Assembly (NCBI GenBank): GCA_003133565.1
Contig: PKYB01000023.1
Location: 342-54,360, forward strand
DNA length: 54,019 nucleotides
Source of the DNA: Solirubrobacterales bacterium
GTDB lineage: Bacteria; Actinomycetota; Thermoleophilia; Solirubrobacterales; Solirubrobacteraceae
Direction: 5' to 3'
Shown: piece after piece, positions 1 to 54,019 of the stretch
Numbering within the stretch: position 1 is the first letter of the stretch
Layout: every line of letters begins with the position of its first letter
Made by a program: the position numbers and the translations under genes
Notes under the pieces: model-generated
Database searches by the model: none
The model's input: only the letters and a program-made list of their open reading frames with translations
What the model was told of the DNA's origin: nothing

Positions 1-599
1 TCTCGCGCCCGGCGATCTTCGCTGCCGCGGTCGCGCTGATCGACCGCGACGGGCCGAGCGCGCTGACGATGCGCGCGGTCGCCGGCGAGCTCGGCGTCGA
101 GGCGATGTCGCTCTACCGCCACGTCGACTCGAAGGAGGCCCTGCTCGACGGCGTCGCCGAGCAGCTGATGGGCGAGATCGAGCCGCGCGGCGTCTCGTCG
201 GATTGGGCGGAGGCGGTGCGGGGATTCGCCAGCAGCGTTCGCGGGCTCGCCCGTGAGCACCCGCAGGCCTTCACGCTGCTCGGGATGCGCGCACTCGCCA
301 GCGCGAGCGCGCTGCAGCCGGTCGAGGATCTCCTGGCAAGCCTGCGAGCCGGCGGCTTCACGCCGGCGCGCGCGGTCGCCGCCTACCGCGCTGTGGCGGC
401 GTTCACACGCGGCTACGCGCTCAGCGAGGTCGCGGGCTTCGCGCTCGACGAGGGCTCGCTGGGAGCGGACACGCTCGGCGACCGCTTCCCGACGATCCGG
501 GCCCTCAGCCGCCATCTCGCAAGCGAGCCGAACCAGGGCAGCTTCCGCGCCGGGATCGAGCTGATCATCAGCGGCCTGAGCGCAGAAAGGGAGCGTTGA
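1..599 (+). CDS. TetR-family transcriptional regulator (5' end outside window)
   Basis: Ligand-responsive DNA-binding repressor of the TetR type. The frame is open to the window edge, so the true start is missing. The visible N-terminus contains the second half of the helix-turn-helix: ALTMRAVAGELGVEAMSLYR followed by HVDSKEALLDGVAE, the classic TetR recognition-helix pattern. The remaining roughly 150 residues are an all-helical C-terminal ligand domain resembling the TetR_C class. Its TGA stop overlaps the ATG of the phzF-like gene by one base (TGATG), so the two are translationally coupled. It may control that gene, which is inference. The ligand is unknown. Confidence 0.9.
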   Translation, partial: SRPAIFAAAVALIDRDGPSALTMRAVAGELGVEAMSLYRHVDSKEALLDGVAEQLMGEIEPRGVSSDWAEAVRGFASSVRGLAREHPQAFTLLGMRALASASALQPVEDLLASLRAGGFTPARAVAAYRAVAAFTRGYALSEVAGFALDEGSLGADTLGDRFPTIRALSRHLASEPNQGSFRAGIELIISGLSAERER

Positions 600-1468
600 T
601 GGAGATCGAGATCGACCTCAGCGAGACCGGCGAAACCCACCCGTACTACGTTCTCGACGTCTTCACCGACACACCGCTCGCGGGCAACCAACTTGCGGTG
701 TTCAGCCAGGGCGAGCGCTTCGACGCGCCGACGATGCAGCGCATCGCGCGCGAGCTGAGCCTGTCGGAAACGGTCTTCGTGTTAGCGCCGGAGCAGGGCG
801 GCGACGCACGCGCGCGGATCTTCACGCCGACCGCCGAGCTGCCCTTCGCAGGACATCCAACGCTCGGCACGGCGATCCTGGTCGCGAGCGCGAGCGGGCG
901 CGATCACGTGCGGCTCGAGACGGCTGGCGGGACGATTCCGGTCGCGATCGAGCGCGACGCCGCGGGGGCTATGTTCGGCCGGATGGAGCAGCCGATCCCA
1001 ACCTGGCGCAGCTACGACCACGCCGACGAGCTGCTGGGCGCGCTCGGCCTCGAGCGCTCGTTGCTGCCTGTCGAGGCCTACACGAACGGACCGGTGCACG
1101 TGTTCGTCGTGCTCGAAGACGAGCAGAGGGTCGCGGCGCTGCAGCCGGACCTGGCGCGGCTGGCCGCGCTCGGGGCGTGCTTCAACTGCGTCTGCAGGCG
1201 TAGTGGCGGCTTCAAGACGCGCATGTTCGCCCCGGCCCTGGGTGTGGCAGAAGACCCGGCGACCGGCTCTGCCGCCGGTCCGCTCGCCGTTCATCTCGCG
1301 CGCCACGGGCAGATCGGCTACGGCGAGGAGATCGAGATCCACCAAGGCGCGGAGATCGGCCGCCCGTCGCTGCTCTACGCGCGTGCCACGGGCGATCGCG
1401 AGCGGATCGAGCGCGTCGAGGTCGCCGGCCACGCGGTGATCGTCGCGCGCGGCGCGTTCAGGCTGTAG
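599..1468 (+). CDS. PhzF-family isomerase/epimerase-like protein
   Basis: 289 aa, the usual PhzF length, with the diaminopimelate-epimerase-like fold of two alpha/beta barrels. The N-terminal YYVLDVFTDTPLAGNQLAVF is typical. SLSETVF carries the conserved glutamate (about residue 57) that acts as general acid/base in PhzF. The second half contains FAPALGVAEDPATGSAAGP, the second family signature. Most family members have no known substrate, and nothing here points to phenazine synthesis. The start is the ATG in the TGATG overlap with the upstream TetR gene; a TTG one codon earlier is less likely. The 3' end overlaps the convergent exoribonuclease-like gene by 11 bp. Confidence 0.9.
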   Translation: MEIEIDLSETGETHPYYVLDVFTDTPLAGNQLAVFSQGERFDAPTMQRIARELSLSETVFVLAPEQGGDARARIFTPTAELPFAGHPTLGTAILVASASGRDHVRLETAGGTIPVAIERDAAGAMFGRMEQPIPTWRSYDHADELLGALGLERSLLPVEAYTNGPVHVFVVLEDEQRVAALQPDLARLAALGACFNCVCRRSGGFKTRMFAPALGVAEDPATGSAAGPLAVHLARHGQIGYGEEIEIHQGAEIGRPSLLYARATGDRERIERVEVAGHAVIVARGAFRL

Positions 1469-2381
1469 GCGCCGCGCGGCGCGAGCCCGGGGCGAGCCCG
1501 TGCTCGAGCGCTCCCTTGACGCCGGCGTCGAGCGCGTTCAGCCGGTAGAGCGCGAGCGCCTCGACGCTCTGGAAGCGCCCGCCCGGCGCCGCATCGGGAC
1601 CGTGATGGCAGAGCACACAGTGCCCCAGCGCCAGCATCCGCTGCTCATCGAGGAGCGCGCCGCCGTGCTGCGCGAGCAGCGCGAGACCGATCTGGACGTG
1701 GCCGAGCAGACGTCCCTCGTCGCTCAGCTCGATCGACGCGCCGTAGCTGAACTCGCGCGTCTTGCCGATGTCGTGGACGATCGCCGCGCACAGCAGCAGG
1801 TCGCCGTCAAGGCGCGGATGCTGCTGGGCGAGCTCCTGCGCCAGGGTCGCGACGGCGACGGTGTGCTCGAGCAGACCGCCGAGGTAGGCGTGGTGGCTCG
1901 CGCGTGTGCATGGCGCCAGCCGCCACGCGGCGCGCAGCTCGCCGTCCGCCAGCATCAGCTCGAGCAGTCGCCGGTAGCCAGGCTCGTAAACCTCGCGCGC
2001 GAGGTGCTCGAGGAAGCCGTCGAGCTCGTCGAGGTCGCGATAAGCGACCGGCAGGAAGCGGGTCGGATCGAGACCGGCGCTGGACGTTCGCTCGACCCGT
2101 TCGAGCTCGACCTGGAGCGCATCGCGGAAGCGCCCGACGCGTCCGGAGACCGCGACCAGCTCGCCGGCGTCGAAGCGCCCACCGTGGAGATCCGCATCGC
2201 GGAAGATTCGCGCCGGCAGCGCCCCGCTGCGATCGCGCAGCTCGAGCGACAGATAGGGCGACCCGCTGCGCGTCAGCAGTCGCTCCTTGCGCGTGCAGGC
2301 GAACACCCCGTCGACGGCGTCGCCGGCACGAAGCGTCGCGAGCGGCGCGCCGCTCGCGGTAAGCAGGCTGGACGGCGTCAT
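1458..2381 (-). CDS. OB-fold/HD-domain 3'-5' exoribonuclease-like protein (YhaM type), paralog 1
   Basis: 307 aa. Residues 15-100 form an OB-fold nucleic-acid-binding domain (RSGSPYLSLELRDRSGALPA). Residues about 160-290 are an HD metal-dependent phosphohydrolase domain with HHAYLGGLLEHT and the HD pair at 203-204 (VHDIGKTREF). This order is that of YhaM/CBF1-type exoribonucleases, which trim single-stranded RNA or DNA 3'-5'. The last HD-superfamily aspartate is replaced by Asn (residue 282, in LYRLNALDAG), whereas the second copy at 29969-30949 keeps Asp. The ATG at 2381 was chosen because the OB domain follows directly. It diverges from the PAC2 gene with only 25 bp between starts. Confidence 0.85.
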   Translation of the reverse strand: MTPSSLLTASGAPLATLRAGDAVDGVFACTRKERLLTRSGSPYLSLELRDRSGALPARIFRDADLHGGRFDAGELVAVSGRVGRFRDALQVELERVERTSSAGLDPTRFLPVAYRDLDELDGFLEHLAREVYEPGYRRLLELMLADGELRAAWRLAPCTRASHHAYLGGLLEHTVAVATLAQELAQQHPRLDGDLLLCAAIVHDIGKTREFSYGASIELSDEGRLLGHVQIGLALLAQHGGALLDEQRMLALGHCVLCHHGPDAAPGGRFQSVEALALYRLNALDAGVKGALEHGLAPGSRRAAPTA

Positions 2382-2393
2382 AGCTGCATGATG

Positions 2394-2399
2394 TACGGT
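2394..2399 (+). promoter_or_regulatory. Putative -10 element (TACGGT) for leaderless PAC2 mRNA
   Basis: TACGGT lies 7 nt before the ATG at 2407. This is the same spacing seen at many other genes in this window, so transcription would begin at or next to the start codon. It argues for ATG 2407 over GTG 2398. No convincing -35 was seen. Confidence 0.45.
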
Positions 2400-2406
2400 G
2401 AAGCGG

Positions 2407-3285
2407 ATGCAGCCGCTGCTGTGGGAGCACCGTCCGGATGGCCTGCGAGCGCCGGCCCTGATCTGCGCCTTCACCGGCTGGAACGACGCTGCCGACGCCG
2501 CGTCGGCAGCACTGTCGTTCGTCGGCAGTGCGCTCGGCGCGACGCGCTTCGCGCGGATCGACCCGGAGGAGTTCTACGACTTCCAGGCCACGCGACCGAA
2601 GGTGGCGCTGGGCGCCGACGGCCAGCGCGAGATCGTCTGGCCGTCGGTCGAGGTGTTCGCCGCCCGCGTGCCGCGCGCGCCCCGCGACCTCGTGCTGCTC
2701 GGCGGTCCCGAGCCGTCGGTTCGCTGGCGCGCGTTCACGCAGCTGATCCTCGATCTCGCCGAGGCGCTCGGGGTGCAGCTGGTCGTCTCGCTCGGAGCGC
2801 TGCTGGCCGACGTTCCGCACACGCTGCCGGTCCAGGTCAGCGGCAGCGGTTCGGACGCCGAGATGATCGAACGGCTCGGCCTGCAGCCGAGCGGCTACGA
2901 AGGGCCGACCGGGATCAACGGCGTCATCGGCGCCGCCTGTGCGGAGCGCGGCCTGCCGTCGGCGAGTCTCTGGGCGAGCGTTCCCCACTACGTCGCGGCG
3001 GCGCCCAACCCGAAGGCGGCACTGGCCCTGATCCGCCGGCTCGAGGGCATCGTCGGCGTGGCAGTCGACGCGAGCGAGCTCGAGTCGGCCGCCGCCGACT
3101 ACGAGCGCCAGGTCGGGATCGCAGTCCAGAGCGACCCGGACGTCCAGGCGTTCGTCGAGCGGCTCGAGCAGCTCGCCGAGGACGAGCGCAGCAGCGAGCC
3201 GGAGGACATCCCCTCGGGCGAGCGGCTCGCGAGCGAGTTCCAGCGCTTCCTGCGCCAGCGCGGCGGCGAGGGCCGACAGGGGTAG
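2407..3285 (+). CDS. PAC2 family protein
   Basis: 292 aa, PAC2 (proteasome-assembly-chaperone 2-like) domain over residues about 5-220. Recognisable motifs are ALICAFTGWNDAADAAS at the N-terminus, VVSLGALLADVPHT, and PTGINGVIGAACAERGLPSASLWASVPHYV. The C-terminal 70 residues are acidic and helical. In actinobacteria PAC2 proteins are widespread and often studied alongside the 20S proteasome, but their role is not settled. No proteasome subunit, Pup or ARC ATPase lies in this window. A GTG nine bases upstream is the alternative start. Confidence 0.85.
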   Translation: MQPLLWEHRPDGLRAPALICAFTGWNDAADAASAALSFVGSALGATRFARIDPEEFYDFQATRPKVALGADGQREIVWPSVEVFAARVPRAPRDLVLLGGPEPSVRWRAFTQLILDLAEALGVQLVVSLGALLADVPHTLPVQVSGSGSDAEMIERLGLQPSGYEGPTGINGVIGAACAERGLPSASLWASVPHYVAAAPNPKAALALIRRLEGIVGVAVDASELESAAADYERQVGIAVQSDPDVQAFVERLEQLAEDERSSEPEDIPSGERLASEFQRFLRQRGGEGRQG

Positions 3286-3323
3286 GGGGTGTGGTTCCGG
3301 GGGGCCGCATGCGCCGAGGCCGT

Positions 3324-6300
3324 TCAGCGCTCGGCGGCGGGACAGGCGATGCGGTAGTCGCAGAGCGCGCAGACCGCGCGCGAGGGTGTCGGCTCGAAGG
3401 CCTGCGAAAGGATCCCCTCGCCGGCCTGCTTTACGGTCTCGGCGATCCAGGCGGCGCCGGCCTCCTCGGGGCCGAGGCTGACGCGTTCGTCGTCGAGCAC
3501 GTAGTAGTAGGTCCGCTCGGTCGCCTCGAGCTGCCAGGTCTCGCGCGCCGCGACCGCGTAGAGCGCGAGCTGGACGTCCTCGCGCAGCTGCTCGGCGCGC
3601 TTTGGCAGGCTCGTCTTGTAGTCGATCAACTCGTAGCCGCCACCGGGCAGCTCGTCGATCCGGTCGACGCGGCCGCGGATCAGGTGCGGCCCGAGCGGGA
3701 ACGTGAAGTTTCGCTCGAACCAGCGGGGCGTCGGGCCGTTGGGGCCGGCCTGGGCGAAGCGCTGCTCGTAGCGAAGCAGCGAGCCGCGCGCCTTCTGGCG
3801 CAGCTGGAGCTCCTCGCCCGAGTCGCCGAAGCCGGCGCGGCGCCAGGCGACGTCGAGCAGGGCGATGATGAGCTCGGCGCCGCCGGTCGCGGTGGCGCCG
3901 GTCGCGGCGCCACCGGAGTGCTCATGGAAGCGCTCGAGCACCTGGTGGACGACGATGCCGAAGCGCTGGTTGAGCGTCGGCTCGCGCGGGATCCGCAGCA
4001 CCCGGGCGAACTTGTAGCGCAGCGGGCAGGCCCGGTAGGTGTCGACGTCGCTGGCCGAGAGCACGAGGCCGTCGCCGCGGCGCGGCAGGAAGGCCGCGAG
4101 CGACGGCTCCTCGCGGGCTGCTGGCCAGGGCGCGCCGCGCCGGGCGCGCTCGTCGCCGCCGAGCAGCAGATCGTCGAGCGGTGAGCTGAGCAGGATCTCG
4201 CGCTCGAGCGGCGTTGCCGCGGCGGACAGCCTCGCGTTGACGTCGGCGAGGGCGTCCTTGACGGTCTGCTCGGCGGCGCGAGTGGGGTCGCGGCGCTCGA
4301 GCAGCGCGGCGAGCTTGATCAGCTCGAGCAGGCGCACGACGGCGTGCGTCACGTCCAGGTCGGTGTCGAAGCGCAGCTCGCCGAGGCGCGCGCCGACGCG
4401 GGCGACCGAGTCGAGCAGCTCTTCGCGGCGCTCGCCGAACAGGGCGTGGAGCGCCTCCGACGGCCCGAACAACTCCTCCTCGCGCTCCTCCCAGCTGCCG
4501 CCGAGCGCCGCGCGTACGAGTTCGACGGGAGCCGGGGCGAGGGGAGCGGCTGCGGCGGTCGGCACGTCCGCGAAGACGAGTCCAAGATGCGCGCGCGTCA
4601 TCGCGACGTAGACCGCGCGCGGGGTCATCGATTGGCCGGCGCTGAGCACGAAGACGTGGTCGAAGGCCTGCCCGCCGACGTCGCCGGCGCCGGCGACGAG
4701 GACGGCGGCGGGATCGACGCCGGCGATCATCTCCTCCTCGCCGATCCCCGACTCGGCGACGGCGGCCGCGTAGGCCGCGAACTCGCGCGGCGTCGCGCCC
4801 GGCACGGCACGCGCATGGCGCGCGGCGAGTTCGCTCAGCTGGGCGAGGTTGATGAGGCGCTCGGCGACGTCCGCGCGAGCGCTGAAGAGCTGATGGCGGC
4901 GCAGCCCGAGACGCTCGATCAGGCGGTGGACGAAGAGATCCGCTCGCTCCTCGTCGAGCGCGGCAGCCGACGCGCGCTGGATCTGGAGGAAATTCGCGAC
5001 GCGCTCACGCGCCTCGGGCGGGAGCTGCGAGGACTCCAGCGCCGCCGCCAATCCGCTGACCACGTCGAGCTTGCGCCGGCGCGCCAGCTGCACGCAGCGC
5101 GCGATGTCAACCGCGTGCAGCTCGATCGGCGGCCGCGCGAGCGCGCGCACCACCGCGGCCGCGTCGCGGGGGTCGACGAGCAGCCGCAGCCAGGCCAGTA
5201 CGTCGCGGACCTCGGTCCGCTCAAAGAATGCGCCGGGTCCGAGGATCCGATGCTCGACGCCACGCTCGTCAAGAGCCTCGATCACCGCCGTGGCGTCGGC
5301 GGCGACCGACCGCAGAAGCACCACGCAGCGCTCCGGCGCGACACCGGCGCGCAGCAGCCGCTCGAGCTCGGCTGACACGTGCTGGGCCTGCGCACGCACG
5401 CTCGCGCAGCGCCAGAAGTGGACCGGTGCCTCACCGGCCGGCGATTTGTGGAGGACCGCGTCGTCGGCGATCGCGAGTGCAGCGGTGATGACGCTCGGCG
5501 GGCAGCGCAAGCTGGTGTCGAGGCGCACGATCGCGGCGCCCGGATGCTCGGCAGCGAGGTGCTCGAGGGCGCCGTCGCCATCGCGCAGGCGCGCCTCGTG
5601 GTCGTCCCCGGCCACGGTCAGCGAGATGCCGCCTGCGGCGAGCGCCCGCACCAGCTCGCGCTCACCCGCGCCGCGCGTCTGCCAGTCGTCGACGAGCAGC
5701 TGCTCGTGGCGCCGCGCCAGCTCCTCCGACAAGGACGGCTCACGCTCGAGCATTCGCACGCAGGCGATCAGCCGGTCGCCCACGTCAAGCGAGCCGCGCT
5801 CCCCCAGCAGGCGGTCGTGGGCCAGGTAGACGACGGCGAACTCGCGGTCGCGCTCGCTGCCGTCGGCCGCCGTCGCGGCGAAGCGCTCGGCGTCGATCAG
5901 CTGCGCCTTGAGCTGGTCGATGCGTCGCACGAAGGCCGCGAACAGGCTCACCGGCCGGCCGCGGAAGTCGTGGTGGCGCAACTCGAGCTGCGCGGCGCTC
6001 TCGAGCAGCAGGGCGAGGCGCTCGCCCGCCGTGAGGACCGGCGGCGGCTCCTCGATCCCGGCCGCGGTTGCCTGCTCGGCGAGCAGGCTCGCGCAGAACC
6101 CGGCCATCGTGTGGACCGAGAGCGCTTCGTGCGGTCGATCGAGCAGCGCCTCGATGCGACGCACCGCCGCCTGCACGGCGCGCTCGTCGCGGACGATCAG
6201 CAGCGGCCGGTGCGCTTCGAGGCCGGCTTCGACGAGCCAGCAGAAGCGGGCGGCCAGGACCTCCGTCTTACCCGCACCCGGCACGCCGTCGATTAGCAGC

Positions 6301-6365
6301 GGCGCCGACCGCTGGCCGATCGCTTCGCGCTGCGCATCGGTCAGCCCGTTGAGCGGATTCGCCAC
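3324..6365 (-). CDS. UvrD-like helicase fused to RecB-type PD-(D/E)XK nuclease with Fe-S cluster site (AdnA/AdnB-like)
   Basis: 1013 aa. Residues 27-34 are Walker A (GVPGAGKT). The Walker B/motif II region reads LLVDDWQ (about 223-229), with Asp where UvrD enzymes have Glu (DExQ). Motif VI is intact (YVAMTRA, 586-592), but the usual TxHxxKGLE motif V region is replaced by a glycine-rich stretch (558-568). The C-terminal nuclease has VVHQVLERF (805-813), GRVDRID (898-904), LIDYKT (913-918) and QLALY. Cys780 with Cys999-x2-Cys1002-x5-Cys1008 matches the AddB/AdnB iron-sulfur staple. The likely role is end resection in double-strand-break repair, as for AdnAB, but no second subunit is adjacent. 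The start is GTG 6365, six bases after a TATCCT -10; ATG 6386 is a weaker alternative. Confidence 0.85.
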   Translation of the reverse strand: MANPLNGLTDAQREAIGQRSAPLLIDGVPGAGKTEVLAARFCWLVEAGLEAHRPLLIVRDERAVQAAVRRIEALLDRPHEALSVHTMAGFCASLLAEQATAAGIEEPPPVLTAGERLALLLESAAQLELRHHDFRGRPVSLFAAFVRRIDQLKAQLIDAERFAATAADGSERDREFAVVYLAHDRLLGERGSLDVGDRLIACVRMLEREPSLSEELARRHEQLLVDDWQTRGAGERELVRALAAGGISLTVAGDDHEARLRDGDGALEHLAAEHPGAAIVRLDTSLRCPPSVITAALAIADDAVLHKSPAGEAPVHFWRCASVRAQAQHVSAELERLLRAGVAPERCVVLLRSVAADATAVIEALDERGVEHRILGPGAFFERTEVRDVLAWLRLLVDPRDAAAVVRALARPPIELHAVDIARCVQLARRRKLDVVSGLAAALESSQLPPEARERVANFLQIQRASAAALDEERADLFVHRLIERLGLRRHQLFSARADVAERLINLAQLSELAARHARAVPGATPREFAAYAAAVAESGIGEEEMIAGVDPAAVLVAGAGDVGGQAFDHVFVLSAGQSMTPRAVYVAMTRAHLGLVFADVPTAAAAPLAPAPVELVRAALGGSWEEREEELFGPSEALHALFGERREELLDSVARVGARLGELRFDTDLDVTHAVVRLLELIKLAALLERRDPTRAAEQTVKDALADVNARLSAAATPLEREILLSSPLDDLLLGGDERARRGAPWPAAREEPSLAAFLPRRGDGLVLSASDVDTYRACPLRYKFARVLRIPREPTLNQRFGIVVHQVLERFHEHSGGAATGATATGGAELIIALLDVAWRRAGFGDSGEELQLRQKARGSLLRYEQRFAQAGPNGPTPRWFERNFTFPLGPHLIRGRVDRIDELPGGGYELIDYKTSLPKRAEQLREDVQLALYAVAARETWQLEATERTYYYVLDDERVSLGPEEAGAAWIAETVKQAGEGILSQAFEPTPSRAVCALCDYRIACPAAER
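6349..6354 (+). promoter_or_regulatory. Putative -35 element (TTGAGC) for the IMPase gene
   Basis: TTGAGC sits 16 bp upstream of the TAGGAT -10 (6371-6376). It lies inside the first codons of the divergent helicase-nuclease gene. Confidence 0.4.
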
Positions 6366-6370
6366 GCACC

Positions 6371-6377
6371 TAGGATA
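6371..6377. promoter_or_regulatory. Symmetric shared -10 element for two divergent leaderless genes
   Basis: The heptamer TAGGATA reads TAGGAT on the plus strand, 8 nt before the IMPase ATG at 6385. It reads TATCCT on the minus strand, 6 nt before the helicase-nuclease GTG at 6365. Both hexamers match TANNNT, so one element could open the duplex for both directions. Confidence 0.6.
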
Positions 6378-6384
6378 TGACCGC

Positions 6385-7230
6385 ATGGAGGCCACCGCGC
6401 ACGCTCCCGACTGGCTCAGCGCGTGCCGTCGGATCGTTGCCGAGATCAGCGCGATGCTCGACGCGCACCCGAGCACCGGCGCACGCGCGGTGGAGCTGAG
6501 TCGCGGCGCCGGTGGCGATCGCACGCTGGTGATCGACGCTGCCGCCGAGCGCCTGATCTTCGACGAGCTCGAGCGGCTGCACGGCGCAGGTCACGAGTTC
6601 ACCGTGATCTCCGAGGAACGCGGCGAGGCGGCCTACGGCTCCGGCGAGCTGCGCATCATCGTCGATCCGATCGACGGCTCGATGAACGCAAAGCGCGGGC
6701 TCTGGCCGTACACCGTCTCGATCGCCGTCGCCGACGGTCCGAGCATGGCCGACGTCAGCTTCGGCTTCGTCCATGACTTCGGCCTCGGCGAGGAATGGAG
6801 CGCCGAGCGCGGAGCGGGGGCGCGGCTCAACGGGCGGGCGCTGAGCTTGGCCGGTGGCGAGCGACGCACCCCGGAGGGCCTGCTCGAGCTGGTCGCGATC
6901 GAGCTGGCGCGCCCGCAGCGGATCGGCGCGGGGCTCCCCGGGCTGGCCGCGGTCGCACACCGGCTGCGCGTGTTTGGCTCGATCGCCTTCTCGCTGTGCC
7001 AGCTCGCGGGCGGCCGGATCGACGGCATGGCGACCCTGTCGAGCGCCCGCTCGGTCGACACCGCGGCAGCGCAGCTGATCGTCCGCGAGAGCGGCGGCCT
7101 CGTCGCTTTCACTGCCGGCGCGGACCCGCTTGCGGCGTCGCTCGAGTTGGCCGCGCGTTCACCGCTGATCGCCGCCCGCACCGAGGCCGGGCTTGCCGAG
7201 CTGGCGAGGGTGCCATCATCACAAGCGTGA
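6385..7230 (+). CDS. Inositol monophosphatase-family phosphatase
   Basis: 281 aa, the normal length for IMPase/FBPase/CysQ-type Mg-dependent, Li-sensitive phosphatases. Metal ligands are visible: SEERG (E77/E78) and VDPIDGSMN (D94, D97). The C-terminal RSVDTAAAQLIVRESGG corresponds to the WDxAAG motif, with Val-Asp instead of Trp-Asp. The substrate cannot be read from sequence: inositol phosphate, PAP and fructose-1,6-bisphosphate are all possible. The stop overlaps the GTG of the metalloprotease gene (GTGA), so the pair forms an operon. The ATG at 6385 is preceded by TAGGAT at leaderless spacing. Confidence 0.88.
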   Translation: MEATAHAPDWLSACRRIVAEISAMLDAHPSTGARAVELSRGAGGDRTLVIDAAAERLIFDELERLHGAGHEFTVISEERGEAAYGSGELRIIVDPIDGSMNAKRGLWPYTVSIAVADGPSMADVSFGFVHDFGLGEEWSAERGAGARLNGRALSLAGGERRTPEGLLELVAIELARPQRIGAGLPGLAAVAHRLRVFGSIAFSLCQLAGGRIDGMATLSSARSVDTAAAQLIVRESGGLVAFTAGADPLAASLELAARSPLIAARTEAGLAELARVPSSQA

Positions 7231-8276
7231 TCGATTGGAGCCTCGTGACGCGGATCGCCGGTGCGGTCTCCGGCGACAGCCAGCGCGGGACCTACGCTGG
7301 CAAGAACATCGACCCTGTCGCAGAGGACGCACAGCGACGTGTCGTGGCCTATAGCGGCATGACACCGGACGCGCCGCTACCGCGCCCGGAGCTCGTCTCA
7401 CGGCCGGATTGGATCGCCGCCAACGTCACCTCGATGCGCCCGGTGTTCGACTCGCTGGAAGCACGTCTCGGCGCCCAGGGCTTGGGCGGACCGCTCGGCC
7501 GCGCCAGCCGCGCGGCCAGTAGCGCGATCCTCTCCGCGCACCTCGGGGCGCTCACCGGCTTCCTCTCCCAGCGCGTGCTCGGCCAGTACGACATGCCGCT
7601 GCTTGACCCAAACGGCAGCTCGCGACTCCTGCTCGTCGTCCCTAACGTCCTGCACACGGCGGAGCGGCTCGACGCCGACCGCGACGACCTGCTGCGCTGG
7701 GTGACGCTGCACGAGGTCACACACGCGGTGCAGTTCACCTCGGTGCCGTGGCTGCGCGAACACCTCGCCAGCGGACTGCGGGAGCTGCTCGATTCGCTCG
7801 AGCTGCGCGTGTCGGCGTCGCCGTCGATGCGGATGCCCACAAGCGCGGATCTACGCGAACTCGCGCGCGGTGCTCGCCGCGGCGAGCTGATCAGCTTCGT
7901 GATCGGGCGCGAGCGGCGCGCGCTGGTCGATCGCTTGCAGAGCACGATGGCGGTGATCGAGGGACACGCCGAGCACGTCATGGACGCCGTCGGCGCCGAG
8001 ATCATCCCTTCCCAAGCCCAGCTGCGTGACGCGCTCGAGCGTCGGCGCGCGACCCGCTCGACACCACTGCGCCTGATTGAGCGCATCCTTGGCATCGAGC
8101 TCAAAATGCGCCAGTACCGCGAGGGAAAGCGCTTTTGCGATTGGGTCATCGAGCGCGGCGGAACCGAGGCGCTGAACCGCGTCTGGTCCTCACCGGAGGC
8201 GCTCCCCAGCGCCGACGAGCTCGCCGATCCAGACCTCTGGCTGACCCGCACAGCAGCCGGGCTCGTCACAAAGTAG
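7227..8276 (+). CDS. DUF2342 zinc-dependent metalloprotease-like protein
   Basis: 349 aa. Matches the actinobacterial family described as zinc-dependent metalloprotease / coenzyme F420 biosynthesis-associated protein. The zincin-like motif LHEVTHAVQF (residues 161-170, HEVTH) follows LLVVPN. A second acidic motif, IEGHAEHVMD, about 80 residues later is the likely third-ligand region. The N-terminus (VIDWSLVTRIAGAVSG) is family-typical. The F420 association is a phylogenetic co-occurrence; no F420 gene lies in this window. GTG 7227 overlaps the IMPase stop by 4 bp. The substrate is unknown. Confidence 0.88.
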   Translation: MIDWSLVTRIAGAVSGDSQRGTYAGKNIDPVAEDAQRRVVAYSGMTPDAPLPRPELVSRPDWIAANVTSMRPVFDSLEARLGAQGLGGPLGRASRAASSAILSAHLGALTGFLSQRVLGQYDMPLLDPNGSSRLLLVVPNVLHTAERLDADRDDLLRWVTLHEVTHAVQFTSVPWLREHLASGLRELLDSLELRVSASPSMRMPTSADLRELARGARRGELISFVIGRERRALVDRLQSTMAVIEGHAEHVMDAVGAEIIPSQAQLRDALERRRATRSTPLRLIERILGIELKMRQYREGKRFCDWVIERGGTEALNRVWSSPEALPSADELADPDLWLTRTAAGLVTK

Positions 8277-8336
8277 AGCCCGCCGCGGTCCGAAAATCTG
8301 GGCGATATGCGCGTTTTCAGGGCGTCTTGTTACAAA

Positions 8337-8353
8337 GTTTGGGAGATTCAAAC
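8337..8353. repeat. Inverted repeat GTTTG-N7-CAAAC upstream of 8375 gene
   Basis: Perfect 5-bp arms with a 7-bp spacer, 22 bp before the start of the small hypothetical gene and just upstream of its TATCCT -10. It is a candidate operator; short arms make chance possible. Confidence 0.3.
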
Positions 8354-8362
8354 ATTCGTTGC

Positions 8363-8368
8363 TATCCT
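8363..8368 (+). promoter_or_regulatory. Putative -10 element (TATCCT) for the 8375 gene
   Basis: TATCCT is 6 nt before ATG 8375, giving leaderless spacing. No clear -35. Confidence 0.45.
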
Positions 8369-8374
8369 GGGAAT

Positions 8375-8791
8375 ATGTCTACCAGCGAAGCCGCGTCGGA
8401 CCCCTCGGCTGGGCAGGCAGCCCAAGCTGACGGCGAGGATGCGGCGCAGAACGGCGTCGCGCTCGCGCGCGTCAGGACCCTGGCTGAGCGCGCCGTGCTC
8501 GTACCGGTTGGCGCCGCGCTGTTGGCCGGCGAGGAGCTGATTGGGGTTCTCGTAACGCTCGCGAGCTCCGACAAGGCGGATGCCCAGCTGCACGAGTTCG
8601 AGCAGCGCGGCCTGCTGGCACGCGATCGAATCGAGCAGGAGCTACGCCGCCGCCGCACGCAGCTGCGCAGCGAGTGCGGACCGAGCGTGCAGCGAATCGG
8701 TGAGCAAGTGCGCAACAGAATGCGCGAGATGTCGTCTCAAGGGAACAAGATCGCCTCAAAGATCCAAGCCCAAATGCCGACACGTACCTAA
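8375..8791 (+). CDS. Small helical hypothetical protein
   Basis: 138 aa, family not recognised. The first 30 residues are acidic, Ala/Gln-rich and probably disordered. Residues about 35-65 hold a moderately hydrophobic helix (AVLVPVGAALLAGEELIGVLV). The rest is a highly charged helix (FEQRGLLARDRIEQELRRRR, then IGEQVRNRMREM), suggestive of a coiled coil. The composition resembles phasin-like or granule/membrane-associated helical proteins, but no homology is claimed. It is followed by a structured intergenic region and then mrp. Confidence 0.7.
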   Translation: MSTSEAASDPSAGQAAQADGEDAAQNGVALARVRTLAERAVLVPVGAALLAGEELIGVLVTLASSDKADAQLHEFEQRGLLARDRIEQELRRRRTQLRSECGPSVQRIGEQVRNRMREMSSQGNKIASKIQAQMPTRT

Positions 8792-8813
8792 AAGAACTTC
8801 ACCCGCCCGGCTC

Positions 8814-8880
8814 GGAGAGGGCCGGTCACGCGGGAAAGTCTGCCGACCTCATACCCCGTCGGCAGTGTTGGACCCTCTCC
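8814..8880 (+). other. Structured intergenic region, candidate RNA element upstream of mrp
   Basis: Two nested perfect inverted repeats: outer GGAGAGGG (8814-8821) with CCCTCTCC (8873-8880), inner CTGCCGAC (8840-8847) with GTCGGCAG (8858-8865) closing a 10-nt loop. The internal strands, including CACGCGGGAAAG, are unpaired. I compared it by eye with cobalamin, SAM, c-di-AMP, glycine and RNase P consensus cores and did not recognise a match. It could be a cis-regulatory leader of mrp or a 3'-UTR element of the 8375 gene. The strand is assumed from the flanking genes. Confidence 0.4.
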
Positions 8881-8964
8881 TCCCTCGACTTTCGGGGCGT
8901 CTCAAAAGGGCGTCCCGGAGGTCTTTAACGGTCCGGAACGGGCGTGTTTGCGACAATGACCGGC

Positions 8965-10080
8965 ATGCCAACGATCGAGGAGATTCGTCGCGCGCTCGAG
9001 GTCGTGATCGACCCCGAGCTCCATCGCTCGATCGTCGAGCTCGACATGGTGCGCACGATCGAGGCCAGCGCGGACGGCACGGTCGCCGTCACCGTCACCC
9101 TGACAACAGCGGGCTGCCCGATCCGCGGCCACTTCCAAACCTCGGTTCGCGACGCGGTCATGGCACTCGAGGGCGTCCGGGCGGTCAACGTCGGCTTCGA
9201 CGTCATGGATGACGCCCAGAAAGCGGCGCTGCGTCAGACGCTCGGCCGCGCCGAGCTACCGGACGGAGCACTGGCGCTCGTCGAGAACGTCGTCTGTATC
9301 GGCTCCGGCAAGGGCGGCGTCGGCAAGTCGACGCTGACCGCGAACCTCGCTGCTGCGCTGGCGGCCGAGGGGCGCAGCGTCGGCGTGCTCGACGCCGACG
9401 TTTGGGGGTACTCGATTCCGCGGATGCTCGGCCTGGGTGCTGAGCGCCCGGCTGTCTCGGCCGAGCGCAAGATCCTCCCGCTCGTCGCCGGCGGGATCAG
9501 CGTGATGTCGATCGGCTTCTTCGTCGAGGAGGACGCAGCGGTCGTCTGGCGCGGCCCGATGCTGCACAAAGCACTCAAGCAGTTCCTCGACGACGTCGAC
9601 TGGGGTCACCTCGACTTTCTGCTGATCGATCTGCCACCAGGCACCGGTGATGTGTCGATGACGCTGGCGCAGCTGCTGCCCCAGGCGACCTTCGTGATCG
9701 TCACGACGCCGCAGCCGGCCGCACAGCGCGTCGCGCGTCGCGCCGCCGAGATGGCCCACAAGGTCTCGCTCGAGATCGCCGGCGTGATCGAGAACATGGC
9801 CGGCTTCGTCACGCCCGATGGCGAGCGCTACGCGATCTTCGGCGAGGGCGGCGGTCAGGAGCTCGCCGACGAGCTCGACGTGCCGCTGCTGGCCAAGGTG
9901 CCGCTCACGATGGCGCTGCGCGAGCAGTCCGATGCAGGCGTTCCGCTCGTCGTCCACGACTCGGACGACCCCGCCGCCCAGGCGATTCGCCACGCGGCAC
10001 GCGGGTTGATCGCGCTGGCACCCCCGCCGCGCGCGCCCGAGCGCGAGCCCGCGGGGTTCGTGTTGCCGATGGCTGGCTGA
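8965..10080 (+). CDS. mrp: Mrp/NBP35-family P-loop ATPase (Fe-S cluster carrier), actinobacterial type
   Basis: About 371 aa. Residues 1-80 are a MIP18/DUF59 domain (RALEVVIDPELHRSIVELDM, then TTAGCPIRGHF). The P-loop ATPase follows with the deviant Walker A GSGKGGVGKST and the switch LIDLPPGTGDVSMT. ApbC/Mrp proteins bind and transfer [4Fe-4S] clusters. The usual CPxC pair after ENM is absent here (ENMAGFVTPDGERY), as I recall for mycobacterial Mrp, so cluster binding may differ or be lost. Start uncertain: GTG 8944, ATG 8956 and ATG 8965 are all in frame. ATG 8965 is chosen because GACAAT lies 7 nt before it and the domain begins there. Confidence 0.88.
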   Translation: MPTIEEIRRALEVVIDPELHRSIVELDMVRTIEASADGTVAVTVTLTTAGCPIRGHFQTSVRDAVMALEGVRAVNVGFDVMDDAQKAALRQTLGRAELPDGALALVENVVCIGSGKGGVGKSTLTANLAAALAAEGRSVGVLDADVWGYSIPRMLGLGAERPAVSAERKILPLVAGGISVMSIGFFVEEDAAVVWRGPMLHKALKQFLDDVDWGHLDFLLIDLPPGTGDVSMTLAQLLPQATFVIVTTPQPAAQRVARRAAEMAHKVSLEIAGVIENMAGFVTPDGERYAIFGEGGGQELADELDVPLLAKVPLTMALREQSDAGVPLVVHDSDDPAAQAIRHAARGLIALAPPPRAPEREPAGFVLPMAG

Positions 10081-11549
10081 TGACCCGCCGACTTGCGGTC
10101 GGCACCCTCGGCGGCTTCGCCGCGGCGCTCCTGACGCCCACCAGCGCACTGGCCCATGGGCTGATCCTCAAAACGGATCTGCCGATCCCGCAGTGGCTGT
10201 TCGCCTGGTCGGCAGCCGTCGTGCTCGTCGTCTCGTTTGTCACCCTCGCCACGCTGTGGCCGGCGCCACGCCTCGCGCAACTCCGCGCGCGTCCGCTCTG
10301 GCACTACCCACGGTGGCTTGAGCCGATCTGCGGCGCGGTCGGCGCGGCGCTTTTCGTGCTCGTTGTCTACGCCGGCATCGTCGGCGCGCAGATCACCCTC
10401 GACAACTTCACCCCGACCTGGGTCTATGTGATTTTCTGGGCCGGGCTCGCGTTTGCGAGCATTCTGTTCGGCGACGCCTTCAAGCCGTTTAACCCCTGGC
10501 GCGCTTTCGCCCGCGGCGTTTCGTGGTTGTCGGCTCGCCTGCGTCGCGGGCGTCCCGGCGCGGAGCCGCTCGACTACCCCGGCTGGCTCGGGCGCTGGCC
10601 GGCCGCGCTCTCGCTGCTGGCCTACACCTGGCTCGAGCTGGTCTATGGCACGACCTCGAACTCCCTGCCGAGCCTGCTCGCGTTTCTCTCGCTCGGCTAC
10701 GCCGCCGTGCAGCTGGTCGGCATGAGCCTCTACGGCATCGACGTCTGGACCGACCGCGCCGACGGCTTCGCCGTCTTCTTCAGCCTCTTCGGGCGCCTGG
10801 CCCCGCTGCGCTGGGAAGCCGACGCGAAGGATCAGAGCAGCGGCGGCGGCAAGGCGGGCGGCGGGCGCGTATGGCTTCAAGCGCCCTTTGTCGGCGCGCT
10901 CGATCTCGATTTGCTGCCGGGGACACTCGCGATGGTGATCGTGATGATCGGCTCGACGAGCTTCGACGGCTTCTCGGTCTCGACACTGTGGGTCAACCAA
11001 AACGGGCTCTTCTACGACCTGCAGTCGCTTTTTCGGAGCCTCGGCGCCGGCTACGTCGGGGCCGACGAGCTCGCCGGCACGGTCGGCTTGATCGCGATGG
11101 TCGGCCTCGTCGCGGTCCTCTACCGCCTGGGCATCGCCGGCATGCGCACGATCAACTCCGATTACAGCAACGACCAGCTCGCGCGGATCTTCGCGCACAC
11201 GCTGCTGCCGATCTCGGCCGCCTATTTCGTCGCCCACTACTTTTCGCTGCTGGCCTTTCAGGGCCAGGCCGTGTACAGCCTGGCCTCGGACCCGCTCGGC
11301 AACGGCACGAACCTGTTTGGCACCGCAAACGTCGACGTCGATTACAGCCTGCTGACCGGCAACCTGCTGTGGTACGTCCAGGTCGGCGCGCTGATCGTCG
11401 GTCACGTCGCCGGGTTAACGCTCGCGCACGACCGCGCGCTCACGCTCTACCGCCGTGGGCGCGACGCGGTCCGCTCGCAGTACTGGATGCTCGCCGTGAT
11501 GATCACCTTCACCAGCCTCGGCCTCTACGTCCTCTCCTCGACCTACTGA
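10080..11549 (+). CDS. Polytopic membrane protein coupled to mrp, function unknown
   Basis: 489 aa with a cleavable-looking N-terminus (GGFAAALLTPTSALAHG) and about ten predicted membrane segments, including SAAVVLVVSFVTLATLW, VLVVYAGIVGAQITL, VIFWAGLAFASILFG, LIAMVGLVAVLYRLGI and MLAVMITFTSLGLYVLS. Conserved-looking polar motifs are GDAFKPFNPW and FAHTLLPISAAYFVAHYFS, the latter with several His residues that could bind metal or heme. Its ATG overlaps the mrp stop by one base, so the two are coupled. I recall similar proteins in related genomes being labelled fenitrothion hydrolase; I cannot verify that and would not use it as a function. Confidence 0.75.
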   Translation: MTRRLAVGTLGGFAAALLTPTSALAHGLILKTDLPIPQWLFAWSAAVVLVVSFVTLATLWPAPRLAQLRARPLWHYPRWLEPICGAVGAALFVLVVYAGIVGAQITLDNFTPTWVYVIFWAGLAFASILFGDAFKPFNPWRAFARGVSWLSARLRRGRPGAEPLDYPGWLGRWPAALSLLAYTWLELVYGTTSNSLPSLLAFLSLGYAAVQLVGMSLYGIDVWTDRADGFAVFFSLFGRLAPLRWEADAKDQSSGGGKAGGGRVWLQAPFVGALDLDLLPGTLAMVIVMIGSTSFDGFSVSTLWVNQNGLFYDLQSLFRSLGAGYVGADELAGTVGLIAMVGLVAVLYRLGIAGMRTINSDYSNDQLARIFAHTLLPISAAYFVAHYFSLLAFQGQAVYSLASDPLGNGTNLFGTANVDVDYSLLTGNLLWYVQVGALIVGHVAGLTLAHDRALTLYRRGRDAVRSQYWMLAVMITFTSLGLYVLSSTY

Positions 11550-11619
11550 GAGGGCTCCGGGCGACGGCGCTCTCGCTCGGCTTGATTGCGTGGCGCGGCT
11601 CGCTGGCCTATCGAGCGCA

Positions 11620-11637
11620 GCCGCAACGCGCTGCGGC
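11620..11637. terminator. Weak hairpin between convergent genes
   Basis: GCCGCA-N6-TGCGGC, 6-bp stem, without a T-tract. It lies between the membrane-protein gene and the ferredoxin gene, where a bidirectional terminator would be expected. Confidence 0.3.
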
Positions 11638-11651
11638 CCGCGAGACCGTCC

Positions 11652-11915
11652 TCACTGGTTCTTGAAGTAGTCGGCGTTGATCGCTATGTATTTGCCCCAC
11701 TCCCCCGGAAGCTGATCCTCGGCGAAGCAGGCGTCGACGGGGCAAGCTTCAACGCAGGCATCGCAGTCGATGCACTCTTCCGGATCGATATAGAGCATCT
11801 CGACATCGTCATAGCCTGGCTCTTCGGGCGTCGGATGGATGCAGTCGACCGGACACACCTCGACGCACGAGTTGTCCTTGGTTCCGATGCAGGGCTCTGC
11901 GATCACGTAGGCCAT
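11652..11915 (-). CDS. fdxA: 7Fe-type ferredoxin
   Basis: 87 aa. The N-terminal cluster motif is CIGTKDNSCVEVCPVDC, the Cys-x7-Cys-x3-CysPro spacing of the [3Fe-4S]/[4Fe-4S] ferredoxins. The second is CIDCDACVEACPVDAC, a standard C-x2-C-x2-C-x3-CP motif. Together they support a seven-iron, low-potential electron carrier common in actinobacteria, serving for example P450s or 2-oxoacid oxidoreductases. ATG 11915 begins the typical MAYVIAEPC N-terminus, and GAGGA lies about 11 nt upstream. No obvious partner oxidoreductase is adjacent. Confidence 0.93.
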   Translation of the reverse strand: MAYVIAEPCIGTKDNSCVEVCPVDCIHPTPEEPGYDDVEMLYIDPEECIDCDACVEACPVDACFAEDQLPGEWGKYIAINADYFKNQ

Positions 11916-12000
11916 GTAGATGGAATTCCTCAGTCGGGGAAGCGAAGGGCGGGGCAAATACTACGCATCGGACGCGCTCGGCCAACCACCGCGTCCAATG

Positions 12001-13416
12001 TCAACGGCTGAAGCTCGCGCGCCGGCCGACCCATGGCTCGGCCTGCTCGAGCTGCGCCGCGAGCGCCAGCAGCGTCCCCTCGCCCGCGGGGCGCCCGGCG
12101 ATCTGGACACCGAGGGGCAGCCCATCCTCGCCCTGAAAAAGCGGCAGCGCGATCGCCGGCTGCCCGGTCGCATTGAAGAGCGGCGTGAACGGGGTGAAGT
12201 AGCCGGAACGCGTGAATGCACTGAGCGGGTCGGGCGCTGCGCTGTCGATCGTGCCGAGCGGCAGCGGGCGCTCGGCGAGAGCCGGTGTGAGGAACGCGTC
12301 GTATTGCTCGAGGTAGCCGACGACCGCGCGCATCCGCGCCTGGATCTGCGTCTGCAGGACCTGAAAGGCCACCGAGCTGATGCTCTGACACCGCCTCCAC
12401 AGCGCCCAGCTCAGCGGCTCCATGTCCGCCGCGCGCGGCTCGCCGCCGGCCCCGGCCAGCGCGGCGAAGTACACGCCGACGGCGACGTGGACGGCAAAGT
12501 AGTCGCCGAAGAGATCCAAAAGATCCTCGCTCTGCCAGGGCGGCGTGACCTCCTCGACCTCGTGACCGAGGCTCTCGAGCAGCGCCGCCGCGCGCTTGGT
12601 CGCCTCGATGCAGAGCGGATCAACCGTCGCATCGGGGAGCGGCGGCAGCGTCGTGAACGCGACCCGCAGCCGCGCCGGCGGCCGTGCCGCGGTCCGCGCG
12701 AACGGCTCGGCGGGCGGTGGCGCCAAGGCCGCGTCACCGGACTCGTAGCCGGCCACGAGATCGAGCAGCGCCGCGGTCTCGGCGACGGTGCGCGTGAGGA
12801 CGCCATCGACGGTAAGCGCGGACGCGCCGAGCTCGGGCGCCGTCGAAACGCGGTTGCGCTGCGCCTTGAGGCCGACGAGCCCGCAGCAGGCGGCAGGGAT
12901 GCGAAGCGAGCCACCACCGTCGTTGCCATGGGCGATCGGCACCATGCCGGCCGCGAGCGCAGCAGCCGAGCCGCCCGAGGAGCCACCGGCGGTCCGTTCC
13001 AGATCCCAGGGGTTGCGTGCCGGCCCGTGCAGCGCGGGCTCGGTGACGGGCAGGATGCCGAACTCCGGGAGCTTTGTCGTGCCGACGATCACGAAGCCGG
13101 CTCGGCGCAGCCGCGTCACGACGCTGTGGTCGTAGGGCGCGATGAAGTCGCGCATCAGCGCGGCCCCCTGTGTCAATCGCAGACCGCGCACCGCGCGGTT
13201 GTTCTTGATCGCGATCGGGACGCCCGCGAAGGGGCGCTCGTCACCGGGCCCGATGGCGGCGGCCGCCGCGAGCGCACCGTCGACATCGACCTCGACGAAT
13301 GCCCCGACGGCGCCGTCGAGTGCGTCGATGCGCTCGAGCGAGGAGTGCACCAGCTCCGTGGCGGAGCACTCACCGCTCCGCACGAGCTCGGCCAGCTCGC
13401 TGGCCGAGCGAAACAT
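12001..13416 (-). CDS. Amidase signature-family hydrolase
   Basis: 471 aa, typical length. The Ser-cisSer-Lys triad is visible: Lys71 in PIAIKNN, the cis-Ser in GGSSGGSAAA (about 147) and the nucleophile in GNDGGGSLRIPA (Ser170). The C-terminal NATGQPAIALPL and GLPLGVQIAGR motifs complete the family pattern. GatA is less likely because no gatB or gatC is nearby and the core differs, so it is probably a catabolic or detoxifying amidase of unknown substrate. ATG 13416 was preferred over the adjacent TTG. GAGGA lies 5 nt upstream. Confidence 0.9.
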   Translation of the reverse strand: MFRSASELAELVRSGECSATELVHSSLERIDALDGAVGAFVEVDVDGALAAAAAIGPGDERPFAGVPIAIKNNRAVRGLRLTQGAALMRDFIAPYDHSVVTRLRRAGFVIVGTTKLPEFGILPVTEPALHGPARNPWDLERTAGGSSGGSAAALAAGMVPIAHGNDGGGSLRIPAACCGLVGLKAQRNRVSTAPELGASALTVDGVLTRTVAETAALLDLVAGYESGDAALAPPPAEPFARTAARPPARLRVAFTTLPPLPDATVDPLCIEATKRAAALLESLGHEVEEVTPPWQSEDLLDLFGDYFAVHVAVGVYFAALAGAGGEPRAADMEPLSWALWRRCQSISSVAFQVLQTQIQARMRAVVGYLEQYDAFLTPALAERPLPLGTIDSAAPDPLSAFTRSGYFTPFTPLFNATGQPAIALPLFQGEDGLPLGVQIAGRPAGEGTLLALAAQLEQAEPWVGRRASFSR

Positions 13417-13526
13417 CAAGTCCTCAGAAATGGCTGCTCCTCGCCTTTGGCCACGGGCAGCAGCGTATCGGGGTGTGTTTCGTGGGAGGCTTAAGTGGGG
13501 AGGCAGTCGAGATGAAAGCGGGTTAG

Positions 13527-14606
13527 ATGAGCGAAGTCCAGTCCGGCCTCGAAGGCGTCATTGCTTTTGCAACACAGATCGCCGAGCCTGACCGCGACGG
13601 CGGCGCACTGCGCTACCGCGGCGTGGACATCGAGGAACTCGTGGGCGCAGTGCCCTACGAGCAGGTCTGGGGTCTGCTCGTCGACGGCAGCTTCAAGCCG
13701 GGACTAGCGCCGGCCGAGCCGCACCCGCTCGCCGTACGTACAGGTGACGCACGTGTTGACGTCCAAGCGGCGCTCGCGATGCTCGCACCTGAATGGGGCT
13801 TTCATGCGCTGATCGACATCAGCGATGAGGAGGCCAGAGCCGACCTAGCGCGCGCTTCCGTGACGGCACTCTCATTTGTCGCGCAGTCTGCGCGCGGCAG
13901 CGATCGGCCGCCGGTGCCGCAGGCCGAGATCGACAAGGCGCGCTCGATCCCCGAGCGGTTCTTGATCCGCTGGCGGGGCGAGGCTGACCCGAAATACGTC
14001 AAGGCGATCGACGCTTACTGGATCTCGGCCGCGGAGCATGGCATGAACGCCTCGACGTTCACCGCGCGCGTTGTGGCGTCGACCGGCGCCGACTGCGCCG
14101 CCGCCCTGTCAGCCGCCGTCGGCGCACTCTCGGGGCCGCTTCACGGCGGTGCGCCGTCGCGCGTGCTCAAGATGCTCGACGAGGTCGAGGCGCTCGGCGA
14201 CGCCGGCCGCTGGGTCCGGGAGACACTCGACCGGGGCGAGCGGCTGATGGGCTTTGGCCATCGCGTCTACCGCGCCGAAGACCCGCGTGCGCGCGTGCTG
14301 CGCCGCACAGCGCGCGAGCTCGCCTCGCCGCGCGTGGAGGTCGCGGAGGCGCTCGAGACGGCGGCGCTCGCGGAGCTGCACGAGCGCCATCCCGATCGCG
14401 TTCTCGCCACGAACGTCGAGTTCTGGTCGGCGGTCGTGCTCGACCACGCTGAGGTTCCACCGGAGCTGTTTACGCCGATGTTCGCCTGCGCGCGGACAGC
14501 CGGATGGTCGGCGCACATCCTCGAGCAGAAGCGCGAAGGCCGTCTGATCCGCCCGAGCGCGAAGTACGTCGGCGAGGGCCCCCGGCCCCGCACAGCGGTC
14601 GGCTGA
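13527..14606 (+). CDS. Citrate synthase family protein (type II-like / CitA)
   Basis: 359 aa. Condenses acetyl-CoA with oxaloacetate, or propionyl-CoA if it is a 2-methylcitrate synthase. Catalytic regions are visible: HGMNASTFTARVVASTGAD, GPLHGGAPSRVLKML with the conserved His, GFGHRVYRAEDPRARVL with the second His/Arg cluster, and the CoA/C-terminal CARTAGWSAHILEQ. The length fits the short dimeric citrate synthases of Gram-positives. No prp genes are adjacent, so a TCA-cycle role is more likely; the distinction cannot be made here. It starts at ATG 13527 and is followed by a strong hairpin terminator. Confidence 0.92.
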   Translation: MSEVQSGLEGVIAFATQIAEPDRDGGALRYRGVDIEELVGAVPYEQVWGLLVDGSFKPGLAPAEPHPLAVRTGDARVDVQAALAMLAPEWGFHALIDISDEEARADLARASVTALSFVAQSARGSDRPPVPQAEIDKARSIPERFLIRWRGEADPKYVKAIDAYWISAAEHGMNASTFTARVVASTGADCAAALSAAVGALSGPLHGGAPSRVLKMLDEVEALGDAGRWVRETLDRGERLMGFGHRVYRAEDPRARVLRRTARELASPRVEVAEALETAALAELHERHPDRVLATNVEFWSAVVLDHAEVPPELFTPMFACARTAGWSAHILEQKREGRLIRPSAKYVGEGPRPRTAVG

Positions 14607-14622
14607 TCCCCAAAAACACAAA

Positions 14623-14643
14623 GGCCGCGCGAATCGCGCGGCC
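14623..14643 (+). terminator. Hairpin terminator after the citrate synthase gene
   Basis: GGCCGCGCG-AAT-CGCGCGGCC, a perfect 9-bp stem with a 3-nt loop, 17 bp after the stop. An A-rich stretch on its left means the minus-strand reading has a U-rich 3' side, so it can also back up groEL termination. Confidence 0.75.
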
Positions 14644-14660
14644 TAAGAGCAACGGAGAAG

Positions 14661-14694
14661 TTCTTGGAGCCCGGACAAAGCCGGGCTCCAAGAA
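14661..14694 (-). terminator. Hairpin terminator after groEL
   Basis: TTCTTGGAGCCCGG-N6-CCGGGCTCCAAGAA, a perfect 14-bp stem, 15 bp after the groEL stop. Together with the hairpin at 14623-14643 it insulates two convergent genes. Confidence 0.8.
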
Positions 14695-14708
14695 GCTTCG
14701 ACGTTCTG

Positions 14709-16653
<1,945 letters not shown>

Positions 16654-16713
16654 CTTGAAAACCTCCGTTGAGTGTGTGCTTCCGGCGCGCGGCCGAAGGA
16701 AATCCCCCAAGCC

Positions 16714-16740
16714 TTGGCACTCTCAGGCGGAGAGTGCTAA
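16714..16740. promoter_or_regulatory. CIRCE operator 1 (HrcA site), downstream of -10
   Basis: TTGGCACTC-N9-GAGTGCTAA, one mismatch to the TTAGCACTC-N9-GAGTGCTAA consensus. It covers roughly +4 to +30 of the groESL transcript. Confidence 0.95.
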
Positions 16741-16750
16741 ACGCACACGA

Positions 16751-16778
16751 AATATATAGGTTTTCCGGTAAACGTCAA
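16751..16778 (-). promoter_or_regulatory. groESL sigma-70-type promoter
   Basis: Minus strand: -35 TTGACG (16778-16773), 16-bp spacer, -10 TATATT (16756-16751). Near-consensus and the clearest housekeeping promoter in the window. The start point is expected near 16744, giving a leader of about 90 nt. Confidence 0.85.
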
Positions 16779-16784
16779 GCCAAA

Positions 16785-16811
16785 TTGGCACTCTCGGTCG
16801 GAGAGTGCCAG
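16785..16811. promoter_or_regulatory. CIRCE operator 2 (HrcA site), upstream of -35
   Basis: TTGGCACTC-N9-GAGTGCCAG, a slightly degenerate CIRCE, beginning 6 bp upstream of the -35. With operator 1 it brackets the promoter. No hrcA gene lies in this window. Confidence 0.9.
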
Positions 16812-16941
16812 GGAAAATCAGCGCAGAGCGATGCTTATCGCCCTAAACGCCGAGCACGAGATATATGCCGCCGAGCCAGCGGAAACGCCGCACGCGTACT
16901 TGCCTCGGGACGTGGCGGCGGGGGTTTGGCTTTAGGAACTT

Positions 16942-16974
16942 CTGATCGCGGACCGGACCAGGCAGGGCGATCAG
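16942..16974 (-). terminator. Candidate hairpin at the end of the ASCH gene
   Basis: CTGATCGC (16942-16949) pairs with GCGATCAG (16967-16974), an 8-bp stem with a 17-nt loop. It overlaps the stop codon of the ASCH gene. There is no T-tract. Confidence 0.35.
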
Positions 16975-17369
16975 TTCTGCGCGCCGCCGAAGCCCTTGAC
17001 CATTTCGGTCATACCGGCGGGCTTGTCCACGATCTGCGAGAAGCGCACGACCGTGACGATGTCGTCGAGGGTGACCTCGCGACCATAGATCTGCTCGAGG
17101 AAGTTGATCAGCTCTTCGTGGCGGCGAAACTCGGGGTTGTCGTGCTCGATGTCGCGCGGCGAAAGATCGCGCAGGCGCATCACGTCAACCTGATCGATCA
17201 CGGCATCGAAGATCTTCTCGCGCGGGGAGTGCTGGAAGCCGATCGTGACGAGAACCGCCTGGCTCTTGCGGTACTTGTGCGACTTATCGCCGAGGCGGAT
17301 CGTCGCGGTCTTGCGACCGCGCTTGAGCTGGTCAGCGAAAATCGTCGAATAGAAGTTGAGCACCTCCAC
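16971..17369 (-). CDS. ASCH-domain protein
   Basis: About 132 aa. The N-terminal VEVLNFYSTIFADQLKRGRK followed by TATIRLGDKSHKYRKSQAVL fits the ASCH fold (PUA-like beta barrel: basic residue plus G-x-K-T near the N-terminus, then a short beta strand). ASCH proteins bind RNA or modified nucleosides; one characterised member (YqfB) is an N4-acetylcytidine amidohydrolase. The C-terminal half is helical and not recognised. It starts at GTG 17369 (or GTG 17363), 10 bp after the Nudix stop, so it is co-transcribed with that gene. A joint role in nucleotide clean-up is inference. Confidence 0.65.
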   Translation of the reverse strand: MEVLNFYSTIFADQLKRGRKTATIRLGDKSHKYRKSQAVLVTIGFQHSPREKIFDAVIDQVDVMRLRDLSPRDIEHDNPEFRRHEELINFLEQIYGREVTLDDIVTVVRFSQIVDKPAGMTEMVKGFGGAQN

Positions 17370-17379
17370 GGCCGGGAGG

Positions 17380-17808
17380 CTATCGGTCCGGGCGCGATTT
17401 CGATAGGGCTTCGAGCACCATCTCGCGCTCGCCGGCATAGCTAAGGCCGGTCGCTGCCTCGGTAAGCGCCATCCAGCGAGCCTGCGCGATCTCGTGGTCG
17501 TGGTCCTCAGGCGAGCCAGAGCGATAGGCGAAGAGGAAGAAGCGCACGCGCTTATCGACGAGGCGTCCGTCGCGCTTGTAGCGGTAGCGCACGTCGCCGA
17601 GGAGGTCGATCAACTCGGCTTCGACACCGCCTTCCTCGCGCACCTCGCGCAGTGCCGCCTGCTCGGCGGTCTCATCGCCGTCGAGGTGCCCTTTCGGCAG
17701 TGCCAGGACCTTCGCGCCGTTGGCCGCGCGGCGCTTTGGCACGATCACGAGGACCTCGTCGCCCCTGATCACCACGCCGCCGGCGGAGTACTCCTCCGCA
17801 TTCCCCAT
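17380..17808 (-). CDS. Nudix hydrolase
   Basis: 142 aa, a single Nudix domain. The Nudix box GHLDGDETAEQAALREVREE, followed directly by GGV, matches Gx5Ex7REUxEExGU exactly, so Mg-dependent nucleoside-diphosphate-X hydrolysis is expected. SAGGVVIRGDEVLVIVPKR and VLALPKG resemble the MutT/Ap4A-hydrolase branch, but there is no adjacent phosphoglycerate-mutase (SixA) domain. The substrate is not assigned. First gene of the Nudix-ASCH pair. Confidence 0.9.
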   Translation of the reverse strand: MGNAEEYSAGGVVIRGDEVLVIVPKRRAANGAKVLALPKGHLDGDETAEQAALREVREEGGVEAELIDLLGDVRYRYKRDGRLVDKRVRFFLFAYRSGSPEDHDHEIAQARWMALTEAATGLSYAGEREMVLEALSKSRPDR

Positions 17809-17871
17809 AGACGCATTTCAGCGCATCGCGCGCTTCGCTGTCGTGTCGGCTCGATTCGTTGCCCCCGCCGC

Positions 17872-17877
17872 TATGGT
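17872..17877 (+). promoter_or_regulatory. Putative -10 (TATGGT) for the secreted-protein gene
   Basis: TATGGT is 6 nt before GTG 17884, giving leaderless spacing. Confidence 0.45.
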
Positions 17878-17883
17878 GAGCGC

Positions 17884-18399
17884 GTGCGTAGATGGATCTC
17901 CGCCGGCGCGATCGTGCTAGGCCTGCTGGCGCCGCCGTCGCTCGCCGGCGCAGCCAAACCAACGCTCCTAACGGCGGGCCTTTTGAGCTCGCGCTGGCTG
18001 TGGGCGACAGTCGATGTGTGCACCACCGCTAGTAGCTCGGACGTCGTTGGCATCCGCGGCTCGATGCCGGGCACGGGCAACCCCAAGGAGCGGATGTACA
18101 TGTACTTCCGCCTTCAATATCGGGGCTCTAAAGGGATCTGGCACTTCGTCGGACAGGCCGGCGACTCCGGTTTCGTGTACGCCGGCACCGCCGCCTACGT
18201 CAGCCGCCAAGCTGGGAGCAACTTTCACCTAGCGGCGAGCACCGCGCCGGATACCAGGTTGCGCGGCGAGGTCTACTTTGACTGGCGCCTCGGCAGCCGC
18301 GTCGAACACCACGTTGTGCTCGCGACGACGGGCGGGCATCTGGTGAGTGCGGGCTCAAGTCCCCGCGGGTTCAGCGCCGCGGACTGCACGATCAGCTGA
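17884..18399 (+). CDS. Secreted hypothetical protein
   Basis: 171 aa with a Sec-type signal peptide: VRRWISAGAIVLGLLAPPSL with the likely cleavage AGA/A shortly after. The mature part contains CTTASSSDVVGIRGSMPGTG, YFRLQYRGSKGIWHFVGQAG and repeated short beta-strand segments, suggesting a small exported beta-sandwich. Two cysteines (in DVCTT and ADCTIS) could form a disulfide. The family was not recognised. It ends by overlapping the convergent phosphodiesterase gene by 45 bp. Confidence 0.75.
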   Translation: MRRWISAGAIVLGLLAPPSLAGAAKPTLLTAGLLSSRWLWATVDVCTTASSSDVVGIRGSMPGTGNPKERMYMYFRLQYRGSKGIWHFVGQAGDSGFVYAGTAAYVSRQAGSNFHLAASTAPDTRLRGEVYFDWRLGSRVEHHVVLATTGGHLVSAGSSPRGFSAADCTIS

Positions 18400-19116
18400 A
18401 GGGCCAGCGACGTCAAAGAGCCGCGGGTCGTTGGTGATGACGGCGCTGACACCGAGCGCCTCCAATCGGCGGATCTCGGCCGCGTCGTCCACCGTCCAGG
18501 CGTAGATCTCACCACCGGCGCCGAGCACCGCGCTGACGAGCGCCGGCGTGACAACGCGCCAGTGGGGCACGAGCGCGTCGACCAGACCGGCCCTGATCCG
18601 CGCCGCGGCGCGCGCCGGCAAGAGCCGACGGTAGAGCCTGCCGAGCGTCGGCGTGATCAGCGGCGTGCCGCTGACGCCCGGGATGAGGGGCACGGTCCAG
18701 CCGACGCGCAGCTCAGGCGCGAGCTGGCGGATGCGCTGGAGCGCGGACCAGACCCCGCTGCTGATGAAGCTGCGCTCGAGCGCCCCGGCGGCGCCCAGGG
18801 CGTCGAGCACACGGGCCTCATAGCCGCCGCGCTTCAGGTCGACCTGCAGGCCAACGCCGGCAAACGGCGGCGAAGTGAGGTGCGCGAGAGCCTCGCCCAG
18901 CGTCGGTGCACCGCCGCGCGAAAGCTTGCTGTGGTCGTGCACGACGTAGAGCTCGCCGCTGCCGTCACGGTGCTGCGAGAGTACGTCGAACTCGATCATG
19001 TCGACGCCCGCGGCCAGCGCGGCGTCAAAGCTCGCGAGCGTGTTCCCCGCAGCGATCGCGTCGGCGCCCTTGTGGCCGACGCGGATCAGCGCTGGCCTTG
19101 GCGGCGGCGCTGCCAT
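18355..19116 (-). CDS. Glycerophosphodiester phosphodiesterase
   Basis: 253 aa GDPD TIM barrel that hydrolyses glycerophosphodiesters to glycerol-3-phosphate and an alcohol. The N-terminal RVGHKGADAIAAGNTLASFD holds the catalytic His (HKG in place of the common HRG). MIEFDVLSQHRDG and YVVHDHSKLSR hold the metal-binding Glu/Asp and the second catalytic His. The C-terminal IYAWTVDDAAEIRRLEALGV and AVITNDPRLF are typical. No signal peptide, so cytosolic. The ATG at 19116 abuts the lhr stop at 19117, so it is transcribed with lhr. Confidence 0.9.
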   Translation of the reverse strand: MAAPPPRPALIRVGHKGADAIAAGNTLASFDAALAAGVDMIEFDVLSQHRDGSGELYVVHDHSKLSRGGAPTLGEALAHLTSPPFAGVGLQVDLKRGGYEARVLDALGAAGALERSFISSGVWSALQRIRQLAPELRVGWTVPLIPGVSGTPLITPTLGRLYRRLLPARAAARIRAGLVDALVPHWRVVTPALVSAVLGAGGEIYAWTVDDAAEIRRLEALGVSAVITNDPRLFDVAGPSADRAVRGAEPAGT

Positions 19117-22100
19117 CTAGGCACTGAGCGTCATGCGCCGTGGGCCGGCGCGGAAGCCGAGCTCCACGAGCAGCGGCTCGTAGGTTCCACCGAGTACCGC
19201 TTCGCCGTTGACGCGCTCGAGGTCGAGCTTGCCGACACGCCCGGACCGAACGGCATCGGCTAGCGCCACCAGCGCGCTACGCAGGCCCTCGCCCGTGGCG
19301 AAGGTTTGAATCCCGCGCCCGCCGGCCTCGACGTAGCAGGCGAGCTCGGCGGCGACGAGCACCACGTGGGCACCAGCGACGCGGGCGGCACGTCGGCGCT
19401 CACCCTGATCGCCGGGCCACGGCAGCGCGGCACCGTAGGGCTGGGCGGGGTCGCAGGCAGCGAGCACCAGCGGCGGGGAGGTTTCGAGTTCGCGCTGCGA
19501 GCGCAGCCGTTCGACCGCCCCCGGGAGTGCAAACTGGGCGCCGCCGAGGCCCTCGAGGAAGTAGCCGCGGCGGCAGACGCCGATCGTTTCGAGTGCGGCC
19601 AGCGAGTCATAGAGCCCGGCAAAACCGCCGGGCACACCCTCGGCGAGTACCAGCTCGCGGGTGAGGATGCCGTAGCGCTCGAGCAGCAGCTCGGCGAGCG
19701 TACGGCGGTGCGCGAGCGGGTCGGCCTGGGCCGCAAAGAGTGGCGCGCAGAGCGACCACCGCCCCTGCACTGGCGCGCGGGTCTGCGCGCGCGAGGCGCG
19801 AAGCGCGGGAGCGAAACGCCGGCCGGAGCGTGTCACGCTGCCCGCGTGCGCGAGCGTGAGGCGCGGTGCGCGCAACGGCGCCCAGGCATCGTTGGTGACC
19901 TCACCTGCCCAGACGAGATCCCAGAGTGCTTCCTGCAACGCCTGGGGCGCGAGGTCGATCTCGGCGACGAGATCGCTGAAGAAGCATGGCGAGCCGGCGA
20001 TCCGAGAGCGGATCAACTCGTGCTCGGGATCCGCCGGGGGGGTAGCGCGGGTCGGGGCGGGCGGCGCGCCGATCGCCGCCGCGTCGTCGCGGAAGTAGAG
20101 CGCCACGCGCCCGGAGCGACGACCGAGCGCGCCGGCGCCGACCCAGACGGTCTCCCCGGCGGCACAGAGCTGGTCGAGCCAGCTCGTCGAGTACGCCCCG
20201 ACGCGCCGTGGCAGGACGGCGCGCTCCCACAGCTCGACGGGAAGCGCGAGTCCCTGCAACGGCACGAGGACCTCGCGCAGCCGCTCGATCCCGGCGCCGG
20301 CGGCAGTGTGGCGATCGACGCCCTGCCAGGAGGGCAGAAACACGCCGAGCGTGCGCCGCTCGGCCGGCTCGATCTCGCGCCGGTGCACGGCGAGCGAGGC
20401 GCGGCGCAACCGCCGCAGGATCTCGGGGTCACACCACTCGCGCTCGCCGGCGCGAGCCAGCGGGTGTGCCAGCGGGCGCAGCTCGCCCCGCAGCAGGCTG
20501 CCGGCTGCCTCGAGCTCGCGCAACGCGCTCGCCGGATCGACGCCGTAGCGCGACGCCAGCTCGGCGGTCGTAAATGGGCCGTGCGTGCGCGCATGGCGCG
20601 CGACGAGCTCGCGTAGAGCGTCCGCGACCGGTTCGAGGAACACGGCCGGCAGTCCCGCCGGCGGGACGACGCCGAGCGCGTCGCGGTAGAGGCCGGCGTC
20701 CTCGGCGGCGATGTAGTGCGGCGCGCGGGAGATCCGCACGAGGCCGGCACGGCGCTCGCGCACCAGCTCGGCGAGCATCGCCTCGGCGTCGAGCCCGGCG
20801 AGCACGCGCCCGCGGACCTGCTCGGCACTCAGCGCACCGAGCGAGCGCAGCACGTCGTGCAGCTCATCGCGCGATGTGGCCTGGCGCTGGGGCGAGCGGC
20901 GTTCGAGGTCCGCCTCGAGCTGGGAGAGCGCGCCGGCATCGATCAGCTCGCGCAGCTCCTCCTGACCGAGCAGCTCGCGCAGCAGATCACGGTCGAGCGA
21001 GAGCGCGGCGGCGCGGCGCTCGGCGTTTGGCGCATCGCCCTCGTACATGTAGCTGGCGACGTAGTCGAAGAGCAGCGACGAGGCAAACGGCGAGGCGGTT
21101 GGAGTCTCCACCTCAACCAGCGACACCTCGCCCCGCCCGAGTCCCCGCAGTAGCGACTCGAGCCCGCCGACGTCGAGCACGTCGCGCAGGCACTCGCGGT
21201 AGGTCTCGAGGATCACCGGAAAGTCCGGGTAGCGCCGGGCCACGTCGAGCAGGTTCTGCGCTTTGAGGCGCTGCTGCCATAGCGGCGTTCGCCGGCCGGG
21301 GTAGGCGCGGGGGATCAGCAACGCGCGGGCGGCGTTCTCGCGGAAGCGCGCACCGAAGAGCGCCGAGGAGTCGAGCTCGGCGACGATCAGCTCCTCGACC
21401 TCGTCGGCCTCGAGCAGGATCAGATCGGCGCCCGGGGGCTCGTCGGTATCGGGGAGGTGCAGGATGATGCCGTCGTCAGAGGCGATCGCGTCGGACTCGA
21501 CCCCGTGGACAGCGCGGAGGCGTGCCGCCAGCGCCAGCGCCCACGCGGCGTGGACGCGACGGCCCAAGGGCGAGAGGATGCACAGCCGCCAATCGCCGAT
21601 CTCGTCGCGAAAGCGCTCCAGCACGATCGTTCGATCCGACGGCATCACGCCGGTCGCGGCGCGCTGCTCGCAGAGAAACTCGTGCAGGCTGCGCGCAGCG
21701 AGCGGATCGAGGTCGTAGTCGCGCCCAAGCACCTCGACCGGCTGCTCGACGGCCCAGCGCGAGAACGCGCCGATTGCTTCGCCGAGCTCTTTTGGCCGGC
21801 CGACGCCGTCGCCGTGCCAGAAGGGCACCGCAGCGCCAGCGCCCGGAGCGGGGGTCACGACCACGCGGTCGCGGCCGATCTCCTCAATCCGCCAGGCGGT
21901 TGCGCCGAGCAGAAACGTCTGGCCGGGCCGGGCCTCGTAGACCATCTCCTCGTCGAGCTCGCCGACCCGGCGCCCATCGGGCAGCGTAACCAGGAAGAGC
22001 CCGCGGTCAGGGATCGTGCCCGCGTTGACCACGGCGAGCTTTTGCGCGCCCTTGCGCGCGCGGATCGTGCCGGCGATTCGATCCCAGATGATCCGCGGGC

Positions 22101-23535
22101 GCAACTCGCCGAACTCGCTCGAGGGATAGCGCCCGTCGAGCATGTCGAGGACGTTCTCGAGCAGCGGACGGCTGAGCTCGGCATAGGAGTAGGTCCGCGT
22201 GATGAGCGCGAAGAGGTCATCGACGGCGACGCTCTCCTCGCTGGCGGCGATCGCGACGATCTGCTGGGCGAGCACGTCGAGCGCGTTGCGCGGCACGACC
22301 GTCTGCTCGATTCGCCCTTCTCGCATCAGCGCGACAACGACGGCGCACTCGAGCAGGTCGCCGCGGAACTTCGGGAAGAGCCGACCCTTGCTGCTCGCTC
22401 CGACACCATGACCAGAGCGTCCGATCCGCTGCAGGCCGCGAGCGACGGACTTCGGCGACTCGACCTGGATCACGAGGTCGACGGCGCCCATGTCGATGCC
22501 GAGCTCCAATGAGGAGGTCGCGACCAGGCACGGGAGCTCGCCGGCCTTCAGCAGCTCCTCGACGACGGTGCGCTCTTCGCGGGCGAGCGAGCCGTGGTGC
22601 GCGCGGGCGATCTCGCGCGGCGCGGTCTCGCCGGCGCCGGCTCGGAGCGCGGCGTCGAGCTCGTTCAGGCGCAGGGCGAGTCGCTCGGCGCTGGCGCGGC
22701 TGTTGACGAAGATGATCGTCGAGGTGTGCGTGCGGACGAGCTCGAGCAGCTGCGGGTAAATCGCGGGCCAGATCGAGCGCAGCGTGGACTCGCCGCCGGC
22801 CAGCGGGTCCAGCGGGTCGGCGCCGGCCGGCGGTTCGGGCTGAGCCATCGACTCGACGGGAACCCTGATCTCGACGTCGAGTGGCCGGGTCGCGCCGACG
22901 TCGACGATCCGGGCGCGGCGCTGGGGCCCGACCATGAACCGTGCGATCTCCTCGAGTGGGCGCTGGGTCGCCGAGAGACCGATCCGCTGGAGTGGGCGAT
23001 CGCCGCACAGCTGCTCGAGGCGCTCGAGCGTGAGCGCGAGATGGGCGCCGCGCTTGGTCGCGGCGACGGCGTGAATCTCATCGACGATCACCGTCTCGGC
23101 CGTGGCGAGGAGATCGCGCGCGCGGGAGGTGAGCATCAGGTAGAGCGACTCCGGCGTGGTGATCAGGATGTCCGGCGCCGCGCGCAGCATCGCCGCACGC
23201 TCGCGCTGCGGCGTGTCGCCGGTACGGATCGCGACGCGCAGATCGAGGCCAAGCCCACGCAGCGGCACGCGCAGGTTGCGTTCGATGTCGTAGGAGAGTG
23301 CCTTCAGCGGCGAGACGTAGACGAGCCGCGTGCGGTGCTCACCGGGCTCGGCGACGAAACGGTCGAGGCCCCAGAGAAACGCCGCGAGCGTCTTGCCCGA
23401 GCCGGTCGGGGCCGATATCAGCACGTTCTCGCCGGTCGCTATCGCGGGCCAGGCCTGGGCCTGGGCCGGCGTCGGCTCGGCGAACGCATTGGCGAACCAA
23501 TCGCGAACGAGCGGAGTGAAAACGCTGGGCGGCAT
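19117..23535 (-). CDS. lhr: Lhr-type large ATP-dependent helicase
   Basis: 1472 aa, the size of full-length actinobacterial Lhr. Superfamily-2 core motifs: SAPTGSGKTLAAF (41-53), VYVSPLKAL (72-80), TTPESLYLML, VDEIHAVAATKRG (DEIH box, 151-163), GLSATQRP, then the RecA2 motifs VATSSLELGIDMG and QRIGRSGH. Winged-helix and Lhr-core domains follow, then a long C-terminal region (DUF4145/Lhr-CTD type). Lhr unwinds RNA:DNA hybrids 3'-5'; the CTD of E. coli Lhr has been reported to carry uracil-DNA-glycosylase activity. ATG 23535 overlaps the stop of the UDGb gene (TGATG), making one repair operon. Confidence 0.95.
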   Translation of the reverse strand: MPPSVFTPLVRDWFANAFAEPTPAQAQAWPAIATGENVLISAPTGSGKTLAAFLWGLDRFVAEPGEHRTRLVYVSPLKALSYDIERNLRVPLRGLGLDLRVAIRTGDTPQRERAAMLRAAPDILITTPESLYLMLTSRARDLLATAETVIVDEIHAVAATKRGAHLALTLERLEQLCGDRPLQRIGLSATQRPLEEIARFMVGPQRRARIVDVGATRPLDVEIRVPVESMAQPEPPAGADPLDPLAGGESTLRSIWPAIYPQLLELVRTHTSTIIFVNSRASAERLALRLNELDAALRAGAGETAPREIARAHHGSLAREERTVVEELLKAGELPCLVATSSLELGIDMGAVDLVIQVESPKSVARGLQRIGRSGHGVGASSKGRLFPKFRGDLLECAVVVALMREGRIEQTVVPRNALDVLAQQIVAIAASEESVAVDDLFALITRTYSYAELSRPLLENVLDMLDGRYPSSEFGELRPRIIWDRIAGTIRARKGAQKLAVVNAGTIPDRGLFLVTLPDGRRVGELDEEMVYEARPGQTFLLGATAWRIEEIGRDRVVVTPAPGAGAAVPFWHGDGVGRPKELGEAIGAFSRWAVEQPVEVLGRDYDLDPLAARSLHEFLCEQRAATGVMPSDRTIVLERFRDEIGDWRLCILSPLGRRVHAAWALALAARLRAVHGVESDAIASDDGIILHLPDTDEPPGADLILLEADEVEELIVAELDSSALFGARFRENAARALLIPRAYPGRRTPLWQQRLKAQNLLDVARRYPDFPVILETYRECLRDVLDVGGLESLLRGLGRGEVSLVEVETPTASPFASSLLFDYVASYMYEGDAPNAERRAAALSLDRDLLRELLGQEELRELIDAGALSQLEADLERRSPQRQATSRDELHDVLRSLGALSAEQVRGRVLAGLDAEAMLAELVRERRAGLVRISRAPHYIAAEDAGLYRDALGVVPPAGLPAVFLEPVADALRELVARHARTHGPFTTAELASRYGVDPASALRELEAAGSLLRGELRPLAHPLARAGEREWCDPEILRRLRRASLAVHRREIEPAERRTLGVFLPSWQGVDRHTAAGAGIERLREVLVPLQGLALPVELWERAVLPRRVGAYSTSWLDQLCAAGETVWVGAGALGRRSGRVALYFRDDAAAIGAPPAPTRATPPADPEHELIRSRIAGSPCFFSDLVAEIDLAPQALQEALWDLVWAGEVTNDAWAPLRAPRLTLAHAGSVTRSGRRFAPALRASRAQTRAPVQGRWSLCAPLFAAQADPLAHRRTLAELLLERYGILTRELVLAEGVPGGFAGLYDSLAALETIGVCRRGYFLEGLGGAQFALPGAVERLRSQRELETSPPLVLAACDPAQPYGAALPWPGDQGERRRAARVAGAHVVLVAAELACYVEAGGRGIQTFATGEGLRSALVALADAVRSGRVGKLDLERVNGEAVLGGTYEPLLVELGFRAGPRRMTLSA

Positions 23536-24281
23536 CACTGGGCGACGTTAGCGCGCGGGGTGGCGGCGCGCGACTCGGGCTCGGCCAGCTCGCGGGCACG
23601 CCCCAGCACGGCGTCGATCATCGGCTCGGTCAGGCGCCCGGTGAACGTGTTCTGCTGGCTCGGGTGGTAGCAGCCGAGCAGCGTGATGTGTTCGTTTACT
23701 GCGAGCTCGCCGGCGTGGGCGAAGCGTGGACGTGGGCGTGTGCGGACATCGCAAAGCAGGAGCGCAGCGTCCCAGGCAAAGGCGCCGAGGCAGACGATCA
23801 CGCGCAGCCCGTCGAGCAGCTCGAGCTCGCGGCGCGCGAATGGTAGGCAGCGGTCACGCTCGGCCGGGGTTGGGCGGTTGGCGGGCGGGGCGCAGCGGAC
23901 GGCCGCCGTGATGAAGCAGTCGCGCAAGCGCAGGCCGTCGTCGCGCGAGCTCGAGGTCGGCTGGTTCGCAAGGCCGGCACGCCAGAGCGCGGCGAAGAGG
24001 AAGTCGCCCGAGCGATCGCCGGTGAACACGCGACCGGTGCGGTTCGCCCCGTGTGCCGCCGGTGCCAGGCCGAGGACGATGATGCGCGCAGCGGCGTCAC
24101 CGAAGCCGGCGACCGGACGCCCCCAATACTCCTGCCCGGCGAAGGCGGGCCGCCGCTCACGCGCCACCTGCTCGCGCCATGCGACGAGGCGCGGGCAGGC
24201 GCGACAGCCCTCGATCTCCGCTGCGAGCGTGCCAAGAGCGATCTCGCGTAGGCTCTGAGGCGTGCGCCTACCGGCTTTCAT
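23535..24281 (-). CDS. Family 5 uracil-DNA glycosylase (UDGb)
   Basis: 248 aa. Removes uracil, and in this family also hypoxanthine or other deaminated bases, from DNA. Fe-S cluster cysteines: GCRACPRL (Cys26, Cys29), Cys130 and Cys145. EYWGRPVAGFGD and motif 1 GLAPAAHGANRTGR, which lacks the polar Asp/Asn of family 1 and 4 enzymes, identify the UDGb group. Motif 3 is CYHPSQQNTFTGRLT. The start at ATG 24281 overlaps the divergent lipoprotein gene by 20 bp; no in-frame GTG/TTG lies between it and the first cysteine, so it is accepted. Coupled to lhr by TGATG. Confidence 0.93.
   Translation of the reverse strand: MKAGRRTPQSLREIALGTLAAEIEGCRACPRLVAWREQVARERRPAFAGQEYWGRPVAGFGDAAARIIVLGLAPAAHGANRTGRVFTGDRSGDFLFAALWRAGLANQPTSSSRDDGLRLRDCFITAAVRCAPPANRPTPAERDRCLPFARRELELLDGLRVIVCLGAFAWDAALLLCDVRTRPRPRFAHAGELAVNEHITLLGCYHPSQQNTFTGRLTEPMIDAVLGRARELAEPESRAATPRANVAQ
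24249..24254 (+). promoter_or_regulatory. Putative -10 (TAGGCT) for the lipoprotein gene
   Basis: TAGGCT lies 7 nt before GTG 24262, supporting that start over ATG 24280. Confidence 0.45.
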
Positions 24282-24684
24282 GCTTGCTGCGCTGTGCCTG
24301 CCTGTCGCCCTCGGCGGCTGCTCGTTCGTACGCACGCCGTCGACCACGTCGAAGATCCCCAAGGGAGCGCCCGGACAGATCGGGACCGTCGTCAACGATC
24401 TCTCCAGCGACGCCACGGCCAGCGGCGGTGCGAGCACGATCTGCTCGAGCGTCCTCAGCAGTGCGCTCGAGGCACAGCTGAACAAGGTCGGCGGTTGCAA
24501 GAAGGTGATCGAAAACCAGCTCGACACGGTCGATGACGACTCGTTGACGATCGAGAGCGTCACCTGGAGCTCGCATACGGCGACCGCCGAGGTCAAGACG
24601 GTGGTCAACGGCAAGCATCAGCTGCAGACGCTCGATTTGATCAACCAGAAAAAGGGCGGCTGGCGGATCAGCTCACTCGGCTAG
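24262..24684 (+). CDS. Small lipoprotein, NTF2-like fold suspected
   Basis: 140 aa. VRLPAFMLAALCLPVALGGC is a lipoprotein signal peptide with the lipobox LGGC (Cys20). The mature domain has paired cysteines (TICSS and GGCKK) and a C-terminal beta pattern (IESVTWSSHTATAEVKTVV, then GGWRISSLG) resembling NTF2/DUF4878-type lipoproteins; this is a fold guess. Predicted to be tethered to the outer face of the membrane. It starts divergently from the UDGb gene with overlapping 5' ends and overlaps rmlB by 12 bp at its 3' end. Confidence 0.8.
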   Translation: MRLPAFMLAALCLPVALGGCSFVRTPSTTSKIPKGAPGQIGTVVNDLSSDATASGGASTICSSVLSSALEAQLNKVGGCKKVIENQLDTVDDDSLTIESVTWSSHTATAEVKTVVNGKHQLQTLDLINQKKGGWRISSLG

Positions 24685-25674
24685 GCGCGTGCCGTACTGC
24701 CGCGCGTAGTACTCGCGGTAGGAGCCGGAGCGGATCGGCTCCCACCACCAGCTGTTGTCGCGGTACCAGTCGACCGTGCGCTCGATCCCCTGCGCGAAGC
24801 GGGTCTCGGCGCGCCAGCCGAGGGCCTGCACCTTCGCCGAGCCGAGCGAGTAGCGGCGATCGTGGCCGGGACGGTCGGTGACGAATTCGATCAGCGAGGA
24901 GTCGACGCCGCACAGCTCGACGATTCGCTGCACGACGGTGATGTTGTCTGACTCGTCCGGCCCGCCAACGTTGTAGGTCTCGCCGGGCACGCCCCGTTCG
25001 AGTACGCACGCGATCGCGCTGGCAAAGTCCTCGACGAACAGCCAGTTGCGGACGTTGCGCCCGTCGCCATAGACCGGCAGGCGATCGCCGTGGAGCGCGT
25101 TGAGGACGATCAGCGGAATCAGCTTCTCCGGATACTGGTAGGGGCCGTAGTTGTTCGAACCGCGGCAGATCACCGTCTCCAGCCCAAAGGTCCGCTGGTA
25201 GGAGGCCACGAGCAGGTCGGCGCCGGCTTTCGTGGCGCTGTAAGGGGAGGACGGGTCAAGCGGTGAGGTCTCGGTGAAGGACCCCTCCGCGATCGAGCCG
25301 TAGACCTCGTCGGTCGATACCTGGAGGTAGCGCACGCCGTGTTCGCGGGCGGCCTCGAGCAGCACGTAGGTGCCGAGTGCGTGCGTTCTGACGAAGGCGT
25401 CAGGCTCGGCGATCGAGCGATCGACGTGGGTTTCGGCGGCGAAGTTCACCACGGCGTCGGCACCGGCGATCGCCGCTGCGACGGCGGCAGGGTCCTCGAT
25501 CGCGCCGTGGATGAAGGAGAAGCGCGGATCGGCCTCGACGTCGCGCAGCGTCTCGCGTCGGCCGGCGTAGGTCAGCTTGTCGAGCACCACCACCTCGTCC
25601 TCGCTCCGCGCCATACGCTGGCGCACAAAGTTGGAGCCGATGAAGCCGGCGCCGCCGCAGACCAGGAGCCTCAT
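24673..25674 (-). CDS. rmlB: dTDP-glucose 4,6-dehydratase
   Basis: 333 aa extended SDR. Converts dTDP-glucose to dTDP-4-keto-6-deoxyglucose, the second step of dTDP-L-rhamnose synthesis. NAD site GGAGFIGSNFV (7-17), FAAETHVDRSI, the dehydratase-specific TDE triad (STDEVYG, 121-123), and YSATKAG with Tyr145/Lys149. RGSNNYGPYQYPEKLIP is a strong RmlB signature. ATG 25674 overlaps the rmlD stop (ATGA). Last gene of rmlA-rmlD-rmlB. Confidence 0.96.
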   Translation of the reverse strand: MRLLVCGGAGFIGSNFVRQRMARSEDEVVVLDKLTYAGRRETLRDVEADPRFSFIHGAIEDPAAVAAAIAGADAVVNFAAETHVDRSIAEPDAFVRTHALGTYVLLEAAREHGVRYLQVSTDEVYGSIAEGSFTETSPLDPSSPYSATKAGADLLVASYQRTFGLETVICRGSNNYGPYQYPEKLIPLIVLNALHGDRLPVYGDGRNVRNWLFVEDFASAIACVLERGVPGETYNVGGPDESDNITVVQRIVELCGVDSSLIEFVTDRPGHDRRYSLGSAKVQALGWRAETRFAQGIERTVDWYRDNSWWWEPIRSGSYREYYARQYGTRLAE

Positions 25675-26522
25675 CGCGCGAGCCCCGTCCGGACTTCGGC
25701 GAGGCATGCCGCGAGCCCATCCTGCCATGGCGCGAGCCGCGGAACCTCGGGGCGCTCGCTCTCGAGCACGCTCCAGGCCGGGCGCGGCGCGGGACGCGGG
25801 AACTCGTCCGAGAGCACCGGGCGCACGTGGCAGCGCACGTCGGCCTGACTGAAGATCTGAAGCGCGAACTCATACCAAGAGCACTGCCCAGCGCCCGCGA
25901 TGTGCTGGATCCCGCCGATCCGCCGCTCGGCGACCTCGATCAGTGCGGCGGCGAGATGGCCAGTGAACGTCGGGCAGCCAACCTGGTCGGTGACCACCGC
26001 GACCTCCTCGCGGCCGCCCGCGGCCGCGGCGAGCATCGTCGCGACGAAGTTCTTGCCGCCGGCGCCAAAAAGCCACGCGGTGCGAACGACCGCGTGCCCG
26101 GGATCAGCCGCGAACACGGCGCGCTCGCCCGCGAGCTTGGTCCGGCCGTAGGCGGTGCGCGGCGCCGGCTCGTCGGACTCGCGGTAGGGGCGGAGCGCGT
26201 TGCCATCAAAAACGTAGTCGGTCGACACGTGCAGCAACTGCGCGCCGTGCGCACTTGCGGCCTTTGCGAGCTCGGCGGCGCCGCCCGAGTTGAGTGCCAG
26301 GGCGGCGTCCTCGTGGGACTCGGCGCCATCGACATCGGTCCAGGCAGCGCAGTTGACGACCGCCTCGGGGCGCTCAGCGCCAAGCATTGCGTGGAGCGCT
26401 GGGGACGCGGTGATGTCGAGCTCCGGATGGGTCAGCGCGATGACCTCGTGGCCGCGTCCACGGGCCGCGGCTGCGACGTCGCCGCCGAGCATCCCGCCGG
26501 CGCCGGTGACCAGGATGCGCAT
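25671..26522 (-). CDS. rmlD: dTDP-4-dehydrorhamnose reductase
   Basis: 283 aa. NAD(P)H-dependent reduction of dTDP-4-keto-L-rhamnose to dTDP-L-rhamnose. N-terminal ILVTGAGGMLGGDVAAAA is the nucleotide site; NCAAWTDVDGAESHEDAALALN, HVSTDYVFDG, YGRTKLAGE (Tyr/Lys catalytic pair) and VRTAWLFGAGGKNFV are diagnostic of RmlD. Its ATG overlaps the rmlA stop by one base and its own stop overlaps the rmlB start, so the three genes form a coupled operon. Confidence 0.95.
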   Translation of the reverse strand: MRILVTGAGGMLGGDVAAAARGRGHEVIALTHPELDITASPALHAMLGAERPEAVVNCAAWTDVDGAESHEDAALALNSGGAAELAKAASAHGAQLLHVSTDYVFDGNALRPYRESDEPAPRTAYGRTKLAGERAVFAADPGHAVVRTAWLFGAGGKNFVATMLAAAAGGREEVAVVTDQVGCPTFTGHLAAALIEVAERRIGGIQHIAGAGQCSWYEFALQIFSQADVRCHVRPVLSDEFPRPAPRPAWSVLESERPEVPRLAPWQDGLAACLAEVRTGLAR

Positions 26523-27586
26523 CAGGGCACCGCGATCTCTGAGTTGTCGCCGACCATGAAGCGGTAGGCGCGCGGCTGGTGGCTGTCGCGGTTGATCCGT
26601 ACGTTGCGCCCGAGCAGTGAGGACTCGACACGCCCGTCGAGGTCGCGCACTACGCAGTCGGCGAGCAGGATCGAGTGCTCGACCTCGGCACGCTCGATCG
26701 TGCAGCCCTCACCGACGGCCGTGTAAGGCCCGACGTAAGCATCGGTCAGCTTGGCACCGGCGCCGATGATCGCCGGGCCACGGATCGTCGAGCGCAGAAT
26801 CTGCGCGCCTGCCTCGATGACCACCCGGCCGTCGATTTGAGCGTCTTTGAGCTCGCCCTCGCAGCGCGGCTCGATCGTGTCGAGGATCAGGCGGTTGGCA
26901 TCGAGCATGTCATCGAGTCGCCCGGTGTCCTTCCACCAGCCGAGCACGATGTGCGACTCGACCCGCATACCGGCATCCAGCAGGTACTGGATGGCGTCGG
27001 TGATCTCGAGCTCGCCGCGCGCGCTCGGGGCGATGGCGCGCGCCGCGTCGTGGACGGCGGCCGTGAACATGTAGACGCCGACCAGCGCGAGGTCGCTGCG
27101 TGGTTCGGTTGGCTTCTCGGCGAGCGCGATGACACGGTCGCCGTCTAGCTCGGCGACACCGTAGTTCTGCGGGTCCGCAACCGCCGTGAGCAGGATCAGC
27201 GCGTCCGGCTGGCTCTCGCGGAAACGCTCGACTAGGTCGCGGATCCCGCCCTGCAGCAGGTTGTCGCCAAGGTACATGACGAAGGCCTCGTCGCCGAGGA
27301 ATTCCTCAGCGGTCAGCACGGCGTGCGCGAGGCCGGACGGCTCGTCCTGGACGATGTAGCTGATCTGAACGCCAAACCGCGACCCGTCGCCGACGGCAGC
27401 ACGGATCTCATCACCGGTCTCCGGGGCGATAACGATCCCGATCTCGGTGATGCCCGCCTGTGCGATCGCCTCGATGCCGTAGAACAGCACCGGCTTGTTT
27501 GCAACCGGCACGAGCTGCTTGGCGCTCGTGTGGGTAATCGGCCGCAGGCGAGTACCCCTGCCGCCGGAGAGGATCAGGCCCTTCAT
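26522..27586 (-). CDS. rmlA: Glucose-1-phosphate thymidylyltransferase, long form with left-handed beta-helix
   Basis: 354 aa. Makes dTDP-glucose from dTTP and glucose-1-phosphate. N-terminal LSGGRGTRLRPITHTSAKQL is the nucleotidyltransferase signature with the catalytic Arg/Lys. YLGDNLLQGGI, EKPTEPRSDLALVGVYMF and WWKDTGRLDDMLDANR follow. It is about 60 residues longer than E. coli RmlA: residues 250-354 form hexapeptide repeats (IIGAGAKLTDAYVGPYTAVG), the long type seen in actinobacteria and some antibiotic clusters. First gene of rmlADB. rmlC is missing from the window. Confidence 0.93.
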   Translation of the reverse strand: MKGLILSGGRGTRLRPITHTSAKQLVPVANKPVLFYGIEAIAQAGITEIGIVIAPETGDEIRAAVGDGSRFGVQISYIVQDEPSGLAHAVLTAEEFLGDEAFVMYLGDNLLQGGIRDLVERFRESQPDALILLTAVADPQNYGVAELDGDRVIALAEKPTEPRSDLALVGVYMFTAAVHDAARAIAPSARGELEITDAIQYLLDAGMRVESHIVLGWWKDTGRLDDMLDANRLILDTIEPRCEGELKDAQIDGRVVIEAGAQILRSTIRGPAIIGAGAKLTDAYVGPYTAVGEGCTIERAEVEHSILLADCVVRDLDGRVESSLLGRNVRINRDSHQPRAYRFMVGDNSEIAVP

Positions 27587-27643
27587 CGTGAAGGCGTGGA
27601 GTGTGTCAAAGAATGCGTCCGCGGCCCGTCGCGGCGCGGGTGG

Positions 27644-27664
27644 CGCGACGCGCGTGGCGTCGCG
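27644..27664 (-). terminator. Hairpin downstream of pafBC
   Basis: CGCGACGC-N5-GCGTCGCG, an 8-bp stem in the 170-bp gap between pafBC and rmlA. No T-tract. It would separate pafBC from the rml operon. Confidence 0.45.
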
Positions 27665-27756
27665 GCCGGCCTGAGGGATCTCGGGGGGCTAGCGATCGTC
27701 GGAGCTCAGGCTTCGAAGGTCGAGGTCGAGGGCGGTCGATCGTCTCGCCGGCTCGC

Positions 27757-29805
27757 TCACTGCACGCGCTTGGCGGCGCCCAGCACCGCCAGACGGGCGT
27801 CGGCGGGCTCGAGCACCGCCGCGTCTCCAGCCTCCTTGAGGACCTCACGGACAAGCCAGTCCAGACCGGCAAAGCTTAGCTCGACGGCGATCGCGCCGTC
27901 TTTGGATTGCTCGACGAGCTTGCGTTGCTCGCGCGCCCAGCGCGCCCGCTCGGGCGAGATCCAGACCCGCGCCGTGCGCGAAGAGGCAACCTCGCCGGTC
28001 CGCGGCCAGCCATCGACGTCAGCCGCCGGGTTGACCTCAGGACGCGGCTCGAAGCGCTCGTCAGTCAGCTCGGCGCGCTTGATCCGATCCAGGCGGAAGT
28101 GGCGGACGGCGGCCTTGGCGGGATCGTAGGTCGCCACATACCAGCCCTCGCGGCCGTTGATCAACGCGTAGGGCTCGACGCGGCGTGCGGAGAACTCGTC
28201 CTCGTTCTCCTTGTAGTAGTCGAGCTCGAGCAGCACGCGCTTCTTGATCGCCTTCGAGACGACCCTCGCCACGCGCGAGTCATCGCTGGCGGCGTCCGCC
28301 ACCTGGAGTCCCTGCTCCATCGGGTCCTCGCCCAGCGCCTTGACGATCTTCTCGCGTGCCGAGGTCAGTGAGCCCTGGGGTAGGTGCTCGCCGATCAGGT
28401 CGATCGCCGCGACGAGCGCCTTGGCTTCGACCGGGAGCAGACGGGCGGGACGGGCAAAGTTATCGCTGTAAGGCTCGGGGTCGACCTCAACGGTCCCGTT
28501 CGCCTCATCGATCTCGGCGTAGAGCACATAGGAACCACCGCCAAAGTTGACAACGTTCAGCACGCTGATGTCCTCGCGCAGCTCGGCGTCGGTGATCTGC
28601 AGGCGCTCGCAGAGATCCTCGAGCTCGAGCACGCGGCCGGCACGGCCAGCCTGGATAAGGATCGACGCGAGCGTGACCAGCCGCGCGAAGCGCTCCGGAC
28701 GGATCGCTGCGTCAACGCGGCCGTTTGTTTCCGGGATGCCGTTGGCAGCCAGCGGGACAGCGACGCTCGGCCGCAGCTCGCTCCCCGGGGCGTGGGTGTG
28801 GCGTTCGATGATCAGTGCAACGCGACGGTCGAACTCGGCAACGAGCTCGGGGGGCCCGAGCAGGCGTGCATGCTCGCCGAGCCCGAGAACCCAGGCGATC
28901 AGCTGCCTCGCGCTCGAGTACTCGGTGACCAACAGGCGGTCGCCGCTACCTTCGATATCGCGAATCTCGCCGTAGCGGCCGAAGTGGCGTTCGAGCTGCC
29001 AGGCGATGCGCTCAGCGACACGGATCTCCGCGGAGCCGACGACTTCGCCGAACTGCCAGTCGGCGCGATTCGCATAAGCGCGCGGGTCGAAGTCCGCCGG
29101 CCGGCGGAAGTCGTGCTCGGCCTTCGTCGCGTAGGCAACCTTGCCGCGGATCCGCGAGAGGCGGAAGACGCGCAGCGCGTCGCGCTCGTGGGAGTAGCCG
29201 AGCAGGTAGAACTGGCAGCCGCGATAGAGGAGGTGGTAGGGATCGACCTTGCGCGCGCCGACCTCGTCGCGCTCCATCGTGTAGTAGTCAAAGGTGATCG
29301 TCTTGTGGCGAAAGATCGCTGTCTCGACCTTGACCAGGCGCTGCGAAAGGTCGTGACCGCCGGCCGAGGCGGTGATACCGAGCGCCACGCCGCGCTGATC
29401 GGGCGCTTGCAACGGGCTGGGCCGGCCCCAGGTGATCTGCTGCAGCGCGAGGCGCAGGGGCTCGGCATAGGCGAACTCGCCGTCGAGCAGCGAAAGCGCG
29501 GTGGCGAGCGCCGCGAGCTCGCTATCGGAGAACTCGATCGCGGGCAGATGGAAGTTCTCCGGCCGCAACGAGTAGTTCTCCTGCTCGGCGACGCCGTCGA
29601 GCGGCTTCTCAACCGTCAGCGGGATTCGCAGCGAGTCGAGCTCGGCGCGATCGGCGTAGAAACGCCGTGCGAACGCGTCCTCGTTCATGCCGCTGTATCC
29701 CTCGACGTCGCGCTTGATATCGAGCGCCGTCACCGGCCGGCGCTCGGCCATCAGGTATGAGATCAGGGACAGCTGGCGGATCAGCTTCTCGGTGTCCTTG
29801 GCCAT
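27757..29805 (-). CDS. pafBC: PafB-PafC fusion, WYL-domain transcriptional activator
   Basis: 682 aa containing two tandem HTH-WYL units. Unit 1: winged HTH at 1-70 (TEKLIRQLSLISYLMAERRP), WYL domain from about 165 (ITFDYYTMERDEVGARKVDP, then FYLLGYSHERDALRVFRLSR). Unit 2: HTH from about 340 (ARLVTLASILIQAGRAG), WYL from about 515 (LLELDYYKENEDEFSARRVE, then GWYVATYDPAKAAVRHFRLD). In mycobacteria separate PafB and PafC form a heterodimer that activates the LexA-independent DNA-damage response; natural fusions are known in Arthrobacter. No pafA, pup or proteasome genes are adjacent. ATG 29805 follows TATCGT by 10 nt. Confidence 0.9.
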   Translation of the reverse strand: MAKDTEKLIRQLSLISYLMAERRPVTALDIKRDVEGYSGMNEDAFARRFYADRAELDSLRIPLTVEKPLDGVAEQENYSLRPENFHLPAIEFSDSELAALATALSLLDGEFAYAEPLRLALQQITWGRPSPLQAPDQRGVALGITASAGGHDLSQRLVKVETAIFRHKTITFDYYTMERDEVGARKVDPYHLLYRGCQFYLLGYSHERDALRVFRLSRIRGKVAYATKAEHDFRRPADFDPRAYANRADWQFGEVVGSAEIRVAERIAWQLERHFGRYGEIRDIEGSGDRLLVTEYSSARQLIAWVLGLGEHARLLGPPELVAEFDRRVALIIERHTHAPGSELRPSVAVPLAANGIPETNGRVDAAIRPERFARLVTLASILIQAGRAGRVLELEDLCERLQITDAELREDISVLNVVNFGGGSYVLYAEIDEANGTVEVDPEPYSDNFARPARLLPVEAKALVAAIDLIGEHLPQGSLTSAREKIVKALGEDPMEQGLQVADAASDDSRVARVVSKAIKKRVLLELDYYKENEDEFSARRVEPYALINGREGWYVATYDPAKAAVRHFRLDRIKRAELTDERFEPRPEVNPAADVDGWPRTGEVASSRTARVWISPERARWAREQRKLVEQSKDGAIAVELSFAGLDWLVREVLKEAGDAAVLEPADARLAVLGAAKRVQ

Positions 29806-29815
29806 CCGTGAACGA

Positions 29816-29821
29816 ACGATA
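29816..29821 (-). promoter_or_regulatory. Putative -10 (TATCGT) for pafBC
   Basis: TATCGT on the minus strand, 10 nt before ATG 29805. The mRNA would have a leader of a few nt at most. Confidence 0.4.
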
Positions 29822-29968
29822 GAGCCCGACGGTGCTGGGCCTGTCGCGGGGGCCCCGTATTTGCGTCGATTGCTGCCCTTATGGGGGCGCCGCGAGAGCC
29901 GCTTTGTCGACTGCCCTTGCCGCGGCACGCTCGCAACGCCTAGGGTCGTTGGCGCCGCTTGGGCGGGC

Positions 29969-30949
29969 TCAGGCGGCTTGGCGCTGCGGATCTTGGATCG
30001 CTTCGCGCTCGCCGAAGAAGGCGCCGCCGCCGAGCGCGCGATCGAAGCCCGACCAGCTCTCACCCTGGCGAAGCTCCTGCTCCAGGCGATCGAAGCTGCC
30101 CAGGCGCCCACCGAGATTGTCGGCCATGTGTACGAGGGTCGCCTCGCGCGTGCAGGGCAGGACTGGGCTCCCGTGCTCGAGCGTCCCGTGGTGGGAGAGC
30201 ACGATGTGCGTGAGCGCCTGCGCAAGTGCCGGCGGGAAGTCCTCGAGCTGCTCGATCTCGCGCCGCACGCGGTAGTAGCCAAGGGCGATCTCGCCCTGCA
30301 GGCGCCCGGCGTCGGTCAGGTCGATGCTCGTGGGGTCGGTCGTGTAGGCCTCTAGCTTGCCGATGTCGTGCAACAGCGCACCGGCAACCGCGACGTCGCG
30401 ATCGATCCCGGGGAACGTAGAGGACATCGCGCTCACCGCCTGGGCGACGCTGAGCGAGTGCTCAAGCAGGCCGTGACGGTAGGCCTGGTGGTAGAACTTC
30501 GCCGCCGGCGCGACGCGGTAGAGCTGCCACAGCGGCGTCTGCTCGCCGAGCAGACGGTCCACGAGCTGGCGCACATGGGGGTTTTGGATCGTCGCGATCA
30601 GCCCGCGCAGGTCTGCTTCCATCTGCACGACGTCGCGAACCGGCCCATGTGTCAGCTCGTCGATCTCGAAGCTGCCCGGCTCAGCGGGGCTCAACGAGCG
30701 CAGGTTGAGCTGGGGGCCGTAGCGGGGATGGACGCTGTAGCGTCCGAGCACACGCACCGGCTCGCCCGCCACGAGCAGCGGCTGGACATCGCGGACGGCG
30801 TCCCAGACCATGGCCGCGACCTGGCCGCTGCGATCGCCGAAGCTGACGCGTAGGTACTCGCTGCCGTCGCGCTTCAGACGCGTTTCGAGCTCGCGAACGA
30901 GTAGCACCTGATCGATTTCGGCACCGTCTATCAGCTCTCGGATCAACAT
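29969..30949 (-). CDS. OB-fold/HD-domain 3'-5' exoribonuclease-like protein (YhaM type), paralog 2
   Basis: 326 aa. OB-fold at 1-95 (DGSEYLRVSFGDRSGQVAAM and VRVLGRYSVHPRYGPQLNL), HD domain about 150-300 with KFYHQAYRHGLLEHSLSVAQ, LLHDIGKLEAY (HD 194-195), SHHGTLEHGSPVLP and the final Asp277 (HMADNLG). All HD metal ligands are present, and the length equals B. subtilis YhaM, so this is the more likely active exonuclease of the two copies in the window. ATG 30949 is 6 nt after TACCGT. It diverges from the SDR gene. Confidence 0.9.
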   Translation of the reverse strand: MLIRELIDGAEIDQVLLVRELETRLKRDGSEYLRVSFGDRSGQVAAMVWDAVRDVQPLLVAGEPVRVLGRYSVHPRYGPQLNLRSLSPAEPGSFEIDELTHGPVRDVVQMEADLRGLIATIQNPHVRQLVDRLLGEQTPLWQLYRVAPAAKFYHQAYRHGLLEHSLSVAQAVSAMSSTFPGIDRDVAVAGALLHDIGKLEAYTTDPTSIDLTDAGRLQGEIALGYYRVRREIEQLEDFPPALAQALTHIVLSHHGTLEHGSPVLPCTREATLVHMADNLGGRLGSFDRLEQELRQGESWSGFDRALGGGAFFGEREAIQDPQRQAA

Positions 30950-30955
30950 GGCTTC

Positions 30956-30961
30956 ACGGTA
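30956..30961 (-). promoter_or_regulatory. Putative -10 (TACCGT) for OB/HD paralog 2
   Basis: TACCGT on the minus strand, 6 nt before ATG 30949, giving leaderless spacing. Confidence 0.45.
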
Positions 30962-30978
30962 GAGAGGGCTGCGGACGG

Positions 30979-30984
30979 TAGGCT
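30979..30984 (+). promoter_or_regulatory. Putative -10 (TAGGCT) for the SDR gene
   Basis: TAGGCT, 10 nt before GTG 30995. The same hexamer precedes the lipoprotein and GST genes. Confidence 0.45.
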
Positions 30985-30994
30985 CCGCGCCACC

Positions 30995-31672
30995 GTGGAC
31001 GCAACCGTGGTCATCAGCGGCGGCACTGGCGGCCTGGGTGGCGCCGTTACACAAACGCTGCTGGAGGCCGGTTGGCGTGTCGTCGTGCCCTACAACGACG
31101 AGCGCGAACTCGAGCGCGTCCCGACCCATGGGCGGCTCGAGCTGGTGCACGCGGACCTGTTCGATCCCGCGGCCGCCAGCGAGGTGATCGACCGCGCCCG
31201 CGGCAGGCTCGGCGCGGTGGTCAACCTCGTCGGCGGCTTCAGTGCTCCGGGGCGAGTTCACGAGACGCCGATCGAGGACTTCGAGTCCCAGTTCAAGCTC
31301 AACCTCCGCCCCACCTACCTACTCTGCCACGCCGGGATCCCACGAATGCTCGAACACGGTGGATCGATCGTCTGCGTCTCGACGCGCGCGGCGGTGCGGC
31401 CGTTTTCGGGGGCCGCCGGCTACATCGCCTCGAAGGCGGCGGTGCTCGCCTTCGTCGATGCGCTCGCCGCCGAGTACACCGCTGACGGCGTGCGCGCGAA
31501 CGCGATCTTGCCGAGCGTGATCGATACCCCGGCGAATCGCGCAGCGCAGCCGGACGCGGACTACTCGCGCTGGGTTTCGCCCGCGCAGATCGCGCTGGTG
31601 ATCCGCTTCCTCTGCGCCGCGGACTCGGCGCCGACGAGCGGCGCGCACATCCCGGTTTACGGACGCGCCTAG
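30995..31672 (+). CDS. Short-chain dehydrogenase/reductase
   Basis: 225 aa classical SDR. Coenzyme site VVISGGTGGLGGAVTQ, NLVGG in place of the usual NNAG, catalytic Ser in VCVSTRAA, and Tyr/Lys in GYIASKAAV. The C-terminal SGAHIPVYGRA is typical. The first beta-alpha-beta unit lacks an obvious Asp or Arg selector that would decide between NAD and NADP. The substrate is unknown. It starts at GTG 30995. The Nudix gene begins 6 bp after its stop, so they form an operon. Confidence 0.88.
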   Translation: MDATVVISGGTGGLGGAVTQTLLEAGWRVVVPYNDERELERVPTHGRLELVHADLFDPAAASEVIDRARGRLGAVVNLVGGFSAPGRVHETPIEDFESQFKLNLRPTYLLCHAGIPRMLEHGGSIVCVSTRAAVRPFSGAAGYIASKAAVLAFVDALAAEYTADGVRANAILPSVIDTPANRAAQPDADYSRWVSPAQIALVIRFLCAADSAPTSGAHIPVYGRA

Positions 31673-31677
31673 GGCAA

Positions 31678-32127
31678 GTGGCGGCAAGCCCGCAAGCCGC
31701 AGCTGAACGCTGGCCGCGACCCGGGCTGACCGTCGATGTCGTGCTGCTCGCCGGCGATCCGGTTGCCAGCGTGCTTCTGATCCAGCGCGCCCACGAGCCG
31801 TTCGCTGGCGCCTGGGCGCTGCCCGGCGGTTTCGTTGAAGAGGGCGAGCGCATCTACGACGCGGCGCTGCGCGAGCTCGCCGAGGAAACCGCAATCGCCA
31901 CGGACTCGCTGGCGCTTTTGGGTGTCTACGACACGCCGGGCCGCGATCCGCGCGGGTGGACCGTTTCGATCACCTACTTTCGCCGGCTTGCCGAAGCGCT
32001 CGCGGCGCACGGTGGCGATGACGCCAGCCAGGCGCGCTGGTTCGCGCTCGACACACTGCCGGCGCTCGCCTTTGACCACGCCGCGATCATTGCTGACGCC
32101 ATCGCATCGGCGCGCGGCTCGAGGTGA
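31678..32127 (+). CDS. Nudix hydrolase (ADP-ribose pyrophosphatase-like, COG1051 type)
   Basis: 149 aa. Nudix box GGFVEEGERIYDAALRELAE followed by ETAI. TVDVVLLAGDPVASVLLIQR and WALPGGFVEEGE match the ADP-ribose or dinucleotide-sugar pyrophosphatase branch. VYDTPGRDPRGWTVSITYF is also typical of this group. The GTG 31678 start is 6 bp after the SDR stop. ADP-ribose as substrate is inference. Confidence 0.87.
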   Translation: MAASPQAAAERWPRPGLTVDVVLLAGDPVASVLLIQRAHEPFAGAWALPGGFVEEGERIYDAALRELAEETAIATDSLALLGVYDTPGRDPRGWTVSITYFRRLAEALAAHGGDDASQARWFALDTLPALAFDHAAIIADAIASARGSR

Positions 32128-32157
32128 GCAGCGCGGCGCGCTCAGCGCCCCGCCAGC

Positions 32158-33015
32158 TCAGAACAGCTCGCGCCAGCTGAAGCGCGGGTCATAGCCGAGC
32201 ACTTGGCAGGCCTCGCCGATACCGAGCAGGGTGTCGTGCTCGCCGAGTGTGTCCGCGACCGGTACGCCCGGGAAGAATTCGGCCATCAGCTCGCGGCTCG
32301 GACGGTTCATCACCGTATCGGCGGCGGCGATGATGAACGCTGAGGCGCCGACCAAGTCGGCATCCAGCGCGAGTCGGACGCTCTGCGCCGCGTGGCTCTC
32401 ATCGACGTAGCTCCAGAGGTTCCACTTGCGAATCCGAGGGTCATCCCAAAACGACGGAAACTGCTCGTAGTCGACGCGGGCCATCACGTTGGAGAAGCGC
32501 AGACCGATGAACGGGATGCCGCTCCAGCGCGCGAAATAGCGCGCCATCTCCTCGCCGAGCACCTTCGAGAGGCCGTAGGAGGTCTCGGTACGGAGCGGAA
32601 GGCGCTCGTCGACCGGGACATACTCGGGCGGGATGTCGAAGGGGACCCCTAGCGTCGTCTCGCTGGAAGCCCAGACGACCCGCCGCAGCCCGAGCCGGAC
32701 CGCGGCGGAGAAGACCGCGTGCGTGCTTCGCATGTTGGTCGAAAAGACCACGTCGGGTGTAGCGTGGACCGGTGACGGCACCGCGGCGAGGTGCACGACC
32801 GCTTCGACGCCGGACATCGACTCCGCGCCGCTGATCGCCTCGAGCGCCTGACCGAAATCGGTCAGATCGGCCGGGAGGAACGGCGCGCTCGCGGGCGCCA
32901 CGGAGGGGTCTGGCGGCGTGCGATCGACGTTGAGCACCTCGTGGCCGTGCTCGAGCAGGTCGCGAACCACCGCGCGGCCCACCTTGCCGCTGCCACCAGT
33001 AACAACGATCTTCAT
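32158..33015 (-). CDS. NAD-dependent epimerase/dehydratase family protein
   Basis: 285 aa extended SDR. KIVVTGGSGKVGRAVVRDLL is the Rossmann NAD site; VVHLAAVPSP, WASSETTLGVPF and YGLSKVLGEEM (catalytic Tyr/Lys) follow. The sequence resembles uronate dehydrogenase/epimerase-like proteins more than UDP-galactose epimerases, but the substrate is not assigned. ATG 33015 has TAGAGT 11 nt upstream. It is transcribed alone. Confidence 0.85.
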   Translation of the reverse strand: MKIVVTGGSGKVGRAVVRDLLEHGHEVLNVDRTPPDPSVAPASAPFLPADLTDFGQALEAISGAESMSGVEAVVHLAAVPSPVHATPDVVFSTNMRSTHAVFSAAVRLGLRRVVWASSETTLGVPFDIPPEYVPVDERLPLRTETSYGLSKVLGEEMARYFARWSGIPFIGLRFSNVMARVDYEQFPSFWDDPRIRKWNLWSYVDESHAAQSVRLALDADLVGASAFIIAAADTVMNRPSRELMAEFFPGVPVADTLGEHDTLLGIGEACQVLGYDPRFSWRELF

Positions 33016-33026
33016 CGCGACTGGGC

Positions 33027-33032
33027 ACTCTA
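33027..33032 (-). promoter_or_regulatory. Putative -10 (TAGAGT) for the epimerase gene
   Basis: TAGAGT on the minus strand, 11 nt before ATG 33015. Confidence 0.35.
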
Positions 33033-33079
33033 GCTCGGAGAGCCGGAGGTCCGCGTGGCAGGGCGTGCCGCTCTTCTGG

Positions 33080-33547
33080 CTAGAGGGTCTCGCGCTTGTA
33101 TGTGTCCTCGGCGAGATTGACAGCTGCGGCAACCCTCTTGGGTGTCGCCACGCCGGCGAACTGGAAGACCGAGTCATCGGTCGCCGCGGTGTCGAAATCG
33201 ATCGTCCCGACGCGCAACACCCGCTCTAGCAGCGACTGGGTCGTCTCGACGTTTTGGACACGGTCGATCGTCGTGTGCTGTTCGACGCGGGAGACGATCC
33301 CGCGACGGATGTACAGGCGACGGTCGGTGATCGTGTAATGCGTCGCAGCGCGGCGCACGAAGCCGACGAGCAGCGAGAGCAGTAGGACAGCGGCCGCGGC
33401 CGCGATGCCGACCCCCCAGCTGACGACCAGCTTGCCGATCGCGCCGGCAACCGCGGCCAGCAGCACACCGCCGATATGGAAGTCGAGCATCGAGCGCCAA
33501 GAGGGATGGCCCGCGTAGATAACGGTCTCCTCCGGCGAGGTGCTCAT
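33080..33547 (-). CDS. Bacterial PH-domain membrane protein (YdbS/bPH2 type)
   Basis: 155 aa. The N-terminal ETVIYAGHPSWRSMLDFHIG is the usual entry to this family. One membrane hairpin (HIGGVLLAAVAGAIGKLVVS plus GIAAAAAVLLLSLLVGFV) follows, then the bPH2 domain: YTITDRRLYIRRGIVSRVEQ, TTIDRVQNVETTQSLLERVL. The PH domain should face the cytosol. Function is unknown in general. ATG 33547 is 8 nt after TAGGGT. Confidence 0.87.
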   Translation of the reverse strand: MSTSPEETVIYAGHPSWRSMLDFHIGGVLLAAVAGAIGKLVVSWGVGIAAAAAVLLLSLLVGFVRRAATHYTITDRRLYIRRGIVSRVEQHTTIDRVQNVETTQSLLERVLRVGTIDFDTAATDDSVFQFAGVATPKRVAAAVNLAEDTYKRETL

Positions 33548-33555
33548 CGCGGCGA

Positions 33556-33561
33556 ACCCTA
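33556..33561 (-). promoter_or_regulatory. Putative -10 (TAGGGT) for the PH-domain gene
   Basis: TAGGGT on the minus strand, 8 nt before ATG 33547. Confidence 0.45.
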
Positions 33562-33616
33562 CCGCTGGGGTGGTCCCCCCGACGTCGATCGAGGACTACG
33601 GCGCACGGCGCGATGT

Positions 33617-34240
33617 TCATGGTGCGCGCCAGGCGAAGAGCCCTTCCCTTACCTCGCCGGTCAGTTCGAGCTCCGCGATTGCCTCGCTGACGCCCGGATA
33701 TCCGGCATGGTCGTAGTCGTGAAACACGACGAGAGCGCCGGGGGCGAGGGCCGGAAGCCAGGCGCGGAAGGCGGCCACCGTCGCGGCGCGCTCGTGCGAG
33801 GAGTCGATGAACAACAGCTCCACGGGCCGATCGAAATCGTGCGGACCGGCGCTGTCGGCTTGCCCGCGCAGCTCGATCCGCCCCCGCGCGCCGGCGCCTG
33901 CGAGGCGCAGGTAGCTCGTCGTATGGGCGCGCTGCTCGGGGTCGTAGCTGATCACCCGCCGCGCCGGGTCGGCGAGGGCGAGCACGACCGACGTCCAGGC
34001 CGTGCCCGTGCCGAGCTCGACAACGTGCTGGCGGCCGCGGGCCAACGACAGGAGTACCGCCAGATCGGCCGGACCGGCGGCGGACGCGAGGCTGAAACGA
34101 TCGTCGCTGCGCCACGCGTGGGCTCGCGCGCGCATGATGAAGAGCACGACTCTGGGCGGCAGGCGGCGCAGCCGCACGAGGAGGCGGACCTCGCCCCGGA
34201 GCCGGCGCAGACGATCGGTGAGGACGCTCGAGCGCGGCAC
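33617..34240 (-). CDS. Class I SAM-dependent methyltransferase
   Basis: 207 aa. HVVELGTGTAWTSVVLALAD is the SAM-binding motif I, VISYDPEQRAHTTSY motif II, and LLFIDSSHERAATVAAFRAW with VVFHDYDHAGYPGV the catalytic region of the CmcI/Methyltransf_24 type. The N-terminus is strongly basic and helical. GTG 34240 starts one base after the stop of the GH63-like gene, so they are co-transcribed. The substrate is unknown; O-methylation of a small molecule or glycan is possible. Confidence 0.83.
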   Translation of the reverse strand: MPRSSVLTDRLRRLRGEVRLLVRLRRLPPRVVLFIMRARAHAWRSDDRFSLASAAGPADLAVLLSLARGRQHVVELGTGTAWTSVVLALADPARRVISYDPEQRAHTTSYLRLAGAGARGRIELRGQADSAGPHDFDRPVELLFIDSSHERAATVAAFRAWLPALAPGALVVFHDYDHAGYPGVSEAIAELELTGEVREGLFAWRAP

Positions 34241-34241
34241 G

Positions 34242-35450
34242 CTAGGAGGACGGCGCCGCGTCCGCGCTCGCCGCATCCGGGCTGGCCAGGTCGGCGTCGG
34301 CCAGCTCGAGCGCTAGCGCCGACCAGGCGAAGTCCTGCGCGCCCATGCCGCTTCCGCTGAATGGGTCATAGAACTCGCGCAGGCCCTCGGCTGCAACCGT
34401 CCTCGTCACGGCGGCGGCGAGCGCTGCGGCCTGGGCGCTGTAGCCGAGGCGAACGAGGCCGAGCCACAGCAACCAGGCGCTGTTGACCCAGGACGGGCCG
34501 CGCCAGTAGCGGCGCAGGCCGTCGAAGTGCTCGCGCAGCGAAAAGCTGGGCTCGTCCAACGCGACCGCTGGCGGCGCGACGGGGGTCCAGAAGCGTCGCT
34601 CGTCGAGCAGATACTCCTCGACGAGGCGCCGGCCGATCGGCTCGGGCAGGTCGGGCAGGGCGAGCGGCGATAGCGCCGCCCAGGTCAGCGGAATGCGCGC
34701 GCCGCAGGGCGGGTCGGCGGTGGGCAGGAAGAGACCGCTGGGCTCGTCGTAGAGCCGCGCGATCAGTGCCGGCGTGATCGACGGCAGGCCGAGCGCGAGG
34801 CGCGAGAGGCCGTGCAGGACGTTCGTCAACACCTCGCAGACGACGGGGCCGCCAGCTGCGCGGATGTCAGCGATCTGGAAGCGAAGGGCGCGGTTGCGGT
34901 GTACGAGCTCAACGAAACCCGGCAGACCCTGGGCGCGCCAGCCCCAGATCGGGTCAAACTGCGGTGAGGCGTCGAGCCCCGACTCGTCCGGCTGCAGGAT
35001 CCACACCAGGCCGTCGCCTGCGAGGTCGCGTTGCGTCGTGATCGCGGCGTGGTGTGCGACGACCGCCGGCTCCAACGCCGGATCGCCTACGGCGATACGC
35101 CAGGCAAACGCCAGCATCGGCGGCTGGATCGTCGAGGTCATCGGATCGTCGTGATCGATGACGTTGTAGAAGAGGCGGCGCGAGCCCTCGAGCGGGTGGT
35201 CCCAGAAGATCGTGTGACCGATGAAGCCGTCCTCGCGCGCACCGGCGAGCAGCGTTTCGAGCTCTGCGCGCGAGCGCGCCGGATCGAAGTGGCGCCAGGC
35301 TATCGCCGCGAAGCAGGAGTCCCAGTACCACTGCCAGCGGTAGCGCTCGGGGCTCGGGCGGGTGTAGGCATAGTGAACGCCGGCGCGCTCGCCGGTCGTC
35401 CAGCTCGCGTCGAGCGCCGAGCGGCAGCGCTCTGCCAGCAAGCGCTCCAA
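34242..35450 (-). CDS. GH63-like (alpha/alpha)6 glycosidase, possibly mannosylglycerate/glucosylglycerate hydrolase
   Basis: 402 aa. Motifs RWQWYWDSCFAAIAWRHFDP, HTIFWDHP, QPDESGLDASPQFD, YWRGPSWVNSAWLLWLGL and EFYDPFSGSGMGAQDFAWSA match the clan-G inverting glycosidases of GH63, especially the short mannosylglycerate-hydrolase group. The Asp in DESGLDASP and the Glu in LREFYDP are the likely acid and base. A role in recycling a compatible solute or trimming a glucosyl group is inference. The TTG start at 35450 is supported by AGGA 6 nt upstream, 4 bp after the enoyl-CoA hydratase stop. Confidence 0.8.
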   Translation of the reverse strand: MERLLAERCRSALDASWTTGERAGVHYAYTRPSPERYRWQWYWDSCFAAIAWRHFDPARSRAELETLLAGAREDGFIGHTIFWDHPLEGSRRLFYNVIDHDDPMTSTIQPPMLAFAWRIAVGDPALEPAVVAHHAAITTQRDLAGDGLVWILQPDESGLDASPQFDPIWGWRAQGLPGFVELVHRNRALRFQIADIRAAGGPVVCEVLTNVLHGLSRLALGLPSITPALIARLYDEPSGLFLPTADPPCGARIPLTWAALSPLALPDLPEPIGRRLVEEYLLDERRFWTPVAPPAVALDEPSFSLREHFDGLRRYWRGPSWVNSAWLLWLGLVRLGYSAQAAALAAAVTRTVAAEGLREFYDPFSGSGMGAQDFAWSALALELADADLASPDAASADAAPSS

Positions 35451-35454
35451 TGTC

Positions 35455-36252
35455 CTATGCCCAGGAAGGCGGGCGGTTCTGCTGCTGGGCGCGGAAGCCC
35501 TCGATCGCGTCGGAGTCCGGTTCGCGCAGGTAGCGAATCACCTCGGCGCGTTCGTACTCGACGCCGCTCGGCGTGTCGACACCAAGGCCGCGATTGATCT
35601 GGCGCTTGGCGGTCGCGAGAGCGTTACGCGACTTGTCGGTAAAGGTCGCGGCGAGCTCCTCGACCGCGGCGTCGAGCTTTTCGGCGGGCACCGACTTGAG
35701 GACGAGGCCGAGCGCCAGCGCCTCCTTGCCGGTCAGCAAGCGCCCCGAATAGACGAGCTCGCGAGCTTGCTGGACGCCGATCGCCCGTGGCAGCCGGACG
35801 CTTGCGCCGCCACCCGGGACGACGCCGGCGGCGACGTGCCCGTCACCGATCAATGCGTCGTCTGCAATCACGATCAAATCGCAGGCCAGCGCGAGCTCGA
35901 AACCGGCGGCCACCGCGGTGCCGCCCACCTTTGCGATGACCGGGACGTCGAGCGCCTCGAGCGACAGGCAGGTCGCGGCCAGCCGTGTCAACACGTGCTC
36001 GAAGTACTCCAGGTCCCCGTACGCTTGGTCGAGAAGAGCAACGGCAAGGCCAACCGAAAACGCCTCGCCTTCACCGCTCAGCACCAGCGTGCGGATGCTG
36101 GCGTCGCTCTGGACGCTGGCGACGACGTTGTTGAGGTCGTCGAGCGCCTCCTCGGTGAGGCTGTTGCCCTCATCCGGGCGCGCGAATACCGCGTGGGCGA
36201 CACGACCACTGGTCGAATAGTTGAGCGTGGCGTGGCTCGCGGGGCTTGCCAT
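35455..36252 (-). CDS. Enoyl-CoA hydratase/isomerase family protein
   Basis: 265 aa crotonase fold. ARPDEGNSLTEEALDDLNNV, LVLSGEGEAFSVGL and VIAKVGGTAVAAGFELALAC (second oxyanion-hole region) are family motifs. GDGHVAAGVVPGGGASVRLP carries glycine in place of one of the two catalytic Glu of classical hydratases, so the reaction may be isomerisation or another crotonase chemistry. ATG 36252 has GAGAGG about 9 nt upstream. First gene of a three-gene operon with the GH63-like enzyme and methyltransferase. Confidence 0.87.
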   Translation of the reverse strand: MASPASHATLNYSTSGRVAHAVFARPDEGNSLTEEALDDLNNVVASVQSDASIRTLVLSGEGEAFSVGLAVALLDQAYGDLEYFEHVLTRLAATCLSLEALDVPVIAKVGGTAVAAGFELALACDLIVIADDALIGDGHVAAGVVPGGGASVRLPRAIGVQQARELVYSGRLLTGKEALALGLVLKSVPAEKLDAAVEELAATFTDKSRNALATAKRQINRGLGVDTPSGVEYERAEVIRYLREPDSDAIEGFRAQQQNRPPSWA

Positions 36253-36378
36253 GTCTGTGCCTCTCGGTCGGTGTGTGATCGCTGGCCTCGTCCGCGGGAC
36301 TCGCGAACGTGTCGCCATCCATGTTAGCTTCGCGCCCAGCGTGGACCGGGTTGGCAGACGAACGTCGGGGCGGGCTCC

Positions 36379-36999
36379 TCAGGGCAGCGCTGGATCGCGG
36401 CCGGCGGCGAGCGCGGCGAGAACCTCGACGACCAACTCGCGCTCCGCGGCGCGAACGCGCTCGCCCAGCGATTGGACGTCGTCCCCTGCGAGCACGGCCA
36501 CCGTGACCTGGCGCACGATCTCGCCGGCGTCATAATCGGCGCTCACGCGATGGACGGTCGCGCCGGTCTGCGCGACGCCCGCGCGGAGCACCGCCTCGTG
36601 GACGCGGTCGCCGTACATGCCCTGGCCGCCGAACGCGGGCAGCAGCGCCGGATGGCTGTTGAACGCGCGGCCCTCGAACGCCTCAATCGTCGGCGTCCCC
36701 AGCTTCTTCATATAGCCGGCGAGCAGGATGTGGCTGGCTTCCGCGTCGAGCACGGCCTCGAGCACGGCGCGGTCGAGATGGTCCGGGTCCGGGTGCGTGC
36801 GCCCGTTCAACAGACGGCTCGGAATCGCTGCCGCGGCGGCGCGTTCGAGCACCGGTGCGTCGCGATTGTTGGCGATCAGCAGCACCGCCTCGCCGTTGAT
36901 TCGCCCGTCCTCCACCGCATCGATCACGGCCTGCACGGTCGTTCCAGCGTGGGAGGCAAAGAGCGCGAGTCGGATCGCCACGAGCGGAGCATCGCGCAT
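36379..36999 (-). CDS. purN: Phosphoribosylglycinamide formyltransferase (GART) family
   Basis: 206 aa. Transfers a formyl group from 10-formyl-THF to GAR in purine synthesis. LALFASHAGTTVQAVIDAV resembles the N-terminal phosphate loop (ASGxGTN in classical PurN, here ASHAGTT). FNSHPALLPAFGGQGMYGD holds the conserved Asn and His, and ATVHRVSADYDAGEIVRQ the conserved Asp. The altered phosphate loop leaves some room for a related formyltransferase. ATG 36999. Single gene, divergent from the chitinase. Confidence 0.85.
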   Translation of the reverse strand: MRDAPLVAIRLALFASHAGTTVQAVIDAVEDGRINGEAVLLIANNRDAPVLERAAAAAIPSRLLNGRTHPDPDHLDRAVLEAVLDAEASHILLAGYMKKLGTPTIEAFEGRAFNSHPALLPAFGGQGMYGDRVHEAVLRAGVAQTGATVHRVSADYDAGEIVRQVTVAVLAGDDVQSLGERVRAAERELVVEVLAALAAGRDPALP

Positions 37000-37052
37000 C
37001 AGGCCATCATCGCGCCGCCCTGGCCGCGCGCACGCTAGCCGATCGCGGCGGC

Positions 37053-37058
37053 GATACT
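37053..37058 (+). promoter_or_regulatory. Putative -10 (GATACT) for the chitinase gene
   Basis: GATACT is 7 nt before GTG 37066. One mismatch to TANNNT. Confidence 0.3.
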
Positions 37059-37065
37059 GCGTGGA

Positions 37066-38349
37066 GTGAGCGCAAGGATCGCGATCGCCGGCGGCCTCGG
37101 CGCGCTCGCGCTACTCGCGGGCGGGACCGGCTCTCGCGCCGCGAGCGCGCCGCCGGCCACCTCAGGCGCGCCTGTCGTGGCGGCCTATTTCGCGGACTAC
37201 GACAGCGGATACAACGCCGCTCAGATTCCCGCGGGGACGTTGACGGACGTGATCTACGCGTTTGCCGCCGTCACCGCCGAGGGCCGTTGCGCGCTCGGTG
37301 ACCCCTACGCCGACGTCATCGAGAACTTCCCTGGCCCGCGCGCGGGGTCCGGTGGACTGCACGGGAACTTCGGTCAGTTGGCGGGCCTCGAGGCCCGCTA
37401 CCCAGGGCTCGAGACGGAGATCTCGATCGGCGGCTGGGGAGGATCAGGGCGCTTCTCGCAGGTTGCCGCGACCGCGGCGAGCCGCGACGCCTTCGTCAGC
37501 TCGTGCATCAAGCTTTTTCTGCTCGACTACCCGGGACTCTTCGACGGCATCGACATCGACTGGGAGTTCCCGGTGGAGGGCGGCGCTCCGACGACCCCGG
37601 CGCGGCCCGCGGACCGCGCCAACGCCACCCTCTTGCTGGCCGAGTTTCGTAGCCAGCTGAACGCGCTCGGCGTGCGCGAGCACCGCCATTACCTGCTCAC
37701 CGCGGCGCTTCCGGCGGGCCGCTTCCTCGGTCGTCCCGGTTACACGCCGCAGACCAGCTGGGACCTGTCCGCGGTCGCGCAGACCGTCGACTGGATCAAC
37801 GTGATGACCTTCGACATGACCAACAACAGCTCGCCGGTGACGAACTTCGACTCGCCGCTCGGCGCGAGCGCCACAGACCCGACGCCAGCCGCGATAAAGC
37901 AGTGGAACAACGTCGCGGCGGTCGTGCGCTTCTACGAGCAAAACGGCGTGCCGCCGAGCAAGATCGTCCTCGGCAACGCCTTCTACGGGCACACCTTCAC
38001 GCACGTCCCCGACATCGACCACGGCCTCTTCCAGAGGTTTCGCGCGCTCGGCCCGGCACCGACCTACCCCGAGATCGTCGCGGACTACCTGCCGAGCTCG
38101 CGGCAGTTTTGGGATCCCTCGGCGCAGGAGCCCTGGCTCTACGACCACGCCACACGCACGTTCATCAGCTATGAGGACCCGCGGTCATTGCGGGCGAAGG
38201 CGAGCTATGTGGTCGCCCAGCACCTGCGTGGCGTGATGATCTGGGAGATCAGCATGGACGACACCGGGCACTCACTGCTGGACGCGCTCGCCGATCCGCT
38301 GCTCACGGCCGCGGCGGCGCGCGACGCTCGCCTGCGAGCGCAGCGGTAA
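37066..38349 (+). CDS. GH18 chitinase-family secreted glycosidase
   Basis: 427 aa. A signal peptide (ARIAIAGGLGALALLAGGTG, cleavage near residue 28) and a GH18 TIM barrel. The catalytic DxxDxDxE motif is intact: DGIDIDWE (160-167). EISIGGWGGSGRFSQVA is the SxGG strand; WINVMTFDMTNNSS and GVMIWEISMDD complete the substrate-assisted site. It is expected to hydrolyse extracellular chitin or GlcNAc polymers. No carbohydrate-binding module is attached. GTG 37066. Confidence 0.93.
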   Translation: MSARIAIAGGLGALALLAGGTGSRAASAPPATSGAPVVAAYFADYDSGYNAAQIPAGTLTDVIYAFAAVTAEGRCALGDPYADVIENFPGPRAGSGGLHGNFGQLAGLEARYPGLETEISIGGWGGSGRFSQVAATAASRDAFVSSCIKLFLLDYPGLFDGIDIDWEFPVEGGAPTTPARPADRANATLLLAEFRSQLNALGVREHRHYLLTAALPAGRFLGRPGYTPQTSWDLSAVAQTVDWINVMTFDMTNNSSPVTNFDSPLGASATDPTPAAIKQWNNVAAVVRFYEQNGVPPSKIVLGNAFYGHTFTHVPDIDHGLFQRFRALGPAPTYPEIVADYLPSSRQFWDPSAQEPWLYDHATRTFISYEDPRSLRAKASYVVAQHLRGVMIWEISMDDTGHSLLDALADPLLTAAAARDARLRAQR

Positions 38350-38356
38350 ACCGCTT

Positions 38357-38372
38357 ACTTGCGTGCGCAAGT
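38357..38372. promoter_or_regulatory. Palindromic operator of the VOC-gene promoter
   Basis: ACTTGCGTGCGCAAGT, perfect 7-bp arms with a 2-bp centre, overlapping the -35. Its core TTGC-N4-GCAAGTAT (38359-38374) is repeated exactly upstream of the adjacent marR gene (39824-39839). Confidence 0.7.
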
Positions 38373-38387
38373 ATCTCCGGCTACAAT
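38359..38387 (+). promoter_or_regulatory. Promoter of the VOC dioxygenase-like gene
   Basis: -35 TTGCGT (38359-38364), 17-bp spacer, -10 TACAAT (38382-38387), 10 nt before ATG 38398. The mRNA leader would be about 4 nt. Confidence 0.65.
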
Positions 38388-38397
38388 CCAGAACACG

Positions 38398-39285
38398 ATG
38401 AGCGGAGCCTTGACCACAGAGACGCTTGCTGGCAGCCCGCCGCTGCTCGCGGCCGACACGCGGCTTGGCGGCGTTGTCCTGACGGTCACCGATCTCGACC
38501 GCTCGCTCGACTTCTACACGCGGGTGATCGGCCTGGCGGTCCAGCGCCGCGAGGAGACTTTCGCGACGCTCGGCGTCGGTGGCGAGGACATCGTGACGCT
38601 ACACGAGGATCCTCGCGCGACGGCGCCGGGGCGCGATGCGGGCATTTACCACTTCGCGCTGCTCTTCCCCTCGCGCGAGGAGCTGGCCCGGGCCGCGGTG
38701 CGGATCGCGAATGCCAGAGCGCCGATCGACGGCGCCTCCGACCACGGCACCCACGAGGCGATCTACCTTCCCGATCCCGACGGAATCGGCATCGAACTCG
38801 CCGCGGACCGGCCGCGCGAGCAGTGGCCAGCGAACCTCTATGACGACTTTCTGAGCCACGGACCGGCTCCGCTCGACCTGCACGGGTTGCTGGCGAGCGT
38901 GACCGGCGAGCAGCCGAGCGAGCGCGCCGCTGGCGGTCTGCGAATCGGCCATGTCCACCTGCACGTCGGCGAGCTCGACGCGGCGACGCGTTTCTACCGC
39001 GATGGCCTCGGCTTCGAGGTGATGGGCGAGCTGCCGAGCGCCGTGTTCGTCGCCGCCGGCGGCTATCACCACCACGTCGCGTTCAACATCTGGCGTGGTC
39101 GTGGAGCATCGCCGGCCCGTGCTGACGCGATCGGTTTGCGCCACTGGACGCTGATCTTGGATAGCGACGAGGACCTCGCGGCGATTCGTGGCCGCCTGAC
39201 CGCGCTTGGCGTCGCGGTCGACGATCGACAGGATGGCGTGATCGCGCACGATCCCTCGAACATCGCTGTTCTGATCAGGCGCTGA
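38398..39285 (+). CDS. VOC-superfamily protein, extradiol dioxygenase/glyoxalase type (CatE-like)
   Basis: 295 aa with two VOC modules. Module 1: LGGVVLTVTDLDRSLDFYTR to DPDGIGIELAADRP. Module 2: IGHVHLHVGELDAATRFYRD to HDPSNIAVLIRR. Candidate metal ligands are His in HVHLHV, His in YHHHVAFN, and a C-terminal acidic residue that is not obvious. The domain order and YDDFLSHG resemble CatE-type catechol 2,3-dioxygenases controlled by MarR or HxlR sensors of quinones. Catechol cleavage is inference. Convergent with its presumed regulator, overlapping it by 11 bp. Confidence 0.85.
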   Translation: MSGALTTETLAGSPPLLAADTRLGGVVLTVTDLDRSLDFYTRVIGLAVQRREETFATLGVGGEDIVTLHEDPRATAPGRDAGIYHFALLFPSREELARAAVRIANARAPIDGASDHGTHEAIYLPDPDGIGIELAADRPREQWPANLYDDFLSHGPAPLDLHGLLASVTGEQPSERAAGGLRIGHVHLHVGELDAATRFYRDGLGFEVMGELPSAVFVAAGGYHHHVAFNIWRGRGASPARADAIGLRHWTLILDSDEDLAAIRGRLTALGVAVDDRQDGVIAHDPSNIAVLIRR

Positions 39286-39820
39286 GCGGCGCTTCGCTAT
39301 CGCTGCTGGTGCACGCCTTCGCCGCGCCGGGGGCAAACCGGGCGAAGATCTCCGCCAGCGTCTCGATCTCTTCGCAGCTGAGATGGTCGAAGAAGCGTTC
39401 CTGCACGAACGCGATGTGCGTGCCCTCGGCCGTGTCCAGCAGCGTGGCGCCGGCGCCGGTGAGGTGAGCGTTGGTAGCGCGCGCGTCCGACGGGCAGCCG
39501 CGACGCTCGATCAGCCCGCGCTGCTCGAGAGCATCGACGATTCGCGACACGCGGCTGAGGCTCAGCCCCGTCTGGCCCGCGAGGATCGAAAGCCTCAGCC
39601 AGTGTTCGGGAGCAGCAGCCAAGCGCGCCAGCAACTCGAGCCCGCTGAGGGTCAGGCCGTATGAGGCCTCGAGCTTGGTATCCAGCTCGCGCGTGAGGTG
39701 CCGATGAGTCTGTAACAACCCGATCCACGCGTCGGCGTAGGTCGGCTGCCACTGGGGTGAGCCGTCAGGCGTCGCGATCGTGGAATCGGCGGTGGTGGCT
39801 GTGTTTGACGGCTGCGACAT
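39275..39820 (-). CDS. MarR-family transcriptional regulator
   Basis: 181 aa. The winged-helix domain includes LSGLELLARLAAAPEHWLRL, LAGQTGLSLSRVSRIVDALE (recognition helix) and QRGLIERRGCPSDARATNAH (wing with the conserved Asp-Arg region). One Cys lies in the wing and one near the C-terminus (KACTSS), plus one in DHLSCEEIE; thiol sensing is possible but unproven. ATG 39820. The same operator core lies in its own promoter and in that of the convergent VOC gene, so autoregulation plus VOC repression is the simplest model. Confidence 0.9.
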   Translation of the reverse strand: MSQPSNTATTADSTIATPDGSPQWQPTYADAWIGLLQTHRHLTRELDTKLEASYGLTLSGLELLARLAAAPEHWLRLSILAGQTGLSLSRVSRIVDALEQRGLIERRGCPSDARATNAHLTGAGATLLDTAEGTHIAFVQERFFDHLSCEEIETLAEIFARFAPGAAKACTSSDSEAPLSA

Positions 39821-39823
39821 TGT

Positions 39824-39839
39824 TTGCTCTAGCAAGTAT
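39824..39839. promoter_or_regulatory. Operator overlapping the marR promoter
   Basis: TTGCTCTAGCAAGTAT, the same TTGC-N4-GCAAGTAT core as at 38359-38374. It starts 4 bp upstream of the marR ATG and overlaps the -10 TATACT (minus strand 39840-39835). Confidence 0.7.
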
Positions 39840-39840
39840 A
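39835..39840 (-). promoter_or_regulatory. Putative marR -10 (TATACT)
   Basis: TATACT on the minus strand, 14 nt before ATG 39820. No good -35 at 16-18 bp. A looser copy of the half-sites (CTTGTGGCAA) follows just upstream. Confidence 0.5.
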
Positions 39841-39949
39841 GCGCTTGTGGCAAAGGTTGCGGACCATTGGTGGTTGTGATGCTTCGCGGAGATGCACGTA
39901 GTAGGGATGTGAGCCCGATGGACCGAGTCACTCTCGGGGCGCTGCGACG

Positions 39950-40510
39950 ATGACCGCAACCACCTCTCCGCCGTCCGGTATGGGTGACGCCCCACCGGGA
40001 TCGGCGCGGCGCGCCGTCGGCGCCACGGCGCAGTTCGAGGCGCTCTACCGCTCGTGCGCGAGCGATCTCTACGCCTACGTCGCCTCGATGTTGCGCGACG
40101 CGGCCGCCGCCGAGGACGTCACGGCGCTTGCCTTCGAGCGGGCCTACCGCCGCCGCGCGCTCTTCGATCTGCGGCGCGGCAGCGCGCGCGGGTGGCTGTT
40201 TGCAATCGCGCGCAACGCTGCGCTCGATGAGCTACGCCGCCGCGCGCGGAGCCGAGCCCTGCTCGACGAACCGGCGGACGAGAGCACCCCCGCCGAGGTC
40301 GATGACGAGCTCGGCGAGCGCCGCCTGCTCGTTCGCGCCGGACTCGCGCAACTCGACGCGCGCGAGCGCGAAGTGATCCTGTTGAAGTTCGTCGGGCGGC
40401 TTTCCAACGGTGAGCTGGCCCGCGTGCTCGGCTGCAGCGAGTCGAGCGCCGGGACGCGCCTGCATCGAGCGATCAAGCGACTACGAGAGGTCTGCCATGC
40501 GCCGCAGTGA
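39950..40510 (+). CDS. ECF-type RNA polymerase sigma factor
   Basis: 186 aa. Region 2: FEALYRSCASDLYAYVASML to RGSARGWLFAIARNAALDEL. Region 4: AGLAQLDAREREVILLKFVG, then LARVLGCSESSAGTRLHRAI, the HTH that reads the -35. A disordered Ala/Pro-rich stretch of 25 residues precedes region 2. The downstream gene encodes its probable anti-sigma factor and overlaps by 14 bp. The regulon is unknown. Confidence 0.92.
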   Translation: MTATTSPPSGMGDAPPGSARRAVGATAQFEALYRSCASDLYAYVASMLRDAAAAEDVTALAFERAYRRRALFDLRRGSARGWLFAIARNAALDELRRRARSRALLDEPADESTPAEVDDELGERRLLVRAGLAQLDAREREVILLKFVGRLSNGELARVLGCSESSAGTRLHRAIKRLREVCHAPQ

Positions 40511-41447
40511 GCTGAGCCCCGAGGCCCGCGCCGAACTCCAGGCGCTCGACGCGATACTCGCCCGCGAGCCCGTGGGCGAGGAGCAGCTCGAGCTCGCCGC
40601 GCTCGTCGACTCGGTGCGTGGCGACGCGCCCACACTGAGCGAGGCCGCCGCCGCCCGCCTCGAGTCGCGCGTGTTCGCCGGGCGTGGCCTGGCCGGGAGT
40701 GCGCGGCGCCGGCCGGGACGCCCGCAACTGGCGCTCGCCGGCGGGTCGCTGCTGGCCTTGGTGGTGGCGGCCGTAGTCGTCCTCTCCAGTGGGGTGCTGA
40801 GCACGAAGTCCCCAGGGGTCTCGACGCGGAGCCCGGCGCTGGCGCCGCAGAGCGCGCAAACGTCGCGCCCGACGACGCCGACCGCGTCGGCCGGCGCGGT
40901 GCTCCCGGCAGTTCCCGGCGCGGCCCGGAGCGGGGCGACCGCGGCGACACCGCTCGCCGTCGAGCCGACTGGGCGTCTGGTCTCGCAGGCGGCGTCGCTC
41001 ACGCTGGCCACGCCGGCGCGGAGTCTCCAGGGCGTGGCCGACGCGATCGCCGCGAGCACGGAGCGGAGCGGCGGCATCGTCGAGAGCTCGAACGTCACAC
41101 TGCGCGGCGACGCGAGCCATGCGAGCTTTACGTTGAGCGTGCCCTCGGCCGTGCTGTCGCGGCTGATCGCCTCGCTATCGCGCCTGGGGGTGTTGCGCTC
41201 GCTGACCAGGACGACGACCGACATCACCGAGCGCTACGACCAGGCGCAGGCCGGCCTCGCAGCGGAGCAGACAACGCGCGCTGGGCTGGTCAGGGGGCTC
41301 GCCGCCGCCAGCGCAGGCACGGCGCCGAGCATCCGGGAGCGGATCACGACGCTCGACGGCGAGATCGGTCTGGCCTCAGGGGAGGTCGTGGCGCTGGCGT
41401 CGAGTGCTCGGACCGCGACGATCTCGGTCAGCGTCGGCGTGAGGTGA
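40497..41447 (+). CDS. Membrane-anchored anti-sigma factor-like protein (DUF4349 type)
   Basis: 316 aa. A short cytosolic helical N-terminus (RAELQALDAILAREPVGEEQ), one membrane segment (LALAGGSLLALVVAAVVVLS, about residues 80-100), a Ser/Thr/Pro/Ala linker, then an extracytoplasmic domain with LVSQAASLTLATPARSLQGV, ASFTLSVPSAVLSRLIASLS and TDITERYDQAQAGLAAEQTT, matching DUF4349. No zinc-binding HxxxCxxC motif is seen, so it is not a ZAS-type anti-sigma. The 14-bp overlap with the sigma gene supports a sigma/anti-sigma pair. Confidence 0.8.
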   Translation: MRRSELSPEARAELQALDAILAREPVGEEQLELAALVDSVRGDAPTLSEAAAARLESRVFAGRGLAGSARRRPGRPQLALAGGSLLALVVAAVVVLSSGVLSTKSPGVSTRSPALAPQSAQTSRPTTPTASAGAVLPAVPGAARSGATAATPLAVEPTGRLVSQAASLTLATPARSLQGVADAIAASTERSGGIVESSNVTLRGDASHASFTLSVPSAVLSRLIASLSRLGVLRSLTRTTTDITERYDQAQAGLAAEQTTRAGLVRGLAAASAGTAPSIRERITTLDGEIGLASGEVVALASSARTATISVSVGVR

Positions 41448-41493
41448 GCGACGGGGCAGCCGCTGCGGGCATGCCTTGAAGTGGCCCGTGGGC

Positions 41494-42090
41494 TCAGGCG
41501 GTGATCGGCACGTGGCCGGGCGCGCGGGCGACGCGGTCGAGCCAGCGGTGGATCGCTGCGTAGCGCGAGAGGTCAAAACCGCCCTCCTCGGCGACGTGGG
41601 TGTAGCCGTAGAGCGCGATGTCGGCGATCGAGTAGCGCCGGCCGACGATGAAGGGCTCGAGCGCGAGGTGGCGCTCCAGCGCATCGAGCGCGAGGTAGCC
41701 GCCTGCGCGCCTTGACTCGATCTCTGACTGCGGCGGTGGGTCGGGAGCGTAGTTCACCCAGAAGCGCACCGTGGCGATGTAGGGCTCGTGGCTGTACTGC
41801 TCGAAGAAGAGCCACTGGAGGATCTTCGCGCGCTCGTAGCGGTCCTCCGGAAGGTAGGGCGTGTCCGTGGCGAGGTACCAGATGATCGCGTTGGATTCTG
41901 CGATCGCCCGGCCATCGTCGAGGACAAGGGTCGGGATGCGCCACGCCGGGTTGAGCTCGCCGAGCACCTCTTGGCGGTTTGACCGGTCGGCAACGCTGAG
42001 CTCGCGCCGCTCATAGTCGATGCCGAGCTGGGCGAGCAGCAGGCGGACCTTGTAGCAGTTACCCGAGACCTGGGAGTTGTAGAGCAGCAT
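41494..42090 (-). CDS. Glutathione S-transferase-family protein
   Basis: 198 aa. Thioredoxin-fold N-terminal half: LLYNSQVSGNCYKVRLLLAQ, LNPAWRIPTLVLDDG (cis-Pro) and ESNAIIWYLA (glutathione Glu-Ser motif). Helical C-terminal half: VGRRYSIADIALYGYTHVAE (N-capping box). Most actinobacteria make mycothiol rather than glutathione, so the real thiol substrate is uncertain. ATG 42090, 9 nt after TAGGCT. Confidence 0.9.
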   Translation of the reverse strand: MLLYNSQVSGNCYKVRLLLAQLGIDYERRELSVADRSNRQEVLGELNPAWRIPTLVLDDGRAIAESNAIIWYLATDTPYLPEDRYERAKILQWLFFEQYSHEPYIATVRFWVNYAPDPPPQSEIESRRAGGYLALDALERHLALEPFIVGRRYSIADIALYGYTHVAEEGGFDLSRYAAIHRWLDRVARAPGHVPITA

Positions 42091-42099
42091 CGCGCGCTA

Positions 42100-42105
42100 A
42101 GCCTA
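42100..42105 (-). promoter_or_regulatory. Putative -10 (TAGGCT) for the GST gene
   Basis: TAGGCT on the minus strand, 9 nt before ATG 42090. A hairpin (GATCGC-GAA-GCGATC, 42108-42122) lies directly upstream. Confidence 0.4.
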
Positions 42106-42138
42106 CGGATCGCGAAGCGATCGCAGCAGGCCCAAGCG

Positions 42139-42156
42139 CCGGGCGCGAACGCCCGG
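42139..42156 (-). terminator. Hairpin downstream of lysR
   Basis: CCGGGCG-CGAA-CGCCCGG, a 7-bp stem with a tetraloop, 25 bp after the lysR stop. No T-tract. Confidence 0.5.
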
Positions 42157-42180
42157 ACGCCGGCCGCCTCGAACGAGTGA

Positions 42181-43104
42181 TCAGGCGGTGCCGTCGGGTC
42201 CTGCGAAGCTGGCGGCGACGGTCGACATGATCTGCCCCATCGCCGCCGCGGCCGGGGTCAGGCGCGAACCCTCGGGTGTGGCGGCGATGACGTTGCGCAC
42301 CGGGCTGTAGGGCGAGAGCGCGCGGATCGCGATGTCATCGCGAGCGCTGGCGACGGCGAGCTTGGGGATCAGGGCGACGCCGACGCCCGCCGCGACGAGC
42401 CCCTGCACGGTCTGGTAATCGTCGCTTTCGAAGGAGACGATCGGGTCAAAGCCGGCGGCGTGGCAGCAGCGCACGACGTGGCGTGCGCAGGGGCTCGAGG
42501 AGGAGGTCTGCACCCAGGCCTCGGCGCGGAGATCGGCGAGGCGCAGCGTTCGGCGGTTTGCCAGCGGATGGTCGGCCGGCAAGGCCAGGAACATCGGATC
42601 CTCGAACAGCGGCTGGCGGACAAGGTCGGTGACGAGCGAGTCGCTGGTGCCTTCAAACTCGAACAGCAGGGCGAGGTCGAACTCGCCGGCGAAGAGTCGC
42701 GGGGCGATCTCCTCGGGCTCGCCCTCGGCGAGCGTCAGCTCGACCTCCGGGTGCTGGGCGCGGAACATCGCGATCGCCACCGGCATCAGCGTGGCGCCGG
42801 CGGTAGGAAAGGAAGCCATCCGCAACTGTCCGCCGCGCACGCCGGCGATCGCCTCCATCTCGGCCTCGGCCGCCGCGAGCCGACCGAGGATGCTCTCGGC
42901 GTGGGTGAGCAGCGCCTCGCCGGCCGTGGTCAGGCGGACGCCGCGCGGCAGTCGCTCGATCAGGGTCACGCCGGTCTCGGCTTCGAGCGCGGCGATCTGC
43001 TGGGAAACCGCGGACTGCGTATAGGAAAGAGCGTCCGCCGCAGCGGAGAAGGATCCGGTCTTCGCGACAGTGACGAAAACAGAGAGACGGTTCAGATGAA
43101 GCAT
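42181..43104 (-). CDS. LysR-family transcriptional regulator
   Basis: 307 aa. N-terminal winged HTH: LNRLSVFVTVAKTGSFSAAA, YTQSAVSQQIAALEAETGVT, LIERLPRGVRLTTAGEALL. The effector domain from about 90 (RMASFPTAGATLMPVAIAMF) has two periplasmic-binding-like lobes. It is transcribed divergently from the universal stress protein gene across an AT-rich 124-bp gap. LysR proteins often control the divergent neighbour, so usp is a candidate target. Confidence 0.93.
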   Translation of the reverse strand: MLHLNRLSVFVTVAKTGSFSAAADALSYTQSAVSQQIAALEAETGVTLIERLPRGVRLTTAGEALLTHAESILGRLAAAEAEMEAIAGVRGGQLRMASFPTAGATLMPVAIAMFRAQHPEVELTLAEGEPEEIAPRLFAGEFDLALLFEFEGTSDSLVTDLVRQPLFEDPMFLALPADHPLANRRTLRLADLRAEAWVQTSSSSPCARHVVRCCHAAGFDPIVSFESDDYQTVQGLVAAGVGVALIPKLAVASARDDIAIRALSPYSPVRNVIAATPEGSRLTPAAAAMGQIMSTVAASFAGPDGTA

Positions 43105-43127
43105 TAGATCTACTTATACTATTGATG

Positions 43128-43139
43128 AGTAAGATTACT
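43128..43139. repeat. Inverted repeat AGTAA-GA-TTACT in the lysR/usp gap
   Basis: Perfect 5-bp arms in an unusually AT-rich stretch (43105-43145), 23 bp from the lysR start. A second near-symmetric CTTAT...GTAAG pair overlaps it. Candidate LysR binding region. Confidence 0.35.
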
Positions 43140-43228
43140 TGTGCTGATGGCTGGAAAGTGCGACTCTATAGGGGCCTCCAAAGACTTTTGGCTCGCGCTT
43201 AAGTGCGGGCCGCCTAGAAAGGAACACC

Positions 43229-43957
43229 ATGTCAGCAAACATCATTATCTCGTTCGACGGGACCGACAACGACCGCGACGCACTGGCGCTCGGCCGGATT
43301 CTCGGTAACGCTGGAGCAGAGCTTTCGCTCGCCTACGTACGCCACAGCCACGAGAGCGACCCCAATCGCGAGCGCGAGGCACAGGCCGACGCTGAGCAGG
43401 TTCTTGACAGCGGCGCGCAGTGGCTCGGCCAGCCCGAGATCACGCGCCACATCGTCGTCAACGCTTCGACCGGCGAAGGACTGCGCTCACTCTCGGAGTC
43501 AGAGAACGCCAATGTCCTCGTCTTCGGCTCGGATTGGCACACGGCTCCCGGCCACGTGCAGCCCGGCGCCTCGGCTGTCCGGCTGATGGACGGCGGTCCG
43601 GTGGCTGTAGCGATCGCCGCGGCCGGCCTGCGCAACCAGAAGGACGCGAACCTGACGCACATCGCGCTTCCCGGTGGCGAGGTTGACCCCGCCGCTCGCG
43701 AGACCGCAGAGGCGCTCACCGCGCGCGCCGGCACGCCCCTGGCGTTGCCGACGCAAGAGGACGTCGACCTGCTGGTCGTCGGTTCGCGCCCCGGTGCACC
43801 CGAGGGTCGCGTCAGCCTCAGCGCCGCATCGGAGTATCTCGTTGATACGACGAACGCCTCCGTGCTCGTCCTCCCGCGTGGCGTCGCGTTCCATGTCGAC
43901 GAGCAGAGCTCGAGGGTGCAGACAGCAGCGACGCAGGCAGACGGCGTAAACGCCTAG
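43229..43957 (+). CDS. Universal stress protein (UspA family), tandem domain
   Basis: 242 aa with two UspA-like halves. Half 1 (1-130): IIISFDGTDNDRDALALGRI to VFGSDWHTAPGHVQPGASAV. Half 2 (140-225): LTHIALPGGEVDPAARETAE to VVGSRPGAPEGRVSLSAASE then VLVLPRGV. The G-S-x9-G-S ATP-site pattern is partly kept in half 2. AAAGGA is 6 nt before ATG 43229, one of the few good Shine-Dalgarno sites in the window. Convergent with gadB, sharing a long hairpin. Confidence 0.88.
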   Translation: MSANIIISFDGTDNDRDALALGRILGNAGAELSLAYVRHSHESDPNREREAQADAEQVLDSGAQWLGQPEITRHIVVNASTGEGLRSLSESENANVLVFGSDWHTAPGHVQPGASAVRLMDGGPVAVAIAAAGLRNQKDANLTHIALPGGEVDPAARETAEALTARAGTPLALPTQEDVDLLVVGSRPGAPEGRVSLSAASEYLVDTTNASVLVLPRGVAFHVDEQSSRVQTAATQADGVNA

Positions 43958-43976
43958 CCAACGTCAGCGTTCCGAC

Positions 43977-44025
43977 CCGGCTTCGCGCCTCCGTGCCTCA
44001 GGGCGCGATCAGTGCGCGAAGCCGG
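43977..44025. terminator. Long hairpin between usp and gadB spanning the gadB stop
   Basis: CCGGCTTCGCGC (43977-43988) and GCGCGAAGCCGG (44014-44025), a perfect 12-bp inverted repeat with a 25-nt loop. The right arm lies in the last gadB codons. Probable bidirectional terminator or mRNA 3' stabiliser. Confidence 0.6.
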
Positions 44026-45382
44026 AGTCTTGCGCGTGTGTCGGCGGTAGCGGCGCCGACAGGTCCTGCAGCCGCTGAGTGTGCTCGCGCAGGTCGTCCA
44101 GGAACATGTCGGCCATTTCGAAATTCATGCCGAAGCGGACGACGATTCGCAGCACAGCCAGATCGTCGCGGTTCTTCGGGAAGTAGTAGGCCGGGACCTG
44201 CCAACCACGCCCCCGCAACCTCGCCGATACGTCGAACACCGTGTAGTTGACGATCTCTGGACGCAGCGTGAAAGCGAACACCGGCAGCTCGCTGCCGTCG
44301 CTGATCAGCTCGTAGGGACCGATCTTGGCGATCTCGGTGGCCAGGTACTGGGCGACCTCTGAGGAGCGTTGCTGGATCTCGCGGTAGCCCTCGTGCCCGA
44401 GACTCGTGAACATGTAGTACTGGGCGATCACCTCGCTGCCGGGGCGTGAGAAGTTGAGCGCGAACGTCGGCATGTGGCCGCCGAGGTAGTTGACGTCGAA
44501 GATCAGCTCCTTCGGCAGTGCCTCGGCATTGCGCCAGATCGCCCAGCCGACGCCGGGGTAGACGAGCCCGTACTTGTGGCCTGAGGCGTTGATCGACTGC
44601 ACGCGCGGGATGCGGAAGTCCCACTCGAGCGTCGGTTGGATGAACGGCGCGACGAACCCACCCGACGCCGCATCGACATGCAGCGGCACGTCGATTCCGC
44701 TCGAAGCCTGGAACGCGTCGAGTGCCGCGGCGATCTTCTTGACCGGCTCGTAGCTGCCGTCGAAGGTCGAACCGAGCACCGCCGCCACGCCGATCGTGTT
44801 CTCGTCGCAGTGTTTGACCGCCTCCTCGGCGTTCAGGTGGTAGCGCTTGCCCTCCATCGGCACGAGACGCGGCTCGACGTCCCAGTAGCGGCAGAACTTC
44901 TCCCAGCAGACCTGGACGTTTGCGCCGGTGACGAGGTTGGGTTTGTCGGTCGGCTTGCCGGCGGCGCGCATCCGTTCGCGCCAGCGCCACTTCAGCGCGA
45001 GCGCACCGAGCATCACGGCCTCGCTCGAACCGGTCGTGGAGCAGCCGGTCGAGCTCTCACCCTCGGGCGCGTGCCAGAGGTTGGCGATGATCTTCACGCA
45101 GCGCGCTTCGATCGCGGCCGTCTGCGGATACTCGTCCTTGTCGATCATGTTCTTGTCTGCGGTCTGCGCCATCAGCGTCGCGGCGTGGCTCGGCATCCAC
45201 GTCGTCACGAACGTCGCGAGGTTCAGGCGGGCGCTGCCGTCGAGCAGCAGCTCGTTGGAGATCGCCTCGTAGGCCAGCTCGCCGCCGAGCCCCTTCTCCT
45301 CGAGCCGGTGGGTCGGCGCGAGGTCCCGCTCGAGCGAGCGGTGGGGCGGCTTGGTGTGGGGGTCTCTGCTGGTCAGCGCCAT
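44009..45382 (-). CDS. gadB: Glutamate decarboxylase
   Basis: 457 aa PLP enzyme that converts glutamate to GABA and CO2, consuming a proton. LNLATFVTTWMPSHAATLMA, CSTTGSSEAVMLGALALKWR, PLHVDAASGGFVAPFI (PLP Asp) and INASGHKYGLVYPGVGW (Schiff-base Lys270) are diagnostic of group II Gad. The protein ends in His, as do several acid-induced Gad enzymes. AGGAGG is 8 nt before ATG 45382, favouring it over GTG 45388. No gadC antiporter is nearby, so the link to acid resistance is inference. Confidence 0.96.
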   Translation of the reverse strand: MALTSRDPHTKPPHRSLERDLAPTHRLEEKGLGGELAYEAISNELLLDGSARLNLATFVTTWMPSHAATLMAQTADKNMIDKDEYPQTAAIEARCVKIIANLWHAPEGESSTGCSTTGSSEAVMLGALALKWRWRERMRAAGKPTDKPNLVTGANVQVCWEKFCRYWDVEPRLVPMEGKRYHLNAEEAVKHCDENTIGVAAVLGSTFDGSYEPVKKIAAALDAFQASSGIDVPLHVDAASGGFVAPFIQPTLEWDFRIPRVQSINASGHKYGLVYPGVGWAIWRNAEALPKELIFDVNYLGGHMPTFALNFSRPGSEVIAQYYMFTSLGHEGYREIQQRSSEVAQYLATEIAKIGPYELISDGSELPVFAFTLRPEIVNYTVFDVSARLRGRGWQVPAYYFPKNRDDLAVLRIVVRFGMNFEMADMFLDDLREHTQRLQDLSAPLPPTHAQDSGFAH

Positions 45383-45432
45383 CTGCACACCCTCCTCGCG
45401 GTTTGCGGTCCAGGCGATGGTACGACTAGGGC

Positions 45433-45448
45433 GCGGGGCGTGCCCCGC
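45433..45448 (-). terminator. Hairpin downstream of the aldo/keto reductase gene
   Basis: GCGGGGC-GT-GCCCCGC, 7-bp arms, in the gadB/reductase gap. It would end reductase transcription before gadB, but it also lies in the gadB promoter region. Confidence 0.35.
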
Positions 45449-45466
45449 TCGAGCGGTCGCGCGGTC

Positions 45467-45517
45467 GGCGGGTTGTGGTGGTCAAGCCTCGGCGGCGAGC
45501 ACTGCCGCGGGCGGCGT
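45467..45517. repeat. 51-bp direct repeat, copy 1
   Basis: Identical over 51 bp to 46563-46613. In copy 2 the same bases encode the last residues (AAVLAAEA) and stop of the MFS gene plus 15 bp after it. Here they are detached and non-coding, 12 bp beyond the end of the aldo/keto reductase gene. Confidence 0.95.
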
Positions 45518-45529
45518 CGCGGCTCGACG

Positions 45530-46525
45530 TCAGGCGGTGTCGAGGAGCCCGCCGATCTCGGCGAGCTGTTCCGGCCGCAGCGGCCCATGTTCGAGCGCGC
45601 CGACGTTCTCCTCAGCTTGGGCCACCGTCTTGAACCCGGGGATCGGGATCGTGTTCGGGCTGCGGCCCCACAACCAGGCGATCGCGCCTTGAGCTGGCGT
45701 GCGTCCATCGCTCGTCAAAATCTCGCGGATCGCGTCCAGGCGCGCGATCCATTCCGGCTCGGCCTCGCCCTCAGCGGTAAAGAACTTGCTCCAGTCGCGT
45801 TGCACTGAACGCCAATCCTCGCTTCCGACGCGGGCCTCGCCGCGGTATTTGCCGCTGAGGAAGCCGGCGGCAAGCGGGCTGCGGTTGATGCTCGCCATGC
45901 CGTAGCGCTCGCACAGCCCGACCAGCTCCGGCGCGTCCTGGAACACGTTCATCGTGTGTTGGATTGCCGAGCAGGTGCCGCGCCGCGCCCAGCGTTCGCC
46001 GCAGGCCGGATCGTCGGTGCTCCAGCCGTAGGCACGGATCAGTCCCTCGTCGACGAGCGACTCAAGCTCGGCGGCGATCGGCCCATCCACCTCGGCCCCC
46101 AGCTCGCCAATGTGTAGTTGCAGAAGATCGATCCTGTCGGTCGCGAGGCGGCGGAGCGACGCTTCACACGACCCGCGCACATGCTCGGGCGAGGTGTCCA
46201 TGCCCGTGCCGCGGCGCACGCCCTCGACAAAGGTCCAGCCAAACTTCGTTGCGATCACCACGCGATCACGGTCAGCGCCGAGCGCTTTGCCGAGCAGCGT
46301 CTCGCTATGCCCTGCCCCGTAGGAGGCGGCTGTGTCAAAGAAGGTGACACCGAGCTCGAGCCCGCGGTGAATCGCCTTGGTCGACTCCTCGTCGTCGACC
46401 GGCCCCCAGCTCGTGGCGGCGCCGTCCGCGCCCTGCATCGGTCCGCCGATCGCCCAGCAGCCAAGGCCGAGAGCACTGACCTCGATGCCGGAACGCCCCA
46501 ATGGACGCTGGTCGATCGTGGGCAC
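45530..46525 (-). CDS. Aldo/keto reductase
   Basis: 331 aa AKR with the catalytic tetrad visible: Asp in FFDTAASYGAGHSE, Tyr in the same segment, Lys in VIATKFGW and His in LLQLHIGE. LGLGCWAIGG and IPIPGFKTVAQAEENVGAL (NADPH-binding C-terminal region) are typical of the AKR12/YhdN-like group. The substrate is unknown. GTG 46525 lies 8 nt after TAGACT. The whole gene with its own promoter sits between two copies of a 51-bp repeat. Confidence 0.92.
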   Translation of the reverse strand: MPTIDQRPLGRSGIEVSALGLGCWAIGGPMQGADGAATSWGPVDDEESTKAIHRGLELGVTFFDTAASYGAGHSETLLGKALGADRDRVVIATKFGWTFVEGVRRGTGMDTSPEHVRGSCEASLRRLATDRIDLLQLHIGELGAEVDGPIAAELESLVDEGLIRAYGWSTDDPACGERWARRGTCSAIQHTMNVFQDAPELVGLCERYGMASINRSPLAAGFLSGKYRGEARVGSEDWRSVQRDWSKFFTAEGEAEPEWIARLDAIREILTSDGRTPAQGAIAWLWGRSPNTIPIPGFKTVAQAEENVGALEHGPLRPEQLAEIGGLLDTA

Positions 46526-46533
46526 GCGGGCGC

Positions 46534-46539
46534 AGTCTA
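46534..46539 (-). promoter_or_regulatory. Putative -10 (TAGACT) for the aldo/keto reductase gene
   Basis: TAGACT on the minus strand, 8 nt before GTG 46525, with a possible -35 GTGACT 16 bp further upstream. The promoter is inside the repeat-bounded unit. Confidence 0.5.
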
Positions 46540-46562
46540 ACTCGCTGCGCACTCGAGTCACG

Positions 46563-46613
46563 GGCGGGTTGTGGTGGTCAAGCCTCGGCGGCGAGCACTG
46601 CCGCGGGCGGCGT
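46563..46613. repeat. 51-bp direct repeat, copy 2 (3' end of MFS gene)
   Basis: Perfect match to 45467-45517, same orientation, 1096 bp apart. It covers the last 33 coding bases plus stop of the MFS transporter gene and the 15 bp that follow. Confidence 0.95.
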
Positions 46614-47915
46614 GGCGCCCAAAGACCGCCAGGCTATGGCGGCAGTGAGGACGAGGCCCACGCCGGCGAGGGCAAACCCGGCTTGCGGATCAATTTCCTG
46701 GGCAACGAGGCCGGCAAGGAGTCCCGTGACCGGAGCCATCCCGGGTAGGGCCATCGTCCACGCCCCCATCACTCGGCCGCGCATCTCCGGTGCGGCGAAG
46801 AGCTGGACGAAAGCGTTGGCGCGGGAGATGAACCAGATCGAGAAGAGGCCGCACAGCGCGAGGCCGACCAGCGCGATGCCCAGCACCGGCAGGGCAGCCG
46901 TAATCAAGACGGCGATGCCGCTACACAGCGCGAGCAAGCGGACGGTTCGTCCCGCAGGAAAGGCGCTGCCGGAAGCGGAGAGAACCGCCCCGCCGATGGC
47001 ACCAACACCGAAGGCAGCCATCATCGCCGCGTAGCCGCTTGCGCCGGCGTGAAACACGTGCGTAGCGAGCAGTGGCAGGGCTACGCCAGTGTTGAACAAC
47101 ATGCCGGAGGCTGCAGCCATGAGCAGGCAGTAGCGGATTTCCGGATGACTCCAGGCGTAGCGCAATCCGACGCGCGCGGCACCGCGCTCACGCGGTCGGG
47201 CGGCGACGCGATGGGTCGGAGGGAAGATCAACAGCACGAGCAGCGGCAGCACAAAAGTGCCGGCGTTGAAGAAGAAACAGCCGGCGATGCCGGTCGTGGC
47301 GATGAGAATGCCACCACTCGCCGGGCCGAGCACCCGTGAGGCGTTGATCACCACCTCGTTGAGGCTGATCGCGTTCGCCGTCCGCTCACGGCCGACGAGG
47401 TCGATGACGTAGACCTGCCGGGCTGGCTGGTCGAGTGCACTCACGCAGCCCGCGGCGAGGGCGCAGAGGTAGACCATCCAGAGCCGGATCGAACCAGTAA
47501 TGGTCAGCACGCCAAGCGCCGTCGAAACGAAAATGAAACCCGTCTGCGTGCCGAGCAACAACCGCTGCCGGTCGAGCCGGTCGACGAGCGCACCGGCCCA
47601 CGGCCCGCCGATCAGCAGTGGTCCCCACGTGCACGCACTCACCACGCCGAGGGCCAAGCCGCCACCGCCGAGTCGAAGGACGAGCCAAGCCTGTCCGACC
47701 GCCTGGGTCAGGTTGCCCGACCCGGAGAGCGTCTGGCTGATGAACCACCAGCGGAAAACCGGAACCTGGAGCGAGCCAAACGCCGCCCGGAAGCCCTGCC
47801 TGGCGTGGTCGTTGTTTTCAACTCCGGGCGCGGGGGGAACCGTGTGTGCGCTCGTTGCGACTGCAGGGGTGACTGCTGGAGGGTCGACCCGCGCGCCGCG
47901 GTCAGGTGCCGTCAC
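46578..47915 (-). CDS. MFS exporter, EntS/MFS_3-like
   Basis: 445 aa, about 12 membrane segments after a 45-residue polar N-terminus. FRWWFISQTLSGSGNLTQAV, GGPWAGALVDRLDRQRLLLG (motif A-like loop), ALDQPARQVYVIDLVGRERT and NAISLNEVVINASRVLGPA are characteristic of the enterobactin-exporter-like (MFS_3) group. Likely exports a siderophore, drug or lipophilic metabolite, but no biosynthetic partner is adjacent. It starts at GTG 47915; no Shine-Dalgarno or leaderless -10 is evident. Its 3' end is duplicated as a 51-bp repeat. Confidence 0.9.
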   Translation of the reverse strand: MTAPDRGARVDPPAVTPAVATSAHTVPPAPGVENNDHARQGFRAAFGSLQVPVFRWWFISQTLSGSGNLTQAVGQAWLVLRLGGGGLALGVVSACTWGPLLIGGPWAGALVDRLDRQRLLLGTQTGFIFVSTALGVLTITGSIRLWMVYLCALAAGCVSALDQPARQVYVIDLVGRERTANAISLNEVVINASRVLGPASGGILIATTGIAGCFFFNAGTFVLPLLVLLIFPPTHRVAARPRERGAARVGLRYAWSHPEIRYCLLMAAASGMLFNTGVALPLLATHVFHAGASGYAAMMAAFGVGAIGGAVLSASGSAFPAGRTVRLLALCSGIAVLITAALPVLGIALVGLALCGLFSIWFISRANAFVQLFAAPEMRGRVMGAWTMALPGMAPVTGLLAGLVAQEIDPQAGFALAGVGLVLTAAIAWRSLGATPPAAVLAAEA

Positions 47916-47923
47916 GTCACGCT

Positions 47924-47951
47924 CGGCCTCGAGGTGGGACTCCCGAGGCCG
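47924..47951 (-). terminator. Hairpin between the GFA gene and the MFS gene
   Basis: CGGCCTCG (47924-47931) pairs with CGAGGCCG (47944-47951), an 8-bp stem. It lies 40 bp after the GFA gene and 9 bp before the MFS start, so it could also affect MFS expression. Confidence 0.45.
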
Positions 47952-47991
47952 TTGAAGAGATCCGTCTCGCTTTCACGCATCGGCCTTCGTG

Positions 47992-48414
47992 TCAGCTGCG
48001 CGCCTTGCGCTCGGTGAAGCGCTCGAGCCCATCGTCGGGGATCGGCTCCCAAGGCGCGGCGTAGTCGACGAAGGCACGGAAGGTAGGGCGCACGCCCGGA
48101 TCGCCGTCGAACGCACCCATCCGTACGCTCATCTGCGCCGGGTCGTCCGGGTTGCGGCTGAACAGGTGCGAGCCGCAGACGCGGCAGAAGCACTTCTCGA
48201 AGCCTCCGTCCGGGTGGCGCCAACCCGTGACGAGGTCCTCGCCGGCGAGCAGCCGGAAGGTGGTGCCGTCGATGCGCGCCTGCGCTGAGGCTGCTGTTCC
48301 GGTCCGCCGCTGGCAGCGAGTGCAGTGGCAGTAGCCGGCCTCGTGGACCGGCTCAGTCAGCTCGAAGCGCACACCGCCACAGCCACAGCGACCGCTCGTT
48401 GATGGTTCGGGCAC
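47992..48414 (-). CDS. GFA/CENP-V domain zinc protein
   Basis: About 140 aa. Zinc-binding cysteines of the GFA fold: GRCGCGGVRF, HCTRCQRRTGTAA, and KCFCRVCGSHLFSR. This family was named for glutathione-dependent formaldehyde activation, but most members have no proven activity. GTG 48414 is chosen because family members start about 10 residues before the first Cys; ATG 48447 in frame is the alternative. Divergent from the dehydrogenase gene. Confidence 0.87.
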   Translation of the reverse strand: MPEPSTSGRCGCGGVRFELTEPVHEAGYCHCTRCQRRTGTAASAQARIDGTTFRLLAGEDLVTGWRHPDGGFEKCFCRVCGSHLFSRNPDDPAQMSVRMGAFDGDPGVRPTFRAFVDYAAPWEPIPDDGLERFTERKARS

Positions 48415-48454
48415 GGCGAAAAGTCTCGCACGCCGCGGCCAGGCCATGCGGGCG

Positions 48455-48482
48455 TTGTCGCTCGGGGCTCGAGGAGTACCCT
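48455..48482 (+). promoter_or_regulatory. Promoter of the mmsA-like gene
   Basis: -35 TTGTCG (48455-48460), 16-bp spacer, -10 TACCCT (48477-48482), 7 nt before ATG 48490. Leaderless arrangement. Confidence 0.5.
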
Positions 48483-48489
48483 CGCGAGC

Positions 48490-49995
48490 ATGACCGCGGT
48501 CAGCTCGACGACGCCCCGGATGCTCGGCAACTACGTCGGCGGGCGGTGGACGGCCGTCGCCGCAGGCGACGTTCTCGACGTCAACAATCCGGCAACCGGC
48601 GAGCTGCTCGCCCGCGTACCGTTATCGGGCCGCAATGAGCTCGACGAAGCTGTGCGGGCCGCGCGCGCGGCGCTGCCGGCGTGGCGCGCGGTGAGCGTGA
48701 TCGAGCGAGCACGGCGCCTCTTTGGACTACGCGAAGAGCTCTGGCAGCGCCGCGAGGAGCTCGCAAGGTCGGTGACGGCGGAGATGGGCAAGACGCTTGG
48801 CGACGCCCGGGCCGAGGTCGGCCGGGCGATCGAGATGGTCGAGTGCGCGTGCGCCGTGCCGACGACGATGCAGGGACGGATCCTCGAGGACGTCGCGCAA
48901 AACGTCGACTGCGAGACGGTGCGCCAGCCGGTCGGCGTCTGCGCGGCGATCGTGCCGTTCAACTTCCCGGCGATGGTTCCGATGTGGTTCCTGCCGTTTG
49001 CGATCGCCTGCGGCAACACGTTCGTGCTGAAGCCTTCGGAGCAGGTTCCGATGACGGCGCAGATCATCTTCGAGGTGCTCGACGAGCTCGACCTTCCGCC
49101 AGGTGTCGTGAACCTCGTGAACGGCGGCCGGCCGCTGGTTGAGGCGATGCTCGACCACCCCGGTATCGACGCGATCTCCTTCGTCGGCTCGGCGGGGGTG
49201 GCGCGCCTGGTTTACGAGCGCGCAGCGCGCGCGGGCAAACGGGTGCAGGCGCTCGGCGGCGCCAAAAACCACATGGTCGTGATGCCGGATGCCGTGATCG
49301 AAAGGACGGTCGAGGCGATCATTGGATCGGCGTTTGGCGCGGCCGGGCAGCGCTGTATGGCGGGCTCGGTCGTCGTCACGGTCGGCGCGGCGCACGAGCG
49401 TCTGATGGAGGAGCTGGCGGCCGCCACGCGGCGCCTGCGGGTCGGCGACGGCATGGACACGTCGACCGACGTTGGTCCGGTCATCTCGACGGCCGCGCGC
49501 GAGCGCATCGGGGCCGCCATCGATGTTGCGATCGCCGCTGGCGCGCGCGCGGCCGTCGACGGGCGGGGCGCGGCTGCCGACTCGGGTCCCGGGAACTTTG
49601 TCGGCCCGACGATCCTCGACGGCGTCACTCCCGACATGGCGATCGCGCAGGAGGAGGTCTTCGGCCCCGTCCTCGCCGTCGTCGCGGTTGCGAGCCTCGA
49701 TGAGGCGATCGCTGTCGTCAACGCGAGTCGTTTCGGCAACGGTACGTCGATCTTCACCGAGTCGGGGGCAGCCGTGCGCCGCTACCGCCACGACGTGCAG
49801 GCCGGGATGATCGGCGTGAACATCGGCGTCGCAGCGCCCGTCGCGTTCTTCCCCTTCTCCGGCTGGAAGGACTCGTTTCTCGGCGACCTTCACGCGCACG
49901 GCGGCGATGCGGTCGAGTTCTTCACGCGCAAGAAGACCGTCACCAGCCGTTACTTCTCCGCCGGCGACGGCTCGGGCCCCTACTTCGTCGAGTAG
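48490..49995 (+). CDS. mmsA: CoA-acylating methylmalonate-semialdehyde dehydrogenase
   Basis: 501 aa aldehyde dehydrogenase. PFNFPAMVPMWFLPFAIACG (Asn158) and FGAAGQRCMAGSVVV (nucleophile Cys289) are the active site. The substrate-specific GGAKNHMVVMPDA is diagnostic of MMSDH, which uses CoA and lacks the general-base Glu of ordinary ALDHs (here GGAKN instead of LGGK/E). It acts in valine, inositol or beta-alanine catabolism, giving propionyl-CoA or acetyl-CoA. No partner genes such as mmsB or iol are adjacent. Confidence 0.93.
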   Translation: MTAVSSTTPRMLGNYVGGRWTAVAAGDVLDVNNPATGELLARVPLSGRNELDEAVRAARAALPAWRAVSVIERARRLFGLREELWQRREELARSVTAEMGKTLGDARAEVGRAIEMVECACAVPTTMQGRILEDVAQNVDCETVRQPVGVCAAIVPFNFPAMVPMWFLPFAIACGNTFVLKPSEQVPMTAQIIFEVLDELDLPPGVVNLVNGGRPLVEAMLDHPGIDAISFVGSAGVARLVYERAARAGKRVQALGGAKNHMVVMPDAVIERTVEAIIGSAFGAAGQRCMAGSVVVTVGAAHERLMEELAAATRRLRVGDGMDTSTDVGPVISTAARERIGAAIDVAIAAGARAAVDGRGAAADSGPGNFVGPTILDGVTPDMAIAQEEVFGPVLAVVAVASLDEAIAVVNASRFGNGTSIFTESGAAVRRYRHDVQAGMIGVNIGVAAPVAFFPFSGWKDSFLGDLHAHGGDAVEFFTRKKTVTSRYFSAGDGSGPYFVE

Positions 49996-50108
49996 TCCGC
50001 CCTCCCGGTGCACGATGCCACGAGACAAGTTTCCCGGCGCCAGAGTCTGCAAGCCTCGTTTGGGGTGAGTGCCTTGTGCGGGTCGGAACGGACCGTCACG
50101 ATGCATGA

Positions 50109-50723
50109 GTGCGCAGCGTGGCTCTGCGGCTCTCGACGGTTGCGGTGGTCCTGCATCTTCATGTGCATGTGCGGGGTCCGGGAATCGACTACGTCGGCGT
50201 GCTCCTCGCATCGGGAGCGAGCTGGGCAGGACCGCCGGGGCCGGGCGAGGCGGCACTGATCGCCGCCGGCATCGCCGCCGCGCACCACCATCTCGGCATC
50301 GGGCCGATCGTCGCGGTCGCCTGGGTCGGCGCCACTGTAGGCGGGATGTTGGGGTGGATCGTCGGAATGAGAGGTGGCCGGAGCCTCGTCACGGCACCCG
50401 GCCCGCTGCGCCACGCTCGCCTCGCACTCACCGCCCGGGGCGACCGCTTCTATGCGCGCTACGGTGTCGTCGCCGTGCTGCTCACACCTTCCTGGGTCGC
50501 GGGGATCCACAACATGCACTGGTCGCGCTACGTGCCCGTGAACGCCGTGTCAGCGCTGGTGTGGGCGCTCGGGATCGGGTTTGCCGCCTACTGGATCGGC
50601 CCGTCGATCACTGCCATTGCCGCGGACGTCGGAGTGGGAAAATGGCTGATCGTTGGCGCGGCAGTCGCGATCGTTGCAGCGATCGTTTTGCTTCGACGCC
50701 GCGCTTCGCACGGCGGAGCCTGA
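50109..50723 (+). CDS. DedA/SNARE-associated (VTT) family membrane protein
   Basis: 204 aa with four to five membrane segments. GPGEAALIAAGIAAAHHHLG and VAVAWVGATVGGMLGWIVG precede GGRSLV, matching the DedA core; RFYARYGVVAVLLTPSWVAG corresponds to the FxRFxP segment, with Pro conserved in LTPSW. NMHWSRYVPVNAVSALVWAL and a C-terminal TM (WLIVGAAVAIVAAIVLL) complete it. DedA proteins act in phospholipid (undecaprenyl-phosphate) flipping. GTG 50109 or GTG 50118 could be the start. Confidence 0.82.
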   Translation: MRSVALRLSTVAVVLHLHVHVRGPGIDYVGVLLASGASWAGPPGPGEAALIAAGIAAAHHHLGIGPIVAVAWVGATVGGMLGWIVGMRGGRSLVTAPGPLRHARLALTARGDRFYARYGVVAVLLTPSWVAGIHNMHWSRYVPVNAVSALVWALGIGFAAYWIGPSITAIAADVGVGKWLIVGAAVAIVAAIVLLRRRASHGGA

Positions 50724-50758
50724 CGCGGTGCGCATCTGCCGACTCTCGGAGACCAGTC

Positions 50759-52348
50759 GTGCCTGACGGCAGCGAGGCGCCCGCCCAGATGGGCGTTGCT
50801 CCCGTGGGAGCGCCGAGCGGGCCCAATCGCTGGGCCGTCCTCGCGCTGCTGGGCACCGCGCAGTTGATGGTGGTACTCGACTCGTCGATCGTTAATATCG
50901 CGCTGCCGTCCGCGCAGCGGGCGCTTCATTTCTCGACGAGTGACCGGGAGTGGATCGTCACGGCTTATGCGCTGGCGTTTGGGAGTCTGCTCCTGCTGGG
51001 TGGCAAGCTCGGCGATTTGTTCGGGCGCAAGTGGACGTTCATCGTCGGTCTCAGTGGTTTTGCGATCGTGTCGGCGATCGGCGGGCTGTCGACGTCCTTC
51101 GACATGCTTGTGACCGCGCGGGCGCTGCAGGGAGTGTTCGGGGCGCTCCTCGCGCCCTCCGCGCTCGGACTGCTGACGTTGACCTTTGCCGATAGTCCGG
51201 ACCGGCCCAAGGCGTTTGGGATCTTTGGCGCGATCGCCGGCGGCGGCGCCTCCGTGGGCCTGCTGCTCGGTGGCGCGCTCACGCAGGTCCTGTCCTGGCG
51301 CTGGTGCCTCTACGTGAACCTCGTCATTGCCGTGCCGACTGCAATCTTTGCGCTGCGCCTGCTCGTCAACGCCAGCGATCCCGACCGACCGCGCGTCGAC
51401 ATGTACGGCCTCCTCGCCGGCTCGACTGGACTATTCGCGCTCGTCTTCGGCTTCTCAAACGCTGAAACCCAATCGTGGACTGCTTCCGCCACGATCATCG
51501 CGCTGACTGCGAGCGTGGTGCTGCTGTGCGCATTCGTGGCCATCGAGAAGCGCGTCGCGCACCCCTTGCTGCCGCTACACATCCTGCTGGATCGCGGGCG
51601 CGGAGGCGCCTACGTCTCGGTCCTGCTCTCCGCCGCGGGCATTTTCGCGGCGTTCTTCTTTCTGACCTACTACATGCAGCAGACCCTGCTCTTTTCGCCG
51701 CTCACGACCGGCCTGTCGTTCCTGCCGATGACCGGCGTCCTTGTTGCTACCTCGATCACCGTGCAGACCAAGGTGCTGCCGCGCACCGGCGCAAAGCCGC
51801 TTGTGATGGCGGGCATGACGCTTGGCATGATCGCGATGATCTTGCTCACCCGACTCACTCCCGGCAGCAACTACGCGAGCGGTGTCCTTCCGTCGCTACT
51901 GATCCTGGGCCTCGGAATGGGGTGCATCTTCGCGCCGGCGATCGGAACCGCCACGCTCCGCGTCGACGTCCACGACACCGGCATTGCCTCCGCGATGGTC
52001 AACACGTCGCAGCAGATTGGCGGCTCCGTCGGCCTCGCGCTGTTGAGCACGCTGTCGGCCAGTGCCGCGACCGGCTACGCCGTGAGCCACCGTCACCTGC
52101 TTGACGTGGCTTCGGCGGCCGCCGTTCACGGCTACACCACGGCGTTCACGTGGACGGCTGGGATGTTCGCCCTCGGCCTCTTTCTTGCGCTTCTCATTTT
52201 GCCTTGGAAGACGCCGCGTCGAGCCTGCACCCTGAAGACCGCGCTCGCCAACGGAATCGCCTACGCGCACCACCACAGCGAGGCAGCGCACGCCGGCGCC
52301 GCGAGCGATGCCGCGCTGAGCGTGCCGATCGCGTTGCACGAGCAGTGA
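50759..52348 (+). CDS. 14-TM MFS drug/proton antiporter (EmrB/QacA, DHA2 family)
   Basis: 529 aa. RWAVLALLGTAQLMVVLDSS and IVNIALPSAQ are the DHA2 start. FGSLLLLGGKLGDLFGRKWT is motif A, RALQGVFGALLAPSALGLLT motif B, FGAIAGGGASVGLLLGGALT motif C, and fourteen hydrophobic segments follow. The C-terminus is polar and His/Ala-rich. Likely an efflux pump with a hydrophobic or amphiphilic substrate. GTG 50759 has GGAG 9 nt upstream; ATG 50789 is an alternative. 35 bp after the DedA gene. Confidence 0.92.
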   Translation: MPDGSEAPAQMGVAPVGAPSGPNRWAVLALLGTAQLMVVLDSSIVNIALPSAQRALHFSTSDREWIVTAYALAFGSLLLLGGKLGDLFGRKWTFIVGLSGFAIVSAIGGLSTSFDMLVTARALQGVFGALLAPSALGLLTLTFADSPDRPKAFGIFGAIAGGGASVGLLLGGALTQVLSWRWCLYVNLVIAVPTAIFALRLLVNASDPDRPRVDMYGLLAGSTGLFALVFGFSNAETQSWTASATIIALTASVVLLCAFVAIEKRVAHPLLPLHILLDRGRGGAYVSVLLSAAGIFAAFFFLTYYMQQTLLFSPLTTGLSFLPMTGVLVATSITVQTKVLPRTGAKPLVMAGMTLGMIAMILLTRLTPGSNYASGVLPSLLILGLGMGCIFAPAIGTATLRVDVHDTGIASAMVNTSQQIGGSVGLALLSTLSASAATGYAVSHRHLLDVASAAAVHGYTTAFTWTAGMFALGLFLALLILPWKTPRRACTLKTALANGIAYAHHHSEAAHAGAASDAALSVPIALHEQ

Positions 52349-52365
52349 CGCCTCGCTCGGCGGTT

Positions 52366-52385
52366 CGCGCGGAGTGGTCCGCGCG
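52366..52385. terminator. Bidirectional hairpin between MFS and ABC genes
   Basis: CGCGCGGA-GTGG-TCCGCGCG, a perfect 8-bp stem with a tetraloop in the 46-bp gap between convergent genes. Confidence 0.6.
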
Positions 52386-52394
52386 TCTAGCCAG

Positions 52395-53528
52395 CTAACC
52401 GAGCACGACGGGGGTGTCGGTGCCGGAGCTGATTGGACTGGAGTCAGAGCGTACGGCGGCCGCGATCTCCTCGGCGGTGACGTTCTGCGGGTGGTGGCAG
52501 GCCGCCAGATGGCCGCCCGCGTATTCCGTCAGCTGCGGCTCGACCTGGGCGCAGACGTCGGTCGCCCGCGGGCAGCGGGTGTGGAAGCGGCAGCCGAGCG
52601 GCGGGTTGATCGGGTTCGGCGGCTCGCCGGTGACAAGCGGCCGTTCCCGTGCGCGGTTTTCGGCGGGGTCGGGAATCGGGATCGCTCCGAGCAGCGCCGA
52701 GGTATATGGATGTATCGGCTTGTCGTACAGCTCGCCGGCAGGCGATACCTCCATCAGCTTGCCTAGGTACATGACGATGATGCGGTCGGAGACGTGGCGT
52801 ACGACGCTGAGGTCGTGAGCGACGAAGATGTAGCTCAGCCGGAACTCGTCCTGAAGCTCCTCGAGCAGATTGATGACCTGCGCTTGGATCGACACGTCGA
52901 GCGCCGACACCGGCTCGTCGAGGAGGATCAGCTTCGGGTCGACAGCCAGCGCGCGTGCGATCCCGATCCGCTGGCGTTGCCCGCCAGAGAATTCGTGCGG
53001 GTAGCGATTGAGATGCTCGGCTTGGAGTCCGACCCGGCTCAGCAGCTCCTGCGTTTCGGCTTCGGTCCGGTCCTTGGCAACCCCGCGCAGTCGCAGCGGC
53101 GTGCTGAGTATCTGATTGACGCGCTTGCGCGGGTTGAGTGAGGCCTGCGGATCCTGGAAGACCATCTGCATCTGGCGGCGGATCGGTTCGAGCTCGCGGC
53201 GCGACGCGGACGTGATGTCCCGGCCGCGAAAGCGGATCACGCCGCCGGTGGGGGTCGTCAGGCGAACCAGCGTCCTGATCAGCGTCGTCTTGCCGCAGCC
53301 CGACTCGCCGACGACCCCGAGCGTCTCGCCTTCGCGGAGGGTGAAAGAGACGTCGTCCACAGCATGTACGTGCCCGATCGTGCGGTCGACGATGATGCCG
53401 CGTTTCAGCGCGAACAGCACACGGAGGTGCTCCACCTCCATCAGCGCCGAGCCGCCGTTGCCGGGCGCGTTTGCGCTCGCGGCCCGGACCGTTTGCGGCC
53501 CCTCCGGCCGGTCGACGTCGTCGCTCAC
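52395..53528 (-). CDS. Dipeptide/oligopeptide ABC transporter ATP-binding protein (OppF/DppF type)
   Basis: 377 aa. Walker A GESGCGKTTLIRTL, Q-loop VFQDPQASLNPR, signature FSGGQRQRIGIARALA, Walker B LILLDEPVSALDVSIQAQVI and switch His (FVAHDLSVVRHVSD). The C-terminal oligopeptide-transporter extension includes GCRFHTRCPRATDVC and a later ACHHP, four cysteines placed like the Fe-S site reported in some DppD-type ATPases. GTG 53528 overlaps the stop of the upstream ATPase gene. Permeases and the binding protein lie outside the window, so peptide versus nickel specificity is open. Confidence 0.93.
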   Translation of the reverse strand: MSDDVDRPEGPQTVRAASANAPGNGGSALMEVEHLRVLFALKRGIIVDRTIGHVHAVDDVSFTLREGETLGVVGESGCGKTTLIRTLVRLTTPTGGVIRFRGRDITSASRRELEPIRRQMQMVFQDPQASLNPRKRVNQILSTPLRLRGVAKDRTEAETQELLSRVGLQAEHLNRYPHEFSGGQRQRIGIARALAVDPKLILLDEPVSALDVSIQAQVINLLEELQDEFRLSYIFVAHDLSVVRHVSDRIIVMYLGKLMEVSPAGELYDKPIHPYTSALLGAIPIPDPAENRARERPLVTGEPPNPINPPLGCRFHTRCPRATDVCAQVEPQLTEYAGGHLAACHHPQNVTAEEIAAAVRSDSSPISSGTDTPVVLG

Positions 53529-54019
53529 GCGATCACCGGCTCGGGGCTGGCGAGGCCGATCTGGTCACCGACGACGCGCAGCTTGCGCTTCTGCTCGAGC
53601 TCCAACCAGCAGCGATCGACGTGCTCGGCGTTGCCCGGGATCCGTGCGAGGAGCGCAGGATCCTCTGTGCACTGTGCGAATGCGTGCGGGCAGCGCGGCC
53701 TGAAGTGGCAGCCCTGGGGGGTGTGGAGCAGCGATGGTGGGAGCCCCGCGATCGCCGGCAGACGCTGCGAGCTGTCGCGATCGATCCGCGTGATCGACCC
53801 CAGCAAGCCCCAGGTGTAGGGGTGCTGCGGGTCATAGAACAGCTCGTCGAGCGTGCCCTGCTCGACCACGCGACCGGAGTACATGACGACGACGCGATCG
53901 GCGATGTCGGCGACCACGGCGAGATCGTGCGTAACGAGGATGATTCCGGCCCTGGTCTCTTCGCGCAGCGTGCGCAGCTCGTCCAGGATCTGGGCCTGGA
54001 TCGTCACGTCGAGCGCGGT
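53525..54019 (-). CDS. Dipeptide/oligopeptide ABC transporter ATP-binding protein (OppD/DppD type), 5' end outside window
   Basis: Only the last 164 residues are present. They begin in the D-loop (ALDVTIQAQILDEL, after Walker B) and include the switch His ILVTHDLAVVADIADRVVVM. The OppD-type C-terminal extension GCHFRPRCPHAFAQC with a further Cys in VDRCWLELE again gives four cysteines. It is the upstream partner of the OppF-like gene and overlaps it by 4 bp (GTGA). Confidence 0.92.
   Translation of the reverse strand, partial: TALDVTIQAQILDELRTLREETRAGIILVTHDLAVVADIADRVVVMYSGRVVEQGTLDELFYDPQHPYTWGLLGSITRIDRDSSQRLPAIAGLPPSLLHTPQGCHFRPRCPHAFAQCTEDPALLARIPGNAEHVDRCWLELEQKRKLRVVGDQIGLASPEPVIA

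Follow-up and report, generated by a model that had tools for sequence, protein, structure and literature searches.

A 51-bp direct repeat around an aldo/keto reductase gene in a Solirubrobacterales genome, a probable scar of illegitimate recombination

Small variable segments of bacterial chromosomes are often bounded by short direct repeats. In Escherichia coli, Staphylococcus aureus, and Streptococcus pyogenes, 10-18% of such segments are repeat-flanked, and illegitimate recombination has been proposed for much of the small-segment diversity (PMC2884548). Most of the repeats are short, with 66-94% of them measuring less than 30 bp (PMC2884548). Direct repeats also promote the loss of what lies between them. 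In Mycobacterium smegmatis, a resistance gene placed between 38-bp direct repeats undergoes precise deletions at ~6e-6, independently of both homologous recombination (HR) and non-homologous end joining (NHEJ) (PMC3519483), and deletions between repeats shorter than 200 bp are reportedly recA-independent in E. coli (PMC2991278).

A locus of similar architecture is found in the draft, metagenome-assembled genome of a Solirubrobacterales bacterium (GCA_003133565.1, contig PKYB01000023.1). The window, that is, the whole stretch of 54,019 nucleotides that was analyzed, carries on its minus strand, in this order, the genes for a major facilitator transporter (MFS), an aldo/keto reductase (AKR), and a glutamate decarboxylase (GAD) (Table 1). 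Two copies of a 51-bp sequence, R2 and R1, flank the AKR gene in the same orientation, with a start-to-start spacing of 1096 bp. The initial annotation had described a perfect repeat that takes in the end of MFS. The copies indeed match letter for letter (51/51 bp), R2 covering that end together with 15 bp beyond it. The same annotation described the unit between the copies as holding AKR alone, and one complete AKR reading frame is what the segment contains.

Table 1. Features of the repeat-flanked locus (positions in the window)
Feature	Positions	Strand	Description
MFS transporter gene (MFS_3 family), 3′ end repeated	46578..47915	-	PF05977, E 1e-44
Repeat copy R2	46563..46613	-	MFS last 33 bp, stop codon, and 15 bp downstream; 51/51 vs R1
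Segment between repeats	45518..46562	-	1045 bp; AKR and little else
AKR gene, intact	45530..46561	-	Pfam PF00248, E 1.2e-58; GTG at 46525 more likely start
Repeat copy R1	45467..45517	-	Non-coding; 12 bp after AKR stop, 78 bp upstream of annotated GAD start
Glutamate decarboxylase gene GAD	44009..45388	-	TIGR01788, 645.7 bits vs cut-off 380.4; edge of block conserved among congeners

The repeat is not a product of chance, since it is the longest direct repeat of the window, and the runner-up there, at 17 bp, is within the maxima of 17-24 bp reached in ten third-order Markov simulations. Its edges are sharp. On the right side the first base is mismatched and the GCG match after it is fortuitous; on the left side there is no similarity. 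In the 2.68-Mb assembly, the 51-bp sequence is present in 2 copies in total, even when up to 3 mismatches among the first 22 bases are tolerated. The complete stretch from R1 to R2, 1147 bp, occurs a single time. This stretch contains no Ns and is therefore not a scaffold gap.

The locus shares several traits with the repeat-flanked segments that make up microdiversity loci (PMC2884548). The segment is short, has direct repeats at both of its ends, and lacks a transposase, and the repeat is neither a known mobile nor a dispersed element. It differs from most of them in the length of the repeat, which here includes the 3′ end of a gene, and in that no empty allele was found. A dispersed repeat was rejected on the basis of the two genome copies and the lack of any recognizable copy in relatives. 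Transposon insertion with target duplication was rejected as well, because the segment consists of AKR only, with neither a transposase nor terminal inverted repeats at its ends; the earlier view that no transposase was involved thus holds. The repeat has no exact match in viral contigs and no match in phages, and a phage origin was discarded for that reason. A role as a terminator or structured RNA was likewise rejected, as a scan found no terminator in the repeat and its fold is no better than that of shuffled sequence (z 0.14 and -0.54).

Two further systems invite comparison. Integron gene cassettes likewise pair a single gene with an element that recurs at the 3′ ends of consecutive genes, but the present locus has no array, no attC-like hairpin fold, and, by inspection, no attC-type R″/R′ core motifs (RYYYAAC/GTTRRRY), so an integron attC was rejected. 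Homology-facilitated illegitimate recombination in naturally transformable bacteria resembles the case in that foreign DNA is joined with one non-homologous end, yet by itself it predicts no perfect 51-bp repeat on both sides (PMC2884548).

The AKR gene encodes a full Aldo_ket_red domain, with the catalytic tetrad D, Y, K, and H visible in the translation. Its best-scoring relatives in the PDB are perakine reductases (E 2e-34). Curated NCBI subfamily models all match below their cut-offs, and no substrate can be named as a result. The GC content of the gene, 68%, is that of its neighbours. The initial annotation credited AKR with its own TAGACT promoter, a claim that weakens on inspection. A TAGACT hexamer does occur nine bases ahead of the probable GTG start, with a 4/6 partner, GTGACT, 16 bp upstream, but a stricter consensus scan found no promoter, and the score of the best match (GTGACT-16-TAGACT, 8/12) is reached in ~2% of random 88-bp windows.

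AKR is a patchy accessory gene, judging by where its homologues lie. The best one in the order (232 genomes) is 49% identical, and the best in a wider collection, at 62%, comes from a fen Actinomycetota metagenome-assembled genome with no MFS or GAD nearby. Other relatives are scattered across many phyla, and AKR-related DNA is found on actinobacterial and rhizobial plasmids. A conserved MFS-AKR module was rejected, as an MFS gene stands beside AKR homologues in 0 of 28 loci.

Comparison with three congeners places R1 at a break in synteny. Two of them, G001 and G003, share the collinear block GST-LysR-USP-GAD, with protein identities of 68-89%. The gene after GAD is nitroreductase-like in G001, and in G003 GAD is followed by an oligopeptide (peptide) ABC operon. 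The window genome carries the same operon in the opposite orientation ~7 kb away, beyond AKR-MFS-GFA-ALDH-DedA-MFS2, and its two ATPase genes are 75-85% identical to those of G003. Inverted and six genes away, the operon marks a local inversion or insertion. Since gene order past GAD varies between congeners, R1 directly borders a rearranged region. An MFS orthologue occurs among the congeners in G001 only (77% identity), on an unlinked contig and with no AKR beside it. In the congeners AKR is absent both beside GAD and beside MFS, and both loci are rearranged, so that neither offers a clean empty site; a search of the congeners, the family, and the order for an AKR-less allele found none. The form with one repeat and no reductase that the initial annotation had proposed to look for did not appear. 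A shared arrangement in relatives or a dispersed repeat, which it had named as counting against its reading, was not found either.

Other features of this contig deserve mention. The aldehyde dehydrogenase at 48490-49995 belongs to the methylmalonate-semialdehyde dehydrogenase subfamily and is 81% identical in G001, where it shares a contig with the MFS orthologue at a distance of 57 kb. The oligopeptide ABC transporter operon spans 52395-54019 and continues into positions 1-4572 of the stretch past the window (L117). There it contains two-base N gaps (L117 362-363, 2494-2495, and 2857-2858), at least one of which breaks a reading frame; gaps of that kind are typical of a scaffolded draft assembly. 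At L117 11130-11990, ~20 kb from GAD, an open reading frame resembles a PLP-dependent decarboxylase by its motif, as judged by eye.

The repeat is best explained, with a probability of roughly 0.6, as a scar left where non-homologous (illegitimate) recombination acted on a variable part of the chromosome, without a dedicated mobile element. R2 would be where the MFS gene ends natively, and R1 would have arisen as its duplicate during the joining of AKR-bearing DNA, either foreign or rearranged, into the space between MFS and GAD. Two routes are conceivable. Fill-in of a long staggered break, located at the 3′ end of MFS, may have left a copy on either side of the AKR fragment that was captured, or a template switch may have copied 51 nt from the MFS tail into a repair junction. 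Either route would leave a perfect short direct repeat. In favour of such a scar are the perfect and unique repeat, the coding nature of R2 against the non-coding R1, the synteny break at GAD, the patchy AKR, and a Ku homologue in the genome (E 8.7e-53). Against it count the size of the repeat, longer than most of its class, and the nearly exact fit of the captured segment to one gene, a coincidence under random capture unless selection retained the gene.

A scar of this kind would predispose the AKR segment to precise, RecA-independent deletion, restoring MFS-R-GAD. Loss of AKR by slippage would be expected from the repeat-mediated deletions in M. smegmatis and E. coli, and present-day excision, already raised in the initial annotation, is plausible by this analogy. 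The M. smegmatis constructs come close in repeat length, around aacC1, and in their host, an actinobacterium with Ku, but they were engineered and their deletion was measured, whereas here deletion is predicted (PMC3519483). As no AKR-less allele was found, the direction of the event is an inference, and the same holds for AKR as the newcomer, for which copy is older, for the repair pathway, and for the proneness to deletion.

The initial annotation had considered homologous tandem duplication with loss. R1 would then be what remains of an additional MFS copy: homologous recombination would have duplicated either MFS-AKR or MFS by itself, and a later deletion would have spared the final 51 bp. 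R1 does lie downstream of AKR on the same strand, in the orientation and register of the MFS 3′ end. However, there is no other MFS-derived sequence around R1, and the deletion would need a sharp end 33 bp before the stop codon, which leaves this history unlikely.

R2 is probably the native copy and R1 the derived copy at the synteny break. DNA similarity between the MFS genes of the window genome and G001 crosses the repeat boundary and extends ~15 bp into R2 (to 46599), the Thr-Pro codons at this boundary are common to both genes, and R2 is coding while R1 is not. The support is modest because C-termini in the MFS transporter family vary freely; after a few codons, the MFS tail loses its alignment to the G001 orthologue. 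This variability would also suit the reverse direction, in which R1 is original and a template switch or conversion passed its sequence on to the MFS gene, as the last 11 codons, the stop codon, and the 15 bp downstream. Such a transfer is doubtful, given the similarity that reaches into R2 and the lack of any coding role for R1 itself.

Whichever way the copy was made, the event took place after the lineage had separated from its nearest congener, G001. Identity at 51/51 positions allows a divergence of up to 5.7% (95% bound, own calculation), and the MFS DNA of the two genomes is about 23-25% different. The initial annotation took perfect identity to imply a recent event, which holds with respect to this split; with 5.7% allowed, "recent" is loosely constrained and "very recent" would be too strong.

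An artefact of metagenome assembly is very improbable. The draft consists of 103 contigs and has two-base N gaps elsewhere on the contig, but the window is free of Ns, and none of the three N gaps that occur over the following 12 kb of contig is flanked by repeats. The repeat is also shorter than ordinary short reads, which exceed 51 bp. Least credible of all is an active cassette, in which a site-specific recombinase acting on the repeat excises and reinserts AKR in the manner of an integron or small integrative element; a unit of one gene plus one repeat, with equally oriented repeats at the 3′ ends of genes, would suit it, but the missing core sites, the unremarkable fold, the two genome copies, the lack of viral-contig or phage matches, and the absence of an integrase gene from the segment weigh heavily against it, and a minimal single-gene cassette of AKR and one repeat, which leaves and re-enters at the 3′ end of MFS through homologous or site-specific recombination with no linked recombinase, is equally far-fetched.

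Repeat-flanked variable segments are a known and common class, about which the locus says nothing new. The finding is real but ordinary. The evidence bears out the initial interpretation in part, favouring accidental recombination over a mobile cassette. The locus may be counted as one more example of how a single accessory gene enters or leaves a chromosome without a transposase, with a short direct repeat left behind. If the segment is still being deleted, it would constitute a simple natural presence/absence polymorphism.
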